Positions 1 to 64,000 of a stretch of 64,000 nt of DNA are shown here, piece by piece (position 1 is the first letter of the stretch; the number at the start of each line of letters is the position of its first letter). Under the pieces are notes generated by a model. It saw nothing but the letters and a program-made list of their open reading frames with translations, did not search any database and was not told the origin of the DNA. Origin of the DNA: Saccharothrix obliqua (GTDB lineage Bacteria > Actinomycetota > Actinomycetes > Mycobacteriales > Pseudonocardiaceae); the NCBI RefSeq assembly GCF_019375475.1, contig NZ_JAHXGQ010000001.1, positions 310,001 through 374,000 on the forward strand, in the 5' to 3' direction. A program made the translations under genes and the position numbers.

Positions 1-112
1 CAAGCGGTACGGTGGGCGTGTCACTCCGCTGGTGGCGATACCCGGCGGGTCAGTGCTTCCGATGTCGAGGAGAGCCAGCGTGGTGGATCGGCGGGGCGAC
101 GGTGACGAGGGC

Positions 113-850
113 GTGACCACCACCTCGAAGCCGCCCGCCGAGTCGCCCGTCGACGTCCGCGAGCGGGCCCGTGCCATCCCGGAGGCGGCCGTCGCGCGGC
201 TCGCCGTGTACCTGCGGGTGCTGTCCGGCATGGCCGAGCAGGGCGTGACGACCATCTCCAGCGAGGAGCTGGCGGGCGCGGCCGGGGTCAACTCGGCGAA
301 GCTCCGCAAGGACCTCAGCTACATCGGGTCGTACGGCACGCGGGGTGTCGGGTACGACGTCGAGGTCCTCGTGAGCCACATCGAGCGCATCCTCGGGCTC
401 ACCCGCAAGCACTCCGTCGCGGTCGTCGGGATCGGTAATCTTGGTCACGCGCTGGCCAACTACGGCGGCTTCCCCAGCCGGGGGTTCCCGGTGGCCGCGC
501 TGTTCGACATCGACCCGGACCTGACCGGTGTGCCGGTAGGCGGAATCCCCGTCGACCACATCGATGACATCACCACCGTGTGCGCCGAGCGGGAGGTCTC
601 GATCGGCGTCATCGCGACGCCCCCGCAGGCGGCTCAGGCGGTCTGCGACCGTTTGGTATCCGCCGGAGTGCAGTGCATCCTGAACTTCGCACCCGTCGTG
701 CTCCAAGTGCCGGACTACGTCGAGGTGCGCAAGGTCGACCTGGCGGTCGAGATGCAGATCCTGTCGTTCCACGTCGCGCGGCGGGCTGACGAGGCCGCCG
801 GTGACGTCGTCAACGGTGTCGGTGTGGACGGGGTGGTGATTCGCCCGTGA
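113..850 (+). CDS. rex: Redox-sensing transcriptional repressor Rex
   Basis: Rex represses respiratory genes when NAD+ is high and leaves DNA when NADH binds. The 245-residue product has the expected order: an N-terminal winged helix (about residues 15-85, with [20 protein letters not shown] and a [11 protein letters not shown] wing) and a Rossmann NAD(H) domain with [17 protein letters not shown] at about 104-120, ending in a helical tail ([13 protein letters not shown]). I chose GTG 113 because the product then has the usual family length; an in-frame ATG at 62 and a codon at 32 would add 17-27 unconserved residues. It lies 61 bases before hemA, the rex-hem arrangement known in Streptomyces. 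Perfect Rex operators occur at 44290-44307 and 44322-44339, before nuoA. Confidence 0.95.
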
Positions 851-911
851 TCGTGCGGGTAGTGGGCCGAACGGCCCCGGGTGGCGCGTCGGGTGCTGGC
901 TCGGTGCCGGC

Positions 912-2234
912 ATGAGCGTCCTGGTCGTCGGGCTGTCCCATCGCACCACACCGGTGCCCGTGCTGGAACGCGCCGCCGTCGCGGACGCCGACCTCGGCAA
1001 GGTCCTCGACCAGCTGCTGAAGGCGCCCAGCGTGTCCGAGGCCGTGCTGCTGTCGACCTGCAACCGGGTCGAGGTGTACGCCGTGGTCGAGAGCTTCCAC
1101 GGCGGCGTGAACGAGGTCGTGGAGGTGCTCGCCCGGCAGTCCGGCGCGGAGCCCGGTGACCTGTTCGAGAACCTGTACGTGCACTACTCCGCCGCCGCCG
1201 TGGAACACCTGTTCTCGGTCGCGGGCGGCCTGGACTCGATGGTGGTCGGCGAGGCCCAGATCCTCGGCCAGCTCCGCACCGCCTACAACCGGGCGGACGA
1301 GGCGGGCGTGGTCGGCCGCGTCCTGCACGAGCTGGTCCAGCAGGCGCTGCGGGTCGGCAAGCGCGTGCACGCCGACACCGACATCGACCACGCGGGCGCG
1401 TCCGTGGTGTCCGAGGCGCTCGCCGACGCCGCGCGCGCCCTGGGCGGCCTGGCGGGCCGCACCGCCCTGATCGTGGGCGCGGGCTCGATGGGCGGCCTGG
1501 CCGCCGCGCACCTGCGCCGCGCGGGCATCGGCGAGGTCGTGGTCGCCAACCGCACCGCCGCCAACGGCGCGCGCCTGGCCACCGCGCTGGCGGCGGACGG
1601 CGTGCGTGCCCGTTCGACCGGCCTGACCGACCTGGTGGACGAGATCGCGCGGGCGGACGTCCTGTTCGCCTGCACCGGCTCCGCGGAGACCGTCGTCGGC
1701 GCCGAGCTGATCGGCGAGCGCGCGCCCGACCGGCCGCTGGTCGTGTGCGACCTCGGCCTGCCCAAGGACGTGGACCCCGCCGCCGAGCTGCTGTCCGGCG
1801 TGCGCGTGGTCGACCTGGAGACCCTGCAACGCCGCCTGTCCGACGCGCCCGCGGGCCTGGACGCCCAGCGGGCGGCGGAGATCGTGGCCGAGGAGGTCCG
1901 CGGTTACCTGGCCGGGCAGCGCTCGGCCGAGGTGACGCCGACCGTGACGGCACTGCGCAAGCGCGCCGCCGAGGTCGTCGACGCGGAGCTGCTGCGGCTG
2001 GACTCGCGGCTGCCCGAGCTGGACGGCGCGGTGCGCGCCGAGCTGGCGAAAACCGTGCGGCGGGTGGTCGACAAGCTCCTGCACACCCCGACCGTGCGGG
2101 TGAAGGAGCTGGCCGCCGGCCCGGCCGGTGCGGGTTACGCCGAGGCGCTCCGCGAGCTGTTCGGCCTCGACCCGCAGAAACCCGCCGCCGTCAGCACCCC
2201 CCATTCGACGCGACCCAAAGGTGAGAAGCGGTGA
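912..2234 (+). CDS. hemA: Glutamyl-tRNA reductase
   Basis: This enzyme reduces glutamyl-tRNA(Glu) with NADPH to glutamate-1-semialdehyde, the first committed step of C5-pathway heme synthesis; hemL at 10006 supplies the next. The 440 residues begin [13 protein letters not shown], typical of the family. The nucleophilic cysteine is at about residue 50 in [14 protein letters not shown], a substrate-domain stretch ([20 protein letters not shown]) lies near 100, and the Rossmann motif [16 protein letters not shown] near 186. The C-terminal dimerisation helix contains [16 protein letters not shown] 912 gives the canonical N-terminus. Its stop overlaps the hemC GTG by four bases, suggesting translational coupling. 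Confidence 0.97.
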
Positions 2235-3172
2235 ACCGCACCCTGAGGATCGGCACCCGCGGCAGTGCACTGGCACTGGCGCAGACCGGTCACGTGGCCG
2301 ACGCGTTGCGCGCCGCAGGCGCCGACGTGGAGATCGTGACCATCGCGACCCCCGGCGACCGGTCCTCCGCGCCGATCCCCGAGATCGGCATCGGGGTGTT
2401 CACCTCGGCGCTGCGCGACGCGCTCGCCCGCGGTGAGATCGACGCCGCCGTGCACTCGTACAAGGACCTGCCGACCGCGCGCGACCCGCGCCTGGCCCTG
2501 CCCTCCGTGCCGCCGCGCGAGGACCCGCGCGACGCCCTCGTCGCCCGCGACGGGCTCACCCTGGGCGAGCTGCCCGCGGGGTCGAAGGTCGGCACGGGTT
2601 CGCCGCGCCGCGCGGCGCAGCTCGCCGCGCTCGGCCTCGGCCTGGAGATCGTGGGGCTGCGCGGCAACGTGGACACGCGCATCCGCAAGGTGACCGACGG
2701 CGAGCTGGACGCCGTCGTGCTGGCCCGCGCCGGCATCTCCCGGCTGGGCCGCGTCGCCGAGATCACCGAGACCCTGGAGCCCATCCAGCTGCTCCCCGCG
2801 CCCGCGCAGGGCGCGCTCGCGGTGGAGTGCCGCGTCGACGACGTCGACACCGAGCACCTCCTCCGGTCCACGCTCGACGATTCGGCCAGTCGGGCCGCTG
2901 TCACCGCCGAGCGGGCCCTGCTGGCCCGGCTCGAAGCGGGGTGCAGCGCGCCGGTCGGCGCACTGGCCGATGTGGTGGAAGACCTTGACGACCAGGGAGC
3001 GGCAGTCCTCCGCCTGTCCCTGCGCGGGGTCATGGCGACGGAGGACGGCGACCTCCTCCGTGCGTCCGCCACCGGTGACTTGACCGCAGCAGAGGAACTC
3101 GGCCGCGCGCTGGCCGTCGAGTTGCTCGACCTCTCCGGCCTCGCCGCTGCGCGGTCGGAGGGGCGTAGTTGA
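2231..3172 (+). CDS. hemC: Hydroxymethylbilane synthase (porphobilinogen deaminase)
   Basis: HemC polymerises four porphobilinogens into hydroxymethylbilane. The 313-residue protein begins with [14 protein letters not shown], contains the substrate-binding VHSYKDLPT stretch, the arginine-rich [11 protein letters not shown] loop and [12 protein letters not shown], and has the cofactor cysteine in [11 protein letters not shown] at about residue 237, where the dipyrromethane cofactor is attached. The GTG start overlaps the hemA stop (GTGA). The stop at 3172 is just before the RBS and ATG of the next gene. Length and motifs are standard for the family. Confidence 0.97.
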
Positions 3173-3186
3173 TGGGGAGTGCCCTG

Positions 3187-4719
3187 ATGACCCGCGCACG
3201 CAAGACCCCCGGCCGCGTCGCCTTCGTGGGCTCCGGCCCCGGCGACACCGGCCTGCTCACGGTCCGCGCCCGTGACCTGCTCGCCAAGTCCGAGCTGGTG
3301 GTGACGGACCCGGACGTGCCGTCCGAGGTGGTCGCCCTCGTCCCGGACGGCGTCGAGGTGCGGCCGGCCGTCGGCGACCCCGCCGACGTGGCGAAGGACA
3401 TGGTGGCCGAGGCGAAGAACGGCCGCGCCGTGGTCCGGCTGGTGGCGGGCGACCCGCTGACGCTGGACTCCGTGGTGAAGGAGGCGCACGCCGTCTCCAA
3501 GACGACGATCGCGTTCGACGTGGTGCCGGGCGTCCCGGCGGGCACGGCGGTGCCCGCGTACGCGGGCGTGGCGCTCGGCGCGGTGCACACCGAGGCCGAC
3601 GCCCGCGGCGTCACGGACTGGGCGAGCCTGGCCGCCGCGCCCGGCACGCTGGTGCTGCACGCCACCGCGAGCCACCTCGCCGAGGCGGCGTCCTCCCTGG
3701 TGGAGCACGGCGTCGCGCCGCAGACCCCGGTCGCCGTCACCGCGGACGGCACCGGGTTCGGGCAGCGCACCGTGGACACCTCGCTGGCGTCGCTGGCCGC
3801 CGACGCGGGCGACCTGGGCGGCCCGCTGGTCGTCACGGTCGGCAGCGCCGTCGCCGGTCGCGCGAAGCTGTCCTGGTGGGAGTCGCGGGCCCTGTACGGC
3901 TGGCGCGTGCTGGTGCCGCGCACCAAGGAGCAGGCGGGCGCGATGAGCGACCGGCTGCACTCGCACGGCGCGATCCCGGTGGAGGTGCCGACCATCTCGG
4001 TCGAGCCGCCGCGCAGCCCGGCGCAGATGGAGCGCTCGGTGAAGGGCCTGGTCGACGGCCGCTACCAGTGGGTGGTGTTCACCTCGACCAACGCCGTGCG
4101 CGCGGTGTGGGAGAAGTTCCGCGAGTTCGGCCTGGACGCGCGGGCGTTCTCCGGCGTGAAGATCGCGTGCGTCGGCGAGTCGACGGCGGCCAAGGTGCGG
4201 TCGTTCGGGATCATCCCCGAGCTGGTGCCCTCCGGCGAGCAGTCGTCCGAGGGCCTGCTGGCCGACTTCCCGCCCTACGACGACATCCTGGACCCGGTGG
4301 ACCGGGTGCTGCTGCCGCGTGCCGACATCGCCACCGAGACCCTCGCGGCCGGCCTGCGGGAACGCGGCTGGGAGATCGACGACGTCACGGCCTACCGCAC
4401 CGTGCGCGCCGCTCCGCCGCCCGCCGACACCCGCGAGATGATCAAGTCCGGCGGGTTCGACGCGGTGTGCTTCACCTCGTCGTCCACGGTCCGGAACCTG
4501 GTCGGCATCGCGGGCAAGCCGCACGCGCGCACCCTGGTGGCGTGCATCGGCCCGCAGACCGCCGAGACCGCGCGTGAGTTCGGCCTCCGGGTCGACGTCC
4601 AGCCGGAGGACGCCAACGTCCCCGCCCTGGTCGACGCGCTCGCGCAGCACGCGGCCCGGTTGCGGGCCGAGGGGGCGCTGCCCCCGCCGCGCAAGACCAA
4701 GCGCCTGCGCCGTTCGTGA
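3187..4719 (+). CDS. hemD: Fused SUMT-like / uroporphyrinogen-III synthase
   Basis: The C-terminal half closes hydroxymethylbilane to uroporphyrinogen III. The N-terminal half (about residues 5-235) resembles the SAM-dependent uroporphyrinogen-III C-methyltransferase fold ([20 protein letters not shown]). The HemD domain begins near residue 238 ([12 protein letters not shown]) and contains [17 protein letters not shown] and [18 protein letters not shown] chose ATG 3187 because GGGGAG lies 7 bases upstream; TTG 3169 and ATG 3172 are alternatives. The methyltransferase half is divergent: where active SUMTs have a Gly-Gly-Asp-Pro loop it reads [14 protein letters not shown], so it may not methylate. 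This fusion is usual in actinobacteria. Confidence 0.92.
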
Positions 4720-4724
4720 AGCGA

Positions 4725-4752
4725 GGGGTCGGGGCCCGCGGGTCCCGACCCC
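4725..4752 (+). terminator. Strong hairpin between hemD and hemB
   Basis: GGGGTCGGG (4725-4733) and CCCGACCCC (4744-4752) are perfect 9-bp inverted repeats, and the GC-rich loop can extend the stem. Three T residues follow at 4754-4756. This could be a weak terminator or an attenuator lowering expression of hemB and the genes after it, since hemB has its own RBS just downstream. Confidence 0.6.
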
Positions 4753-4778
4753 CTTTCCGTCATCTGGGAGTGCCGACC

Positions 4779-5756
4779 GTGTTCCCCGCCCACCGCCCCC
4801 GTCGACTGCGCACCACCCCCGCGATGCGCCGCCTGGTCGCCGAGACCACGCTGCGGCCCCGGCAGCTCGTGCTGCCGATGTTCGTGAAGGAGGGCGCGAC
4901 GGCGCCGGTCGAGATCGAGTCCATGCCGGGTGTCGTCCAGCACACCCGTGATTCACTGCGCAAAGCCGCCGTGGAGGCCGTGCAGGCCGGTGTCGGCGGG
5001 CTGATGCTGTTCGGCGTGCCGGCGACCCGGGACGCCGTCGGCTCCGGCGCGACCGACCCGGACGGCATCCTCAACGCCGCTCTGGCCGACCTGCGTGCCG
5101 AACTCGGCGACAGCACCGTGCTGATGTCGGACTGCTGCCTGGACGAGTTCACCGACCACGGCCACTGCGGCGTGCTCACGCCCACCGGCGAGGTGGACAA
5201 CGACGCCACGCTGGAGCTGTACGGCGAGATGGCCGTGGCGCAGGCCCGCGCGGGCGCCCACGTGGTGGGTCCGAGCGGCATGATGGACGGCCAGGTCGGC
5301 TTCATCCGCGGGGTGCTCGACGACGCCGGGTTCACCGACACCGGCATCCTCGCCTACGCGGTCAAGTATTCGTCCGCGTTGTACGGCCCGTTCCGCGAAG
5401 CGGTGGAATCGCAGCTCGTGGGCGACCGCAAGACCTACCAGCAGGACCCGGCCAACGCCCGCGAGGCGTTGCGCGAGGTCGAGCTGGACCTCGCCGAGGG
5501 CGCGGACATGGTGATGGTGAAGCCCGCGCTGCCGTACCTGGACGTGGTGCGCGCCGTGCGGGAGATCGCCCACGTGCCGGTCGCGGCGTACCAGATCTCC
5601 GGCGAGTACGCGATGGTCGAGGCCGCCGCCCGCAACGGCTGGATCGAGCGCGAGCGCACCGCGCTGGAGACGCTGACGTCGATCCGGCGGGCGGGTGCGG
5701 ACATCGTGCTGACCTACTGGGCCGCGGAGGCGGCGCGTTGGCTGGACCGGGAGTGA
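4779..5756 (+). CDS. hemB: Delta-aminolevulinic acid dehydratase (porphobilinogen synthase)
   Basis: HemB condenses two 5-aminolevulinates into porphobilinogen. The 325-residue protein has the Schiff-base lysine in [12 protein letters not shown] (near residue 247) and the second active-site lysine in [16 protein letters not shown] (near 196). The metal loop [14 protein letters not shown] (about 117-130) keeps two of the three cysteines of zinc enzymes, with Asp at the third position. GTG 4779 was chosen because GGGAG sits 8 bases upstream and the product starts in family style ([15 protein letters not shown]); the longer frame from 4716 would read through the hairpin. Confidence 0.96.
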
Positions 5757-6274
5757 CGCCGCCGAAGCCGCTCGACGTCGCGCGGTGGCTGTGGATCGCC
5801 AGTGCCGTGGTCGGGCTGGGCCGGTTCCTGGTGCAGCTCGCCGACCGGGGCACGTTGATCGAGGTGCTCCGCGAGGAGCAGGCGCGGCAGGGGATCACCC
5901 TGGGGCAGGACGAGCTGGACGCGGGCGTGTCCGGCGGCATCCTGCTCGGCTTGCTGATGGGCGGGTTGCTGGTGCTGGTGTACGTGGCGCTGGCGAACCG
6001 GATGGCACGCGGGCGCAACTGGGCGCGGATCGCGTTGACGGTGTTCGGCGTGGTCGGCGCGGTGGTCGGGGTGACCCGGCTGATCCTCGTCGTGTCGGGC
6101 CTGGGCGCGTTCTACGGGCTGTCCGTCGCGCCGGTCGACCTGGCCTTCGGGGTGGCCACGATGCTGCTGGACGCGACCGCCGTGGTCCTGATGTACCTGC
6201 CATCAGTTTCCGGGTACTTCCGATCACAGCGCACCGTCGCCGGTAAAACACCGCAGGTAGCTAACGGATTGTGA
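5753..6274 (+). CDS. Four-helix membrane protein, array member 1
   Basis: I do not recognise a named function. The 173-residue product has about four hydrophobic segments, an acidic loop between the first two ([21 protein letters not shown]), a cytoplasmic-type [14 protein letters not shown] motif before the third, and a final helix ending [12 protein letters not shown]. The same layout recurs in the next five proteins, most clearly at 7137 (LSPDEFDAAVTASILF; GRNWARVVLTVL; LLYMPNAKAYF). GTG 5753 overlaps the hemB stop by four bases, so it is likely co-translated with the heme genes. Unlike members 2, 3, 5 and 6 it has almost no N-terminal tail. Confidence 0.8.
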
Positions 6275-6304
6275 TTAGCGGTCGACGCGCATCCCCGGCA
6301 CTTC

Positions 6305-6310
6305 TACGGT
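6305..6310 (+). promoter_or_regulatory. -10-like TACGGT for leaderless array member 2
   Basis: TACGGT ends six bases before ATG 6317, the spacing expected if transcription starts at the start codon. No good -35 is visible and there is no Shine-Dalgarno sequence. Confidence 0.5.
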
Positions 6311-6316
6311 CCGCGC

Positions 6317-6958
6317 ATGACCTCTCCTCAGGACCCCTACGGGCAGCAGGGCGGCTACCAGCAGCAGCCCGGCGGGTACCCGCAGCAGCCCGGTTACCCG
6401 CAGCAGCCCGGTTACCCGCAGCAGCCCGGTTACCCCCAGCAGCCGGGCTACCCGCAGCAGCCCGGTTACCCGCCGCCCGCGCCGCCGCTCGCGCCGGGTG
6501 AACTCCAGCGCCCGCCGCGCCCGGCCGCGGTCGACGCCGCGTTCATGCTGTGGCTGGTCGGCGCCGGCGTCGGCATCCTGTCCAGCATCATCAGCTTCAT
6601 CACCGCGCAGGCGCTGTACGACGAGCTGACCAGGGGTCTCGGGCCCGAGTACAAGTCCCTCGCCGGCGGTCCCGCGTACGGCGGCGCGATCTTCAGCATC
6701 GTCCTGTGCGCGGTGTGGGTCGTCGTGGTGCTCCAGATGCGCAACGGCGCGAACTGGGCCCGCATCGTGCTGACCGTGCTGGGCGCGTTGTCCGTCATCG
6801 GCGGGCTGGCCGGGCTCACCAGCTTCGGCCTGATGTTCTCGATCGGCCTGTTCGGCATCGTGCAGGCGCTGCTGTCGCTGGTGTCCCTGGTGGTCACCGT
6901 CGCCGCGATGGTGTTCATGTTCAAGCCGGACGCCAACCACTACTTCAAGATGAGCTGA
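6317..6958 (+). CDS. Four-helix membrane protein with PGYPQQ-repeat tail, array member 2
   Basis: Function unknown. The first ~65 residues are a Gln/Pro/Gly/Tyr tail with about six copies of PGYPQQ, encoded by an 18-bp tandem repeat at about 6359-6472. The rest (to residue 213) is a four-helix membrane domain with the array motif GANWARIVLTVLGALS and a C-terminus MVFMFKPDANHYF. It starts MTSPQDPYGQQ, closely matching VTTPQDPNGGQQ at 7137, which supports recent duplication. Such tails are common on actinobacterial membrane proteins and usually lie in the cytoplasm; that is inference here. A 13-bp hairpin follows the stop. Confidence 0.85.
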   Translation: MTSPQDPYGQQGGYQQQPGGYPQQPGYPQQPGYPQQPGYPQQPGYPQQPGYPPPAPPLAPGELQRPPRPAAVDAAFMLWLVGAGVGILSSIISFITAQALYDELTRGLGPEYKSLAGGPAYGGAIFSIVLCAVWVVVVLQMRNGANWARIVLTVLGALSVIGGLAGLTSFGLMFSIGLFGIVQALLSLVSLVVTVAAMVFMFKPDANHYFKMS

Positions 6959-6967
6959 CACCGGCCC

Positions 6968-6997
6968 GGTGACGTGCCCGCGGCCGGGCACGTCACC
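6968..6997 (+). terminator. 13-bp hairpin after array member 2
   Basis: GGTGACGTGCCCG (6968-6980) and CGGGCACGTCACC (6985-6997) are perfect inverted repeats around a CGGC loop, ten bases after the preceding stop. There is no T-tract, so it may be an mRNA 3' stabiliser or an actinobacterial U-less terminator. Confidence 0.6.
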
Positions 6998-7123
6998 GCC
7001 TTCACCGCACCAAGGGAAGGTAAACGCGACGAAAGTCGCGCAGGTGGGACGACGTTTGTCGACGATTCGGTTGCGGTCGTCCAACGTCCGCCTGTCGCGG
7101 TGGACAGCGACACCACCGGGTTC

Positions 7124-7129
7124 TAGCGT
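7124..7129 (+). promoter_or_regulatory. -10-like TAGCGT for leaderless array member 3
   Basis: TAGCGT ends seven bases before GTG 7137. It lies after the 6968-6997 hairpin, so members 3-6 may form their own transcription unit. Confidence 0.5.
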
Positions 7130-7136
7130 TCCCCGC

Positions 7137-7670
7137 GTGACCACTCCACAGGACCCGAACGGCGGCCAGCAGCAGCCGTACATCCCCCCGCCCCCGCCGC
7201 TGAGCGCGTCGGAGTTGCAGGGCTCGGGCGGCGGACCCGCGCTACCGGTGCCCAAGGAGGTGCAGATCTCCTTCTGGATCTGGATCGCGGGCGCCGCCCT
7301 GTCGGTGCTGGGCTCGTTGCTGGCCCTCACCCAGCGGGACGCGATCGCGCAGGTGCTGCGCGAGTCGCCGCAGTCCCGCGGCCTGTCGCCGGACGAGTTC
7401 GACGCGGCCGTGACGGCCAGCATCCTGTTCGCCGTGGTGATCGGCCTGGTGTTCGCCGGGTTGTACGTGTTGTTCGCGTTCAAGGCGCGAGCCGGCCGGA
7501 ACTGGGCGCGGGTCGTGCTGACCGTGCTCACCGCCCTGAGCCTGCTCGCCCTGGTGACCGGCGCGTCCGTGTCCGGCCTGCTCACGTCGCTGGCCAGCGT
7601 CGTCGCCGTGGTGCTGCTGTACATGCCGAACGCGAAGGCGTACTTCGACGCCCACAAGCGCCAGGCGTGA
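7137..7670 (+). CDS. Four-helix membrane protein, array member 3
   Basis: Function unknown. This 177-residue paralogue has a short Pro/Gln tail (VTTPQDPNGGQQQPY and a PPPPP run), then four hydrophobic segments, the loop SPDEFDAAVTASI shared with member 1, the GRNWARVVLTVLTALS motif and a C-terminus LLYMPNAKAYFDA. GTG 7137 is chosen over the upstream frame opening at 6969 because the product then aligns with member 2 and a -10-like hexamer lies seven bases upstream. Its stop overlaps the GTG of member 4 by four bases. Confidence 0.85.
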   Translation: MTTPQDPNGGQQQPYIPPPPPLSASELQGSGGGPALPVPKEVQISFWIWIAGAALSVLGSLLALTQRDAIAQVLRESPQSRGLSPDEFDAAVTASILFAVVIGLVFAGLYVLFAFKARAGRNWARVVLTVLTALSLLALVTGASVSGLLTSLASVVAVVLLYMPNAKAYFDAHKRQA

Positions 7671-8068
7671 CCCGACCACCGGCGACCGCCCGCGCGGCGG
7701 TCGCGCTGTGGTACGCCCTGGCCGCGTTCGGCCTGCTCAACGCCGCCTACCTGTGGGTGCGGCGCGGTGCGCTGGACGAGGCCGCGGCCAGGGGTGGTGT
7801 CGCCGCGTCCACCGTGACCGCGCTGCTGGTGCAGCTCACGGTGGCCGCGGTGCTGTTCGGGGCCGGGTACGCGGTGCTCGCCCGGTTCCTGCGGCTGGGC
7901 AGGCGGTGGTCGCGGGGCGCGCTCACCGCCCTGGCCCTCGCGCACGTCCTGTGGCTGGTGCTCACCCGGACGGCCGGGGTGAACGCGGTGGTCCTGCTGC
8001 TCCTCGCGGCCGGTTCCGCGCTCACGTGGCTGCGCGGTACGGCACAGTGGGTGCAGCAGTCCCAGTAG
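7667..8068 (+). CDS. Four-helix membrane protein, array member 4 (short)
   Basis: Function unknown. The 133-residue protein is the most diverged of the array: no N-terminal tail, four hydrophobic segments, and RRWSRGALTALALAH at the place of the NWAR motif. It lacks the C-terminal MP-x-A-x-x-YF signature, ending WLRGTAQWVQQSQ. GTG 7667 overlaps the preceding stop (GTGA), so it is probably co-translated with member 3. Confidence 0.78.
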   Translation: MTRPPATARAAVALWYALAAFGLLNAAYLWVRRGALDEAAARGGVAASTVTALLVQLTVAAVLFGAGYAVLARFLRLGRRWSRGALTALALAHVLWLVLTRTAGVNAVVLLLLAAGSALTWLRGTAQWVQQSQ

Positions 8069-8090
8069 CGTCCCCGCCGGAGTGCCCGCC

Positions 8091-8666
8091 ATGCCCGAGC
8101 CCGACCCGTTCGCCTCGCCGTTCCGACCGGTCGACCTGCCGGGCGGTGCGGCCGGTTTCGCCGGGTACCCGCTGCCGATGCCGGCCGACCCGCGCGGGTT
8201 CGCCCCGCGCCGCCCCGCCGCGTTGACCGTCTCGTCCTGGAGCTGGCTCGCGGGCACGGCGCTGGTGGTCGTGTTGCTGCCCGCCGTGTTCTACACCGAC
8301 GACGGCGCGCTGGTGCGGTACCTCCACGAGGACTCCGGCAACTCCTACCGCAGCGCGGTGTTCGCGGCCCGCCTCACGCCGGTGCTGTTCGCGCTCGGGT
8401 TCGCCGCACCGGCCGTGCTGTACGTGGTCGCCGCGGTGAAGCTGCGTGCCGGGCGGGACTGGGCGCGGGTGCTGCTCGCCGTGCTCGGCGTGCCCGCCCT
8501 GCTGTTCGGCCTGGCCCTGCTCGCCGGGTTCGCGAGCGGCGGCGTGCCGTACGGGAACTGGCTGGTCGGCACGGCGTGGTCGCTGCTGTTCCTGTGCGCG
8601 GTGCTGCTGGGCGCGGTCACCATGTTCCTGCCGCCGGCCAACGACTACGTGAAGGCGGTGCGATGA
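8091..8666 (+). CDS. Four-helix membrane protein, array member 5
   Basis: Function unknown. The 191-residue product has a ~45-residue Pro-rich tail (MPEPDPFASPF), four hydrophobic segments, an extracytoplasmic-type loop after helix 1 (YTDDGALVRYLHEDSGN), the array motif GRDWARVLLAVLGVPA and the C-terminal signature MFLPPANDYV. ATG 8091 has GGAG eight bases upstream, favouring it over GTG 8082. Its stop overlaps the ATG of member 6 (ATGA). Confidence 0.82.
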   Translation: MPEPDPFASPFRPVDLPGGAAGFAGYPLPMPADPRGFAPRRPAALTVSSWSWLAGTALVVVLLPAVFYTDDGALVRYLHEDSGNSYRSAVFAARLTPVLFALGFAAPAVLYVVAAVKLRAGRDWARVLLAVLGVPALLFGLALLAGFASGGVPYGNWLVGTAWSLLFLCAVLLGAVTMFLPPANDYVKAVR

Positions 8667-9190
8667 CACAGCCGCCGTTCGACCCCTACGAGAACCCGGT
8701 GCACCCGGTGCACCTGCCGCAGGCGGGTCCGGCGCAGCCCGTCGGGTTCCCCGGCCACATGCGTGGTGTCGACCAGCGCACGACGGTCGTGACGCGGCCG
8801 AACGTGGTGTTCGCGGCCTTCGTGGTGTGGTTGTTCGCGGCGCTGGCGTGGCCCGTCGGCACGGTGGTGCGCACGGTGGTCGAGATCGGCGCGTTCGGCG
8901 GGTTCGGGCCGGTGATGACGTTGTTCGCCACCGGGTGCCTCGCGGTCGGCGGCGTGTGGGGCGCGATCGCGTTCCTCGGCGGCAGCTACTACGCGCGGAT
9001 CGCGTTGTGCGGCGGGCACCTGGTCATCGGCGTGCTGGCCGTGGCGGCGGCGGTCGTCGCGGCGCGGGACGGCGACGTGGCGGCCGGTTCGTGGGTGGTG
9101 ATCGCGCTGCGGCTGGCGTTGCCCGTCGTGGCGGCGGTGCTCAGCTTCCTGCCCGGCACGCGCGGGTACTTCGCGGGGAACCTCGCCTGA
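8663..9190 (+). CDS. Four-helix membrane protein, array member 6
   Basis: Function unknown. The 175-residue product starts with a soluble tail (MTQPPFDPYENPVHPVHLPQ) comparable to those of members 2, 3 and 5. Four hydrophobic segments follow, with SYYARIALCGGHLVIG where the others have NWARI-x-LT, and the C-terminal signature SFLPGTRGYFAG. The ATG overlaps the previous stop and its own TGA overlaps the next ATG by one base, so members 5, 6 and the DUF3093-like gene look like one translationally coupled group. Confidence 0.82.
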   Translation: MTQPPFDPYENPVHPVHLPQAGPAQPVGFPGHMRGVDQRTTVVTRPNVVFAAFVVWLFAALAWPVGTVVRTVVEIGAFGGFGPVMTLFATGCLAVGGVWGAIAFLGGSYYARIALCGGHLVIGVLAVAAAVVAARDGDVAAGSWVVIALRLALPVVAAVLSFLPGTRGYFAGNLA

Positions 9191-9630
9191 TGGAGCAGCC
9201 CGTCCTGTACCGGGAGGCAGGCGCGTCCTGGTGGCCGCTGCTGTGGGGACCGGTGTTCGCGGCGGCCGGGTTCGGCGTGGAGGCGTTGACCGGGTCCGCT
9301 TGGCCGGCGTTGTGGGTGTTCGTGGCGTGCGTGTTGTTCGTGTCGACGGTGTTGTGGGTGCAGGGCCGACGACGCGTGTACGGCGTGCGGCTCACGCCCG
9401 TGGCGTTGCACCAGGGCCGAGAAGAGCTGCCGGTGCGTGACATCGCCGCCGCGTCCGGCGTGGAGCCGCGGGCGGGTGCGAGGGTCCTCGGCGGCGGCTG
9501 GGCGTTGCCCCGCGGCGCGGAACCGGTGCCGCTGCGGCTGGTCGACGGCGCGGTGGTGCTGGGCTGGGCGCGGGACGCCGACGCGTTGCGCGTCGAACTC
9601 GACCGCCTCCTCGCGCGTCGGGAGTCCTGA
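9190..9630 (+). CDS. DUF3093-like membrane protein
   Basis: The 146-residue protein has two N-terminal transmembrane segments (about residues 12-60) preceded by VLYREAGASWWPLLWGP, then a small soluble domain containing YGVRLTPVALHQGREELPV, PVPLRLVDGAVVLGWARD and a last helix DALRVELDRLL. This layout (YRE-x-x-x-SWW opening, two helices, beta-rich domain, AWARD-type end) is how I remember actinobacterial DUF3093 proteins; no biochemical role is known to me. ATG 9190 shares one base with the preceding stop, linking it to the array. Confidence 0.7.
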   Translation: MEQPVLYREAGASWWPLLWGPVFAAAGFGVEALTGSAWPALWVFVACVLFVSTVLWVQGRRRVYGVRLTPVALHQGREELPVRDIAAASGVEPRAGARVLGGGWALPRGAEPVPLRLVDGAVVLGWARDADALRVELDRLLARRES

Positions 9631-9668
9631 CCCGACGGGGCCGGCCCGGTCGTGAGAGGCTGACCACC

Positions 9669-9995
9669 GTGACCGCTGCCACCCCCGCGCACCGCCTGCC
9701 GGAGCCGCCGAAGCTGCACCAGCCCAAGCGGGCGATCGCGGCGGCGGGCGAGGTGGTGGCCGCGGTGGCGCTGGTGCTGCTCGCGGCCTGGTGCTGGCAG
9801 CGCGGCATCGTGCGGTACAGCTACCCGCTGGACGACCACCCGCCGCTGGAGTCCACCCGCTACCTGGGCAACTGGATCGGCGGCGCGATCGGTCTCGGCA
9901 CGGTGGCGGGCGTGCTGCTGCTGGACGCGGTGCGGCAGGCGGTGCTCGCCATCCGCACCCGTGGTCGGCAGCAGGGGGTCGAAGCGGACGTGTGA
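9669..9995 (+). CDS. Small two-helix membrane protein of unknown function
   Basis: Not recognised. The 108-residue product has a basic, Pro-rich N-terminus ([16 protein letters not shown]), one hydrophobic helix (about residues 24-42), a polar loop with [20 protein letters not shown], and a second helix (about 70-95) followed by a basic tail. The GTG start has GAGAGG about 11 bases upstream. It ends 10 bases before hemL and is probably co-transcribed with it. Confidence 0.7.
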
Positions 9996-10005
9996 GACTG
10001 GGGGC

Positions 10006-11295
10006 GTGACTTCCACGCGATCCCAGGCACTGTTCGAGCGCGCGTCGGCGGTGATCCCCGGTGGCGTCAACTCGCCGGTCCGGGCCTTCCACTCGGTCGG
10101 CGGCACGCCCCGGTTCATGGTCCGCGGCGAGGGCCCGCACCTGTGGGACGCCGACGGCAACCGGTACGTGGACCTGGTGTCCTCCTGGGGGCCGATGATC
10201 CTCGGGCACGCCGACCCGCGGGTCGTGGCGGCGGTGCGCGAGGCCGCGACCGGCGGCCTGTCGTTCGGCACGCCCACCGAGGGCGAGATCGAGCTGGCCG
10301 AGGAGATCATCGCCCGCGTCGCGCCGGTGCGCCAGGTGCGGCTGGTGAACTCCGGCACCGAGGCCACCATGAGCGCGATCCGGCTGGCGCGCGGCTTCAC
10401 CGGCCGCCGCAAGGTGGTGAAGTTCGCGGGCTGCTACCACGGCCACGTGGACGCGTTGCTCGCCCAGGCGGGCTCCGGCGTGGCCACGCTCGGCCTGCCC
10501 ACCTCGCCCGGCGTGACGGGCGCGCAGGCCGCCGACACCATCGTGCTGCCGTACAACGACATCGAGGCCGTGCGCGCCGCGTTCGCCGAGAACCCGGACG
10601 AGATCGCGTGCGTGATCACCGAGGCGGCGGCGGGCAACATGGGCGCGGTCCCGCCGAAGCACAACGCCGAGCTGCTGGAGCTGTGCCACGCCCACGGCGC
10701 GCTGCTGGTGGTGGACGAGGTGATGACCGGCTTCCGGGTGTCCCGCGCCGGTTGGTTCGGCCTGGAGAACGTGCCGGGCGACCTGTACACGTTCGGCAAG
10801 GTCATGTCCGGCGGACTGCCCGCCGCCGCGTTCGGCGGGCGTGCCGACGTGATGGCGAAGCTCGCCCCGGCCGGCCCCGTCTACCAGGCGGGCACGTTGT
10901 CCGGGAACCCGGTCGCGGTCGCGGCTGGCCTGGCGACGCTGCGTGCCGCCACCGACGACGTGTACCTGGCGCTGGACGCCAATGCGACCCGCCTGGGCGC
11001 CCTGTTCACCGCCGCGCTCACCGAGGCGGGCGTGCCGCACCGCGTGCAGTTCGCGGGCAACCTGCTCAGCGTCTTCTTCACCGAGGACGAGGTGGTGGAC
11101 TACGCGGGCGCGCAGGCCGCGCAGACCTGGCGGTTCCCGCCGTTCTTCCACGCGTTGCTGGAGCGCGGCGTGTACCCGCCGCCGAGCGCGTTCGAGGCGT
11201 GGTTCGTCAACGCCGCCATGACCGAGGAGGACTTCGCGGTGATCGGGGACGCCCTGACGCACGCCGCCCGCGCCGCCGCGGCGGCCAAGCCGTGA
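10006..11295 (+). CDS. hemL: Glutamate-1-semialdehyde 2,1-aminomutase
   Basis: HemL transfers the amino group within glutamate-1-semialdehyde to give 5-aminolevulinate, completing the route begun by HemA at 912. The 429-residue class III aminotransferase-fold enzyme opens with [12 protein letters not shown], has [18 protein letters not shown] (phosphate binding), [12 protein letters not shown] (Asp contacting the PLP ring) and the PLP lysine in [11 protein letters not shown] near residue 265. GTG 10006 gives the canonical N-terminus. Its stop overlaps the next GTG by four bases. The order hemL - phosphatase - thioredoxin - ccdA - resB - ccsB matches mycobacteria as I remember it. Confidence 0.96.
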
Positions 11296-11945
11296 CCGGC
11301 ACGCCGGCCGCCGGCGGTGGTCGCACGGTCGTCCACATGTTGCGCCACGGCGAGGTGCACAACCCGACCGGCGTCCTCTACGGCAGGCTGCCCGGCTTCA
11401 ACCTGTCCGAGCGGGGCAGGCGGCAGGCCCTGACCGTCGCCGAGCACCTGAAGGGCCACGACATCGCGCACGTCGTCGCGTCGCCGCTGGACCGGGCGCG
11501 GCAGACGGCCGCGCCGATCGCCGACTCGCACCGCGTCGAACTGGCCGTCGACGAGCGGCTGATCGAGGCGGACAACCGGTTCGAGGGGTTGAAGGTGTCG
11601 GTCGGCGACGGCGCGCTGCGGTCGCCGAAGCACTGGCCGAAGCTGGTCAACCCGTTCCGGCCGTCGTGGGGCGAGCCGTACCTGGAGATCGCGCACCGGA
11701 TGCTCGGCGCCGTGCAGCGGGCGCGGGTCGCGGCCGAGGGGCGCGAGGCGGTGTGCGTGTCCCACCAGCTCCCGATCTGGACGCTGCGCAGGTTCCTGGA
11801 GGGCAAGCGGATGTGGCACGACCCGCGCCGCCGCGAGTGCTCGCTGGCGTCGTTGACCAGCCTCGTGTTCGAGGGCGAGGAGCTGGTGCGCCTCGTCTAC
11901 ACCGAGCCCGCGGGCGCGACGAACCCGAGGGTGACCGGGGCGTGA
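11292..11945 (+). CDS. Histidine phosphatase (phosphoglycerate mutase-like) family protein
   Basis: The 217-residue protein has the family signature MLRHGEV (catalytic His near residue 17) followed by [16 protein letters not shown], the [11 protein letters not shown] stretch, an acidic DERLIEADN and the second histidine in [10 protein letters not shown]. The substrate is unknown; homologues sit between hemL and cytochrome c maturation genes in other actinobacteria, so a role near heme handling is possible but unproven. The GTG start overlaps the hemL stop, and its own stop overlaps the thioredoxin GTG, so all three are translationally coupled. Confidence 0.9.
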
Positions 11946-12514
11946 AGCGGCTGCTGGCGGTGGTGCTGCTGCTGTTCGCGGCGGCGTGCTCGACGGGTGA
12001 CGACGCCGTGGTGGCGGGTTCGGAGTTCCAGTTCGTCGCGCCCAACGGCGAGGTGCGCATCCGGTACGACGCGGCGGACCGCAAGGTCGTGCGCGGGTTG
12101 TCCGGGCCGGACGTGCGGGTGGACGGCGAGAACGTCTCGTTGGACGACTACGCGGGCAAGGTCGTGGTGGTCAACATCTGGGGCTCCTGGTGCCCGCCGT
12201 GCCGCACCGAGGCGCCCGAGATGCAGAAGGTGCAGGACGAGACCGGCCCGCTGGGCGTCCAGGTGCTGGGCATCGCGGTGAAGGAGAGTTCGGTCGACGG
12301 GCCGCGCGACTTCCTCGCCAACCGCAAGTTGAGCTACCCGTCGATCTACGACGAGTCGGGCCGCTCGCTGCTGGCGTTCAAGGGCCTGCCGCCGAACACC
12401 GTCCCGTCCACGATCGTGCTGGACAAGCAGCACCGGGTGGCGGCGGTGTTCCTGGAGGGCCTGATCGCCACCGACCTCCTGCCGCTGGTGCGCGAGCTGG
12501 CCGCCGAGGCGTGA
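11942..12514 (+). CDS. TlpA/ResA-type thioredoxin-like lipoprotein
   Basis: This is probably the extracytoplasmic reductase that keeps apocytochrome c cysteines reduced for heme ligation, fed with electrons by CcdA at 12715. The 190-residue product has a lipoprotein-type signal ([16 protein letters not shown], with the lipidated Cys near residue 17), a short linker, and a thioredoxin fold with WGSWCPPCRTEAPEM (active-site CPPC near residues 84-87) and the cis-proline region NTVPSTIVLD. The GTG overlaps the preceding stop. A 12-bp hairpin lies four bases after its stop, separating it from ccdA. Confidence 0.92.
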   Translation: MKRLLAVVLLLFAAACSTGDDAVVAGSEFQFVAPNGEVRIRYDAADRKVVRGLSGPDVRVDGENVSLDDYAGKVVVVNIWGSWCPPCRTEAPEMQKVQDETGPLGVQVLGIAVKESSVDGPRDFLANRKLSYPSIYDESGRSLLAFKGLPPNTVPSTIVLDKQHRVAAVFLEGLIATDLLPLVRELAAEA

Positions 12515-12517
12515 CCG

Positions 12518-12543
12518 GCGCGGTCCGGGTGCCCGGACCGCGC
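12518..12543 (+). terminator. 12-bp inverted repeat after the thioredoxin gene
   Basis: GCGCGGTCCGGG (12518-12529) and CCCGGACCGCGC (12532-12543) are perfect complements with a two-base spacer. No T-tract follows. It probably ends or attenuates the hemL unit; ccdA downstream has its own -10-like element. Confidence 0.6.
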
Positions 12544-12544
12544 T

Positions 12545-12645
12545 CCCCGGATCTCCCGGCCGCGTCCTCGTGGTCCGCCGCCCCCGGATCTCCCGGCCCG
12601 GTCCGCGCGCCCCCGACCTCCCGGCCGGGTCCGCGTGGTCCGGCG
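12545..12645. repeat. Three imperfect ~30-36 bp direct repeats
   Basis: Copies at about 12545-12580, 12582-12609 and 12611-12645 share CCCCGGATCTCCCGGCC followed by a GTCCGCGTGGTCCG-type half; the middle copy is truncated and the third has GACC for GATC. They fill the untranslated gap before the ccdA promoter. Function unknown. Confidence 0.6.
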
Positions 12646-12702
12646 CGGGGCTCCGCCGATCGGGTCGACCAACCCCGCGCGCGGCTCGGGAAGTGACGTA
12701 TT

Positions 12703-12708
12703 TACCCT
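12703..12708 (+). promoter_or_regulatory. -10-like TACCCT for leaderless ccdA
   Basis: TACCCT ends six bases before GTG 12715, with no Shine-Dalgarno sequence. It would restart transcription for ccdA-resB-ccsB after the hairpin and repeats. Confidence 0.5.
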
Positions 12709-12714
12709 GTTCGT

Positions 12715-13491
12715 GTGGATCCCACGCAGCTCGCCGTGTCCGGCCCGATCGTGCTGGCCATGGGTGTGGCGGTGCTCGCGGGCGCGATCTCCTTCGCGTC
12801 GCCGTGCGTGGTGCCGCTGGTGCCGGGGTACCTCGCCTACCTGGCCGGCCTGGTGGGCGCCGAGGCGCCCGCGGTCGAGGCGGGTGAGGGCCGGCGGTCC
12901 GGTCGGTGGCGGGTGGCCGGGGCGGCGTTGTTGTTCGTGCTCGGGTTCACCGTCGTGTTCGCCCTGACGTCGTTCGTGGTCCTCGGCCTGACCCAGGCGC
13001 TCTACTTCGACGCGGACGTGTTCCAGCGCATCGGCGGTGTCATCACCATCGCCATGGGCCTGGTGTTCATCGGCCTGGTGCCCGCGCTTCAGAAGGACGT
13101 CCGCCTCCACCGCAGGCCACGCGGCGGGCTGATCGGCGCGCCGCTGCTGGGCGGGGTGTTCGCGCTCGGCTGGACGCCGTGCGTCGGCCCGACGCTGGCC
13201 GGCGTCCTCGCCCTGGCCCGCGCCACCGAGGTCGGCTCGGCCACGGCACGCGGCGCGGTGCTGGTGGTCGCCTACTGCCTCGGCCTGGGGCTCCCGTTCG
13301 TGTTGATCGCGCTGGGCGCGCGCTGGGCGGTGCGGGTCACCGGGTGGCTGCGCGCGCACGTCCGCCAGGTGCAGGTGTTCGGCGGGGTGATGCTGATCGC
13401 CGTGGGTGTCGCGCTGGTCACCGGGGTGTGGGGGGAATTCGTGTTCTGGTTGCGGGACGCCGTCGTCAACGACCTCAGGCTGCCGCTCTAG
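12715..13491 (+). CDS. ccdA: Cytochrome c biogenesis membrane protein CcdA
   Basis: CcdA carries reducing equivalents from cytoplasmic thioredoxin across the membrane to the TlpA-type protein upstream. The 258-residue protein has about six transmembrane helices and the two conserved Cys-Pro-bracketed sites: SFASPCVVPLVPGYLAYL in helix 1 (Cys near residue 29) and LGWTPCVGPTLAG in helix 4 (Cys near 156). A charged loop (RRSGRWRVAG) separates helices 1 and 2. The start GTG 12715 follows a -10-like element directly, so translation is probably leaderless. The last base of its TAG is shared with the resB GTG. Confidence 0.93.
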   Translation: MDPTQLAVSGPIVLAMGVAVLAGAISFASPCVVPLVPGYLAYLAGLVGAEAPAVEAGEGRRSGRWRVAGAALLFVLGFTVVFALTSFVVLGLTQALYFDADVFQRIGGVITIAMGLVFIGLVPALQKDVRLHRRPRGGLIGAPLLGGVFALGWTPCVGPTLAGVLALARATEVGSATARGAVLVVAYCLGLGLPFVLIALGARWAVRVTGWLRAHVRQVQVFGGVMLIAVGVALVTGVWGEFVFWLRDAVVNDLRLPL

Positions 13492-15029
13492 TGCGCGCCG
13501 CCCTCGCCTTCCTGCGCAACACGTGGCGCGGTCTGACCGCGATGCGCACCGCGCTGACCCTGCTGTTCCTGCTGGCGCTCGGCGCGCTGCCCGGCGCGTT
13601 GCTGCCGCAGCGCTCGCTGAACGCGCGCAAGGTCACCGAGTACATCGCCGAGAACGGCTGGTGGGGTCGCTTCCTGGACCGCCTCCAGTTCTACGACGTG
13701 TACGCGAGCTACTGGTTCTCCGCGGTCTACGTGCTGCTGTTCGTGTCCCTGGTGGGCTGCCTGCTGCCGCGCTCGTGGGAGTACGTCCGGCAGATGCGGG
13801 CGAAGCCCGTGCTCACCCCGCGCAACCTGGCCCGCATGCCGCACCACGCGTCGGCCGAGCTGCCCCTCACGCCCGACGCCGCGGTGGAGCGCGCGCGGGA
13901 ACGGCTCAGGGGCTGGCGGCTCGTGGCGCGCGAGGAGGCGTCGGGCGCTCGCACGATCAGCGCCGAGCGTGGTTTCCTCCGCGAGACCGGCAACCTGGTG
14001 TTCCACTTCTCGCTGCTGGGCCTGCTGGTGGCGTTCGCGCTCGGCAAGATGTTCGGCTACGAGGGCCAGGTCATCGTCCAGGCCAACGGCGGCCAGTTCT
14101 GCAACTCCGGCGTGTTCAACTACGACACGTTCCGGCCGGGGCTGCGCGTCGACGGCACGGACCTGAACCAGTTCTGCGTGAAGGTCGACGGCTTCCACGC
14201 GACCTACCTGCCCAACGGCCAGGCGGAGACGTTCCTCGCGGACATCGGCTTCCAGTCCGGCGCGGACCTGGAGAGCGGCGAGTGGCGGCCGTACCCGCTG
14301 GAGGTCAACCACCCGCTGCGCACCGCGGGCGACCGCGTCTACCTGCTCGGCCACGGCTACACGCCGCTGTTCACGGTCACCTTCCCGAACGGCGAGCAGC
14401 GGGTCGGCGCGACCCAGTGGCGGCCGGTGAACGAGCTCACCCTGGCCTCCGAGGGCGCCACCAAGTTCGACCCGCCGGGCGTGCCGGACGCCGAGCAGCG
14501 CCGCCGCGGCCAGCTCGCGATCACCGGCCTGCTCGCGCCGACCGCGACGTTCCGGGGCGAGCTGCTGGACTCGGCGTTCCCCGAGGCCCGCGACCCGGCC
14601 GTCGCGGTCGACGTCTACCGGGGCGACCTGGGCACCGACTCCGGGCGCGGCCAGTCCATCTTCTCCATCGACCAGAAGATGGTGACGGACGGCAAGCTCG
14701 CGAAGGTGGCCCGGCAGAACCTCCGGAAGGGCGAGTCGCTGACCCTGGACGACGGCACCGTGATCCGGTTCGACGGCGTCCGCGACTGGGTGTCGATCCA
14801 GGTGTCGCACGACCCGACGCAGACGTGGGTGCTCGCCTTCTCCGTGCTGGTCGTCCTGGGTCTCGCGGTGTCGCTGACGGTGAAGCGCCGCCGGGTGTGG
14901 GTGCGGGCGACGCCCCAGGATGACGGGCGTACGGTTGTCGAGGTCGGCGGGCTGGCGCGCACCGACCAGGCCGGGTACGGCGAGGAGTTCACCGCCCTGT
15001 CCCGGGACCTGCTCAAGAAGGAGAGCTAG
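13491..15029 (+). CDS. resB: Cytochrome c biogenesis protein ResB (CcsB/Ccs1 family)
   Basis: ResB is half of the System II cytochrome c synthase that brings heme and apocytochrome together outside the cell. The 512-residue product has three N-terminal transmembrane helices (TALTLLFLLALGALPGALLPQ; the SYWFSAVYVLLFVSLVGCLLP region; NLVFHFSLLGLLVAFALGKM), a large extracytoplasmic domain (about residues 200-435) and a last helix (WVLAFSVLVVLGLAVSL) before a cytoplasmic tail. GTG 13491 is chosen because it overlaps the ccdA stop by one base and gives the usual start. The ccsB partner begins directly after the stop. Confidence 0.93.
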   Translation: MRAALAFLRNTWRGLTAMRTALTLLFLLALGALPGALLPQRSLNARKVTEYIAENGWWGRFLDRLQFYDVYASYWFSAVYVLLFVSLVGCLLPRSWEYVRQMRAKPVLTPRNLARMPHHASAELPLTPDAAVERARERLRGWRLVAREEASGARTISAERGFLRETGNLVFHFSLLGLLVAFALGKMFGYEGQVIVQANGGQFCNSGVFNYDTFRPGLRVDGTDLNQFCVKVDGFHATYLPNGQAETFLADIGFQSGADLESGEWRPYPLEVNHPLRTAGDRVYLLGHGYTPLFTVTFPNGEQRVGATQWRPVNELTLASEGATKFDPPGVPDAEQRRRGQLAITGLLAPTATFRGELLDSAFPEARDPAVAVDVYRGDLGTDSGRGQSIFSIDQKMVTDGKLAKVARQNLRKGESLTLDDGTVIRFDGVRDWVSIQVSHDPTQTWVLAFSVLVVLGLAVSLTVKRRRVWVRATPQDDGRTVVEVGGLARTDQAGYGEEFTALSRDLLKKES

Positions 15030-15986
15030 ATGCCGGTCAACACGACGCTGGCCACGTTCAGCGACTGGACCTACGGGGCGGCCGTCGCGGTCTACGTCAT
15101 CGCTGCCGTCTTCTACCTGTGCGAGCAGGCGTTCGCGAAGCACAAGCCGCGCGAGCGGGCCATGGTGGCGGCCGGCGCCGAGACCACGCAGGCCGCGGGC
15201 ACCGCCGAGGACGGCACGTGGACACCGGGCCTGGTGGTGCGCGAGGAGCGCTCGCGGGCCGAGGTGCTCGGGCGGATGGGCGTCGCGCTGACCCTGCTGG
15301 GCGCGTTGCTGCACGGCGCTTCGCTGGTGCTGCGCGGCCTGGCCACCGAACGCGCCCCGTGGGGCAACATGTACGAGTACACGTCGCTGCTCACGTTCGC
15401 GGCGGTCGTGGGCTGGCTGGTGCTGATGCGCATGTTCCCGGTGCGCAAGCTCGGCGGGTTCGTGCTGGTGCCGATCGGCATCCTGATGTTCCTCGGCGGC
15501 ACCGTGCTGTACGCGGAGGCCGCGCCCGTGCAGCCCGCGTTGCAGTCGTACTGGCTCGTGGTGCACGTGTCGGTGATCTCGGTGTCCAGCGGCCTGTTCC
15601 TGCTGCCGGGCGTGGCGAGCGTGCTGTACCTGCTGAAGTCGTCGGGCCGGGCGAAGTTCGCGAAGCTCCCCGACCCCGGCGTGCTGGACCGGTTGGCCTA
15701 CCGCAGCACGGTGTTCGCGTTCCCGCTGTTCACGCTCGGCATCATCTGCGGCGCGATCTGGGCCGAGGCGGCGTGGGGCCGGTTCTGGGGCTGGGACCCC
15801 AAGGAGACGGTGTCGTTCGTGGCGTGGGTCGTGTACGCGGCGTACCTGCACGCCCGTGCGACGGCGGGCTGGCGTGGGCGTCCGTCGGCGTGGATCAACA
15901 CGGTCGGTTTCGCCCTCACGGTGTTCAACTTGTTCTTCATCAACCTGGTCACGACCGGGTTGCACTCTTACGCGGGTGTTGGCTGA
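15030..15986 (+). CDS. ccsB: Cytochrome c biogenesis protein CcsB (CcsA/ResC family)
   Basis: This is the heme-handling half of the System II synthase, partner of ResB. The 318-residue protein has about eight transmembrane segments and the family's tryptophan-rich heme-binding loop WGRFWGWDPKETVSF near residues 250-264. Conserved histidines flank it (LVVHVSVISVSSGLF and a C-terminal TTGLHSYAGVG). ATG 15030 follows the resB stop with no gap and has AAGGAG just upstream inside the resB end. A roughly 50-residue polar insert after helix 1 (KHKPRERAMVAAGAETTQ and on) is a mild oddity. With hemL, the thioredoxin and ccdA it completes a heme-to-cytochrome c module. Confidence 0.95.
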   Translation: MPVNTTLATFSDWTYGAAVAVYVIAAVFYLCEQAFAKHKPRERAMVAAGAETTQAAGTAEDGTWTPGLVVREERSRAEVLGRMGVALTLLGALLHGASLVLRGLATERAPWGNMYEYTSLLTFAAVVGWLVLMRMFPVRKLGGFVLVPIGILMFLGGTVLYAEAAPVQPALQSYWLVVHVSVISVSSGLFLLPGVASVLYLLKSSGRAKFAKLPDPGVLDRLAYRSTVFAFPLFTLGIICGAIWAEAAWGRFWGWDPKETVSFVAWVVYAAYLHARATAGWRGRPSAWINTVGFALTVFNLFFINLVTTGLHSYAGVG

Positions 15987-16087
15987 GACCGCACACCCAG
16001 TGTCGTGGAACCGCTGCGGGCCGACTACCGTCGCAATCGGTGAGGTCGGGGTGTGCTCGATCCGCATTGCCAGGGAGGACCCCAGCG

Positions 16088-17563
16088 GTGACCGGTCGCT
16101 ACGAGAATCCTGAGGCGTCGTGGCAGCCGCCGTCCGGCGCGGAGGGACAGCCCAACCCGAACCAGTCCGGCGGTCACCCGGTGGAACCGGGCACGGGCTC
16201 CCACTACGTGGAGCCCGCCACGGTGTACCTGGACCCGACCGCGTCCGGCCCGCCCAGCGGTGGCTTCCCCGCGCAGGGCGCCGCGGGTCCGCAGCAGTCC
16301 GGTCCGCACCACGTGGCGGGCCAGTCCGGTCCGCACCAGGTGGCCGGCCAGTCGGGCGCCTACCAGGTCGGCGGCCAGTCCGGCGCGTACCAGGTGGGTG
16401 GGCACTCCGGCGCGTACCAGGTGCCCGGTCAGTCCGGGCCGTACCAGGTGCCCGGCCAGTCGGGTCCCTACCCCGCGCCCGGCCAGTCGGGTCCCTACCC
16501 GGCGCCCGGCCAGTCCGGGCCGTACCAGGTCGCGGGTCAGAGCGGTCCGCACCAGTTCGACCCGAACGGGCAGTACGCGGCGCCGTTCCCCAACAACTTC
16601 CCGCAGAGCGTCCACCCGCCGCAGCAGCCGCCGCCGGCGACCGCGCACGACGTGTCGTCGCACCAGCTCATCAAGCGGGCCAAGCGGCCCCCGCAGTCCG
16701 GCTGGCGCAAGACGCTGCACGCGCTCACCGGTGGCCTGGTCAACCTGGGCGAGAGCCCGGCCGACGTGCGGCGGCGTGAGCTGATCGGCCGGATCAACCA
16801 GCCGCTGCGCGGCTGCTACAAGATCGCGATGCTGAGCCTCAAGGGCGGCGTCGGCAAGACCACGACCACCACCACGCTCGGCTCCACGTTCTCGTCGCTG
16901 CGTGGTGACCGCGTGATCGCCGTGGACGCCAACCCGGACCGCGGCACGCTCGCGTTGAAGGTGCCCCGCGAGACCACCGCGACCGTGCGGCACCTGCTGC
17001 GGGACGCCTCGCGGATCACCAAGTACAGCGACGTGCGCGCCTACACGTCCCAGTCGCCGAGCCGGCTGGAGATCCTGGCGTCCGAGCAGGACCCGGCGGT
17101 GTCCGAGGCGTTCAGCGACCAGGACTACCTGCGCACCGTGTCGTTGCTGGAGCTGTTCTACAACATCGTGCTGACCGACTGCGGCACCGGCCTGATGCAC
17201 TCGGCGATGAAGGGCGTGCTCGACCAGGCCGACTCGCTGGTGCTGGTGTCGTCGGGTTCGGTGGACGGCGCGCAGACGTCCGCGGCCACCCTGGACTGGC
17301 TGGAGGCCCACGGGTACCGCGACCTGGTGGCGAAGTCCGTCGCGGTGATCAACTCGGTGCGGCCGGGCTCGGGCAAGGTGGACCTGGACAAGCTCGCCGC
17401 CCACTTCGCGCAGCGCTGCCGCGCGGTCGTGCGCATCCCGTTCGACGCGCACCTGGAGGAGGGCGCGGAGATCGAGCTGGACAAGCTGGGCCCGGAGACG
17501 CGCCTGGCGTTGCTGGAGCTGGCGGCGACCGTGGCCGACGACTTCCCCAACAAGGTCAGCTGA
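16088..17563 (+). CDS. MinD/ParA-like ATPase with nonapeptide-repeat N-terminus
   Basis: The C-terminal half (about residues 235-491) is a deviant-Walker-A P-loop ATPase of the MinD/ParA family: LKGGVGKTTTTTTLGSTF, then VIAVDANPDRGTL, and VLTDCGTGLMHSAM as Walker B. Residues ~69-157 hold about ten copies of a nine-residue GQSGPYQVP-like repeat, and the full low-complexity tail runs to about residue 190. GTG 16088 has GGGAGGA eight bases upstream. Similar ATPases with Pro/Gln-rich tails occur with type VII secretion systems (EspI-like), but no such genes are visible here, and the target is unknown. A location effect on membrane complexes is speculation. Confidence 0.88.
   Translation: MTGRYENPEASWQPPSGAEGQPNPNQSGGHPVEPGTGSHYVEPATVYLDPTASGPPSGGFPAQGAAGPQQSGPHHVAGQSGPHQVAGQSGAYQVGGQSGAYQVGGHSGAYQVPGQSGPYQVPGQSGPYPAPGQSGPYPAPGQSGPYQVAGQSGPHQFDPNGQYAAPFPNNFPQSVHPPQQPPPATAHDVSSHQLIKRAKRPPQSGWRKTLHALTGGLVNLGESPADVRRRELIGRINQPLRGCYKIAMLSLKGGVGKTTTTTTLGSTFSSLRGDRVIAVDANPDRGTLALKVPRETTATVRHLLRDASRITKYSDVRAYTSQSPSRLEILASEQDPAVSEAFSDQDYLRTVSLLELFYNIVLTDCGTGLMHSAMKGVLDQADSLVLVSSGSVDGAQTSAATLDWLEAHGYRDLVAKSVAVINSVRPGSGKVDLDKLAAHFAQRCRAVVRIPFDAHLEEGAEIELDKLGPETRLALLELAATVADDFPNKVS
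16290..16560 (+). repeat. 27-bp tandem repeat inside the MinD-like gene
   Basis: About ten in-frame copies encode G-Q-S-G-x-[HY]-x-x-x units (variants PHHVA, PHQVA, AYQVG, PYQVP, PYPAP). One unit has GHSG. Synonymous changes between copies show selection on the peptide or old duplication, not a fresh expansion. Confidence 0.85.
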
Positions 17564-17569
17564 CCGCGG

Positions 17570-17591
17570 GGGGCCTCGTCCCGGAGGCCCC
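17570..17591. terminator. Hairpin between convergent genes
   Basis: GGGGCCTC (17570-17577) pairs with GAGGCCCC (17584-17591) around GTCCCG. It lies between the convergent ends of the MinD-like gene and the 58-residue membrane protein gene, so it could serve both strands. No T-tract. Confidence 0.5.
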
Positions 17592-17605
17592 GCCGCGAGT
17601 GCCCG

Positions 17606-17782
17606 TCACTCCTCGTCCGGGCGCTTCTTGCTCTGCTCGCCCAGCTTGCGGAGGAACTCGGGGTCGTCGTCCGGCGCCACGACCCGGCGGCTGGGCGTGA
17701 TGTCGACCCGGTCCGGCCCGAACGCCCGCCACAGCAGCACGGCGATGGTGAGCGCACCGATCAGAGCGAGCACGTACAGCAT
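17606..17782 (-). CDS. Small single-pass membrane protein
   Basis: Function unknown. The 58-residue product has one N-terminal helix (MLYVLALIGALTIAVLLW), then a basic/acidic cytoplasmic tail (RRVVAPDDDPEFLRKLGEQ) ending KKRPDEE. ATG 17782 is chosen because GAGGAGG lies eight bases upstream; a GTG at 17791 would place the RBS on top of the start. Similar tiny proteins with an LLWRAFGPDR-like junction are widespread in actinobacteria next to the BldC-like gene, as here. Confidence 0.8.
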   Translation of the reverse strand: MLYVLALIGALTIAVLLWRAFGPDRVDITPSRRVVAPDDDPEFLRKLGEQSKKRPDEE

Positions 17783-17836
17783 GGTCGCCACCTCCTCTTT
17801 GCCACGAGATTACTCGGGTCCCCGAGGTGGTCCGCG

Positions 17837-18055
17837 TCAGTGCCGAACCGGTTCGGTCGCCTCGGTCGTCAACTGGGAGAGCAGCTCCTGGACCTCGGAC
17901 TCCCGGAACCGCCGGTGGCCGCCCGGGGTCCGGATCGAGCCGATGCGACCCGCGGTGGCCCAGCGGGTCACCGTTTTCGGGTCCACCCGGAAGAGGTTCG
18001 CCACCTCGCCCGGCGTGAGCAGTCGTTCCCCCTGGTGTCCCTGCGTCACGGTCAC
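17837..18055 (-). CDS. BldC-like MerR-family DNA-binding protein
   Basis: BldC is a small developmental regulator that binds direct repeats cooperatively. The 72-residue product is almost only a MerR-type helix-turn-helix: LLTPGEVANLFRVDPKTVTRWA, then GRIGSIRTPGGHRRFRESEV, close to Streptomyces BldC as I remember it. GTG 18055 is chosen because GGAGG lies five bases upstream; ATG 18094 would add 13 residues. It is divergent from the Lrp/AsnC gene. Many actinobacteria hold several BldC paralogues, so it need not be the developmental BldC itself. Confidence 0.88.
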   Translation of the reverse strand: MTVTQGHQGERLLTPGEVANLFRVDPKTVTRWATAGRIGSIRTPGGHRRFRESEVQELLSQLTTEATEPVRH

Positions 18056-18191
18056 GGTTTCCTCCCCGATGCCGAACAGACGTACCGGACGCATGGTGGC
18101 ATCCCGACCATCGGGTACTCGAACGCTTGGGTGATGGTAAAGAGGTAGTAAGGGACGAAGTGGGCGGTTCGGACATCGACCGGACTGCCCC

Positions 18192-18197
18192 TAGGGT
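18192..18197 (+). promoter_or_regulatory. -10-like TAGGGT for leaderless Lrp/AsnC gene
   Basis: TAGGGT ends seven bases before GTG 18205, with no Shine-Dalgarno sequence in between. Confidence 0.5.
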
Positions 18198-18204
18198 ATG
18201 CCCG

Positions 18205-18672
18205 GTGGACGCACTCGATCGCCAGATCATCGCCGCCCTGCGGGCGAACGGTCGGGCCACCTACGCCGATCTGGGGCGCAAGGTCGGCCTGTCCGCCTCG
18301 GCCGTGCACGAGCGGGTCGGCAAGCTGGAGGCCACCGGGGTCATCGTCGGCTACCACGCCGTGGTCGACCCGAGCGCCGTCGGCCTCGGCGTGACGGCCC
18401 TGGTCAGCATCCACCCCACGGACACCGCCGACGACGACGAGCTGGCGGTCGCGCTCGGCGAGCTGGTGGAGGTCGAGTCGTGCTACCGGGTGGCGGGTGA
18501 CGAGTCGTTCATCGTCAAGGTGCGGGTCGCGACCGTGGACGAGCTGGAGCGCGCCCTCGGCCGCCTGCGCCGCATCCCCGGTGTCGCGCGCACCCGCACG
18601 ACGGTCGTCCTGTCCACGCGTTTCGAGGGCCGGCCGAACACCGAGGCGGGCGCCGTGGAGAGCGGCGCGTAA
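18205..18672 (+). CDS. Lrp/AsnC-family transcriptional regulator
   Basis: Members bind amino acids or related ligands and control metabolic genes as octamers. The 155-residue product has the N-terminal helix-turn-helix (LDRQIIAALRANGRATYADL, then VGLSASAVHERVGKLEATGVI) and a C-terminal RAM/AsnC ligand domain (TALVSIHP to TTVVLSTRF) with the GDESFIVKV turn. GTG 18205 begins directly at the family's VDALDRQII start, seven bases after a -10-like TAGGGT, so it is probably leaderless. The ligand cannot be read from sequence. Confidence 0.93.
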   Translation: MDALDRQIIAALRANGRATYADLGRKVGLSASAVHERVGKLEATGVIVGYHAVVDPSAVGLGVTALVSIHPTDTADDDELAVALGELVEVESCYRVAGDESFIVKVRVATVDELERALGRLRRIPGVARTRTTVVLSTRFEGRPNTEAGAVESGA

Positions 18673-18675
18673 CCT
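18670..18675 (+). promoter_or_regulatory. -10-like TAACCT for leaderless DUF4229 gene
   Basis: TAACCT overlaps the stop codon of the preceding gene and ends eight bases before GTG 18684. Confidence 0.45.
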
Positions 18676-18683
18676 GGGTAACC

Positions 18684-18941
18684 GTGCACCTCACCCGTGA
18701 TGTGACGCTCTACGTCGGCGCACGGCTGGCCATGGTCGCCGCGGTCACCGCGGTGCTGGTCCTGCTCAACGTGCCGCTGCTGGTCGCCCTCGCCGTGGGC
18801 GTGGTCGTCGCGCTGCCCATCTCGCTGTTCGTGTTCAAGGGCCTGCGGATGCGGGTCGCCCGGGGCCTGGAGGAGAAGCAGGCCGAGCGGCGCACGGAAC
18901 GCGAGAAGCTCCGCGCCCAGCTCCGCGGCGAGCCCGGCTGA
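18684..18941 (+). CDS. DUF4229 membrane protein
   Basis: The 85-residue protein has two close hydrophobic segments (RLAMVAAVTAVLVLLNVPLL and ALAVGVVVALPISLFVF) followed by a highly charged helical tail (RVARGLEEKQAERRTEREKL). This matches the actinobacterial DUF4229 family, whose function is unknown. It lies 11 bases after the Lrp/AsnC gene, and GTG 18684 has a -10-like TAACCT eight bases upstream. Confidence 0.82.
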   Translation: MHLTRDVTLYVGARLAMVAAVTAVLVLLNVPLLVALAVGVVVALPISLFVFKGLRMRVARGLEEKQAERRTEREKLRAQLRGEPG

Positions 18942-19000
18942 CCGCGGCCGGACCGCGCCCACCCCGGCCCGCGCCCGACGCCCGTCGCGCACCGGTCGGC

Positions 19001-20005
19001 TCACCGGCCGAACAGGTCGCCGGCCTCGTCGGCGAGCCGCTCGATGACGTCCGCCAGCTCCAGCGACTCCAGCCAGTGCTCCGGCACGGGCCCGAGGCCG
19101 TCCCGCGCGCCCAGCAGGTTGCCGCACAACGCGCCCGTCGAGTCGCTGTCCCCCGAGTGGTTCACCGCCAGCAGCAGCCCGTCCGCCAGGTGCTCCGCCG
19201 CCAGCGCCGTGAGCACCGCGATCGCCAACGCCTCCTCGCCCACCCAGCCGCCGCCCAACGCGGTCTCGATCAGCTCCGGCGTCGGCCGCACACCCCGCGC
19301 GCCCAGCTCGACCGCCAGGTCCAGCAACGCGAGCTGCTCCTCGTGCCCGTCCCACCGCGCCAACTCGTCCCGCGCCACCCCGATCGCCGCCGGCAGGTCC
19401 GCGCCCGCCCACAGCCGGTTCACCAGCACCGCCAGCACACCCGCCGACAGGTAACCGCTCGGGTGGCCGTGGGTCAGCGCCCCGGTGGCGGCGGCCAGTG
19501 CGAACACCTCCCGCACGTCGTCGGACCACAACGCCACCGGCGCGGCCCGCATCACCGCGCCGCAGCCCTTGGAGTCGTTGATCGGCGAGTCGACCGTGCC
19601 CAGCACGCCCGAGCGCAACGCCGTCAGGCACGTGGTGCCCGGCGCGCGTGCCTGGTGCAGCTCGGGGACGTCCAGCAGCCAGCCGTCGGACGCCACCGCC
19701 GGCCCGCCCTGCGTGCGCAGCCACCGGCCGTAGGCCACGCGCACCTCGTGCACCGGGTCACTGCCCCGCCGCCGCGCCAGGACCAGGCCCTCCAGCGTGA
19801 ACAAGGTCATCTGCGTGTCGTCGGTGATCGCGCCGACCCGGCCGTACGCGGGCGCGTAGTCGGTCAGGCCGGACGGCCCGAACCGGCCCCGGATGCGGTC
19901 GACGCGGTCGAACTCGATCGCGCCGCCCAAGGCGTCCCCGACGGCTCCCGCGAGCAGGCAGCCCCGCAGGGCGTCCCGCGCTGATGTGCTCGGACGTGTG
20001 GTCAC
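19001..20005 (-). CDS. ADP-ribosylglycohydrolase family protein
   Basis: These enzymes remove ADP-ribose from proteins or small molecules using two magnesium ions. The 334-residue product shows the family metal sites: LAGAVGDALGG at the N-terminus, TDDTQMTLFTLEGL near residue 60, an HGHPSG segment, and the late NHSGDSDSTGALCGNLLGA motif near 280. The substrate is not predictable. The GTG start at 20005 lies only 22 bases from the divergent Cds1-like ATG, and the two -10-like elements overlap. Confidence 0.93.
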   Translation of the reverse strand: MTTRPSTSARDALRGCLLAGAVGDALGGAIEFDRVDRIRGRFGPSGLTDYAPAYGRVGAITDDTQMTLFTLEGLVLARRRGSDPVHEVRVAYGRWLRTQGGPAVASDGWLLDVPELHQARAPGTTCLTALRSGVLGTVDSPINDSKGCGAVMRAAPVALWSDDVREVFALAAATGALTHGHPSGYLSAGVLAVLVNRLWAGADLPAAIGVARDELARWDGHEEQLALLDLAVELGARGVRPTPELIETALGGGWVGEEALAIAVLTALAAEHLADGLLLAVNHSGDSDSTGALCGNLLGARDGLGPVPEHWLESLELADVIERLADEAGDLFGR

Positions 20006-20012
20006 GCCGCAG

Positions 20013-20021
20013 AGTTAACCT
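20013..20021. promoter_or_regulatory. Overlapping divergent -10 elements
   Basis: TAACCT on the plus strand (20016-20021) ends six bases before ATG 20028, and TTAACT on the minus strand (20018 down to 20013) ends seven bases before GTG 20005. They share TTAA, so RNA polymerase could open only one at a time. Confidence 0.5.
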
Positions 20022-20027
20022 CCCGGC

Positions 20028-21119
20028 ATGACCATTTCGGTAGACCGATGTAGCGCCCGCACCAGGGAATGGGTGTGCGAGGCCGTCTCCATCATCGAGG
20101 CGGATGCCAACCGCAGCGCCGACACGCACCTCCTGCGGTTCCCCCTCCCGCTGGAGTGGGGCATCGACCTGTACCTCAAGGACGAGTCGACGCACCCGAC
20201 CGGCTCCCTCAAGCACCGCCTGGCGCGGTCGTTGTTCCTGTACGCCATCTGCAACGGCTGGGTGGTCGGCGGCACGCCCGTGATCGAGGCGTCGTCCGGT
20301 TCGACGGCCGTGTCCGAGGCGTACTTCGCCCGGCTGCTCGGGTTGCCGTTCATCGCCGTGATGCCGCGGTCCACCAGCCCGGAGAAGGTGGCGTTGATCG
20401 AGCGCCAGGGCGGCCGGTGCCACTTCGTGGACGAGCCGAGCGCCATCTACGACGAGTCGCGCCGGCTCGCCGCGGAACTCGGCGGGCACTTCATGGACCA
20501 GTTCACCCACGCCGAGCGCGCCACCGACTGGCGTGGCAACAACAACATCGCCGAGTCGGTGTTCCAGCAGATGGCGCTGGAGGCCGCGCCGGAACCCGAG
20601 TGGATCGTGGTCGGCGCGGGCACCGGCGGCACGAGCGCCACCATCGGCCGCTACATCCACTACCGGAAGCTGCGCACCCGGCTCGCCGTGGTCGACCCGG
20701 AGCACTCGGTGTTCTTCGACGCGTGGCGTGACAACGACCCGACCCTGGTCGGCACGCGTGGTTCCCTCATCGAGGGCATCGGCCGGCCGCGCGTCGAACC
20801 GTCGTTCGTCGGGCAGGTCATCGACCGCATGGTGAAGGTGCCCGACGCGGCGTCCATCGCGACCGTCCGGCACGTCGAGCACGTCATCGGTCGACGCGTC
20901 GGGGGCTCGACGGGCACCAACCTGTGGGGCGCGTTCCAGCTCATCGCCGAGATGCGGGCGTCCCGGGCGCGCGGCAGCGTCGTGACCCTGCTGTGCGACG
21001 GCGGCGAGCGCTACGCGAACACGTACTACGACGACGACTGGGTCGCGGCCCAGGGCATGGACCTCACCCCGCACCTGGAAACCCTCACCCGCTTCCGCGC
21101 CGCGGGCACCTGGACGTGA
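20028..21119 (+). CDS. PLP-dependent cysteine synthase-family enzyme (Cds1-like)
   Basis: The 363-residue protein is a fold-type II PLP enzyme. The PLP lysine is in [14 protein letters not shown] near residue 62, the substrate loop is [13 protein letters not shown], and the phosphate-binding glycine loop is [14 protein letters not shown]. It resembles the mycobacterial L-cysteine desulfhydrase Cds1 (Rv3684), which releases H2S, pyruvate and ammonia; assignment to cysteine degradation instead of synthesis is by that resemblance. ATG 20028 lies six bases after a -10-like TAACCT. H2S production would fit a respiratory neighbourhood, but this is inference. Confidence 0.88.
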
Positions 21120-21195
21120 ACAAATCCGCTACGACGGGAACGCCGGCGGCCCGGCGTGCGTCGCAGCGTGGATCGGCCAGTCGGAAGGGGTTGCC

Positions 21196-21594
21196 GTGAG
21201 CACGTGGCGAACCGCGGAGGTGCTGACCGCGGAGGACGTCCTGGCCAAATCCGTGGCCGCCGCCGACCGGGCCATGCGGGAAGCGGCGAAGCTGCGCCAC
21301 CCGGCCCGCGAGCCCTCGGCCGAGGACGTGCGGCGGGTGATGCGGTTCGCGAAGTCGAGCGAGGCGTCACCGGAGTTGCAGGCCCTCCAACGCCGCATCG
21401 CCGCCGGCTACCTGAGCTGGCGGCAGGTGCTGCTCGGCGAGGCGGCCGACGACCGCGGCGTGCGCGCGGCGTTCGACAAGGACCGCGACCGCCTGGCGGC
21501 CCTGTGCCGAGGCGAAGAACCCCGCGTCGAGCGGCCCAAGCCGAAGCGCCACGACGACGAGGAGCCGATGAGCTTCACCGAGGACGCCTGGTAA
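21196..21594 (+). CDS. Conserved-looking small soluble protein, function unknown
   Basis: Not recognised. The 132-residue product is hydrophilic and mostly helical by eye: VLTAEDVLAKSVAAADRAMREAAKLR at the N-terminus, LQALQRRIAAGYLSWRQVLLGEA in the middle and a basic-then-acidic tail PKPKRHDDEEPMSFTEDAW. The GTG start has AAGGGG about six bases upstream. Good coding-type third-position GC and a credible RBS support a real gene. The 150 bases after it hold no gene. Confidence 0.65.
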   Translation: MSTWRTAEVLTAEDVLAKSVAAADRAMREAAKLRHPAREPSAEDVRRVMRFAKSSEASPELQALQRRIAAGYLSWRQVLLGEAADDRGVRAAFDKDRDRLAALCRGEEPRVERPKPKRHDDEEPMSFTEDAW

Positions 21595-21745
21595 CCCGCT
21601 TCCGCGCCACCTGCTCCGCGGCTCCCTCCCGACCCCACTTCGGTGTCTCCGGGTGGCACTCCGGCGGCTCCGCGGTCCGCTTCCGCCGCACCCGTGTGGT
21701 GCTCCGCGGTTCAGCGCGGCTCGGTGTCGGTGCCGAGCGCGCGGG

Positions 21746-22273
21746 TCAGCCCGTCCTCAGCTCCAGCCACATGATGCGGAGGCCGACCTCGCCCCTGGTG
21801 GGGTGGCGGAACGCTCCGGGCGCGACGCCGAGGGTGACGAACCCCAGGCTCTCGTAGAGGTGAATCGCGCTCGTGTTGGTCTCCACGACCGCGTTGAACT
21901 GGATCGCCGCGAACGCGTTCCGCCGCGCCCACGCGATCATGTCCGTGACGAGGGCGCGTCCCACACCCGCGTTCCGCGCGTGCCGAGCGACCATCAGGCT
22001 GCCGGAAGCGACGTGGCTCCCGGGTCCCGGCCGGTTCGGGTACATGTTCGCGGTCCCGAGCACCCGGTCGCCGTCGACGGCGACGACCGCCCTGGCCGGA
22101 GCCGGCAGGAACCAGATCCGCCTGGCTTCCTGCTCGGTCATGGCGGGGTCGTAGGCGAAGGTCTGCTGCTCGGTGACGACGTCGCGGATGACGGGCCAGA
22201 CCTGCGACCAGTCGTCCTCACGAGCCTCGCGGATCGTGAAGGCCGACGTCGCGGGTGGTGTTGTGCCGACCAT
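21746..22273 (-). CDS. GNAT-family N-acetyltransferase
   Basis: The 175-residue protein carries the GNAT fold: FTIREAREDDWSQVWPVI at the start, ALGTANMYPNRPG-like strand 4, the acetyl-CoA pyrophosphate loop ARNAGVGRALVTDMI (R-x-x-G-x-G/A pattern) and the late FNAVVETNTSAIHLYESLGF motif. The substrate is unknown; phosphinothricin acetyltransferase-like proteins look similar. ATG 22273 is chosen because GGGGGGA precedes it closely; the upstream ATG 22324 has no RBS. Confidence 0.9.
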   Translation of the reverse strand: MVGTTPPATSAFTIREAREDDWSQVWPVIRDVVTEQQTFAYDPAMTEQEARRIWFLPAPARAVVAVDGDRVLGTANMYPNRPGPGSHVASGSLMVARHARNAGVGRALVTDMIAWARRNAFAAIQFNAVVETNTSAIHLYESLGFVTLGVAPGAFRHPTRGEVGLRIMWLELRTG

Positions 22274-22362
22274 GCGGTCCCCCCGCTGACATGAACCGGT
22301 GACGAAGTCGACCCTGCTGGCCACCGGCCCGCGCCCGCAACCCGATTACGCCCGCACGGCCG

Positions 22363-23235
22363 TCAGGCGAGGACCAGGGTCACCGTCGTGACGACCGACC
22401 ACAGCAGCATCGCCAGCCCGGTGTGCTGGAGCACGGGGATCAGGTCGCGGCCCTTGTCGCCCTTGGCCACGCGGCGCGCGCCGAGCACCACCAGCGGCAG
22501 CGCCACGAAGGCCAGCAACGCGAACGGCACCCGCAGCCCGATCGCGAGCGTGATCACGAACGGGATCGTCACCAGCGCCAGGTAGAGGCGGCGGGAGTCC
22601 TTGTCGCCCAGGGTGGTCGCCAGGGTGCGCTTGCCCGCCTGCACGTCGGTCGGGATGTCCCGCAGGCTGTTCGCGATCATCACGCCGGTGGAGAACGCCC
22701 CCATCGCGATCGCGCCGCCGATGCCGATCCCGGTGATCTCACCGGCCTGCACGTACAGGGTCCCCAGCACGGCCGCCGGCCCGAAGAACAGGAACACGGC
22801 CAACTCGCCGAGCCCCGCGTACCCGTACGGCTTGCGCCCACCGGTGTAGAACCACGCACCCGCCACGCACACCGCGCCGAACGCCACCATCCAGTACCGG
22901 CCGCTCAACGCCACCAGCGCCAACCCCGCCGCGGCGGCCACCGCCAACGCCGCGAACGCCGCGAACCGCACCGCCTTCGGCTCCGCCGCGCCCGACCCGA
23001 CCAGGCGGAACGGGCCGACCCGGTGCGCGTCCGTTCCCCGGATGCCGTCGGAGTAGTCGTTGGCGTAGTTGACCCCGATCTGGAGCGCCACCGACACCAG
23101 GAGCGCCAGCGCCGACCAGAGCGCGTTGAACCCGTCGATGTGGTGCGCCGCGCCCGCGCCGATGAGGACGGGCGCGACGGAGTTCGGCAGGGTGCGGGGT
23201 CGGGTCCCCGAGATCCACTGGGCGACTGTGGCCAT
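22363..23235 (-). CDS. menA: 1,4-dihydroxy-2-naphthoate polyprenyltransferase
   Basis: MenA joins the polyprenyl chain, probably made by the synthase at 60235, to 1,4-dihydroxy-2-naphthoate, giving demethylmenaquinone in the membrane. The 290-residue UbiA-family protein has about eight helices. The first Asp-rich site is QIGVNYANDYSDGIRGTD near residue 58 and the second is ANSLRDIPTDVQAGKRTLA near 185; both bind magnesium-diphosphate. ATG 23235 is chosen because GGAGG lies nine bases upstream, whereas it directly abuts ATG 23244. Confidence 0.95.
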   Translation of the reverse strand: MATVAQWISGTRPRTLPNSVAPVLIGAGAAHHIDGFNALWSALALLVSVALQIGVNYANDYSDGIRGTDAHRVGPFRLVGSGAAEPKAVRFAAFAALAVAAAAGLALVALSGRYWMVAFGAVCVAGAWFYTGGRKPYGYAGLGELAVFLFFGPAAVLGTLYVQAGEITGIGIGGAIAMGAFSTGVMIANSLRDIPTDVQAGKRTLATTLGDKDSRRLYLALVTIPFVITLAIGLRVPFALLAFVALPLVVLGARRVAKGDKGRDLIPVLQHTGLAMLLWSVVTTVTLVLA

Positions 23236-23284
23236 GCCGCTCATCCTCCGACATGGACCTCGGGGTCACCCGACCGGGTTTCCG

Positions 23285-24544
23285 CTAACAGGCGGTGGCG
23301 CCGGACACGCCCGTCACGTACGCCTTCGCCACGTACTTGCCGGCCGCGATCCGGTACCAAACGCTCGACGTGCCCTGCGAGCCGGTCACCGATTCACCCG
23401 TCACCTGGCACTCCACCCTGACCTGCGCGTAGTTCGCGGCGTAACCGACCTGGGTGGCACTCGATCGGGCACCCGCGCGCACGTTCAGTGGATCACCGGC
23501 GGTCCGGATGAAGCCCGCCGGACCGGACCCCGTCCACAGGTACGTGACCGTCACCCAGGAGTTGTCGGTGAGCTTGAGGCCGTCCCAGAACGTCCCGTCG
23601 GCGAGGTCGATGCCCGCCGGGTTGGCGACCTTGCGACCGAACTGGTCCTTGCCGCCGTGGTAGCCGTCCTGGTACGCGGCCTGCGCCTCCGGCTTGCCCT
23701 GGGGCAGGTCCTTCCACATCTCGCGGGTGGCCGACGGGTTCCAGTAGTCGTCCTTGGTGTTCCACGGGCCGACGTCCCACACCGGGGCCCACTCGCAACG
23801 GCCGTTCGAGGCGCACACCTGGACGCTGTACGTGCCGGCGTTCTTGGCCGACAACCCGCGCCGCGACGGCAGGGCCACGAAGTGGTCGCGCGAGGTGATC
23901 ACGTGACCGTTGGCCGTGGTGCCGCCGACCAGGCCCTCCCGCGTCGCGTACACGCGGTAGGAACGCCCGGCCGCCTGGGCCGTGAGGCCGCCGGTGGTGG
24001 TCGGGGTGAGGGCGAGCCGCCGGACCTCCGGGGTGGCGGCGGTGGCGGTGAGCGCCAGCCGGACCTGCACGGTGCGCACCGTCGCGGGCAGCACGGCGGG
24101 CGCGTCGGGCCGGGCCTCCACCCACTCGGTCCACTGGTCGTCGCCGAGCGCGCCACGCACGTCGACGGCGACCTCCGCGCCGTTCGGGACGTGGGACGAG
24201 ACGTCGGCGGCGACCGCGTTGGCGGGCACGTCGAGTTCGCGCGGCGCGAGTTGGAGGAAACCGGTGCGGACCGCGGCGCGTGCGCTGGCCGGGGTCGGGG
24301 CGGTGGGCGAGAGCCGCACCACGTGGCCGTCGGTGACGACGCCCGAGTCGTCGGCGTCCACGACCGAGAGGTCGGCGAGCCACGAACCGTCGCCGGTGGC
24401 GGACGTGGTCGAGGTGGCTGGTGTGGCGGACGCGGTCGGGGTGGCGGACGCGGTCGGGGTCGGGGTGGCGGACGCGGTCGGGCCGGTGAAAGCGGTGGTC
24501 AGGGCGGCGGCCACGGTGAGAGTCGACAGGTAGCGCCTCGGCAT
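23285..24544 (-). CDS. Secreted protein with C-terminal SH3-type domain
   Basis: The 419-residue product has a signal peptide (RRYLSTLTVAAALTTAFTGPTASA), then a Thr/Pro/Ala-Ser linker with TPTASATPTASATP repeats encoded by a GC-rich DNA repeat at about 24428-24481. A beta-rich middle follows, and the last ~75 residues look like a bacterial SH3 domain (DPLNVRAGARSSATQVGYAA, then VWYRIAAGKYVAKAYV). Four late cysteines could form disulfides. It may bind cell wall; the middle domain (CEWAPVWDVGPWNTKDDYW) is not known to me. ATG 24544 has GAGGAG seven bases upstream. Confidence 0.8.
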   Translation of the reverse strand: MPRRYLSTLTVAAALTTAFTGPTASATPTPTASATPTASATPATSTTSATGDGSWLADLSVVDADDSGVVTDGHVVRLSPTAPTPASARAAVRTGFLQLAPRELDVPANAVAADVSSHVPNGAEVAVDVRGALGDDQWTEWVEARPDAPAVLPATVRTVQVRLALTATAATPEVRRLALTPTTTGGLTAQAAGRSYRVYATREGLVGGTTANGHVITSRDHFVALPSRRGLSAKNAGTYSVQVCASNGRCEWAPVWDVGPWNTKDDYWNPSATREMWKDLPQGKPEAQAAYQDGYHGGKDQFGRKVANPAGIDLADGTFWDGLKLTDNSWVTVTYLWTGSGPAGFIRTAGDPLNVRAGARSSATQVGYAANYAQVRVECQVTGESVTGSQGTSSVWYRIAAGKYVAKAYVTGVSGATAC

Positions 24545-24671
24545 CGCTGCACTCCTCGGCCGGACGGGCGGAGCGGAGGCACCGCTACAGGACCACCCGC
24601 CACGGACGGGTCGAGCCAAGCGCGACCGGTGGTTGGCTGTCAACCAACAGTGAGCGGTCTTCGGGAAAAGC

Positions 24672-25994
24672 TCACTCGAACGAGCGGGCAACCTCCCTCC
24701 GGTCCACCTTCCCCGGCCCGCGTGACGGCAGTTCCGGCACGAACACCACGTGCTTCGGCACGGCGTACCGCCCGACCGCGACCCGCACCGCCTCGGCCAG
24801 TTCCGCCACGTCCGGGGGGAGGGAGGGGTCGACGGGCACCACCGCGGCGGCCACCACCTGTCCCCACTCGGGGTCGGGCAGGCCCACCACACACACCTCG
24901 TGCACCCCGACCTGCGCGGCGAGCACCCGTTCCACCTCGACGGGCGCGATGTTCTCCCCACCGCTGATGATCACGTCGTCGGCCCGGCCGAGCACCACCA
25001 GCCGCCCGTCCACGAACCGCCCCAGGTCCCCGGTGCGGAACCACTCCCCGAACCGCTCGCCTCCCTGGTAGCCGAGCGCGAGCACCGGGCCCGCGAGTTC
25101 GATGCGCCCCTCGGCCAGCCGCACGTGGACCCCGTCGAGCGGCACCCCGTCGTACACGCAGCCACCGGCGGTCTCGCTCATGCCGTAGGTGGTGACCACC
25201 CGCACCCCCGCCTCGCGGGCCCGGGTCAGCAGGGCGGGCGGCGCGGCGGCCCCGCCGAGCAGGATCGCGTCGAACTCCCGGGCCGCCGCCAACCCCGGCC
25301 CGTCGGCGGCGACCAGGCGCGACAGCTGAGTGGGCACCAGTGCCGTGTAGTGCCGGCCGGGTCGGCGCAGCAGCGTCCGCGCGGCTGCCGCGAACCCCGT
25401 GGCCCGGAACCCGGAGGACAGGTCCACGGCCACCGGCTCCCGACCCGCCACCGCCGAGCGGACAAGGACCTGGATGCCCGCGATGTGCGTGGTGGGCAGG
25501 GCCAGCAACCAGCTGCCGGCCCCACCGAGCCGTTCGTGCGTGGCGACCGCCGAGGCGGCGAGCGCGGCGGCGGACAGCAGCACCACCTTGGGCTCGCCGG
25601 TGGACCCGGAGGTGCCCACGGCCAGGGCCGCGTCGGTCTCCCAGTCCCGAAGCGCACCCAACTCCCGCCCGCCCGGCAGGGACGCGACCACCACCGCGGG
25701 TGAGGACCGACGGGCCGTGTTGAGGGGTGTGTTGGCGAGTGCGCTGGTGCCGGGGGTGTCCTGGGGCGCTGTGCCGCCAGGCGGGTCGGCAAGTGTGTCG
25801 GCGGACGTGTCGGTTGTGGACTGCCCGGCGTCGGCTCGGGGGTCCGCCGGGGCGGTGGGTTGGCCCGTGGGCGCGGCTGCGGCGGCCTCCGGTGGCAGGG
25901 CGGGGGCCAGTGCCGCTTGCAGGGATTCGTAGGTGGGTGCGGGCATGGGGGCGGGGGTGCCGGTGGGCGGCTGGGAGGTGCTGGAAGTGGGCAT
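24672..25994 (-). CDS. menE: O-succinylbenzoate-CoA ligase with low-complexity N-terminal insert
   Basis: MenE activates o-succinylbenzoate with ATP and CoA for MenB. The 440-residue ANL-superfamily protein has the P-loop GTSGSTGEPKVVLLSAAAL near residue 128, TTYGMSETAGGCVYDG, the FRTGDLGRFVDG hinge, GRADDVIISGGENIAPVEVE and the C-terminal catalytic lysine in GPGKVDRREV. Residues ~40-98 are an odd Thr/Ala/Pro/Asp-rich stretch between TYESLQAALAPAL and AVVVASLPGG, where family members usually have a few residues. Neither ATG 25994 nor ATG 25946 has a clear RBS, so the start is uncertain. Confidence 0.9.
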   Translation of the reverse strand: MPTSSTSQPPTGTPAPMPAPTYESLQAALAPALPPEAAAAAPTGQPTAPADPRADAGQSTTDTSADTLADPPGGTAPQDTPGTSALANTPLNTARRSSPAVVVASLPGGRELGALRDWETDAALAVGTSGSTGEPKVVLLSAAALAASAVATHERLGGAGSWLLALPTTHIAGIQVLVRSAVAGREPVAVDLSSGFRATGFAAAARTLLRRPGRHYTALVPTQLSRLVAADGPGLAAAREFDAILLGGAAAPPALLTRAREAGVRVVTTYGMSETAGGCVYDGVPLDGVHVRLAEGRIELAGPVLALGYQGGERFGEWFRTGDLGRFVDGRLVVLGRADDVIISGGENIAPVEVERVLAAQVGVHEVCVVGLPDPEWGQVVAAAVVPVDPSLPPDVAELAEAVRVAVGRYAVPKHVVFVPELPSRGPGKVDRREVARSFE

Positions 25995-26816
25995 CGGCTC
26001 GGCTGGTGGCTGGGCGGCGGTGGCCGGAGGTGGGCGGTGGACAGGGTTGGTGGTCGGTGTTGTGGGGCCCGGTGTGGTGCGGCTCGGTGTGGCGCGGGGG
26101 CCGGCAGCGGTCGCTCGGGGCGGAGTGCGGTGCCGGTGGGCGCCTGGTGCGGTGGGTGGTCGGGCCGAGTGTGCCAGGGCGGGTGTGGACGCGGCTGGTG
26201 GCTGGAGGTGGGCGGCCGGCGGCCTGGGGGTGGTGGTCGGAAGGCTGCGGCGGGGCTTGGTCTGGGCGTTGGCCGCTCGGGCGTTGGGGCGGGGCTCAGG
26301 GCGGTGCCGGTGAGTGGCGGTGCCCGAGGTGGGTGGTCGGTTGAGGAGTGTCGGGTGGAGCGGATGGTCGCTTGGGGCAGGTGCTGAGCGCGGGAGTGGC
26401 GTGCGGCGGTGCCCTTGGTGTCCTGCCGTGGTGGAGGGACCGCTGCGGTGGTCGGGGTCGGGGCCGGGGCCGGGGGTGCGGGGCCGGGGTGCGGGGGCGG
26501 CCGGTTCGGGACCGGTGGTGTGGGGGCTGGCTGGTGCGGCACCGGTTGGGGTGGGCGTGGGTCGGGCGGAGGTGGTTCTCCTGGAGATGGGCGGGTGGGC
26601 TGGGCCGTGAGAACCGGAGGCGGATGGTTGGGGGCTGGCGTGGGCGGCTGGAGAGGTGGGTGGCGTGGGGGGGCTGGAGTGGGCGGCGGGTGGGCTGGTG
26701 TGGCGGCTGGAGGTGGGTGGCGTGGGGCCTGGAGGTGGGTGGCGGGTGGGCTGGAGGCGGGTGGCGTGGGGCCTGGAGGTGGGTGGCGGGTGGGCTGGAG
26801 GTGGGGTGGGACGGGG
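25995..26816. other. 822-base G-rich low-complexity gap between menB and menE
   Basis: I see no credible gene here. All frames give Arg/Pro/Thr or Gly/Trp-rich strings without family features, and the plus strand is strongly G over C throughout. The right third (26648-26812) is built from 22-bp tandem repeats. The left side merges with the low-complexity segment inside menE, so the same process may have shaped both. Both flanking men genes read on the minus strand, so any menB-menE transcript would carry a long C-rich spacer. Confidence 0.7.
26707..26810 (+). repeat. 22-bp G-rich tandem repeat array
   Basis: Four full copies begin at 26707, 26729, 26751 and 26773 and a partial one at 26795; each starts CTGGAGGTGGGTGGCG (or GGCGGG). 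Copies alternate between two endings (TGGGGC and GGTGGG), so the pair 26707-26750 matches 26751-26794 at 43 of 44 bases. Looser copies extend back to 26648. G-runs near 26785-26815 could fold as G-quadruplexes. Confidence 0.85.
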
Positions 26817-27728
26817 TTAGTAGTGGTACGGGTAGGCGGACCAGTCCGGGTCGCGCTTTTCCAGGAAGGCGTCTCGGCCTTCCACGGCTTCGTCGGTCAT
26901 GTAGGCGAGGCGGGTCGTTTCGCCGGCGAAGAGTTGTTGGCCCACCAGGCCGTCGTCGATGAGGTTGAAGGCGTACTTGAGCATTCGTTGGGCGGTGGGG
27001 GATTTTCCGTTGATCTCCTTCGCCCATTCCAGCGCGGTGTTCTCCAGGTCGGCGTGGGGCACCACCGCGTTCACCGCGCCCATCCGGTGCATTTCCTCCG
27101 CGCTGTAGGCGCGACCCAGGAAGAAGATCTCGCGGGCGAACTTCTGGCCCACCTGGCGGGCCAGGTACGCCGAGCCGTAGCCGCCGTCGAAGCTGCCGAC
27201 GTCGGCGTCGGTCTGCTTGAAGCGGGCGTGTTCCGCGCTGGCCAGCGTGAGGTCGCACACCACGTGCAGGCTGTGGCCGCCGCCCGCCGCCCAGCCCGGG
27301 ACGACCGCGATCACGACCTTCGGCATGAAGCGGATCAGGCGCTGGCACTCCAGGATGTGCAGCCTGCCCGCCCTGGCCGGGTCGACCGTGTCGGCCGTCT
27401 CACCCGAGGCGTACTGGTAACCGCTGCGGCCCCGGATGCGCTGGTCGCCGCCCGAGCAGAACGCCCAGCCGCCGTCGCGTGGTGACGGGCCGTTGCCGGT
27501 CAGCAGGACGCAGCCGACGTCCGGGCTCATCCGGGCGTGGTCCAGGGCCCGGTACAGCTCGTCCACGGTGTGCGGGCGGAACGCGTTGCGCACCTCGGGG
27601 CGGTGGAACGCGATGCGCACCGTCCCCTGGTCCACCGCGCGGTGGTAGGTGATGTCGGTGAAGTCGAAGCCCTCGACCGGCTTCCAGCGGGACGGGTCGA
27701 ACAGCTCGGATACGCCTTGATCTGCCAC
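26817..27728 (-). CDS. menB: 1,4-dihydroxy-2-naphthoyl-CoA synthase
   Basis: MenB closes the naphthoquinone ring of o-succinylbenzoyl-CoA. The 303-residue crotonase-fold protein has the family's long N-terminus (WKPVEGFDFTDITYHRA), the oxyanion-hole region GWAFCSGGDQRIRG near residue 87, PGWAAGGGHSLHVVCDL near 144, and the MenB-specific Asp in GSFDGGYGSAYLA and C-terminal SAYPYHY. GTG 27728 lies seven bases after a minus-strand -10-like TATTGT, so it is probably leaderless. The 22-bp repeats end seven bases beyond its stop. Confidence 0.96.
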   Translation of the reverse strand: MADQGVSELFDPSRWKPVEGFDFTDITYHRAVDQGTVRIAFHRPEVRNAFRPHTVDELYRALDHARMSPDVGCVLLTGNGPSPRDGGWAFCSGGDQRIRGRSGYQYASGETADTVDPARAGRLHILECQRLIRFMPKVVIAVVPGWAAGGGHSLHVVCDLTLASAEHARFKQTDADVGSFDGGYGSAYLARQVGQKFAREIFFLGRAYSAEEMHRMGAVNAVVPHADLENTALEWAKEINGKSPTAQRMLKYAFNLIDDGLVGQQLFAGETTRLAYMTDEAVEGRDAFLEKRDPDWSAYPYHY

Positions 27729-27735
27729 GCCACGG

Positions 27736-27741
27736 ACAATA
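27736..27741 (-). promoter_or_regulatory. -10-like TATTGT for leaderless menB
   Basis: Read on the minus strand, TATTGT (27741 to 27736) ends seven bases before GTG 27728. No Shine-Dalgarno sequence is present. Confidence 0.5.
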
Positions 27742-27828
27742 TGCCCGCGCTGAAGCTGAGACCGGGCAGGGCCGGCGGTCGGGTGCGGTGAGGAGTCTGT
27801 GCTGGGTGGGGGTCATGTGACCATCATC

Positions 27829-27842
27829 CGAACACCTGTTCG
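27829..27842. promoter_or_regulatory. LexA (SOS) box-like palindrome
   Basis: CGAACACCTGTTCG fits the actinobacterial SOS pattern CGAAC-N4-GTTCG exactly; the flank on the right adds the A of the longer consensus. It lies 49 bases before menD and 100 bases before menB. A second palindrome, GGTCATGTGACC, is at 27811-27822. Confidence 0.5.
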
Positions 27843-27890
27843 ACTCAGCAAGGGGAATCACCGGATCGTGGACTGAGCGACAATGTCCCG

Positions 27891-29510
27891 GTGAACCCGT
27901 CCACCGCGCAGGCCAGGGTGCTCGTCGACGAGCTGCTCCGCAACGACGTCCGGCACGTCGTGCTGAGCCCCGGGTCGCGCAACGCCCCGCTGTCGTTCGC
28001 CCTGGCCGAGGCCGCGGCGGCCGGACGGCTCACGCTGCACGTCCGCATCGACGAGCGCACGGCGGGCTTCCTCGCCCTCGGCCTGGCCCGCGGCAGCGGC
28101 GAGGTCACGGCCGTGACCTGCACCTCCGGCACGGCCGTCGCCAACCTGCACCCGGCGGTGCTGGAGGCGCGGCACGCCGGCGTCCCGCTGATCGCGCTGA
28201 CCGCCGACCGCCCGGTGGAGCTGCTGCGCACCGGCGCGAGCCAGACCGTGGACCAGCAACGCGTGTTCGGCATCGACACCCTCCAGTTCCCCATCGCCGA
28301 GCGCCGCCCCGGCCAGAACGGCCTGTGGCGGTCGCTGGTGTGCCGTGCCGTCGCGACCGCGCGCGAGCAGGGCCCGGTGCACGTCAACGTGCCGTTCCGG
28401 GAACCGCTGGTGCCCGGCGGCGGCGAGTGGCCGGAACCGCTGGACGGCCGCCCGTTCGACATGCCGTGGACCCGCGTCGCCCCGCGCACGACGACCTCGC
28501 TGCACCCGGCGGACCACCTCGGCCCCCGCACGCTGGTCGTCGTCGGCGACACCCGCGAAGACCTCGCCGACCTGGCCGAACGCGCCGGCTGGCCGGTGAT
28601 CGCCGAACCCACCGGGCACGGCCTGCGCCACGGCGCGCTGCTGCTCAACGCGGGCGGGCTGCCACCCGAGCTGAAGCCGGACGCCCTGGTCGTGGTGGGC
28701 CGCCCCACGCTCTCCCGCGGCGTGTCGCGCCTGATCGCGACCACCCCCGTGGTGCACGTGCTGACCGACGACCCGGACTGGCCGGACCCGCAGTTCGCCG
28801 CCACGCACACCTCCACGGGCCTGGTGCTGGGCGAGCACGAGGTGGACCACGACTGGCTCACCGCCTGGCAGCACGCCGCCAAGGCCGCCGCGGACGTGGT
28901 GGACGAGCTGCTGTCCCGCGAGTCCTGGCCCACCGGCCTCCAGGTGGCGCGCGACCTGGTGGCGGCGCTGCCCACGCGCTCGAACCTGTTCCTCGGCTCG
29001 TCCAACCCGGTGCGGGACGTGGACCTGGTGGCCGCGCCGCGCCAGGACGTCCGGGTGCACGCCAACCGGGGTGTCGCGGGTATCGACGGCAGCATCTCCA
29101 CGGCCGCCGGCATCGCGCTCACCACCGGCCCCACGTTCGCGCTCATCGGCGACCTGACGTTCCTGCACGACGCCAACGGCCTGCTGATCGGCCCGGACGA
29201 ACCACGCCCCGACCTGACCGTGGTGGTGCTCAACGACGACGGCGGCGGGATCTTCGCATTGCTGGAACAAGGCGCGCCGGAACACGCGGACGCCTTTGAA
29301 CGGGTCTTCGGCACACCGCACGGCGCCGACCTCGCGGCATTGTGCGCCGCGCACCGCGTGCCGCACACCCTGGTCCACGACGCGGACCAGTTGAGACGGG
29401 AGTTGACGCCACCCCGCGGAATGCGCGTGCTGGAAATCCGGGCGGAACGCACCGAATTGCGCGATCTGCACGCCCGCCTGAAGGCGGCGGTGTCAACCGC
29501 ATTCCAATAG
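27891..29510 (+). CDS. menD: SEPHCHC synthase (2-succinyl-5-enolpyruvyl-6-hydroxy-3-cyclohexene-1-carboxylate synthase)
   Basis: MenD adds the succinyl-ThDP unit from 2-oxoglutarate to isochorismate made by MenF. The 539-residue thiamine-diphosphate enzyme starts NPSTAQARVLVDELLRNDV, has VVLSPGSRNAPLSFA, the conserved ThDP glutamate in RIDERTAGFLALGLA (near residue 55), and the ThDP/Mg motif GDLTFLHDANGLL to NDDGGGIF near 420-450. GTG 27891 follows GACAAT by six bases, a weaker -10 than in neighbouring leaderless genes. It is divergent from menB; a menC gene is not found nearby. Confidence 0.97.
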   Translation: MNPSTAQARVLVDELLRNDVRHVVLSPGSRNAPLSFALAEAAAAGRLTLHVRIDERTAGFLALGLARGSGEVTAVTCTSGTAVANLHPAVLEARHAGVPLIALTADRPVELLRTGASQTVDQQRVFGIDTLQFPIAERRPGQNGLWRSLVCRAVATAREQGPVHVNVPFREPLVPGGGEWPEPLDGRPFDMPWTRVAPRTTTSLHPADHLGPRTLVVVGDTREDLADLAERAGWPVIAEPTGHGLRHGALLLNAGGLPPELKPDALVVVGRPTLSRGVSRLIATTPVVHVLTDDPDWPDPQFAATHTSTGLVLGEHEVDHDWLTAWQHAAKAAADVVDELLSRESWPTGLQVARDLVAALPTRSNLFLGSSNPVRDVDLVAAPRQDVRVHANRGVAGIDGSISTAAGIALTTGPTFALIGDLTFLHDANGLLIGPDEPRPDLTVVVLNDDGGGIFALLEQGAPEHADAFERVFGTPHGADLAALCAAHRVPHTLVHDADQLRRELTPPRGMRVLEIRAERTELRDLHARLKAAVSTAFQ

Positions 29511-29554
29511 CCAGGAACATACGGACGGGGGTACAGCGCTCACCCGCCCGTGGC

Positions 29555-29560
29555 TAGCTT
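29555..29560 (+). promoter_or_regulatory. -10-like TAGCTT for leaderless metallopeptidase gene
   Basis: TAGCTT ends six bases before ATG 29567 with no Shine-Dalgarno sequence. Confidence 0.5.
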
Positions 29561-29566
29561 CGGGCC

Positions 29567-31069
29567 ATGTCCCTGAGAGCGAAGCTCACGCTAGGCACCG
29601 CGACCGCGGCTTCCCTGCTGCTGCTCGCCGGCACCGCGTCCGCCGCGGAACCGGGTTCGCCGGGTATCGGCGACCCCTATTACCCCAACGCCGGCAACGG
29701 CGGCTACGACGTCGCCCACTACGACATCCGGCTCAACTACCGGCCCACCGACGACAACCTCTCCGGCACCACCACGATCCTGGCGAAGACCACCCAGGAC
29801 CTGAACCGGTTCAACCTGGACTTCCTGCTCAAGGTCAGTTCGGTCCGGGTCAACAACCGGGTCGCCTCGTTCACCCAGCAGGGCGGCGAACTGGTGGTGG
29901 ACCCGAAGGGCAACCTCCGCAAGGGCACCGACGTGACGATCGTCGTCACCTACTCGGACGTCCCCTCCAGCCGTTCGGTGGACGGCTTCACGGCGTGGAA
30001 GCGCACCGCCGACGGCGCGCTCGCGATCGACGAGCCGGACGTCGCGCCCTGGTGGTACCCGAGCAACAACCACCCGACCGACAAGGCCACCTACGACGTG
30101 TCCGTGGCCGTGCCGGACGGTGTCGAGGCGATCTCGAACGGCACGTTCGAGGGCACCACGAAGCAGATCAACGGCTGGACCCGGTGGCGGTGGCGCAGCG
30201 CGAAGCCGCAGGCCAGTTACCTCACGTTCCTCGCCATCGGCCAGTACGACGTGCGCCAGTCCACCGCGCCCAACGGGCAGCCCGTGGTCAACGCGTACGC
30301 CTTGAACCTCGGTGCGCACGACGGCGCGGCACGGGCCAGCATCGAGCGCACCCCCGAGGTGGTCGAGTTCCTGGCGGAGAGCTTCGGGCCGTACCCGTTC
30401 GAGGCGCAGGGCGGCGTGGTCGTCGGCCCCGGCCAGCTGGGCTTCGCGCTGGAGAACCAGACGCGCTCGACCTACTCCACCGCGTTCTTCCAGCGCGGCG
30501 CGAACACCTACGTCGTGGCGCACGAGAACGGCCACCAGTGGTTCGGCGACTCGGTGTCGGTGCAGCGCTGGCGCGACATCTGGCTGAACGAGGGCTTCGC
30601 GAGCTACGCGGAATTCCTCTGGTCGGAGCACGTGGGCGAGGGCACGGCCCAGGAGAACGCCCAGTACACCTACGACCTGTACCCGGCGGACAGCCCGTTC
30701 TGGCAGGTCCTGCCCGGTGACCCGGGCGTGGACAACCAGTTCCACGGCGCGGTGTACGACCGCGGCGCGCTGGCCGTGCACGCATTGCGCGTGGCCGTGG
30801 GCGACGAGGCGTTCTTCGGCATCCTGAAGCAGTGGCAGCAGGCCAAGCGCTACGGCAACGCGACGATCGAGGAGTTCATCGCGCTGGCCGAGCGGGTGTC
30901 GGGCAAGCCGCTGTACGACCTCTTCCGGACGTGGCTGTTCACCAAGGGCAAGCCGGCGGCGGCTCCGGGCGCGGCGAACTTCGCCGTGGCGCGGACCCCG
31001 GTCGCCGAGCCGAAGTCGTTCCAGAAGATCCGCGAGACGCACGACCTGCTCGGGCGGCACGGCCACTGA
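29567..31069 (+). CDS. Secreted M1-family metallopeptidase
   Basis: The 500-residue zinc peptidase has a signal peptide (LTLGTATAASLLLLAGTASAA), an N-terminal beta-domain (YDVAHYDIRLNYRP) and the M1 catalytic motif HENGH followed by 18 residues and then E in WLNEGFASY (near residues 322-345). The substrate-binding GAMEN motif of aminopeptidases appears as FALENQ, so exact peptidase type is uncertain. It lacks the large C-terminal helical domain of full aminopeptidase N, as do many secreted actinobacterial members. A bidirectional terminator follows. Confidence 0.93.
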   Translation: MSLRAKLTLGTATAASLLLLAGTASAAEPGSPGIGDPYYPNAGNGGYDVAHYDIRLNYRPTDDNLSGTTTILAKTTQDLNRFNLDFLLKVSSVRVNNRVASFTQQGGELVVDPKGNLRKGTDVTIVVTYSDVPSSRSVDGFTAWKRTADGALAIDEPDVAPWWYPSNNHPTDKATYDVSVAVPDGVEAISNGTFEGTTKQINGWTRWRWRSAKPQASYLTFLAIGQYDVRQSTAPNGQPVVNAYALNLGAHDGAARASIERTPEVVEFLAESFGPYPFEAQGGVVVGPGQLGFALENQTRSTYSTAFFQRGANTYVVAHENGHQWFGDSVSVQRWRDIWLNEGFASYAEFLWSEHVGEGTAQENAQYTYDLYPADSPFWQVLPGDPGVDNQFHGAVYDRGALAVHALRVAVGDEAFFGILKQWQQAKRYGNATIEEFIALAERVSGKPLYDLFRTWLFTKGKPAAAPGAANFAVARTPVAEPKSFQKIRETHDLLGRHGH

Positions 31070-31080
31070 CGCGAAAACCC

Positions 31081-31109
31081 GCGACCGCCCCCACGTGGAG
31101 GGCGGTCGC
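31081..31109. terminator. Bidirectional Rho-independent terminator
   Basis: GCGACCGCCC (31081-31090) pairs perfectly with GGGCGGTCGC (31100-31109) around a nine-base loop. TCTTTT follows on the plus strand and an AAAA run precedes on the other side (31074-31077), so it can end both the M1 peptidase gene and the convergent gene at 31134. Confidence 0.85.
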
Positions 31110-31133
31110 GGTCTTTTCCGGGGACGGGCCGGA

Positions 31134-32237
31134 TCAGGTCTGCCCGATCCCGTCGACGACCTTGGTGGTGATGGAGCTGTACCCCAGGACCGTGCCCGCC
31201 TTGATCCACGAGTAGTGCGGCTTGGGGCCGGCCACGGTGCGCTCGCCGATGAACTCGCCGGTCTTCGGGTCGACGATGAGGTCACGCCGCTCGGCCTCGG
31301 TGTCGATGCCGATGGCCACGCCGGTGCGCCCGTCGAGGGTGGCCGCCTCGTCGTACACCTTCACCCCGTCGAGCTGCGCGAGCGCCCGGTACCAGCCGGG
31401 GCGCAGGTCGGCGGGCATCAGACCGGTGCGCAGCATCTCCACGCCCCAGTGGAACATCGTCTCGGGCGCGGACCCGCGGTGCGCCGTGGCGGTGCGCAGG
31501 TAGTCCACGATGGCCTGCGGGTCACGCGGCAGGGCGTCGTAGAACGCCGGGTTGTCCCAGTCGTTCGGGTCGCCGCACACCTTCGTCGGGTTGGCCTTGG
31601 GGAAGAAGTTGCCGCACACGCCACGCCGCTCACCGGTGTCGGTGTCGATCGCCTCCGGCTCGGGCGCCTCGGACTGCGGCACGGTGCCGCCGAGCCACTT
31701 CACGCCGGGCAGCCAGCCGCGCTTCTCCAGCCACTCCTGCTGCTGGTCCTGCGGGATCCACACCTCGCGGGACGTCTCCTTGAGGTACGTGTACCCCTGG
31801 AGCGGCTGGTCCGGGTTGTCCGCGGTGGGACCGTACGTCTGGCCGCGCTGGTACCAGGCGTGCGTGTTGATGTACCGGAACTGGCCGGGCGCGAGGGGCG
31901 GGTCGACGGCGGTGATGGCGTCGGCCGCGCCGTTGAGCACCTCCTTGGCGGACAGCAGCGACACCTTGGGCTGCGTGGTCTCGGAGGCGGACGGCGGCAG
32001 CGCCTGCTGCTGTTGCGCCGGCTCGCCGCCGGTCACCAGGAACCCGGCGATGACGGCCGCGGCGGCTGCCGCGGACACCGGCAGCAGCCAGCGGCGCGAG
32101 CGGCGCGCGGCCGGTGCGGTGGCGGTCTGCTCGGCCGCCGCCGCCGCGAGGACGCGGGCGCGCACGGCGTCCAGCGGCACGTCGGCGGTGCGGGCGGCGC
32201 GTTCGAGCCGGTTCAGGGTTTCGTCGAGATCGCTCAT
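31134..32237 (-). CDS. CU044_5270-family membrane protein, partner of the sigma factor
   Basis: The 367-residue protein has a short cytoplasmic N-terminus (MSDLDETLNRLERAARTADV), one membrane helix (WLLPVSAAAAAAVIAGFLVT, about residues 50-69), a Gln/Ser/Pro linker and a large external domain (from about 95) with YINTHAWYQRGQTYG and a late TGVAIGIDTEAERRDLIVD. This is the CU044_5270 family as I remember it, found beside ECF sigma factors. The layout suggests an anti-sigma-like sensor, but a classic zinc-binding anti-sigma motif is absent. ATG 32237 overlaps the sigma factor stop (ATGA). Confidence 0.85.
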   Translation of the reverse strand: MSDLDETLNRLERAARTADVPLDAVRARVLAAAAAEQTATAPAARRSRRWLLPVSAAAAAAVIAGFLVTGGEPAQQQQALPPSASETTQPKVSLLSAKEVLNGAADAITAVDPPLAPGQFRYINTHAWYQRGQTYGPTADNPDQPLQGYTYLKETSREVWIPQDQQQEWLEKRGWLPGVKWLGGTVPQSEAPEPEAIDTDTGERRGVCGNFFPKANPTKVCGDPNDWDNPAFYDALPRDPQAIVDYLRTATAHRGSAPETMFHWGVEMLRTGLMPADLRPGWYRALAQLDGVKVYDEAATLDGRTGVAIGIDTEAERRDLIVDPKTGEFIGERTVAGPKPHYSWIKAGTVLGYSSITTKVVDGIGQT

Positions 32238-32833
32238 CGCTGCGTCTCCTCGGTGAGCTGGGCTTGCAGCCTGGTGCGGACCCGGTGCAGGCGGGAGCGG
32301 ACGGTGCTGGCGGGTTCGCCGAGGGCTTCGGCGACCTCGGCGGGGGTGAGGCCGGCCCACGACGTGAGCAGCAGCACGTCCCGGTCCTCGTCACGCAGGT
32401 CGGCGATGGCCGCCGCGAGGACCCGGGACGCGCGTTCGGCGTCCACGCGTTCGGCGACGGTCACGTCGTGGTCCGGTTCCGGTCGCCCCACGGCCCGCAG
32501 ACCGGCGCGGCGGCCCCTGGTCTCCTTGCGCACGTGCTCGCGCACCAGGTTGGTGGCGATCCCGTACAGCCAGCCCTTGACCGGCGCGCGCGTCGGGTCG
32601 TAGTCGTGCCGCCGGCGCAGGGCGACCAGGAACGTCTCCGCGACCAGGTCGTCCGCGACCGCCTCGCCCACCCGCCCGGCGAGGTACCCGCGCAACTGGC
32701 GGGCGTGCGCGTCGAACAGCTCCGCGAACACGGCGGTGACGTCCGGGCCGCGCAGGTCCGGCGGTTTCTCCAGTGCTGTGGTCACACACCGATTGGCCGG
32801 TGGGCCACCCGGCGTCCCCGTGACCCCGCTCAC
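32234..32833 (-). CDS. ECF-type RNA polymerase sigma factor
   Basis: The 199-residue product has sigma region 2 (FAELFDAHARQLRGYLAGRV, then DDLVAETFLVALRRRHDYD and VKGWLYGIATNLVREHVR) and region 4 (LLTSWAGLTPAEVAEALGEP, STVRSRLHRVRTRLQ). GTG 32833 overlaps the menF stop by four bases, which favours this start; GTG 32785 is an alternative that drops a Pro/Gly-rich lead. Its stop overlaps the ATG of the CU044_5270 gene, so isochorismate synthase, sigma factor and partner look translationally coupled. Confidence 0.92.
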   Translation of the reverse strand: MSGVTGTPGGPPANRCVTTALEKPPDLRGPDVTAVFAELFDAHARQLRGYLAGRVGEAVADDLVAETFLVALRRRHDYDPTRAPVKGWLYGIATNLVREHVRKETRGRRAGLRAVGRPEPDHDVTVAERVDAERASRVLAAAIADLRDEDRDVLLLTSWAGLTPAEVAEALGEPASTVRSRLHRVRTRLQAQLTEETQR

Positions 32834-34059
32834 AGCCCTTCGAGGGCTTCGCGGAACGGCCGCATCTTGGCGTGCGCCTCGCGCACCTCGGTGTCCGGGT
32901 CGGACTCGGCGACCAGGCCGCAGCCCGCGAACAACCGCGCCGTGCGGCCGTCGACCCGGGCGCAGCGCAACGCCACGCCCAGCTCGCCGTCACCCGCGCC
33001 GTCGACCCAGCCGACCGGACCGGCGTAACGGCCCCGGTCCATGCCTTCCAGCTCGGTGATGAGGGCGGTCGCGGCGGCACGGGGCGTACCGCCGACGGCC
33101 GCCGTGGGGTGCAGTGCCTCGGCCAACGCGAGCAGCGAGGGCGTGCCCCGGAGCGTGCCGATGACGTCGCTGGACAGGTGCGACACGTTCGGCAGGCGCA
33201 GCACGGACGGCCCGTCCACGGACATGGTGTGGCAGAACGGCCGCAGGGTCTCGGTGAGCGACGCCACGGCGTACTCGTGCTCTTCGCGGTTCTTGGCCGA
33301 CGACATGAGCGCGTGCGCGAGTTCGTCGTCCGACATGCCGTCGTGGGGCCACGTGGTGCCCGCGAGAACCCGTGAGTCGACAACGGCGCCGGAACGACGC
33401 AGCAGCAGCTCCGGTGTCGCGCCGATGAGGCCGTCCACCGCGTACACCCAGCACTCGGGGTAGCGGCGGGCCAGGTTCTCCAGCACGTGCCGGTGGTCGA
33501 TGTCGGCGTCCGCCACGGCCAGCAGGTCGTGCGCGAGCACCACCTTCTCCAACTCGCCCGCACGCATCCGGGCCACGGCGGCACGCACCGCCTCCCGGTA
33601 CGCGGACACGGACAGCTCGCCGTCGGCGTACCGCACGTTCGACGGCCGCCGCACGGGTCTGATGTCGAGTGAAGCGCCTTCGCCGACCGTGGTCACCCAC
33701 GTGTCGCCGTTGCGTGCGCCGACCACGACTTCGGGGACCACCAGCACCGAGTGGCCGGGCCGGTCGGCGAACGCCACGGAGACGAACGCCACGGGCCCGC
33801 TGCCCGGCACGCCCACCTCGTCGTCCACGTCGAGGCCCGCGGTGAACTCGCGCCACCACCGGTCGGCGGCGGCGAACCGGTCCGGCCCGGACACCTCGAA
33901 CCGGGCCGCCTCACCCCACCCGACCAGGCCGGACCCGTCACGCACCCAGGCCAGCGCGCCGGTCGGCGCGGGCAGCCTGCCGAGCAGGTCGGCGTTGCCG
34001 GCGCGCGTGGTGCGCACGCGCGACCGCTGTCGCGTACGGGACGTGTGTGCTGTGGTCAC
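32830..34059 (-). CDS. menF: Isochorismate synthase
   Basis: This enzyme converts chorismate to isochorismate, feeding MenD. The 409-residue chorismate-binding protein has ELEKVVLAHDLLAVA (with the acid/base Lys), GATPELLLRRSG, VLAGTTWPHDG, SAKNREEHEYAV, then HPTAAVGGTPRAAA and the C-terminal YAGPVGWVDGAGDGE loop. The GTG start follows a minus-strand -10-like TACCCT by seven bases. It could equally be a siderophore entC/dhbC, but no siderophore genes lie nearby and the men context favours menaquinone. Confidence 0.92.
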   Translation of the reverse strand: MTTAHTSRTRQRSRVRTTRAGNADLLGRLPAPTGALAWVRDGSGLVGWGEAARFEVSGPDRFAAADRWWREFTAGLDVDDEVGVPGSGPVAFVSVAFADRPGHSVLVVPEVVVGARNGDTWVTTVGEGASLDIRPVRRPSNVRYADGELSVSAYREAVRAAVARMRAGELEKVVLAHDLLAVADADIDHRHVLENLARRYPECWVYAVDGLIGATPELLLRRSGAVVDSRVLAGTTWPHDGMSDDELAHALMSSAKNREEHEYAVASLTETLRPFCHTMSVDGPSVLRLPNVSHLSSDVIGTLRGTPSLLALAEALHPTAAVGGTPRAAATALITELEGMDRGRYAGPVGWVDGAGDGELGVALRCARVDGRTARLFAGCGLVAESDPDTEVREAHAKMRPFREALEGL

Positions 34060-34066
34060 GAGGTCG

Positions 34067-34072
34067 AGGGTA
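34067..34072 (-). promoter_or_regulatory. -10-like TACCCT for leaderless menF
   Basis: On the minus strand TACCCT (34072 to 34067) ends seven bases before GTG 34059. Confidence 0.5.
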
Positions 34073-34108
34073 TGGACTCGCGGCTGAGATGCCGCGCCCG
34101 GTCGGTCC

Positions 34109-34114
34109 TAGACT
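34109..34114 (+). promoter_or_regulatory. -10-like TAGACT for the DUF3592 gene
   Basis: TAGACT ends eight bases before GTG 34123. It is divergent from the menF promoter 36 bases away. Confidence 0.5.
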
Positions 34115-34122
34115 CTGCGCCT

Positions 34123-34587
34123 GTGGTGGACAACGCAGTGCCGGGCAGCGCGGTGTCGGACAACCCGGCGCGGGCCGGCGGCCGGCGCCGGCTGTGGCTG
34201 TCGGCGAGTCGGGTGCTGCTGGTCCTCGGCGGGGTCGTCACGCTGATCGGCGTGGTCCTGCTGGCGGCGTGCCTGCGGGACGACATGGCGATCGAGAAGC
34301 GCATGGGCAAGGCGACGGCCGAGGTGGTGTCCGTGTCGTTCCAACGGACCGTGGTGCGGTTCGCGACGCCGGACGGCGCGGTGCACAGCCCCTCGCAGGG
34401 CCTGCTGTACCCGGACGGGCTGGAGCCGGGGCAGTTGGTGCGCATCGAGTTCGACACGGCCGACCCGGAGCTGGCACGCGTGGCCGAGCGCACGTGGACG
34501 CTGGCGATCCTGCCGATCTCGACGTTCCTGCTGGCGGTGTGGGCGGTGCTCGCCCCGCTGGTCTGGTGGACCCGCCGGCACTTGTGA
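34123..34587 (+). CDS. DUF3592-type membrane protein
   Basis: The 154-residue product has an N-terminal helix (VLLVLGGVVTLIGVVLLAACL), a beta-rich external domain (ATAEVVSVSFQRTVVRFATP, then GLEPGQLVRIEFDTADPELAR) and a C-terminal helix (WTLAILPISTFLLAVWAVL). This is the DUF3592 layout; function is unknown. A similar gene lies between menD and mgtA in mycobacteria as I recall, so it keeps its place in the men region. GTG 34123 or 34126 may be used. Confidence 0.8.
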   Translation: MVDNAVPGSAVSDNPARAGGRRRLWLSASRVLLVLGGVVTLIGVVLLAACLRDDMAIEKRMGKATAEVVSVSFQRTVVRFATPDGAVHSPSQGLLYPDGLEPGQLVRIEFDTADPELARVAERTWTLAILPISTFLLAVWAVLAPLVWWTRRHL

Positions 34588-34616
34588 CACTTCTTCCCGG
34601 AAACCGCCTCCAGGTG

Positions 34617-34622
34617 TAACAT
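34617..34622 (+). promoter_or_regulatory. -10-like TAACAT for leaderless paaA
   Basis: TAACAT ends six bases before ATG 34629. TTCCCG at 34593-34598 is a possible weak -35 at an 18-base spacing. Confidence 0.5.
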
Positions 34623-34628
34623 CACCGC

Positions 34629-35564
34629 ATGGACCTGGAGGCGGAGTTCGAGCGCACCGTGGCGGCGGAGCACCGCGTCGAACCACGCGACTGGATGCCC
34701 GACGGCTACCGGAAGACGCTGGTCCGGCAGATCGCGCAGCACGCGCACTCCGAGATCATCGGGATGCAGCCCGAGGGCAACTGGATCAGCCGCGCGCCGT
34801 CGCTGCGCCGCAAGGCGATCCTGCTGGCCAAGGTCCAGGACGAGGCGGGCCACGGGCTCTACCTGTACGCCGCCACCGAAACCCTCGGCGCGGACCGCGG
34901 CCTGCTCACCGAGAACCTGATCTCCGGCCGCCAGAAATACTCCTCGATCTTCAACTACCCGACGCTCTCCTACGCCGACGTGGGCACGATCGGCTGGCTG
35001 GTCGACGGCGCCGCCATCTGCAACCAGGTGCCGCTGTGCCGCACCTCCTACGGCCCGTACGCGCGCGCCATGATCCGCATCTGCAAGGAGGAGTCGTTCC
35101 ACCAGCGTCAGGGCTACGAGCTGCTGATGACCATGATGAGCGGCACGGACGCACAACGCGCCATGGTGCAGGAGTCCGTCGACCGGTTCTGGTGGCCGTC
35201 GCTGATGATGTTCGGCCCGCCGGACGCCGAGAGCGCCAACACCGAGCAGTCCATGAAGTGGCGCATCAAGCGCAACACCAACGACGAGCTGCGGCAGAAG
35301 TTCGTGGACATGACCGTGCCGCAGGCCGAGAAGCTCGGTGTCACGCTGCCCGACCCGCTGCTGAAGTGGAACCCCGAACGCGGCCACCACGACTTCGGCC
35401 AACCCGACTGGGACGAGTTCTGGCAGGTCGTCGGCGGCAACGGGCCGGCCAACGCGCAGCGCGTCGCACACCGCCGCAAGGCACACGAGGACGGCGAATG
35501 GGTGCGTGCGGCAGCCGCCGCGCACGCCGCCAAGCGCACGCGGACCAAGGAGAGTGCGGCATGA
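34629..35564 (+). CDS. paaA: Phenylacetyl-CoA epoxidase, catalytic subunit PaaA
   Basis: PaaA is the di-iron subunit that epoxidises phenylacetyl-CoA to ring-1,2-epoxide. The 311-residue protein has [20 protein letters not shown], metal ligands in [16 protein letters not shown] (E-x-x-H, near residues 75-78) and [15 protein letters not shown] (E-x-x-H, near 157-160), and the conserved C-terminus [21 protein letters not shown] 34629 is preceded by a -10-like TAACAT at six bases. The stop overlaps paaB (ATGA). No phenylacetate-CoA ligase, ring-opening or beta-oxidation genes are in this window. Confidence 0.96.
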
Positions 35565-35845
35565 GTTCGTCGTGGCCGTTGTGGGAGGTGTTCGTGCGTG
35601 GCAAGCGCGGCCTCAACCACGTGCACGTGGGGTCGCTGCACGCGCCCGACGCCGAGATGGCCCTCCGCAACGCCCGTGACGTCTACACGCGACGCAACGA
35701 GGGCGTGTCCATCTGGGTGGTGCCGGCCGAAGCGATCACGGCGTCGTCCCCCGACGAGAAGGACCCGTTCTTCGCGCCGAGCGGCGACAAGGTCTACCGC
35801 CACCCCACGTTCTACGCGATCCCCGAGGACGTGCCGCACCTATGA
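35561..35845 (+). CDS. paaB: Phenylacetyl-CoA epoxidase subunit PaaB
   Basis: PaaB is a small structural subunit that bridges PaaAC pairs. The 94-residue product has [39 protein letters not shown] and the C-terminal [18 protein letters not shown], all typical of the family. ATG 35561 overlaps the paaA stop and the paaB stop overlaps the paaC ATG, supporting fixed stoichiometry by coupled translation. Confidence 0.95.
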
Positions 35846-36723
35846 GCTTCGACAACGCCTACGAGTCGCTGATCGACCAGGAGGACGCGCACTGGGCGTT
35901 CGGCACCGGGTTCACCGAGTCGCTGGCGGGTGTCGACCGCGCCGTCCCCGCCACCGCCGACCGCGCCGACCTCTTCGCGTACTGCCTGATGCTTGGCGAC
36001 GACGCGCTGGTGCTGTCCCAGCGGCTGGCCGAGTGGTGCTCCCGCGCGCCCGAGCTGGAAGAGGACGTGGCGCTCGCCAACATCGCCCTGGACCTGCTCG
36101 GCCAGGCCCGGCTGCTGCTGACCCGCGCGGGCGAGGTCGAGGGCCGCGGCCGGGACGAGGACGCCCTGGCCTACCTGCGTGACGAGCGCGAGTTCCGCAA
36201 CGTGCACCTGGCCGAGATCGAGTGCGGCCCGCTCGCGGGCGGCGACTTCGCCACCACCATGGCCCGGCTGCTGGTGTTCTCCTCCTGGAAGATCGCCCAG
36301 TACCAGCGGCTGCGTGCGTTCGTCGACCCGGTCGTGGCCGCGATCGCCGACAAGGGGCTCAAGGAACTGGCCTACCACCGCGACCACGCGGCGCAATGGG
36401 TCGTCCGGCTCGGCGACGGCACCGACGAGTCGCACGCGCGCATGGTGGCGGGTGTGCGGCGGGTGTGGCCGTATGTGGACGAACTGTTCACCGCGGACCC
36501 CGTGGAACAACGCCTGGACGTCGACCCGGCCGCGTTCCGGTCCGAAGTGGACGACGTGCTGGCCGCCGTGTTCGCCGCCGCTGGCCTGGAACGGCCCGAC
36601 CCGGTGCCCGCCGCCCGCGTCAACGGCCGCGCGGGGCGGGCCGGCGTGCACACCGAGGCCATGGGCTACCTGCTCGCCGAGATGCAGCACCTGCACCGGT
36701 CGCTGCCGGGCGCGAAGTGGTGA
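35842..36723 (+). CDS. paaC: Phenylacetyl-CoA epoxidase structural subunit PaaC
   Basis: PaaC is the non-catalytic ferritin-like partner of PaaA. The 293-residue product includes LIDQEDAHWAFGTGFTESLAG, LANIALDLLGQARLLLTRAG, YLRDEREFRNVHLAEIECG and KGLKELAYHRDHAAQWVVRLGDGTDESH-type segments in the usual order, ending GYLLAEMQHLHRSLPGAKW. Its ATG overlaps the paaB stop and its TGA overlaps the paaD GTG. Confidence 0.95.
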   Translation: MSFDNAYESLIDQEDAHWAFGTGFTESLAGVDRAVPATADRADLFAYCLMLGDDALVLSQRLAEWCSRAPELEEDVALANIALDLLGQARLLLTRAGEVEGRGRDEDALAYLRDEREFRNVHLAEIECGPLAGGDFATTMARLLVFSSWKIAQYQRLRAFVDPVVAAIADKGLKELAYHRDHAAQWVVRLGDGTDESHARMVAGVRRVWPYVDELFTADPVEQRLDVDPAAFRSEVDDVLAAVFAAAGLERPDPVPAARVNGRAGRAGVHTEAMGYLLAEMQHLHRSLPGAKW

Positions 36724-37208
36724 CCGCGCGGGACGTCGCGGCCCGCGTCCGCGACCCCGAGCTGCCCGTGTTGACGCTGGCCGACCTGGGCGTGCTGCGG
36801 GACGTGCGGGTCGCCGACGGCCGCGTGCTGGTCACCATCACGCCCACGTACTCGGGTTGCCCGGCCGTCGCGGAGATGGGCGCCGACCTGCGGGCGTCGT
36901 TGCACGCCGCGGGGTACGCGGACGTCGAGGTGCGGTTGTCGCTGACACCCGCCTGGACCACCGACTGGATCACCGAGGAGGGCCGCCGCAAGCTCGCCGA
37001 GGCGGGCATCGCCCCGCCGGCCCGCATCGGACCACGCCCGGCGGGACCCGTGCCGCTGACGCTCACCCCGCCGGAGCGACGCGTCGCGTGCCCGCGGTGC
37101 GGCTCCCACCACACCACCGAGCTGTCCCGGTTCGGCTCCACGGCGTGCAAAGCCCTCCGCCGGTGCGCGGACTGCGCCGAGCCCTTCGAGCACGTCAAGG
37201 AGATCTAG
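36720..37208 (+). CDS. paaD: Phenylacetate pathway Fe-S maturation protein PaaD
   Basis: PaaD is a MIP18/DUF59 protein thought to help iron or Fe-S delivery to the epoxidase system. The 162-residue product starts VRDPELPVLTLADLGVLRDV, has TPTYSGCPAVAEM (the family's conserved Cys) and a C-terminal zinc-ribbon-like set of four cysteines: CPRCGSHH then TACKALRRCADCAEPF. The GTG overlaps the paaC stop. The paaE ATG follows directly after its stop. Confidence 0.93.
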   Translation: MTARDVAARVRDPELPVLTLADLGVLRDVRVADGRVLVTITPTYSGCPAVAEMGADLRASLHAAGYADVEVRLSLTPAWTTDWITEEGRRKLAEAGIAPPARIGPRPAGPVPLTLTPPERRVACPRCGSHHTTELSRFGSTACKALRRCADCAEPFEHVKEI

Positions 37209-38243
37209 ATGGCGCGGCCGGTGTTTCACAAGCTGACCGTGGCCGCCGTCGACCGGCTGTGCGAGGACGCGGTCGCCGTCACGTTCGACGTACCGCGCGA
37301 CCTGGCCGACACCTTCGCGTTCCGCGCCGGGCAGTACCTCACGCTGCGCATCGGCGAAGAACGCCGCTCCTACTCGATTTGCGCTCCTGTCGGCGCACCG
37401 CCCCGTATCGGCGTACGACGCGTCACGGGCGGCATGTTCTCCGAACACCTCGTGGACCGCGTGCAACGCGGAGACGTGCTGGAAGTCCTGCCACCGCTGG
37501 GCAACTTCACACCCACCGGCGGCGACCACCACGGGCTCGTCGTCGCGGGTAGCGGCATCACGCCCGCCCTGTCCATCGCCGCGACCGCCCTCGCGACCGG
37601 TGCGCGCGTCACCCTGCTCTACGGCAACCGGCGCACCGACACCGTGATGTTCGCCGAGGAGCTGGCCGACCTCAAAGACCGCTACCCGGCGCGGTTCCAG
37701 CTCGTGCACGTGCTGTCCCGCGAACCACGTGACGTCGAGCTGTTCACCGGACGGCTCGACGCGGACAAGCTGCGCGCGTTGTTCGCCACCGTGGTGCCGT
37801 TCGACGCCATCGACCAGTGGTGGCTGTGCGGGCCGTACGGGCTGGTGCGTGACGCCGAGACCGTGTTGTCCGACCTCGGGGTCGACACGTCCGCCGTGCA
37901 CCACGAACTGTTCTACGTCGACGAACCGCCGCCACCGCCACGTCGTCCGGAGGAAGTCCTCGACACGGCGGCCGAAGGCACCGTGATCCTCGACGGTCGC
38001 ACGACGACCGTTCCGCTGCCACCCGACACACCGATCCTCGACGCGGCCCAACGGGTCCGGTCCGACCTGCCGTTCGCGTGCAAGGGCGGCGTGTGCGGCA
38101 CGTGCCGGGCACGCGTCGTGTTCGGCCAGGTCGACATGCGGCGCAACTACGCCCTCGACCCGCACGAGGTCGAAGCGGGGTTCGTGCTGACCTGTCAGTC
38201 CGTGCCCGTCTCACCCGCCGTCACGGTCGACTACGACGCCTGA
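37209..38243 (+). CDS. paaE: Phenylacetyl-CoA epoxidase reductase PaaE
   Basis: PaaE passes electrons from NADPH through FAD and a [2Fe-2S] cluster to PaaA. The 344-residue protein has an FAD domain (RAGQYLTLRIGEERRSYSIC), an NAD(P) domain (HHGLVVAGSGITPALSIA; WWLCGPYGLV) and a C-terminal plant-type ferredoxin domain with CKGGVCGTCRARV and a final cysteine in GFVLTCQSVP. The end of the gene overlaps the convergent phosphatase gene by 13 bases. Confidence 0.95.
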   Translation: MARPVFHKLTVAAVDRLCEDAVAVTFDVPRDLADTFAFRAGQYLTLRIGEERRSYSICAPVGAPPRIGVRRVTGGMFSEHLVDRVQRGDVLEVLPPLGNFTPTGGDHHGLVVAGSGITPALSIAATALATGARVTLLYGNRRTDTVMFAEELADLKDRYPARFQLVHVLSREPRDVELFTGRLDADKLRALFATVVPFDAIDQWWLCGPYGLVRDAETVLSDLGVDTSAVHHELFYVDEPPPPPRRPEEVLDTAAEGTVILDGRTTTVPLPPDTPILDAAQRVRSDLPFACKGGVCGTCRARVVFGQVDMRRNYALDPHEVEAGFVLTCQSVPVSPAVTVDYDA

Positions 38244-39052
38244 CCCGAGGACTGCCACCACCCCAGCACCTCGTCCGCCACCTCGGGCATCGCCACCAGC
38301 AACCCGTCCACGGGCAGCGGCGCGCCCTCACCACGCCGGTCCAGCACCACCGCGCCCGACTCCACCGCCAGCGCCACCGCGCCCGCCACGTCCCACTCGT
38401 GGTAGCTGTCCAGCACGGCCGCCGCGGCGTGGCCCAACGCCACCTGCGCCACGGCCAGCGCCTTCGAGCCCAGCACCCGCACGCCCGAACCGGAGAGCGC
38501 CGCCCGGGAGATGAACTCGCCCATCCCCGGCCACGGGCCGGTCCGGGTCATCTCCGTGCAGACGATGGAACTGGCCGGCTGCCCGCTGAGCTTCACCGGC
38601 GTGCCGTTGGCCCGCATCCCCCGCCCGCGTGCCGCCGCGTAGATCTGCGCCCGGTACGGGTCGGCCACCACGCCGACCACCGGGCCCCAGCGGTCCACCA
38701 GGGCCAGGCTGTACGCGCACCACGGCAGGCCGGCCACGTAGTTCGCCGTGCCGTCCACCGGGTCCACCACCCAGCGGAACTCGGCGTCCGACGCCACGTC
38801 GTCGTCCTCGCAGAACACCGGGATGTCCGGGAACTCCGAGGTCAACACCCGCCGCGTGTGCCGCTCCAGGGTGCGGTCGGTGTCGGTCACCCAGTCGAAC
38901 GGCGAGGTGTCGTCGTCGGGGCGGGCGCCCCGGCCCGCCGTCGCCATGATGACGTCCGACGCGTCGTTGGCGAGGCGGCCCGCCACTTCCAGCGCGATCG
39001 ACACCAGGCCGGGATCGACTGGCTGGGCGGGACGGGACGACAAGACGGTCAT
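38231..39052 (-). CDS. Inositol monophosphatase-family protein
   Basis: The 273-residue magnesium phosphatase shows the family metal motifs: SPFDWVTDTD near residue 50, VVDPVDGTANYVAGLP near 94 and EWDVAGAVALAVESGAVV near 220. Substrate could be inositol-1-phosphate, histidinol phosphate or another sugar phosphate; sequence alone does not decide. The next genes are phosphoinositide-lipid type mannosyltransferases, which would fit inositol supply, but it reads on the opposite strand. Its 3' end overlaps paaE by 13 bases. Confidence 0.92.
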   Translation of the reverse strand: MTVLSSRPAQPVDPGLVSIALEVAGRLANDASDVIMATAGRGARPDDDTSPFDWVTDTDRTLERHTRRVLTSEFPDIPVFCEDDDVASDAEFRWVVDPVDGTANYVAGLPWCAYSLALVDRWGPVVGVVADPYRAQIYAAARGRGMRANGTPVKLSGQPASSIVCTEMTRTGPWPGMGEFISRAALSGSGVRVLGSKALAVAQVALGHAAAAVLDSYHEWDVAGAVALAVESGAVVLDRRGEGAPLPVDGLLVAMPEVADEVLGWWQSSGQAS

Positions 39053-39195
39053 GCCGACCTAGTGTCACCGCCCCTGGTGTCCGCGACACGTCCACCAGGT
39101 GAAGCGATGACGATCTCCGGGTCAACGTCAACCGTGACGCGAGGAGTTCGACCTTCGTTCCTCGATCCGTCACGCCCCCGTGTCCTTCGCGGCTC

Positions 39196-40311
39196 ATGGT
39201 GATCGGCGTGCGTGTAGCGATCGTCACGGAGAGCTTCCTGCCGCAGGTCAACGGAGTGACCAACTCCGTCCTGAGAGTGCTGGAGCACTTGCGTGCGCAC
39301 GGCCACGAAGCCTTGGTCGTCGCGCCCGGCGCGGGGGCCGACGAGCACTGCGGCACGCCCGTCGTGCGCGTGCCCGCCGTGGACCTGCCGCGGTTCAGTT
39401 CGCTGCCCGTCGGCGTGCCCACCCGCAAGGTGCTGAGCGCCCTGGCCGACTTCCGGCCCGACGTCGTGCACCTCGCCAGCCCGTTCGTGCTCGGCGCACG
39501 CGGCCTGTCCGCCGCGCGTCGGCTCGGGTTGCCGACGGTTGCCGTGTACCAGACCGACATCGCCGGGTTCGCGGGTCATTACGGGCTCGGGCTGACGGCT
39601 CGTGCGGCGTGGCGTTGGACGCGTCGCCTGCACAGCCAGGCGGATCGCACGTTGGCCCCGTCCACGTGGGCGGTGGAGGCGTTGCGGTCGCACGGTGTGC
39701 CTCGTGTGCACCGTTGGGGGCGTGGGGTCGACACGGAGTTGTTCGCGCCCGGTCGGCGGTCCGATGCGTTGCGGCGTGCCCTTGCTCCGGAGGGGGAGTT
39801 GTTGGTCGGGTACGTGGGGCGGCTTTCGCCGGAGAAGCGCGTGGAGCGGTTGCGTGCGCTTGAGGGCGTGCCGGGGGTGCGGGTCGTCGTGGTCGGCTCC
39901 GGGCCGGAGGAAGCGGCGTTGCGGCGTGCGTTGCCCGGTGCGGTGTTTCTCGGGTTCCGCGCCGGGGTCGAGTTGGCGGAGGCTTACGCGTCGTTGGACG
40001 TGTTCGTGCACACGGGGCCGCACGAGACGTTTTGTCAGGCCGTGCAGGAGGCGTTGGCCAGTGGGGTGCCCGTGGTGGCGCCCGATGCCGGTGGGCCTCG
40101 TGACCTCGTACGGGGGGATACGGGGTACTTGTTCGGGTCGGAGGAGGAGATGCGGGCTGCGGTGCTCGCGTTGCGTGATCCGTTGCGGCGCAAGCGGTAT
40201 GGGCTCGCTGCGCGGCGGTGGGTGCGGGGGCGGACGTGGTCGGCGGTGTGTGATGAGCTGCTGGGGCACTACGCCGAGGTGATCGGGTGGGGGGAGCGGC
40301 GTGTCGCATGA
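39196..40311 (+). CDS. mgtA: GDP-mannose-dependent alpha-mannosyltransferase, MgtA-like
   Basis: The GT4 family product (371 residues) matches mycobacterial MgtA (Rv0557) closely as I remember it: [109 protein letters not shown]. MgtA mannosylates glucuronosyl-diacylglycerol, a lipomannan-like anchor. ATG 39196, GTG 39199 and GTG 39208 are all possible starts. A nested palindrome lies at 39073-39099. The stop overlaps the next ATG. Confidence 0.87.
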
Positions 40312-41462
40312 GGATCGTGCAGCTCGCCAACTTCTACGGGCCGCGGTCCGGGGGGTTGCGCACGGCCTTGCACCACTTGGGGGCGGGGTACGCGGCGGCG
40401 GGGCACGAGGTGACGTTGGTCGTGCCCGGGGCGGCGTATGCCGATGAGCGCCTGGACCGCGCCACTTCTTCAGGTGACGCTTGTTCGGGTGACGCGGGGT
40501 CGCGCCCAGTTCGCCGAATAACGCTGCCCGCACCGCGAATCCCCGGCACGGGCGGGTACCGGGCGGTCGACCCGTGGCGGGTGCGTGCCCTGCTGGAGCA
40601 CCTGCGACCCGACCGGCTGGAGGTGTCCGATCGGCTGACGTTGCGGGGGATGGGCCGGTGGGCGGCGGCACGGCGCGTGCCCAGCGTCGTGATCTCGCAC
40701 GAGCGGCTGGACCGGTTGCTGGAGCAGTTCCTGCTGCCGGCGGCGTGGGCGCGGCGCGGGGCGGACTGGGCCAATGCGCGGATGGCGGCGTCGTACGACA
40801 CGGTCGTGTGTACGACGGACTTCGCACGCGAGGAATTCGACCGGATCGGCGCCCGCAACGTGACCCGCGTGCCGCTGGGCGTGGACCTGACGACCTTCAC
40901 CCCGCGCCGCCACGACCGGGCGTTGAAGGCCGACCTGGCGCGCGGGGCGGACGCCCTCCTCGTCCATTGCGGGCGGCTGTCGCCGGAGAAGCACGTGGAG
41001 CGCAGCATCGACACCGCGGCCGAACTCCACGCCGCCGGCCACCGCGTCCGGCTGGTCATCGCGGGCGACGGGCCGCGGCGCGAGTGGCTGGAGCGCCGGG
41101 CCTCCGGCCTGCCGGTCACGTTCCTGGGGTTCGTGGGTCGGCGGACCGACGTGGCGAACCTCCTCGCGACGGCCGACGTGTCCCTGGCCCCCGGGCCGCA
41201 CGAGACGTTCGGCCTGGCGGCACTGGAGGCGTTGGCGTCCGGGACGCCGGTCGTGGTGTCCGCGTCGTCCGCGCTGCGGGAGATCGTGCGCCCCGGCTGC
41301 GGCGCCGCGGTGGCCGACCACGCCCCGGCCTTCGCCGGGGCGGTGAGCGAACTGCTGGACAACCCCGAACCCACCCGCCGCTCGGCAGCCCGCGCTCGCG
41401 CCGAGGAGTACCCCTGGCAGGCGGCCGTCGACGGGATGCTCACCGCCCTCCGCGCCGCATAG
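40308..41462 (+). CDS. GT4 glycosyltransferase, PimC-like
   Basis: The 384-residue product has [20 protein letters not shown] at its start, [71 protein letters not shown], and the donor-site [20 protein letters not shown]. This pattern resembles the mycobacterial PimC phosphatidylinositol mannosyltransferase as I remember it; acceptor identity is inference. An extra Ser/Gly/Asp-rich stretch ([16 protein letters not shown], about residues 54-69) is unusual. ATG overlaps the mgtA stop, so both are probably co-expressed. Confidence 0.8.
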
Positions 41463-41909
41463 CCCCGCGCTGCGTAGCCCACGCCGCTTGTCCACCGGAC
41501 GAGTGCCCTTGGCCGACCATGCCGAGCCCAGGGGCGCATCGGCCGCGCCTGCCGCCAGCCGTTTGCTCGCGTGTGCCGTCGCGCGCCATCGGTCGCCTGC
41601 GTCTGCCGCGCCTGTCCGCCGCGCTCGCCGCAGGCCACCCAACGCTTGCCTGCCGCGTCCGCAGCCGGCACGCGCCCCCAACGGGGCCCCGGCCGGCGTG
41701 GCCCCCGCCGCATCCGCCGGGCCGGGGCCACGCCAGCCGAAGCCGCTCGCCGCGCCGGAGGCCGCCGGCGCTCCGTGGTCGCACCGCAGTCCCGCACCCG
41801 CACCCGCATTTGGGCAGCGTTCAACCTCGCGTGCGTGTGCCTGCTGCCTCTTTGCCTCCCGCCGCGCCGCCTCCTCTTCTCTACGGCAACGAATTCGCCC
41901 GCCGAAAAG

Positions 41910-41938
41910 TTTCCGGATCGCGGCCGTTTCGCTACATT
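41910..41938 (+). promoter_or_regulatory. SigA-type promoter candidate upstream of menG
   Basis: TTTCCG (41910-41915) and TACATT (41933-41938) are 17 bases apart. It would make a ~120-base leader for menG, in addition to the leaderless -10-like element, or an unseen small RNA. Confidence 0.4.
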
Positions 41939-42050
41939 AGGTGGCCTTTCGCATCCACGACAACCAACCGGGCCACTCACCCGACAGGGTGTTTGCGCTG
42001 GTCACAGCCACGAGCGGGTGGATGCTGTGCCGGCCTCTCCGGGCGTCACC

Positions 42051-42056
42051 TACCAT
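42051..42056 (+). promoter_or_regulatory. -10-like TACCAT for leaderless menG
   Basis: TACCAT ends six bases before ATG 42063; no Shine-Dalgarno sequence is present. Confidence 0.5.
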
Positions 42057-42062
42057 TTCCCC

Positions 42063-42764
42063 ATGTCGCGTGCAGGTCTGGACAAGAACCCCCGCGAGGT
42101 CGCCGAGATGTTCGACGGCGTGGCCAAGGGCTACGACCGCACGAACTCCGTCATGACCCTGGGTTTCGACCGGCGCTGGCGGGAGTGGAGTCGGCGGGTG
42201 TTGGACGCCCGGCCCGGGGAGCGGGTGTTGGACCTCGCCGCGGGCACGGCGGTGTCGACCGTCGAGTACGCGGCGTCCGGCGCGTGGTGCGTGGCGGCCG
42301 ACTTCTCGTTGGGCATGTTGCTCGGCGGGGCGCACCGGGCGGTGCCCAAGGTGGCCGCCGACGCGCTCCACCTGCCGTTCGCGGACGGGGTGTTCGACGC
42401 CGTCACGGTCTCGTTCGGCATCCGCAACTTCAGCGACACCGAGGCGGCGCTGCGGGAGATGGCCCGGGTGGTGCGGCCGGGCGGCCGGCTGGTGATCTGC
42501 GAGGTCTCCACGCCGACCTTCCGCCCGTTCCGCTACGTCTACATGCGCCACCTGCTGCGCCTCGTCCCGTTCACCGCGCGCTTCGTCTGCTCCAACCCGG
42601 ACGCCTACGACTACCTGGCCGAGTCGATGCGCACGTGGCCGGACCAGCGGTCGCTGGCGGAGATCATCTCGCGGGCCGGGTGGGACGACGTCGCCTGGAT
42701 GAACCTCACCGGTGGCGTGGTGGCGTTGCACCGCGCGACCAAGCCGGTCCAGCGGGAAGGCTGA
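42063..42764 (+). CDS. menG: Demethylmenaquinone methyltransferase
   Basis: This SAM-dependent enzyme (also called MenH or UbiE) methylates demethylmenaquinone to menaquinone. The 233-residue protein has [20 protein letters not shown] at the start, the SAM motif [16 protein letters not shown] near residue 58, [20 protein letters not shown], and [17 protein letters not shown] 42063 is preceded by a -10-like TACCAT at six bases. It precedes the menJ-like reductase, as in mycobacteria. Confidence 0.95.
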
Positions 42765-42786
42765 ACGGCTCTCAGCCACGCGCAAG

Positions 42787-42792
42787 TAGACT
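42787..42792 (+). promoter_or_regulatory. -10 element TAGACT of the menJ-like gene
   Basis: TAGACT predicts transcription start near 42799, 12 bases before the Rex-like site. No convincing -35 is seen. Confidence 0.5.
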
Positions 42793-42803
42793 CGCCTCGG
42801 ACT

Positions 42804-42821
42804 TTGTGAACCCAGGCACAA
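42804..42821. promoter_or_regulatory. Rex operator-like site before the menJ-like gene
   Basis: TTGTGAACCCAGGCACAA matches the Rex pattern TTGTGAA-N4-TTCACAA at 12 of 14 fixed positions (GG in place of TT in the right arm). It starts 12 bases after a -10 hexamer, as the first nuo operator does (12 bases), and overlaps the start of the RBS AGGAG. Confidence 0.5.
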
Positions 42822-42830
42822 GGAGCGGGG

Positions 42831-44108
42831 ATGACGACTCCCAGCCGCCGGCAGGCAGGCGAGGACGCCGAGGTGATCGTGGTCGGCGCGGGCCCGGCGG
42901 GCTCCACGGCGGCGACCTACCTGGCCCGCGCGGGCCTGGACGTGCTGTTGTTGGAGAAGTCCGTGTTCCCCCGCGAGAAGGTGTGCGGTGACGGGCTCAC
43001 GCCGCGCGGCGTGAAGCAGCTGGTCGACCTCGGCATCGACACCCGCGAGGAAGCCGGCTGGCTGCACAACCGGGGTCTGCGCGTGGTCGGCGGCGGCGTG
43101 ACGTTGGAGCTGGACTGGCCGGACCTGGCGACGTTCCCGCCGTACGGCGTGGTGCGACCGCGGCAGGACTTCGACGAGCTGCTCGCGAAGACGGCCCAGC
43201 AGGCGGGCGCGCGCCTGTTCGAGCAGACGACGGTGACGGGCGCGATCACCGAGAACGGCCGGGTCGTCGGCGTCACCGCGAAGACCGGCCCGGACAAGCG
43301 GGAGGTCACCTACCGCGCGCCGGTGGTGATCGGCTGCGACGGGGTGTCCGCGCGGCTCGCGCTGAGCGTCGGCCTCCAGAAGGACGACGCGAAGCCGATG
43401 GGCGTGGCGGTGCGCCGCTACTACGCGAGCCCGCGCACCAAGGACGACTACCTGGAGTCGCACCTGGAGCTGTGGGACCGGGCGAACGACGTGCTGCTGC
43501 CCGGCTACGGCTGGATCTTCGGCATGGGCGACGGAACCGTGAACGTCGGCCTCGGCATCCTCAGCACCTCCAAGGCGTACGGGACTACGGACTACCGAGC
43601 CCTCCTGCGGTCGTGGCTGGACGGCACGCCGGAGGAGTGGGGCTTCCGCGAGGAGAACGCCACCGGCCGGATCGGCGGCGCGGCGCTGCCGATGGGCTTG
43701 AACCGCAAACCGCACTACCGGGACGGCTTGCTGCTGGTCGGGGACGCGGGCGGCATGGTCAACCCGTTCAACGGCGAGGGCATCGGCTACGCCATGGAGT
43801 CGGCGCGGATCGCGGCGGAGACCGTGGTGCAGGCGATGTCGCGCACCAACTGGGGCCGGGAGCGGGCGCTCCAGGGCTACCCGGTGCGGATCGAGCAGGC
43901 GTTGGGCGGCTACTACCGGCTCGGCAACGTGTTCAGCCGCCTGATCGGCCACCCGACGGTGATGCGCACCGCGACCAAGTACGGCCTACCTCGGAAAACG
44001 TTGATGAAGCTGGTCCTGAAGCTGTTGGCGGGCCTTTACGACCCGAAGGACGGCGACTCGTTCGACCGCATCATCACGGCCGCCACGAAACTCACCCCTT
44101 CGGCCTAA
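42831..44108 (+). CDS. menJ: Geranylgeranyl reductase-family FAD protein, MenJ-like
   Basis: MenJ saturates one double bond of the menaquinone side chain in mycobacteria (Rv0561c). The 425-residue protein has the FAD motif IVVGAGPAGSTAATYLARAG near residue 14, FPREKVCGDGLTPRG (substrate-domain Cys), GVVRPRQDFDELL and the second FAD motif LLLVGDAGGMVNPFNGEGIG near 305. The ATG has AGGAG six bases upstream. The position after menG supports the menaquinone role; other geranylgeranyl reductases could share this sequence. A terminator follows, then nuo. Confidence 0.88.
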   Translation: MTTPSRRQAGEDAEVIVVGAGPAGSTAATYLARAGLDVLLLEKSVFPREKVCGDGLTPRGVKQLVDLGIDTREEAGWLHNRGLRVVGGGVTLELDWPDLATFPPYGVVRPRQDFDELLAKTAQQAGARLFEQTTVTGAITENGRVVGVTAKTGPDKREVTYRAPVVIGCDGVSARLALSVGLQKDDAKPMGVAVRRYYASPRTKDDYLESHLELWDRANDVLLPGYGWIFGMGDGTVNVGLGILSTSKAYGTTDYRALLRSWLDGTPEEWGFREENATGRIGGAALPMGLNRKPHYRDGLLLVGDAGGMVNPFNGEGIGYAMESARIAAETVVQAMSRTNWGRERALQGYPVRIEQALGGYYRLGNVFSRLIGHPTVMRTATKYGLPRKTLMKLVLKLLAGLYDPKDGDSFDRIITAATKLTPSA

Positions 44109-44130
44109 TCGCACCTCCTCCGATCGTCGC

Positions 44131-44154
44131 AGCGCCGGCTTCCAAGCCGGCGCT
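44131..44154 (+). terminator. Rho-independent terminator after menJ-like gene
   Basis: AGCGCCGGC (44131-44139) pairs with GCCGGCGCT (44146-44154) around TTCCAA, followed by the T-rich GTTTCGTTTT. It separates the men genes from nuo. Confidence 0.85.
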
Positions 44155-44246
44155 GTTTCGTTTTGGGTGTGGCCCGGTTCACCCCGAGGCCGCCGGAGCA
44201 TCGTTCAGCGGCGGGTATCCGCAGGTCAGCGGTACTGCGGGGGGTG

Positions 44247-44277
44247 TTGGTCACGCCTCTGTGTGACGTTCTACACT
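44247..44277 (+). promoter_or_regulatory. Candidate nuo operon promoter
   Basis: TACACT (44272-44277) is a good -10; TTGGTC (44247-44252) or the overlapping GGTCAC (44249-44254) could be the -35 at 19 or 17 bases. Transcription from about 44284 would place the Rex operators at about +6 and +38 and give a leader of about 175 bases. A second -10-like TAGGGT is at 44395-44400. The rest of the 349-base gap holds the two operators and a palindrome; no gene is seen. Confidence 0.6.
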
Positions 44278-44289
44278 GGCCCTCAGGTC

Positions 44290-44307
44290 TTGTGAATCAG
44301 TTCACAA
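44290..44307. promoter_or_regulatory. Rex operator 1 of the nuo operon
   Basis: TTGTGAATCAGTTCACAA is a perfect TTGTGAA-N4-TTCACAA inverted repeat, the Rex operator known from Streptomyces. It begins 12 bases after the -10 hexamer, where a bound repressor would block the start. Confidence 0.9.
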
Positions 44308-44321
44308 CCGGCTGTGATGCC

Positions 44322-44339
44322 TTGTGAACTGTTTCACAA
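44322..44339. promoter_or_regulatory. Rex operator 2 of the nuo operon
   Basis: TTGTGAACTGTTTCACAA is a second perfect site, with an extra C/G pair outside (44321, 44340). Its centre is 32 bases from that of operator 1, about three DNA turns, so two Rex dimers could sit on the same face. Confidence 0.9.
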
Positions 44340-44353
44340 GCGCCCGGCGGATC

Positions 44354-44369
44354 GTTAGGCACGCCTAAC
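44354..44369. promoter_or_regulatory. Unassigned palindrome in the nuo leader
   Basis: GTTAGGC and GCCTAAC are perfect seven-base arms separated by AC. It has DtxR/IdeR-like half-sites (TTAGG, CCTAA) but at a four-base spacing instead of nine. Confidence 0.5.
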
Positions 44370-44457
44370 TTCCGAAGGGCGCAAGAACACCCCTTAGGGT
44401 GCGCAACGGTCGGCTGTGCCACCACCACCGCGACACGCGAGGAAAGGACGACGTGGA

Positions 44458-44823
44458 GTGCTGGACCCTTACCTCCCCCTCGTATTGATGTTCGCCCTCG
44501 CCGCGGCCTTCGCACTGTTCTCGGTGACGGCCGCGCCCTACGTCGGCCCCCGCCGCTACAACAAGGCGAAGCTCGACGCCTACGAGTGCGGCATCGAACC
44601 GTCACCGCAGCCCGTGGTGGGCGGTGGCCGGATGCCGGTCGCCTACTACCTCACCGCGATGCTGTTCATCCTGTTCGACATCGAAATGGTGTTCCTCTAC
44701 CCGTTCGCGGTCTCCGCGGACCGGCTCGGCCTGTTCGGCCTGGTGGAGATCGCCCTGTTCGTCGCGACGGTCGGCTTCGCGTACGCCTACGTGTGGCGGC
44801 GCGGCGGCCTCGACTGGAACTGA
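44458..44823 (+). CDS. nuoA: NADH-quinone oxidoreductase subunit A
   Basis: NuoA is a membrane subunit of complex I near the quinone site. The 121-residue protein has three helices and the family loop KLDAYECGIEP with the conserved Glu-Cys, followed by VAYYLTAMLFILFDIEMVFLYP-type helix 2 (split here for length). GTG 44458 gives the standard N-terminus (LDPYLPLVLMFALA); AGGAAAGG lies about ten bases upstream. It heads the 14-gene operon under the two Rex operators. Confidence 0.95.
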   Translation: MLDPYLPLVLMFALAAAFALFSVTAAPYVGPRRYNKAKLDAYECGIEPSPQPVVGGGRMPVAYYLTAMLFILFDIEMVFLYPFAVSADRLGLFGLVEIALFVATVGFAYAYVWRRGGLDWN

Positions 44824-44835
44824 GGGGGGAAGACC

Positions 44836-45384
44836 GTGGGCCTCGAAGAGAAGCTCCCGAACGGCATCCTGCTCGCGAGCGTGGAGAAGCTGGTCAACTG
44901 GACCCGCAAGTCCTCGCTGTGGCCCGCCACGTTCGGCCTCGCGTGCTGCGCCATCGAGATGATGACCACCGGCGCGCCGCGCTACGACCTCGCGCGCTTC
45001 GGCATGGAGGTCTTCCGCGCGTCGCCGCGCCAGGCGGACCTGATGATCGTCGCGGGCCGGGTCACCAACAAGATGGCGCCCGTGCTGCGGCAGATCTACG
45101 ACCAGATGCCGGAGCCGCGCTGGGTGCTGGCGATGGGCGTGTGCGCCTCCAGCGGCGGCATGTTCAACAACTACGCGGTGGTGCAGGGCGTGGACCACGT
45201 CGTGCCGGTCGACATGTACCTGCCGGGGTGCCCGCCCCGCCCGGAGATGCTGATCGACGCGATCCTCAAGATCCACGCCAAGATCATGGACGAGCCGCTG
45301 GGTCCGACGCGGGCCGCGCTGCTGGCCGAGCAGGGCCGCACCACGGAACTCATCCCGTCGTCCCAGCGCTTTGCGAAGAAGTGA
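44836..45384 (+). CDS. nuoB: NADH-quinone oxidoreductase subunit B
   Basis: NuoB carries cluster N2, the last Fe-S centre before quinone. The 182-residue protein has the tandem cysteines in [12 protein letters not shown] (residues 37-38), a third in [10 protein letters not shown] and a fourth in [12 protein letters not shown], the full ligand set. GTG 44836 has AGGGGGGAAG closely upstream. The N-terminus [15 protein letters not shown] is typical. Confidence 0.97.
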
Positions 45385-45391
45385 GCGACCG

Positions 45392-46132
45392 ATGACCCAG
45401 CCTGGTGACGAGCACTCCAGCGCCGACCGCGCGGTCGAGGGCCTGGAGGCGAGCGACACGGAGCCCAAGGCGCCGATCATCGCCGGCAAGTCCCGCACGG
45501 GCATGTTCGGCGTGTCGGGCAGCGGCGACACCTCCGGCTTCGGCGGCCTGCGGCTGCCCGCGCACGTGGCGCCGCCCAGCGAACGGCCCTACGGCGGTTG
45601 GTTCGACGAGGTCGCCGACGAGCTGCTGGCCGCGATCCGCGAGCGCGACCTGCCCGCCGACACCGTCCAGCAGATCACCGTCGACCGCGGTGAGATCACG
45701 TTCTACCTGCGCCGGGAGAACCTGGTGGAGGTGGCGCGGATCCTGCGCGACGACCCGGCGCTGCGGTTCGAGCTGTGCAGCTCGGTGTCCGGTGTGGACT
45801 ACGGGCCGGACGTGGCGCAGCGGCTGCACTCCGTCTACCACCTCACGTCCATGACCTACCGCCGGCGCATCCGGCTGGAGGTCGCGGTGGACGTGGACGA
45901 CGCGCACATCCCCAGCGTGGTCGCGGTCTACCCGACCGCGGACTGGCAGGAGCGCGAGGCGTGGGACATGTTCGGGATCGTCTACGACGGTCACCCGGGC
46001 CTGACCCGAATCCTGATGCCGGACGACTGGGACGGCCACCCGCAGCGCAAGGACTACCCGCTCGGCGGCATCCCGGTGGAGTACAAGGGCGCGGAGATCC
46101 CCCCGCCCGACCAGAGGCGGTCCTACTCATGA
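45392..46132 (+). CDS. nuoC: NADH-quinone oxidoreductase subunit C
   Basis: NuoC is a peripheral-arm subunit with no cofactor. The 246-residue product has a ~65-residue polar N-terminal extension ([20 protein letters not shown] and on), then the conserved 30-kDa fold ending in the signature [17 protein letters not shown] and [20 protein letters not shown]. The extension is usual in actinobacterial NuoC. ATG 45392 is used although its RBS is weak. The stop overlaps the nuoD ATG. Confidence 0.95.
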
Positions 46133-47496
46133 GCGAACGGCTTTCCGACGTGACCACCGGCACCGACACCTCGGCCGCCGGTCGCGAGAGCGACCCGTAC
46201 GCCAGCTCCCGGGAGACCACCGAGGGCACCGTCTACACGGTGACCGGCGGCGACTGGGACGAGTTCCTCAACGACTCGGCGGGCGACGAGCGCATCGTCA
46301 TGAACCTCGGCCCGCAGCACCCGTCGACGCACGGCGTGCTGCGCCTGGTGCTGGAGCTGGAGGGCGAGACCGTCACCCAGGCCCGCAGCGTCATCGGCTA
46401 CCTGCACACGGGTATCGAGAAGAACTGCGAGTACCGCACCTGGACGCAGGGCGTCACGTTCGTGACGCGCATGGACTACCTCGCGCCGCTGCACAACGAG
46501 GCCGCGTACTGCCTCGCGGTGGAGAAGCTGCTCGGCGTCACCGCGCCCAGCCGCGCGCAGACCATCCGCGTGCTGCTGATGGAGCTGAACCGGATCAGCT
46601 CGCACCTGGTGGCGCTGGCCACCGGCGGCATGGAGCTGGGCGCGCTGACCGGCATGACCTCGGGCTTCCGCGAGCGCGAGGAGGTGCTGCACCTGCTGGA
46701 GCACCTGACCGGTCTGCGGATGAACCACGCCTTCATCCGGCCCGGCGGCCTGGCGCAGGACCTCCCGGAGGACGCGCCGCAACGCATCCTCGACTTCATC
46801 AAGGTCATGGACTCGCGGCTGCCGGACTACGACAAGCTGCTCACCGGCCAGCCGATCTGGCGCAACCGCCTGGCGGGCATCGGCTACCTGCCGGTGGACG
46901 CGTGCCTCGCGCTGGGCATCACCGGCCCGGTCCTGCGGTCGGCGGGCCTCGCCTGGGACCTGCGCAAGATCGAGCCGTACTCCGGTTACGAGAACTACGA
47001 GTTCGACGTGCCCACGGCCACCGAGGCGGACTCGTTCGCCCGCTACCGGCTGCGGGTCGCGGAGATCCACGAGTCGCTCAAGATCGTGCGGCAGGCCGTG
47101 GCCCGGCTGGAGCCGGGCCCGGTGATGGTGGAGGACGCCAAGATCGCGTGGCCCGCGCAGCTCACCATCGGCGCCGACGGCATGGGCAACTCGCTGGAGC
47201 ACGTCCGCAAGATCATGGGCCAGTCCATGGAGTCCCTGATCCACCACTTCAAGCTGGTGACCGAGGGCTTCCAGGTGCCGGCGGGCCAGGTGTACGTGCC
47301 GATCGAGTCGCCGCGCGGCGAGCTGGGCTACCACGTGGTGTCCGACGGCGGCACCCGGCCGATGCGCGTGCACGTGCGCGAACCCAGCTTCGTGAACCTC
47401 CAGTCGATGCCCGCGATGTGCGAGGGCGGCATGGTCGCCGACGTCATCGCGTCGGTGGCCTCTATCGACCCCGTGATGGGTGGTTGTGACCGATGA
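46129..47496 (+). CDS. nuoD: NADH-quinone oxidoreductase subunit D
   Basis: NuoD forms the quinone pocket with NuoB. The 455-residue 49-kDa homologue has [20 protein letters not shown] (quinone-binding His near residue 65), the [15 protein letters not shown] stretch, [20 protein letters not shown] and the C-terminal VVASI-type end [21 protein letters not shown] 46129 overlaps the nuoC stop; its own stop overlaps the nuoE ATG. Confidence 0.97.
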
Positions 47497-48230
47497 CCCA
47501 GACCCAGGAACCGACCGGCGTGTTCGACCAGGACACCGTCGCGCGCGCGCAGGCGATCATCGCGCGGTACCCGCAGCCGCGGTCGGCGCTGCTGCCGATG
47601 CTGCACCTGGTGCAGTCCGTGGAGGGGTACGTCAGCCAGGCGGGCATCGCGTTCTGCGCCGGGCAGCTCGACCTGGCCCACGCCGAGGTCAGCGCGGTCG
47701 CGACGTTCTACACCATGTACAAGCGCCGCCCGTGCGGCGAGCACCTGGTGAGCATCTGCACGAACACGTTGTGCGCCGCGCTCGGCGGTGACGCGATCTA
47801 CGCCGCCGTGCGGGAGCACCTCGGTTCGGACGGCAAGCCGCTCGGCCACGAGGAGACCGCGGGCGAGCCGGGCGCGCCCGGCTCGATCACGCTGGAGCAC
47901 GCCGAGTGCCTGGCCGCGTGCGACCTCGGCCCGGTGCTCCAGGTGAACTACGAGTTCTTCGACAACCAGACGCCGGAGAAGGCGCTGGAGCTGGTGAAGG
48001 CGTTGCAGGCCGGTGAGAAGCCGCACCCGACGCGGGGCGCGCCGCTGACCGACTTCCGGCAGGCCGAACTCCAGCTCGCGGGTTTCTTCGAGGGGCGCGA
48101 CGCGGACCTGGACGGGCCGTCGGCGGCGCCGGAGACGGTGCGCGGCGCCGCGGTCGCGGCCGACCGCGGGTGGACCGCGCCGACGATGCCGGAGAACGCC
48201 GAGTTCCCCGCGCTGCCGGAAAAGAAGTAG
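47493..48230 (+). CDS. nuoE: NADH-quinone oxidoreductase subunit E
   Basis: NuoE holds the [2Fe-2S] cluster N1a in the NADH-oxidising module. The 245-residue protein has a thioredoxin-like ferredoxin domain with the four ligands C89 and C94 ([11 protein letters not shown]) and C139 and C143 ([13 protein letters not shown]). The last ~70 residues are a Pro/Gly-rich extension ([20 protein letters not shown] and on) not present in enterobacterial NuoE. ATG 47493 overlaps the nuoD stop. Confidence 0.96.
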
Positions 48231-48242
48231 GGGGAGGCGGAC

Positions 48243-49523
48243 ATGGTCGACCAACTGACGCCCGTCCTCACGAAGCGCTGGCTGTCGCCGCGCTCGTGGA
48301 CGCTGAAGACCTACGAGCAGCTGGAGGGCTACACGGCGCTGCGCAAGGCGCTGAAGGCCCACCCGGACCAGCTCATCCAGCAGTGCAAGGACTCCGGGCT
48401 GCGCGGCCGGGGCGGCGCGGGTTTCCCGACCGGCCTGAAGTGGGGCTTCATCCCGCAGAACGACGGCAAGCCGCACTACCTGGTGATCAACGCCGACGAG
48501 GGCGAACCGGGCACCTGCAAGGACATCCCGCTGATGATGGCGGACCCGCACTCGCTGATCGAGGGCATCATCATCACCTCGTACGCGATCCGCGCGAACT
48601 TCGCCGCGATCTACGTGCGGGGCGAGGTGCTGCACTGCATCCGCCGGCTCAACAACGCCGTGCGCGAGGCGTACGCCGCGGGCTACCTGGGCAAGGACAT
48701 CCTCGGCTCCGGGTTCGACCTGGACGTGGTGGTGCACGCGGGCGCGGGCGCGTACATCTGCGGCGAGGAGACGGCGCTGCTCGACTCGCTGGAGGGCAAG
48801 CGCGGCCAGCCCCGGCTCAAGCCGCCGTTCCCGGCGACCGCCGGCCTCTACGCGTCGCCGACCGTGGTCAACAACGTGGAGACCATCGCGTCGGTGCCCT
48901 ACATCGTCAACGGCGGCGCGGACTGGTTCCGCGCCATGGGCCGGGAGCGCTCGCCGGGCCCGAAGATCTACTCGCTGTCCGGCCACGTGGAGCGGCCCGG
49001 CCAGTACGAGGCGCCGATGGGCACGACGCTGCGCACCCTGCTGGACATGGCGGGCGGCATGAAGGACGGCATCCCGCTGAAGTTCTGGACGCCGGGCGGC
49101 TCGTCCACCCCGCTGTTCACCGCCGAGCACCTGGACGTCCCGCTGGACTTCGAGGGCGCGGCGGAGGCCGGGTCGATGCTGGGCACCACGGCGTTGCAGA
49201 TCTTCAACGAGACGGTGTCCGTCCCGTGGGCGGTCATGAAGTGGACCGAGTTCTACAAGCACGAGTCGTGCGGCAAGTGCACGCCGTGCCGCGAGGGCAC
49301 CTACTGGCTCGTCCAGATCCTCCAGCGGATGAACCGGCACGAGGGCACGCCGGCGGACATCGAGACGCTGCTGGACATCTGCGACAACATCCTGGGCCGC
49401 TCGTTCTGCGCGCTCGGCGACGGTGCGGTCAGCCCGATCACCAGCGGCATCAAGTATTTCAAGGACGAGTTCCTGGCGCTGTGCGACCGGAACTCGAAGG
49501 TCCTGGCGGGAGCAAGCGCATGA
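48243..49523 (+). CDS. nuoF: NADH-quinone oxidoreductase subunit F
   Basis: NuoF binds NADH, FMN and a [4Fe-4S] cluster (N3). The 426-residue protein has the NADH/FMN glycine loops [18 protein letters not shown] (near residue 55) and [31 protein letters not shown], and the cluster motif [15 protein letters not shown] near 338 with the fourth cysteine in [16 protein letters not shown] 48243 has GGGGGAGG closely upstream. The stop overlaps the nuoG ATG. Confidence 0.97.
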
Positions 49524-52003
49524 CGATCGCGCCTGACAAGAGCACCGAGCTGGTGGTCCCGGAGGGCCACGTCAAGCTCGTCATCGACGGCATGGAGGTC
49601 GTCGCGCCCAAGGGCGAGCTGCTGATCCGCACCGCGGAGCGGCTGGGCATCGTCGTGCCGCGGTTCTGCGACCACCCGCTGCTGGACCCGGCGGGCGCGT
49701 GCCGGCAGTGCCTGGTCGAGGTGGAGATGGGCGGCCGGCCGATGCCGAAGCCGCAGGCGTCCTGCACGATGACCGTCGCCGACGGCATGGTGGTCAAGAC
49801 GCAGCTCTCCTCGCCGGTGGCGGACAAGGCGCAGCAGGGCGTGATGGAGCTGCTGCTGATCAACCACCCGCTCGACTGCCCGATCTGCGACAAGGGCGGC
49901 GAGTGCCCGTTGCAGAACCAGGCGCTCAAGCACGGTCGCGCGGAGTCCCGCTTCCACGAGCACAAGCGGACGTTCCCGAAGCCGATCGCGGTCAGCGCGC
50001 AGGTGCTGCTGGACCGCGAGCGGTGCGTGCTGTGCCAGCGGTGCACCCGGTTCTCCAAGGAGATCGCCGGCGACCACAACTTCCTGGACCTGCTGGAGCG
50101 CGGCGCGCAGCAGCAGGTCGGCACGGCGGCGACCGCGCGGATCGAGGGTGTCGACGAGGGCTCGAACCAGAGCTACTTCTCCGGCAACACCATCCAGATC
50201 TGCCCGGTGGGCGCGTTGACCTCGGCCGCGTACCGGTTCCGGGCGCGACCGTTCGACCTGGTGTCCACGCCGAGCGTGTGCGAGCACTGCTCCTCGGGCT
50301 GCGCGGAGCGCACCGACTGGCGGCGCGGCAAGGTGCAGCGCAAGCTCGCGGGCGACGACCCGGAGGTGAACGAGGAGTGGCTCTGCGACAAGGGCCGCTT
50401 CGCGTTCCGCTACGCCACCGCCGACGACCGGATCACCCGGCCGCTGGTGCGTGACGCCGAGTCCGGTGAACTGCGCGAGTCGTCGTGGACGGAGGCGTTG
50501 CGGGTCGCGGCGGACGGGCTGGCGAAGGCACGTGCCGGCAAGGGCGCGGCGGTGCTCGCGGGCGGTCGGCTGACCGTCGAGGACGCCTACGCGTACAGCA
50601 AGTTCGCGCGGGTCGCGTTGCACACCAACGACGTCGACTTCCGCGCCCGCGCGCACTCGGCGGAGGAGCTGGCGTTCCTCACGTCCTCGGTGCTGGGCAC
50701 GACGCCGGAGAACGGCGTGACGTTCCGCGGCATCGAGGCCGCGCCGGCCGCGTTGCTGGTGGCGTTCGAGCCGGAGGAGGAGGCGCCGATCGTCTTCCTG
50801 CGGCTGCGTAAGGCCGCCCGCCGCAACCGCACCAAGGTGTTCCACCTGGGCCAGTACACGACGCCCGCGGTGGAGAAGACCTTCGGCACGCTGCTCGCGT
50901 GCGTGCCCGGTGGCGAGCCGGCCGCGTTGAACGCGTTGCCCGAGCACGCCGCGGACGTGGTGGAGGACCTGGGCAAGCCGGGTTCGGTGATCCTCGTCGG
51001 CGAGCGCGCGGCGGAGGTGCCCGGCCTGTTCTCGGCGGTCGCGGCGCTGGCCGCGCGGACCGGCGCGCGGGTCGCCTGGATCCCGCGCCGCGCGGGTGAG
51101 CGCGGCGCGCTGGAGGCCGGTCTGCTGCCGACGCTGCTGCCCGGCGGGCGGCTGGTGTCCGACGCGGCGGCCCGTGCCGAGGTGGAGCACGCGTGGGGGC
51201 TGCCCGCGGGCGCGCTGCCGGAGCAGCCGGGTCGCGACACGACGGGCATCCTGACCGCCGCCGCGAGCGGTGGCCTGGGCGCGTTGGTCGTCGGCGGCGT
51301 CGACCCGTTCGACCTGCCGGACCCGGCGCTGGCCGAGCGCGCGCTGGCCGCGGTCGGGTTCGTGGTGAGCCTGGAGCTGCGGCACAGTGCGGTCACCGCG
51401 CACGCCGACGTGGTGCTGCCGATCGCGCCCGCGGTGGAGAAGGCGGGCAGCTACCTCAACTGGGAGGGCAGGCACCGCCCGTTCGGCGCCACCCTGGAGG
51501 GCACCGGCGCGTTGTCCGACGGCCGCGTGCTGGACACCCTGGCGGTGGAGCTGGACGCGGACCTGTTCACGCAGACGCCGGCCGCCGCGGCGGCCGACTT
51601 CGACCGGCTCGGCCGGGGCGCGCTCACCGCGCAGCCGCCGACCGAGGCCGCGCCGCTGCTGCCGCAGCCGAAGGCGGGCCAGGTGGTGCTCGCGACGTGG
51701 CGGCGGTTGCTGGACAACGGTTCCGCGCAGGACGGCGAGCCGCACCTGGCGGGCACCGCGCGCCCGGTGGTGGCGAAGCTGTCCGAGGCCACCGCACGGG
51801 GCCTGGGCGTCGTGCCCGGTGACGTGATCACCGTGTCGACCGACCGGGGCGAGGTGTCGCTGCCGGTCGAGGCCGCCGACCTGCCGGACGGCGTCGTGTG
51901 GCTGCCCGGCAACTCGGGCGCGGTCACCGTGCGGCGCAACCTGGCCGCCGGTCACGGCTCGGTGGTGGCCGTTTCCGCCGCACCGCTCGGAGGCAACGCA
52001 TGA
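49520..52003 (+). CDS. nuoG: NADH-quinone oxidoreductase subunit G
   Basis: NuoG carries the chain of Fe-S clusters linking NuoEF to NuoI. The 827-residue product has a plant-ferredoxin domain ([21 protein letters not shown]), the His-Cys3 cluster ([18 protein letters not shown]), a 4Fe-4S set ([16 protein letters not shown]), [20 protein letters not shown] and a molybdopterin-type domain whose entry has the extra cluster motif CEHCSSGC. The molybdopterin fold no longer binds molybdenum in this family. The ATG overlaps nuoF and the stop overlaps nuoH. Confidence 0.96.
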
Positions 52004-53346
52004 GCACCGCACAACTGCTGGCCGACGACCCCGTCTGGCTGGTGATCGTCAAGGTCGTGGGGATCTTCGCGTTCCTCGTCGTGATGACCTTGTTCATGAT
52101 CAACTGGGAGCGCAAGGTCGTCGCGCGGATGCAGCAGCGGCCCGGACCCAACCGGGTCGGGCCGAACGGCTGGCTCCAGTCGCTCGCGGACGGTCTGAAG
52201 CTCGCGTTCAAGGAGGACATCCGCCCCGTCCTGGCGGACAAGTGGGTGTACTTCCTCGCGCCGGTGATCTCGTGCGTGCCCGCGTTCGTGGCGTTCTCCG
52301 TCATCCCGCTCGGCGGCGAGGTGTCGATCTTCGGCGAGCGCACCGCGCTCCAGCTGGTCGACCTGCCGGTGGGCGTGCTGGTGGTGCTCGCCTGCTCCTC
52401 GCTCGGCGTCTACGGCATCGTGCTGTCCGGCTGGGCCTCCGGCTCGCCGTACCCGCTGCTCGGCGCGTTGCGCTCGGCCGCGCAGGTCATCTCGTACGAG
52501 ATCGCGATGGGCCTGTCCATCGTCGCCGTCGTGATGAGTTCCCACTCGCTGTCCACGGCCGACATCGTGGGCGCGCAGGCGGGCACCATCGCGTGGGGCG
52601 CGCTGCCCGCGTGGAACGCGATCCTGCTGCCGGTGAGCTTCATCATCTACGTGATCTCCATGGTGGGCGAGACCAACCGCGCCCCGTTCGACCTCCCCGA
52701 GGCCGAGTCGGAGCTGGTCGGTGGTTTCCACACCGAGTACAGCTCGCTGAAGTTCGCGTTGTTCTTCCTCGCCGAGTACATCAACATGGTGACCGTCTCG
52801 GCGCTGGCGACCACGTTGTTCCTGGGCGGCTGGCGGTTCCCGTTCGTCGGCGACGACCACCTGCTCAACAGCGGCTGGTTCGGGCTGCTCTGGTTCGTGC
52901 TCAAGACGCTGGCGTTCCTGTTCCTGTTCATCTGGCTGCGCGGCACCCTGCCCCGGCTGCGGTACGACCAGTTCATGCGCCTCGGCTGGAAGTTCCTGGT
53001 GCCGATCGCGTTGTTCTGGTTCGTCGCGGTCGCGTTCTCCCGCTACATCAACCAGGCGGGCCTGAGCACGGGGCTGCTGCTCACCGTGTTCGGCGTGGTC
53101 CTGGCGGTGATCCTGCTGGTGGCGTTCCTGCTGCCGGACAAGCGCGAGGTGCGCGACCCGAACGCCGTGCCGGTGACCGGCGGCGGGTACCCGGTGCCGC
53201 CGCTCGACCTGAGCGTGCCCAAGTCGCCGCCACGCCGGCAGCCGCCGGTCGCGCGGCTGCCCACCTCCGGCGAAGCCGGTGTCCGGAACCAAGAGCCCGC
53301 CGCGGTAACCGCATCACCTAAGGAGGCCGGCGATGGGGATGCTTGA
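52000..53346 (+). CDS. nuoH: NADH-quinone oxidoreductase subunit H
   Basis: NuoH anchors the membrane arm and shapes the quinone channel. The 448-residue protein has about eight helices and the hallmarks [48 protein letters not shown] and [20 protein letters not shown]. The last ~60 residues ([20 protein letters not shown] and on) form a Pro-rich cytoplasmic tail, common in actinobacteria. Its 3' end overlaps nuoI by 14 bases. Confidence 0.97.
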
Positions 53347-53878
53347 TCCCGTCAAGGGTTTCGGCGTCACCTTCGGGACGATGTTCAAGAAGGTCGTCAC
53401 CGAGGAGTACCCGGAGGTCAAGAAGGTCACCGCGCCGCGGTACCACGGCCGCCACCAGCTCAACCGGCACCCGGACGGGCTGGAGAAGTGCGTCGGCTGC
53501 GAGCTGTGCGCGTGGGCGTGCCCGGCGGACGCGATCTTCGTGGAGGGCGGCGACAACACCGAGGACGAGCGCTACTCGCCCGGTGAGCGGTACGGCGCGG
53601 ACTACCAGATCAACTACCTGCGCTGCATCGGCTGCGGCCTGTGCATCGAGGCGTGCCCGACCCGCTCGCTCACCATGACCAACGAGTACGAGCTGGCCGA
53701 CGACGACCGCCAGAAGCTGATCTACACGAAGGAGGACCTGCTCGCGCCGCTGCTGTCCGGCATGGAGCAGCCGCCGCACCCCATGCGGCTCGGCGAGAAC
53801 GAGCAGGACTACTACGTGCACGGGCCGCGGCTGGCCGCCGAGGCACGCGACGGCCAGGCGCGGGAGGCCGGGCGATGA
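53333..53878 (+). CDS. nuoI: NADH-quinone oxidoreductase subunit I
   Basis: NuoI is an 8Fe ferredoxin (clusters N6a/N6b). The 181-residue product has the two cluster motifs [12 protein letters not shown] (near residue 53) and [12 protein letters not shown] (near 98) with [18 protein letters not shown] before them. The ATG has AAGGAGG seven bases upstream within nuoH, a strong RBS, so it can be translated independently of nuoH. The stop overlaps the nuoJ ATG. Confidence 0.97.
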
Positions 53879-54711
53879 CGTCGTTCCTGCTCCAGCCGGA
53901 GACCGTCGGACGGGTCGTGGACACCGTCACCACCGGCGAGGCCGTCGCGTTCTGGGTCCTCGGACCGCTGGCGCTGGCCGGCGCGCTCGGGATGCTGTTC
54001 GCGCGCAACGCCGTCCACTCGGCGCTGTGGCTGGTGCTCACCATGCTCAGCCTCGGCGTGCTCTACATGGTGCAGCAGGCGCCGTTCCTCGGCTTCGTGC
54101 AGATCATCGTCTACACCGGCGCGATCATGATGCTGTTCCTGTTCGTGCTGATGCTGGTCGGCCGGGACAGCTCGGACTCGGTGGTCGAGGTGCTGCGCGG
54201 GCAGCGGCTCACCGCGATCGTGCTGGGCATCGGGTTCGCGGGTCTCGTCGTCGGCTCGCTCGCGCGGGCGCTGACCGACGTGGCGCCGGCCGGCCTCGCG
54301 CAGCAGAACACCCAGAACGGCGGGAACGTCGCGAACATCGGTGAGCTGCTGTTCACCGACTTCCTGTTCCCGTTCGAGCTGACCTCGGCGCTGCTGATCA
54401 CCGCGGCCGTCGGCGCGATGGTGCTGGCGTTCAGCTCGCGCGTCGGCAAGGACCGCAAGAAGACGCAGAAGGAACTGGTGGAGGAGCGCTTCCGCGGCGA
54501 CCGCGTCGGCTCCCTGCCCGGTCCGGGCGTGTTCGCGACCGCCAACTCGGTCGCGACGCCCGCCCTGCTGCCGGACGGCTCGGTGGCGAGCGAATCGCTG
54601 TCCGAGCTGATCGAGACCACCGCCAAGGAGACGTTGGACGACGACCTCGCCGAGGTCTCCGGCGACGGCCACCAGGCCGACGCTCGTGCCCTCAAGGGGG
54701 ACCAGTCGTGA
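53875..54711 (+). CDS. nuoJ: NADH-quinone oxidoreductase subunit J
   Basis: NuoJ is a membrane subunit beside the proton channels. The 278-residue product has five helices, including [20 protein letters not shown] and the conserved [20 protein letters not shown] helix with the pi-bulge Tyr-Thr-Gly. A ~90-residue hydrophilic tail follows ([20 protein letters not shown] and on). The stop overlaps a GTG that opens a 34-codon frame. Confidence 0.95.
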
Positions 54712-54812
54712 CCGCGCGGACCGGCCGCGGCCCCGCGCGGCTCGCGGTGGCGCACCGGCCCGAACCCCTGGCGGCCCGCGCGGGCCGTGCGTCCGAGGGA
54801 GACCTGTCGTGA
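54708..54812 (+). CDS. Possible 34-codon ORF linking nuoJ and nuoK
   Basis: A frame of 34 codons starts with a GTG overlapping the nuoJ stop (GTGA) and ends with a TGA overlapping the nuoK GTG (GTGA). The peptide is Arg/Ala/Pro-rich ([20 protein letters not shown]), with no family resemblance. It could be a translational bridge that keeps ribosomes on the mRNA, or a chance open frame in GC-rich DNA; nuoK also has its own AGGGAG. Confidence 0.3.
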
Positions 54813-55108
54813 CCCCGACCTACTACCTGCTGCTGTCCGCCCTGCTGTTCAGCCTCGGCGCGGTGGGCGTGCTGGTGCGGCGCAACGCCATCGTGGTGTT
54901 CATGTGCGTGGAGCTGATGCTCAACGCGGTGAACCTCAGCCTCGTCACGTTCGCCCGGATCAACGGCGCGCTCGACGGCCAGGTGATGGCGTTCTTCGTG
55001 ATGGTCGTCGCCGCGGCGGAGGTCGTGGTCGGTCTGACGATCATCATGTCGATCTTCAAGACGCGTCGCTCGGCCTCGGTCGACGACTCCAACCTGCTGA
55101 AGTACTAG
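54809..55108 (+). CDS. nuoK: NADH-quinone oxidoreductase subunit K
   Basis: NuoK is a three-helix membrane subunit in the proton path. The 99-residue product has [20 protein letters not shown], the conserved membrane glutamate in [16 protein letters not shown], and a second in [19 protein letters not shown] 54809 with AGGGAG about eight bases upstream gives the standard length; the frame from 54686 is not used. Confidence 0.96.
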
Positions 55109-55117
55109 GGGACACCG

Positions 55118-57082
55118 GTGTCTGCATTGATGCTCGACCCCGTGAGCGGGTCCTCGGACGTGGTCGCCGCCGGCGGGATCGGCAGCCTCGCCTGGTTGTT
55201 GCTCGCCCTGCCCGCGTTCGGCGCGGCGGTGCTGCTGCTCGGCGGCAGGCGCACCGACAAGTGGGGGCACCTGCTCGGGACCGCGACGGTCGTCGCGGCG
55301 TTCGCGTACGGCCTGGCGCTGTTCTTCGACACGATCGGCCGTGACGGCGACCGCACCACCGAACTGCACCTGTTCGACTGGATCCCGGTCAACGCGCTGA
55401 ACGTCGAGTTCGCGTTGCGCCTCGACCCGCTGTCGCTGACCTTCGTCCTGCTGATCACCGGTGTCGGCTCGCTCATCCACGTCTACTCGATCGGCTACAT
55501 GGCGCACGAGGCGGGCAGGCGGAAGTTCTTCGCCTACCTGAACCTGTTCGTCGCCGCCATGCTGCTGCTGGTGCTGGGCAACGGTTTCGTGACCCTGTAC
55601 TTCGGCTGGGAGGGCGTGGGTCTCGCGTCCTACCTGCTGATCGGCTGGTACCAGTACAAGCCGGAAGCCGCGTCCGCCGCGAAGAAGGCGTTCCTGATGA
55701 ACCGGGTCGGCGACGTCGGCCTGGCGATCGCCATCTTCATCCTGTTCAAGGAACTGGGCACCACCCAGTACGCGGACGTGTTCGCCCGCGTCGGCGAGCT
55801 GTCGGCGGGCGAGGTCACCGCGGTGACGCTGCTGCTCCTGCTCGGCGCGTGCGGCAAGTCCGGCCAGTTCCCGCTCCAGGCGTGGCTCCCGGACGCCATG
55901 GCGGGCCCGACCCCGGTGTCCGCCCTGATCCACGCGGCCACCATGGTCACCGCCGGCGTCTACCTGATCGCCCGCGCCAACCCGCTCTACAACGCGTCGG
56001 CCGACGGCCGCCTGGTCGTCATGTGCATCGGCGCGTTCACGCTGATCATCGGGTGCATCATCGGTTGCGCGTACGACGACTTCAAGAAGGTCCTCGCGTA
56101 CTCGACGGTCTCCCAGATCGGCTACATGATCCTGGCCGTCGGCCTCGGCCCGGTCGGCTACGCGCTGGGCATCATGCACCTGCTCACGCACGGCTTCTTC
56201 AAGGCCGGGCTGTTCCTCGGCGCCGGTTCGGTCATGCACGGCATGAACGACGAGGGCGACATCCGCCGCATGGGCGGCCTGTGGCGCAAGATGCCCATCA
56301 CGTTCGCCACGTGGGCGTTGGGCTACCTGGCGCTGATCGGCTTCCCGTTCCTGTCCGGCTACTTCTCCAAGGACGCCATCATCGCGGCGGCGTTCAGCGA
56401 GCCGGGCTGGCGCGGCTGGGTGTTCGGCGGCGCGGCGGCGCTGGGCGCGGCCATCACCGCCTTCTACATGACCCGCCTGCTGCTGCTGGTGTTCCTCGGC
56501 AAGGCACGCTGGACGGACCTGAAGTCCGCCGACGGCCGCGCCTACCACCCGCACGAGTCCGGTCCCACCATGACGATCCCGATGATCGTGCTGGCGATCG
56601 GCTCGGTCGGCGCGGGCGCGTTCCTGTCCTCCGGCGACAACCTGGCGGGCTGGCTCGCGCCGTCGCTGGGCGAACTCCAGGAGCAGCACGGCGTGCTGGG
56701 CCACACGGCGGTCAACTTCCTCGTGCTCGGCCTGTCCGCGCTGGGCGTGCTGGTGGCGTGGCTGCTGTTCGGCCGCAAGCCGCAGCCGGTGGCGCGGCCC
56801 GAGCGGGTCTCGTTCCCGGTCCGCGCCGCGCGTGCCGACCTGTACGGCAACGCGTTGAACGAGGCGTTGTTCGCGCGGCCGGGCACCTGGCTCACCCGCG
56901 CGCTGGTGTTCGTGGACAACAGGGGTGTGGACGGCCTGGTGAACGGGTCCGCCGCGCTGCTCGGCGGTAGCTCGGGCCGCCTGCGCCGCCTCCAGACCGG
57001 GTTCGTGCGCTCCTACGCGCTGTCCATGCTCCTGGGTGCGATCTTCGTCCTGGGCGCGCTGCTGATGGTGAGGTTCTCGTGA
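55118..57082 (+). CDS. nuoL: NADH-quinone oxidoreductase subunit L
   Basis: NuoL is the distal antiporter-like proton-pumping subunit. The 654-residue protein has about 15-16 helices and the channel motifs LYFGWEGVGLASYLLIGWY (membrane Glu), KSGQFPLQAWLPDAMAGPTP (Lys and substrate loop), SALIHAATMVTAGVYLIAR, KKVLAYSTVSQIGYM and LTHGFFKAGLFLGAGSVMHG. GTG 55118 follows nuoK by nine bases. Its stop overlaps the nuoM GTG. Confidence 0.97.
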   Translation: MSALMLDPVSGSSDVVAAGGIGSLAWLLLALPAFGAAVLLLGGRRTDKWGHLLGTATVVAAFAYGLALFFDTIGRDGDRTTELHLFDWIPVNALNVEFALRLDPLSLTFVLLITGVGSLIHVYSIGYMAHEAGRRKFFAYLNLFVAAMLLLVLGNGFVTLYFGWEGVGLASYLLIGWYQYKPEAASAAKKAFLMNRVGDVGLAIAIFILFKELGTTQYADVFARVGELSAGEVTAVTLLLLLGACGKSGQFPLQAWLPDAMAGPTPVSALIHAATMVTAGVYLIARANPLYNASADGRLVVMCIGAFTLIIGCIIGCAYDDFKKVLAYSTVSQIGYMILAVGLGPVGYALGIMHLLTHGFFKAGLFLGAGSVMHGMNDEGDIRRMGGLWRKMPITFATWALGYLALIGFPFLSGYFSKDAIIAAAFSEPGWRGWVFGGAAALGAAITAFYMTRLLLLVFLGKARWTDLKSADGRAYHPHESGPTMTIPMIVLAIGSVGAGAFLSSGDNLAGWLAPSLGELQEQHGVLGHTAVNFLVLGLSALGVLVAWLLFGRKPQPVARPERVSFPVRAARADLYGNALNEALFARPGTWLTRALVFVDNRGVDGLVNGSAALLGGSSGRLRRLQTGFVRSYALSMLLGAIFVLGALLMVRFS

Positions 57083-58644
57083 GCTGGACGCTGATCGCGC
57101 TGCTCCTGCTGCCCCTCGCGGGCGGCGTGGTGGTGGCCTTCCTGCGGCGCGACGACCGGATCGCGAAGGCGGTCGCCCTGGTCTTCGCGCTGGCCGAACT
57201 GGTGCTCGCGGTGCTGGCGTGGGTCGCCTACGACCCGTCGTCGGACGCGCGGCTCCAGCTGACCAGCTCGGTGGACTGGATCCCGGCGTTCGGCGTCCGC
57301 CTGTCGTTCGGCGTCGACGGCATCGCGCTGGTGATGATCGCGCTGATCGCGTTCCTGGTGCCGGTCGTCATCGGCGGCTCGTGGGCGGACAAGCTGCCCG
57401 AGGGCCGCAGCGCGGGCGGGTTCTTCGCGCTGCTGCTGGTCATGCAGACCGGCATGGTCGGCGTGTTCGCCGCGACCGACGTGTTCCTCTTCTACGTGTT
57501 CTTCGAGGCGGTCCTCATCCCGATGTACTTCCTGATCGGCCGCTTCGGCGGACCGAACCGGCAGTACGCGGCGATGAAGTTCTTCCTCTACTCGCTGCTC
57601 GGCGGCCTGGTGATGCTGGCGTCGGTGATCGGCGTGTACGTGGCGGCGGCGGACAAGCTCGGCACCGGCACGTTCGACTGGGCGACGCTGGTCACGGTCA
57701 CCCGCGAGCTGCCGCTGTCCACGCAGATCTGGCTGTTCCTCGGGTTCTTCGTCGCGTTCGCGATCAAGGCGCCGCTGGTGCCGCTGCACACGTGGCTGCC
57801 CGACGCGGGCGCCGAGGCGCCGGTCGGCGCGGGCGTGCTGCTGGTCGGCATCCTGGACAAGATCGGCACCTTCGGCTTCCTGCGCTACTGCCTGCCGCTG
57901 TTCCCGCTGGCCAGCCAGGAACTGGCGCCGCTGGTGCTGGTGCTCGCCGTCGCGGGCATCCTGTACGGCTCGCTGCTCGCGGTCGGCCAGTCCGACCTCA
58001 AGCGGTTCGTCGCCTACACCTCGATCGCCCACTTCGGCTTCATCGCGTTGGGCATCTTCGCGTTCAGCTCGCAGGCGGGCACGGGCGCGGTGCTGTACAT
58101 GGTCAACCACGGCATCTCCACCGGAATGCTGTTCCTGGTCGTCGGGATGGTGATGGCCCGCGGCGGGTCGCGCCTGATCGAGGACTACGGCGGCATGGCG
58201 AAGCTGACACCGGTGCTGGGCGGCCTGTTCTTCGTGGCCGGCCTGTCGTCGCTGGCGCTGCCGGGCACCAACTCGTTCGTCAGCGAGTTCCTGGTGCTGG
58301 TCGGGTCCTACCCGAACGAACCCGTCTACACGATCCTGGCCGCGGTCGGCATGGTGCTCGCCGCCCTGTACGTCCTGTGGCTGTACCAGCGGATCTTCCA
58401 GGGCCCGGTGCGCGGCACGGCGCTGGTCGGCGCGACCGGCGGCCCCGGTGCGGCGGTCGACCCGGAGCGCGCGGCCGTGCCGGACCTCGGCAAGCGGGAA
58501 CTGGCGGTGCTCGCGCCGCTGGTGGCGTTGATCCTGGTGCTCGGGTTCTACCCGAAGCCGGTGTTGGACGTGATCACCCCGTCCGTCGGGGCGACGCTCA
58601 GCGAGGTCGGGGTCGCCGACCCGGTCGCGCAGGAAGGCAAGTGA
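57079..58644 (+). CDS. nuoM: NADH-quinone oxidoreductase subunit M
   Basis: NuoM is the second antiporter-like subunit. The 521-residue product shows FFEAVLIPMYFLIGRFGGPN (membrane Glu), KAPLVPLHTWLPDAGAEAPV, GVLLVGILDKIGTFGFLRYC, DLKRFVAYTSIAHFGF and NHGISTGMLFLVVGM. GTG 57079 overlaps the nuoL stop. One base separates its stop from the nuoN GTG. Confidence 0.97.
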   Translation: MSWTLIALLLLPLAGGVVVAFLRRDDRIAKAVALVFALAELVLAVLAWVAYDPSSDARLQLTSSVDWIPAFGVRLSFGVDGIALVMIALIAFLVPVVIGGSWADKLPEGRSAGGFFALLLVMQTGMVGVFAATDVFLFYVFFEAVLIPMYFLIGRFGGPNRQYAAMKFFLYSLLGGLVMLASVIGVYVAAADKLGTGTFDWATLVTVTRELPLSTQIWLFLGFFVAFAIKAPLVPLHTWLPDAGAEAPVGAGVLLVGILDKIGTFGFLRYCLPLFPLASQELAPLVLVLAVAGILYGSLLAVGQSDLKRFVAYTSIAHFGFIALGIFAFSSQAGTGAVLYMVNHGISTGMLFLVVGMVMARGGSRLIEDYGGMAKLTPVLGGLFFVAGLSSLALPGTNSFVSEFLVLVGSYPNEPVYTILAAVGMVLAALYVLWLYQRIFQGPVRGTALVGATGGPGAAVDPERAAVPDLGKRELAVLAPLVALILVLGFYPKPVLDVITPSVGATLSEVGVADPVAQEGK

Positions 58645-58645
58645 C

Positions 58646-60214
58646 GTGGAGACGTTCCTCGCTCAAGCCCAGCGGCTCCAGGCGCCGGAGATCGACTACC
58701 TCGCGGTGGCGCCGATCCTCGTCGTGCTCGGCGCGGCGTGCCTCAGCGTGCTGGTGGAGGCGTTCCTGCCGAAACCGCAGCGGTGGTCCAGCCAGGTCGT
58801 GCTGACCCTGCTGGCGCTCGCCGCGGCCGGTGGCGCGCTCGCCTGGTACGGCGGCGCGGAGGACACGCCCGCCCAGGGCAAGGTGACCCTCGCGGGCGCC
58901 GTCGCCGTCGACCAGCCGGTGATCTTCCTGTGGGGCACGCTGCTGCTGCTCGGGTTCGGCGCGGTGCTGCTGATCGCGGACCGCTCCGTGGAGCCCGGCG
59001 GCGCGTTCGTCGCGGACGCGGCCGTGCGGCCCGGCACCGTCCAGGACCGCGCCCAGGCGGGCCGGTTCGGGATGCAGACCGAGGTGTTCCCGCTGACGTT
59101 GTTCGCGCTCGGCGGCATGATGGTGTTCGTCGCGGCGAACGACCTGCTGACGATGTTCATCGCGCTGGAAGTGCTGTCGCTGCCGCTGTACCTGATGTGC
59201 GGCCTGGCCCGCCGTCGCCGCCTGCTGTCGCAGGAGGCCGCGGTGAAATACTTCCTGCTGGGCGCGTTCGCCTCGGCGTTCTTCCTCTACGGCGTGGCCC
59301 TGCTCTACGGCTACGCGGGCTCGGTGAAGCTGGCCGACATCGCCACCGCCACGGCGGGCACCGACCGGTCCGACACGCTGCTGTACGCGGGCTTCGGCCT
59401 GCTGGTGGTGGGCCTGCTGTTCAAGGCGTCCGTCGGTCCGTTCCACGCGTGGACCCCCGACGTGTACCAGGGCGCGCCGACGCCGGTCACGGCGTTCATG
59501 GCGGCGTGCACGAAGGTCGCGGCGTTCGGCGGCATCCTGCGGGTGCTGTTCGTGGCGTTCGAGAAGTCGAGCTGGGAGTGGAACGGCGTCCTGTGGGGCG
59601 TGGCGATCGTGTCGATGGTCATCGGCGCGGTGCTCGGCCTCACCCAGACCGACGTGAAGCGGATGATCGCCTACTCGTCGGTGGCGCACGCGGGCTTCCT
59701 GCTGATCGGCTCGATCACGCTGACCAGCGACGGCCTGTCCGGCACGATGTTCTACCTGATGGCCTACGGCTTCACGACGATCGCCGCGTTCGGCGTGGTG
59801 TCGCTGGTCCGCAACTCGGACGGCGAGGCCACCCACCTGTCCCAGTGGGCGGGGCTGGCGAAGCGGTCGCCGATCACCGCCGCGGTGTTCACGTTCCTGC
59901 TGCTCGCCCTCGCGGGCATCCCGCTGACCAGCGGGTTCATCGGCAAGTTCGTGGTGTTCGCGGCGGCGTTGAAGAGCGGCATGGCGCCGCTGGTGGTGAT
60001 CGCCCTCATCGCGTCGGCCGTGGCGGCGTTCTTCTACCTGCGGGTCATCGTGCTGATGTACTTCAGCGAGCCGGCGGCGGACGGCCCGACGGTGAGCGTG
60101 CCCGGCGCGTTCACCACCGTGGCCATCACGATGGGTGCGGCGATCACGCTGGTGCTGGGCCTGTGGCCGGCTTTCGCCCTCGATTGGGCGGGTGCCGGCG
60201 GGTTCGTGTTCTAG
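58646..60214 (+). CDS. nuoN: NADH-quinone oxidoreductase subunit N
   Basis: NuoN is the third antiporter-like subunit and ends the operon. The 522-residue product has FIALEVLSLPLYLMCGLARR (membrane Glu), KASVGPFHAWTPDVYQGAPT, MAACTKVAAFGGILRVLF, DVKRMIAYSSVAHAGFLLIG and a C-terminal helix AITLVLGLWPAFAL. No terminator hairpin with a T-tract is seen after it; the next gene has its own -10-like element 8 bases after the stop. Confidence 0.97.
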   Translation: METFLAQAQRLQAPEIDYLAVAPILVVLGAACLSVLVEAFLPKPQRWSSQVVLTLLALAAAGGALAWYGGAEDTPAQGKVTLAGAVAVDQPVIFLWGTLLLLGFGAVLLIADRSVEPGGAFVADAAVRPGTVQDRAQAGRFGMQTEVFPLTLFALGGMMVFVAANDLLTMFIALEVLSLPLYLMCGLARRRRLLSQEAAVKYFLLGAFASAFFLYGVALLYGYAGSVKLADIATATAGTDRSDTLLYAGFGLLVVGLLFKASVGPFHAWTPDVYQGAPTPVTAFMAACTKVAAFGGILRVLFVAFEKSSWEWNGVLWGVAIVSMVIGAVLGLTQTDVKRMIAYSSVAHAGFLLIGSITLTSDGLSGTMFYLMAYGFTTIAAFGVVSLVRNSDGEATHLSQWAGLAKRSPITAAVFTFLLLALAGIPLTSGFIGKFVVFAAALKSGMAPLVVIALIASAVAAFFYLRVIVLMYFSEPAADGPTVSVPGAFTTVAITMGAAITLVLGLWPAFALDWAGAGGFVF

Positions 60215-60221
60215 CGGTACG

Positions 60222-60227
60222 TAGGCT
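60222..60227 (+). promoter_or_regulatory. -10-like TAGGCT for leaderless polyprenyl synthase gene
   Basis: TAGGCT ends seven bases before GTG 60235; no Shine-Dalgarno sequence is present. Confidence 0.5.
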
Positions 60228-60234
60228 TCCAGCC

Positions 60235-61236
60235 GTGACCAGTAGCGAGCAGGCGGGGACGGGGTTCCGGTTTGCGGACCCCGTGCTCGCGGAGGTGGTG
60301 CAGGCCGGGATGGCCGAGGTGGAGGAGCTGCTGCACAAAGTCGTGCAGAGCGAGTTCCACCCGGTGATGGAGACGTCGCTGCACCTGGTGGACGCGGGCG
60401 GCAAGCGGATCCGGCCGCTGTTCACCATCCTGTCCGCCCAGTTGGGTACCACCTGGGACCGGGACAGCGTCATCAAGGCGGCGGCGGTGGTGGAGCTGAC
60501 GCACCTGGCGACGCTGTACCACGACGACGTGATGGACGAGGCGACCATGCGCCGCGGCGCGGAGTCGGCCAACGCCAAGTGGGACAACAGCATCGCCATC
60601 CTCACCGGCGACTACCTGTTCGCGCACGCCTCGGCGCTGGTCGCCGACCTGGGCACGCGGGCCGCGCGGATCATCGCCGAGACGTTCTCCGAGCTGGTCA
60701 CCGGCCAGATGCGGGAGACCATGGGCCCGCGTGCCGGTGAGGACCCGATCACGCACTACCTGACCACCATCGCGGAGAAGACGGGTTCCCTGATCGCCAC
60801 CGCCGCCCGGTTCGGCGCGATGTTCTCCGACGTCACGCCCGCGCAGGTCGAGGCGTTGCGCTCGTACGGCGACGTGATCGGCGCGGCGTTCCAGATCTCC
60901 GACGACGTCATCGACATCGCGAGCCCGTCGTCCGAGTCGGGCAAGACGCCCGGCACGGACCTGCGGGAGGGCGTGCAGACGCTGCCCATGCTGTACGCGT
61001 TGGCCGACGAGCCGGACTCGCGCCTGGCGAGCCTGCTGTCCCGGCCGCTCACCGACGACGCCGAGGTGGTGGAGGCGTTGACGTTGCTGCGCGCCTCGTC
61101 CGGTCTGGAGCGGGCGCGGCGGACGTTGGACGACTACGCGGCGCGGGCGCGGGCCACGCTGGCGGAGCTGCCCGCCGGCCCGGCGCGGGACGCGTTGGAG
61201 TCGGTCAGCGACTACGTGGTGACCCGCACCCGCTGA
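60235..61236 (+). CDS. Long-chain polyprenyl diphosphate synthase, GrcC1-like
   Basis: This trans-prenyltransferase probably makes the menaquinone side chain used by MenA. The 333-residue protein has LVDAGGKRIRPLFTILSA, the first Asp-rich motif in HLATLYHDDVMDEATMRRG (near residue 98), the GDYLFAHASALVADLG stretch, and the second motif in AFQISDDVIDIASP (near 225). No bulky aromatic residues sit at the chain-stopping positions just before the first motif, consistent with a long product. In mycobacteria its homologue (grcC1) directly follows menJ; here nuo lies between. Confidence 0.92.
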   Translation: MTSSEQAGTGFRFADPVLAEVVQAGMAEVEELLHKVVQSEFHPVMETSLHLVDAGGKRIRPLFTILSAQLGTTWDRDSVIKAAAVVELTHLATLYHDDVMDEATMRRGAESANAKWDNSIAILTGDYLFAHASALVADLGTRAARIIAETFSELVTGQMRETMGPRAGEDPITHYLTTIAEKTGSLIATAARFGAMFSDVTPAQVEALRSYGDVIGAAFQISDDVIDIASPSSESGKTPGTDLREGVQTLPMLYALADEPDSRLASLLSRPLTDDAEVVEALTLLRASSGLERARRTLDDYAARARATLAELPAGPARDALESVSDYVVTRTR

Positions 61237-61243
61237 CCCGCGG

Positions 61244-62173
61244 TCACTCGACCGGCGCGAGGAGCCGCTGCTGCTTGCGCCGAGCCCGCACCGCGTCCGC
61301 GGTGAACACCGCCAGCGCCACCCACACCAGCGCGAACCCGAACCAGCGGGACGGCGGCATGGGTTCGTGCTTGACGAACACGCCCCACGCGAACTGGAGG
61401 ACCGGCGCGAGGTACTGGAGCATCCCCATCGTGATCAGGGGGACGCGCCGGGCGCCCGCGCCGAACATCATCAGCGGCACGGCCGTCACCACGCCCGACG
61501 ACACCAGGAGCAGGGCGTGCCCGACGCCCTGGTCGTGGAAGGTGCCCGCCGGGCCGAGCCAGAGCAGGTAGCCGACGGCGATCGGGGCGAGCACGACGCT
61601 CTCCGCGGTGAGGCTCGCCGTGGCGTCCAGCGGCACCGTCTTCTTGAGCAGGCCGTAGAGGCCGAACGAGCAGGCCAGCGCGAGCGAGATCCACGGCAGC
61701 CTGCCGTAGTCGACGGCCAGCACCACCACCGCGGCCAGGGCGACGCCGATCGCCGCGTACTGCGGGCCGCGCAGCCGTTCCCGCAGCACCAGCACCCCGA
61801 GCAGCACGCTCACCAGCGGGTTGATGAAGTAGCCGAGCGCCGCCTCCACCACGTGACCGGTGTTGACGGAGTGGATGTAGACGCCCCAGTTCACGGCGAT
61901 CAACGCGGACGCGGCGGTCACCATCAGCCAGCCGCGGCGGGACAGCGAGCGCAGGCCCGCCCACCGGCCGAGCAGTGCCGTCAGGCCGAGCATGAACACC
62001 AGCGACCAGGCGATCCGGTGGGCGAGGATCTCCACCGACCCGGCGGGGGCGAGCAGTGGCCAGTAGGCGGGGACGATGCCCCAGAGGAAGTACGCGCCTA
62101 TCCCGAAGGCGATGCCCCGATTGGTGTCCTGTGTTTCCGCCGAGACGGCGGCCGGTGCGGTCAACGGCGGCAC
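61244..62173 (-). CDS. rarD: EamA-family transporter RarD
   Basis: The 309-residue protein has ten predicted helices. GIAFGIGAYFLWGIVPAYWP, LLAPAGSVEILAHRIAWSL, NWGVYIHSVNTGHVVEAALG and YFINPLVSVLLGVLVLRERL are RarD hallmarks. Substrate is unknown. GTG 62173 is chosen since a minus-strand -10-like TAGAGT lies seven bases upstream (leaderless); the frame extends to 62245 but the added residues are not family-like. It converges on the polyprenyl synthase gene with seven bases between them. Confidence 0.9.
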   Translation of the reverse strand: MPPLTAPAAVSAETQDTNRGIAFGIGAYFLWGIVPAYWPLLAPAGSVEILAHRIAWSLVFMLGLTALLGRWAGLRSLSRRGWLMVTAASALIAVNWGVYIHSVNTGHVVEAALGYFINPLVSVLLGVLVLRERLRGPQYAAIGVALAAVVVLAVDYGRLPWISLALACSFGLYGLLKKTVPLDATASLTAESVVLAPIAVGYLLWLGPAGTFHDQGVGHALLLVSSGVVTAVPLMMFGAGARRVPLITMGMLQYLAPVLQFAWGVFVKHEPMPPSRWFGFALVWVALAVFTADAVRARRKQQRLLAPVE

Positions 62174-62180
62174 GAGAACC

Positions 62181-62186
62181 ACTCTA
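62181..62186 (-). promoter_or_regulatory. -10-like TAGAGT for leaderless rarD
   Basis: On the minus strand TAGAGT (62186 to 62181) ends seven bases before GTG 62173. Confidence 0.5.
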
Positions 62187-62371
62187 CGCTGCCGTTTTCC
62201 CTGGTCAGTTGCTCCGGCCGGCCTAGTGCCGCACCATGGGAGCAAGTCCGGGCGGTCGCACGCGCCGGGGCGTCCGGTCAGGGTACTTTGGCACGGCTTC
62301 CACTACCGGGTGAAGATCTGGCAGCGGAGCGTGTCGGGGTGTGACAGGACTGTGCAGTGGGAGGGTCTCCC

Positions 62372-64000
62372 GTGGGTTCGCTGTTCGGACAGGTCTGGTT
62401 GTGGAGCCTGCTGTCGTTCGTGGCAGGCGTCGCGCTGACCTGGCTGGTCCTGGTCCGGCCCGCGAAGAAGGAGATCGCGGAGCTGGAGGAGCGCCTGCTC
62501 ACGGCGCCGCACCCGCAGGCGCCGCCCGTCGACCGGCAGGCCGAGCGCCGTGACCCGGTGGACGACCTGCTGGACGAGGAGCCGCGTGCCGCGGAGCCGT
62601 CGGTCGACCCGGTGGCCGGTCCGGCTCCGGTGGACGAGGCGGACGACCGGCCGCGCAGCCTGTTCGAGCGGCTGAGCCCGGAGGCGCCCGCCGCGGAGAC
62701 CCGCCTGCTGCCGGCGGCGGAGGCGGTCGCGCCGGTCGCCGAGGTCGCCGCACCGCCCGAGGTCGAGGCGTTCCGCCCGCGCGAGCCGTGGCAGGCGTCC
62801 GTGCCCGAGGTGTACGGCGAGGACGGCGACCTGGCCGAAGGGCGTGAGGGTGAGGACGAGCCGGAGCGCCCGGCCGAGGCCACCACGTTCATCCCGGCGA
62901 CCGCGCTGGCCGAGGCCATCGCCGAGGTCGACGGGCAGCGGTGGCCCGACCACGACCTGACCGGCGAGTACCCCGCGATCCGCGCCGAACTGCCCAACCC
63001 GTCCGCGCCGAGGACGGAGTTCATCTCGCCGGTCGGCACGGTTCTCCTGCCCGAGGAGATCGAAGCGGCCCACGACCTGCCGGTCACGACACCCCCGGCC
63101 CACGCCCGCCACGAGGAGCCGGCCGACCCGCCGCAGCCGCTCGCGGGCTTCACCCCGCCCCCGGCGACCCCGCGCCACCGCGAAACCCCGCGCCATGCCG
63201 AGGTGCCCACCGAAACCCGCCCCGCCGACCCCGCGCCGGCGGAGCCTGCCGACCACGACACCCCGCCCCAGCCAGGGCCGGCGGGCCTCGACTCGACCCG
63301 CCCGGCCTTCACCGACCCCGAGCGTGCCCACCCCGAGCCTGCCCACCCCGAGCGTGCCCACCCCGAGCCGACCGGCCCGGAGCCCGCCCGGCAGGAGGCT
63401 GCCGTCCCGGAGCCCGTCCACCCGGAGGCGGCCGACCCGCGGCCGGGCTGGTCGGAGACGGCCGGCCAGGGGTTCGACCCGTTCGCCGGCGGCGCGGAGC
63501 CGCCGCGTCACGCGCAGTCCCACCCGGAGCCCGGCCCGTCGCTGTTCGGCGGCCACGTGGAGCCGGCGCGTCACGAGCCCGCACCGCTGGGGCTCGGCGC
63601 GGGTGAGCACGCGCGGCGCGATGAGACCGCCCGTGCCGAGTTCGACCCCACGCCCGGCGAGCCGACCCCCGACCCGACTCCCGGCGAGTCGGCACACGCC
63701 CGGCCCGAGTCGCCCGCGCGGCCCGTGGACGCCCGGCCCGAGTCGCACATCCGGCCCGAACCCGCGCCCGCCCGCCCCGAACCCGTGGACGCCCGGCCCG
63801 AGCCCCTGGCCCGGCCCGAGACCCACGCCCAGCCCGAGGTCCCGGTCCGCCCGGCCGGTCTGCCCTCGCGGGGCGAGCACCGGCCCGAGCCGGAGCGCGG
63901 CGCGTTCGTCCCGTTCGGCGAGCCGGTGGACGCCGACTCCGCCGACTTCGACCCGTTCGGCGAGCCGGTCCGCGAGGAGCAGGACGAGCCGCCCGCCGAG
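62372..64000 (+). CDS. Large low-complexity membrane protein, 3' end outside window
   Basis: An uninterrupted frame of 543 codons runs to the window edge. The GTG has GGGAGGG six bases upstream. It starts with one membrane helix (GSLFGQVWLWSLLSFVAGVA, then LTWLVLVRPAKKEIAELEER) followed by a very long Pro/Glu/Ala/Arg-rich region: ERAHPEPAHPERAHPEP from a 15-bp repeat near 63325-63370 and RPEPVDARPEP-type repeats later. The helix resembles the start of actinobacterial ArfC-like channel accessory proteins as I remember them; a C-terminal domain may lie beyond the edge. Function is not established. Confidence 0.75.
   Translation, partial: MGSLFGQVWLWSLLSFVAGVALTWLVLVRPAKKEIAELEERLLTAPHPQAPPVDRQAERRDPVDDLLDEEPRAAEPSVDPVAGPAPVDEADDRPRSLFERLSPEAPAAETRLLPAAEAVAPVAEVAAPPEVEAFRPREPWQASVPEVYGEDGDLAEGREGEDEPERPAEATTFIPATALAEAIAEVDGQRWPDHDLTGEYPAIRAELPNPSAPRTEFISPVGTVLLPEEIEAAHDLPVTTPPAHARHEEPADPPQPLAGFTPPPATPRHRETPRHAEVPTETRPADPAPAEPADHDTPPQPGPAGLDSTRPAFTDPERAHPEPAHPERAHPEPTGPEPARQEAAVPEPVHPEAADPRPGWSETAGQGFDPFAGGAEPPRHAQSHPEPGPSLFGGHVEPARHEPAPLGLGAGEHARRDETARAEFDPTPGEPTPDPTPGESAHARPESPARPVDARPESHIRPEPAPARPEPVDARPEPLARPETHAQPEVPVRPAGLPSRGEHRPEPERGAFVPFGEPVDADSADFDPFGEPVREEQDEPPAE

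Follow-up and report, generated by a model that had tools for sequence, protein, structure and literature searches.

A predicted Rex operator before a menJ-like gene of Saccharothrix and its recurrence among actinomycetes

Described systems closest to the locus

The closest described regulatory system is the Rex regulon of Streptomyces coelicolor and S. avermitilis, which involves a repressor of the same family and an 18-bp operator and has the target types nuo, rex-hem, and wblE in common with the Saccharothrix genome studied here (PMC5355995). The S. avermitilis targets named in the part of that paper used here are nuoA1, cyd, atp, rex, hppA, ndh2, wblE, and others; Rex binding was footprinted at the nuo, rex, and wblE promoters, and binding was better to probes with one or two mismatches than to probes that had three (PMC5355995). 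The words “menaquinone” and “geranylgeranyl” do not occur in its main text, and the menJ genes of the Streptomyces and Kitasatospora loci that we examined lack the Rex-type site, unlike that of Saccharothrix. A comparable gene order is found in Actinomyces oris, where a geranylgeranyl reductase gene (ggr) lies by nuo and adjoins ubiE, and where Tn5 insertions in ggr, nuoA, nuoJ, and nuoG define one class of coaggregation mutants (PMC5478893); by contrast, the word “Rex” is absent from the main text of that paper, the consulted part of which describes no operator (PMC5478893). As for the enzyme itself, mycobacterial MenJ, which reduces the beta-isoprene of MK-9, belongs to the same geranylgeranyl reductase superfamily as the protein encoded here and likely has the same class of substrate (PMC6305584), although the latter reaches only 249.9 bits with the curated MenJ model NF045655, whose cut-off is 700.

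Actinomycete descriptions have classically used partly saturated menaquinones as a marker. The five Saccharothrix strains tabulated in the portion of a recent article used here have MK-9(H4) as their largest fraction, and one of them also contains H2 and H8 forms (PMC12983401); the predominance of MK-9(H4) fits a side-chain reductase of the MenJ kind, the substrate being predicted. No link between Rex and menJ or geranylgeranyl reductase was found in the literature searched; subscription literature and regulon databases may mention it. Rex repression of respiratory genes is thus known, whereas menJ as a target and the menJ-nuo unit, both predicted, are new.

The menJ-like gene and its promoter

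The window, by which we mean the whole stretch of 64,000 nucleotides of Saccharothrix obliqua DNA analysed, contains rex at its left edge and the menJ-like gene between menG and nuo:

1..3, + strand: last 3 bases of the rex operator TTGTGCACACGTTCACAA, which spans the window's left edge (genome C1:309986-310003)
2..850, + strand: rex (NF003992, 378 bits, cut-off 226; PDB 2dt5, 182 bits)
912..2234, + strand: hemA, glutamyl-tRNA reductase, next after rex (NF000744, 578 bits, cut-off 429)
41571..42764, + strand: menG, demethylmenaquinone methyltransferase (NF001241, 358.6 bits, cut-off 327)
42787..42792, + strand: TAGACT, -10-like element of the menJ promoter (TAnnnT type)
42804..42821, + strand: predicted Rex-type operator of menJ, TTGTGAACCCAGGCACAA (consensus match)
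42822..42825, + strand: GGAG, likely ribosome-binding site read from the sequence, abutting the 3' end of the operator
42831..44108, + strand: menJ-like geranylgeranyl reductase family gene, 425 aa (TIGR02032 and NF045655 profiles)
44129..44156, + strand: intrinsic-terminator-like hairpin in the menJ/nuo interval (12 pairs, T-rich tail)
44272..44277, + strand: TACACT, -10-like element of the nuo promoter (TAnnnT type)
44290..44307, + strand: first nuo Rex operator (consensus match, 14/14)
44322..44339, + strand: second nuo Rex operator (14/14), 32 bp from the first
44416..44823, + strand: nuoA (NF005922, 181.7 bits, cut-off 155; ORF as listed)

The genome encodes Rex: the rex gene, whose frame is open to the left edge of the window, is the sole PF06971 match. 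The listed menG ORF is over-long, the family model starting at residue 165, and the NF005922 match to the listed nuoA ORF begins at residue 16. With 257.6 bits against TIGR02032 (cut-off 158.8), the menJ-like protein falls within the geranylgeranyl reductase superfamily; it is 91% identical to named Saccharothrix MenJ proteins, and a genome-wide profile search returned it as the best of 28 NF045655 matches (runner-up at 58 bits) and as the only strong MenJ candidate in the genome; its gene lies beside menG and nuo. The earlier note had labelled the gene menJ-like, a name that stands, although the score lies below the NCBI MenJ cut-off. We describe its product as a geranylgeranyl reductase resembling MenJ rather than as an established MenJ; its substrate and the positions that it reduces are predicted. 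On the 5' side of menG, positions 39196-41462 hold two adjacent GT4 glycosyltransferase genes; the best model for both is N-acetylglucosaminyl phosphatidylglycerol synthase, with scores far under the cut-off.

The 18-bp palindrome TTGTGAACCCAGGCACAA matches the Rex consensus TTGTGAAN4TTCACAA at 12 of 14 positions (two mismatches) and ends 9 bases 5' of the menJ-like ATG (42831), which confirms, at 42804-42821 on the + strand, the earlier observation of a Rex-like 12/14 site before this gene. Three Rex matches with up to 3 mismatches occur in the window, against a mean of 0.29 and a maximum of 2 in shuffled sequences (n=100). In the whole genome (8.04 Mb), six sites have at most 2 mismatches and a reversed-pattern control has none; two of the six belong to nuo and one each to rex, a WhiB gene, and menJ, plus one at C13:32357. 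The menJ site is therefore found among known Rex target types, since its companions precede nuo, rex, and the WhiB gene. It is, with its two mismatches, the weakest of the operators assigned in this genome; its GCACAA half-site recurs in the genome's own rex operator, and the footprinted rex operator of S. avermitilis also has a GCACAA half-site (PMC5355995). The WhiB-associated site (C1:764067, L177:1501-1518) lies 68 bp 5' of an 84-aa WhiB-family gene, a parallel with the wblE target of S. avermitilis, and the two-mismatch Rex-like site at C13:32357 (L178) is the only one of the six without an assigned target.

Within the genus (eight genomes), column identity averages 0.96 at the 14 core positions of the menJ operator, compared with 0.78 at the 4 middle positions and 0.54-0.66 in the upstream flanks. 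The sequence TTGTGAAC-N4-GCACAA is identical in 8/8 genomes at a constant distance from the ATG, while the flanks drift (two genomes share one promoter flank).

The spacing between the -10-like element and the operator is 11 bases for menJ and 12 for nuo, so that the same geometry claimed for both promoters in the earlier note is correct only to within one base. A TAnnnT element, mostly of the TAGACT or TACACT type, ends 3-17 bases 5' of the site in 49 of 50 representative site carriers (25 genera and 25 families; the 3-17 range was set after inspection of the histogram), against a mean of 1.4 and a maximum of 5 in shuffles. The distance from the site to the start of the menJ match ranges across taxa from about -12 to -208, the -10-like element staying near; it is thus the promoter, and not the reading frame, to which the operator is tied. 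At 11 bases past TAGACT, it occupies a position from which it could block transcription at the predicted start, and placement just 3' of a -10-like element is as would be expected for a repressor sitting over the transcription start. A sigma-70 scan of 42700-44460 gave no promoter-like match, and we claim no -35 element. Among the S. avermitilis operators in the part of the study used here, that of cydA1 was footprinted downstream of the start site, similar to the menJ placement, whereas those of nuoA1, rex, and atpI lie between -35 and -10 (PMC5355995).

Distribution of the site in the family and the class

MenJ relatives (at most 1e-80) are present in 117 of the 120 genomes of the family and a Rex match in all 120, so that absence of the menJ site there is not explained by absence of Rex. 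When the 290 bp 5' of menJ were scored at 70 family loci (a set that includes the paralogue G010b, left out of the genus counts), the best score was 11-13 in 41 and 9 or less in 29; dinucleotide shuffles attained at least 11 in 12/7000 cases and at least 12 in none, and coding windows at least 11 in 0/280. Taking one genome per genus, the menJ site occurs in 24 of 46 genera, 23 of which score at least 12. By hand tally, the 24 site-bearing genera are equally divided between those with a separate nuo operator scoring at least 12 (12 genera) and those without (12, of which G038 is borderline at 11). Among the 22 genera without a menJ site, 21 keep the nuo operator and one, represented by G002, has neither. 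The site is absent in 14 of the 15 genera of one clade and in all four genomes examined of g8, a genus close to that of the window. G002 (genus g3; loci L039 and L166) is a case apart, with Rex present and no Rex site before either menJ or nuo, possibly reflecting a changed operator.

Named loci illustrate these arrangements. Both the menJ site and the nuo site are present in three named Saccharothrix loci. A menJ site with nuoA near and no nuo site of at least 12 is found in the loci of Saccharopolyspora, Actinopolyspora, Pseudonocardia, Frankia, and Micromonospora, and three of these loci have a borderline nuo score of 11; one of two Actinoalloteichus loci fits the same pattern, and the contig of the other stops before nuoA. 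The Lentzea, Streptomyces, and Kitasatospora loci have no menJ site and, where nuoA is within reach, carry a site scoring 12-14 before it, except for the Kitasatospora locus L150, in which the best match is 1.4 kb from nuoA. In three metagenome-assembled loci (L107, L114, and L138) menJ lies beside nuoA and neither site was found. L235 is outside the scored loci, and locus L075 is 1 kb short at its end.

A wider view comes from the class, where 108 of 158 genomes, including that of S. obliqua, have a menJ match at 1e-90; none was found at this threshold in the 10 listed genomes of f2, a family of the same order. We sampled 80 of the 107 other matching genomes, with one match each, and dropped G123, which has no upstream DNA. 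A menJ site of at least 11 is present in 69 of the remaining 79 genomes and in 26 of 31 families. In the main class set (68 of the 79 genomes) scores are sharply divided, with at least 12 in 59 and 8 or less in 9; shuffles reach 12 in 1/3400. The conservation on orthologous promoters that the earlier note had asked about is thus strongly positive, in 24/46 genera of the family and 69/79 genomes of the class. The pattern that it had named as counting against the idea, loss of the menJ site with retention of the nuo sites, is indeed seen in 21 of the 46 genera, Lentzea among them, against the 24 that keep the menJ site; the menJ operator is therefore not universal.

Rex presence was not a clean predictor of the menJ site. 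Across the 79 class genomes, the site occurs in 65 of 73 with a Rex match and in 4 of 6 without, so that Rex presence alone does not predict it. The four genomes that keep the site without a Rex match are all drafts (G188, 94% complete; G238, 82%, for which the absence of Rex was deduced from a missing entry in the match list; G186, 76%; and G195, 73%), and the other two, G125 (99% complete) and G141 (93%), have neither Rex match nor site.

In most class genomes examined the site stands at the head of a compact gene group. In the main class set, nuoA is within reach in 64 of 68 genomes; 59 of these 64 have the site before menJ. In those 59 the median distance from menJ to nuoA is 83 bp (5-396), and 56 of them show no second site of at least 11 in the interval. 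The common arrangement in the class is a predicted Rex operator followed by menJ and by nuoA onward, probably co-transcribed since the gaps are short. With no second site between the two genes, nuo is probably also under the menJ operator in most of the class genomes examined, and menJ would then probably be the leading gene of a Rex-controlled complex I unit in actinomycetes. This suggests that menJ is the first gene of the nuo transcription unit in many actinomycete families.

Gene order in most class genomes examined also fits the idea that menJ sites exist only since menJ leads nuo. We rejected this as a general explanation: menJ lies ~19 kb from nuo in G008 and G010 and on a separate contig in four g31 genomes, and all six (three genera) keep the site at 12 or 13; at the window locus, menJ and nuo are separated by the hairpin (fold of 44112-44165, -27.1 kcal/mol, z -5.4). 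These six genomes and the hairpin argue that menJ here probably answers to its own operator. The best reading for the genus Saccharothrix is a split unit, with one predicted operator for menJ and two for nuo. A tree of 80 MenJ proteins (50 with the site) requires at least 14 state changes, compared with 24.3 for shuffled labels, as would fit a site of old origin that was lost repeatedly; it is a quick tree in which 29 forks are open and two branches are long, and its root state is unproven.

Candidate regulators and proposed function

We consider it very likely that 42804-42821 is a Rex operator through which menJ would be repressed, Rex binding being predicted from the conserved pattern and its genomic company. 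One competitor is a cAMP receptor site of the CRP/GlxR type, the consensus of which, TGTGA-N6-TCACA, overlaps that of Rex. Reading the sequence against this motif, TGTGAACCCAGGCACA agrees at 9/10 positions, Crp-like HTH proteins are encoded in 6/6 genomes tested, and the site is present in four drafts that show no Rex match. The motif is nevertheless not conserved as such when the 25 genera (one site each) are compared: at site position 2, where CRP requires T, only 12% retain that base and 88% have lost it, whereas the positions particular to Rex are nearly fixed (T at position 1 in 92%, A at position 7 in 100%, and T at position 12 in 96%). The companion sites at known Rex target types also count against CRP, as do G125 and G141, which possess Crp-like genes and lack both a Rex match and the site. 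From this conservation pattern we judge a CRP/GlxR site quite unlikely.

The sequence could instead be a decaying relic with little function in the genus, Rex acting on nuo through its double site. The two mismatches, the absence of the site in g8 and in 14 of 15 genera of one clade, and the two perfect sites of nuo would all agree with this; decay is, however, hard to reconcile with TTGTGAAC-N4-GCACAA unchanged throughout the eight genus genomes amid drifting flanks, or with the 12-13 of 14 positions retained by menJ genes away from nuo, and we regard a relic as improbable. A chance palindrome or an RNA-level leader element might be suspected from the location of the site in a short leader beside the ribosome-binding site. 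This was rejected, being strongly contradicted by conservation, by shuffles and coding windows that rarely or never reach the site scores, and by the distance to the menJ start, which varies from about -12 to -208 with the -10-like element near; there is also no T-run 3' of the palindrome, and the probability left to such an explanation is negligible.

With a Rex operator as the preferred interpretation, a simple regulatory scheme can be proposed. The operator lies just 3' of the -10-like element, over the expected transcription start, so that at low NADH, Rex bound there would block initiation or early elongation of menJ. As the NADH/NAD+ ratio rises, NADH would release Rex and menJ would be expressed, together with nuo, rex-hemA, and the WhiB gene, in whose promoters the same operator is predicted. 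At the genus level the unit is split: menJ, with its predicted operator, is followed by a strong terminator-like hairpin, and nuo has a promoter of its own that carries two operators.

Since the same Rex-type site stands before menJ in many actinomycetes, the finishing of the quinone is probably co-regulated with respiratory complex I, under predicted Rex control. The likely saturating enzyme would thereby come under the NADH sensor of complex I in 26 of the 31 families sampled, and our hypothesis is that saturation takes place when NADH electrons flood in. More tentatively, and with rather less than even confidence, we propose that menaquinone side-chain saturation is itself a Rex-regulated respiratory variable, the enzyme being made in step with complex I and the NADH load; in lineages such as Saccharothrix, a separate promoter and operator could let the H2/H4/H8 state be tuned apart from complex I, provided that the MenJ-like protein has the predicted activity and that its level changes menaquinone saturation.

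Two further traits of the operators deserve mention. In the menJ operators of the 25 genera, the two halves differ systematically: position 2 of the left half is usually A or C (TAGTGAA, TCGTGAA), while the right half usually reads TTCACAA; the nuo sites of the window have T at position 2. The tandem perfect nuo operators (44290-44339) lie 32 bp apart from start to start, that is, about three helical turns, which suggests cooperative binding or looping by two Rex dimers. The 32-bp spacing recurs in the Lentzea-like g8 and in many other genera, and a few have 20, 24, 33, or 34 bp.
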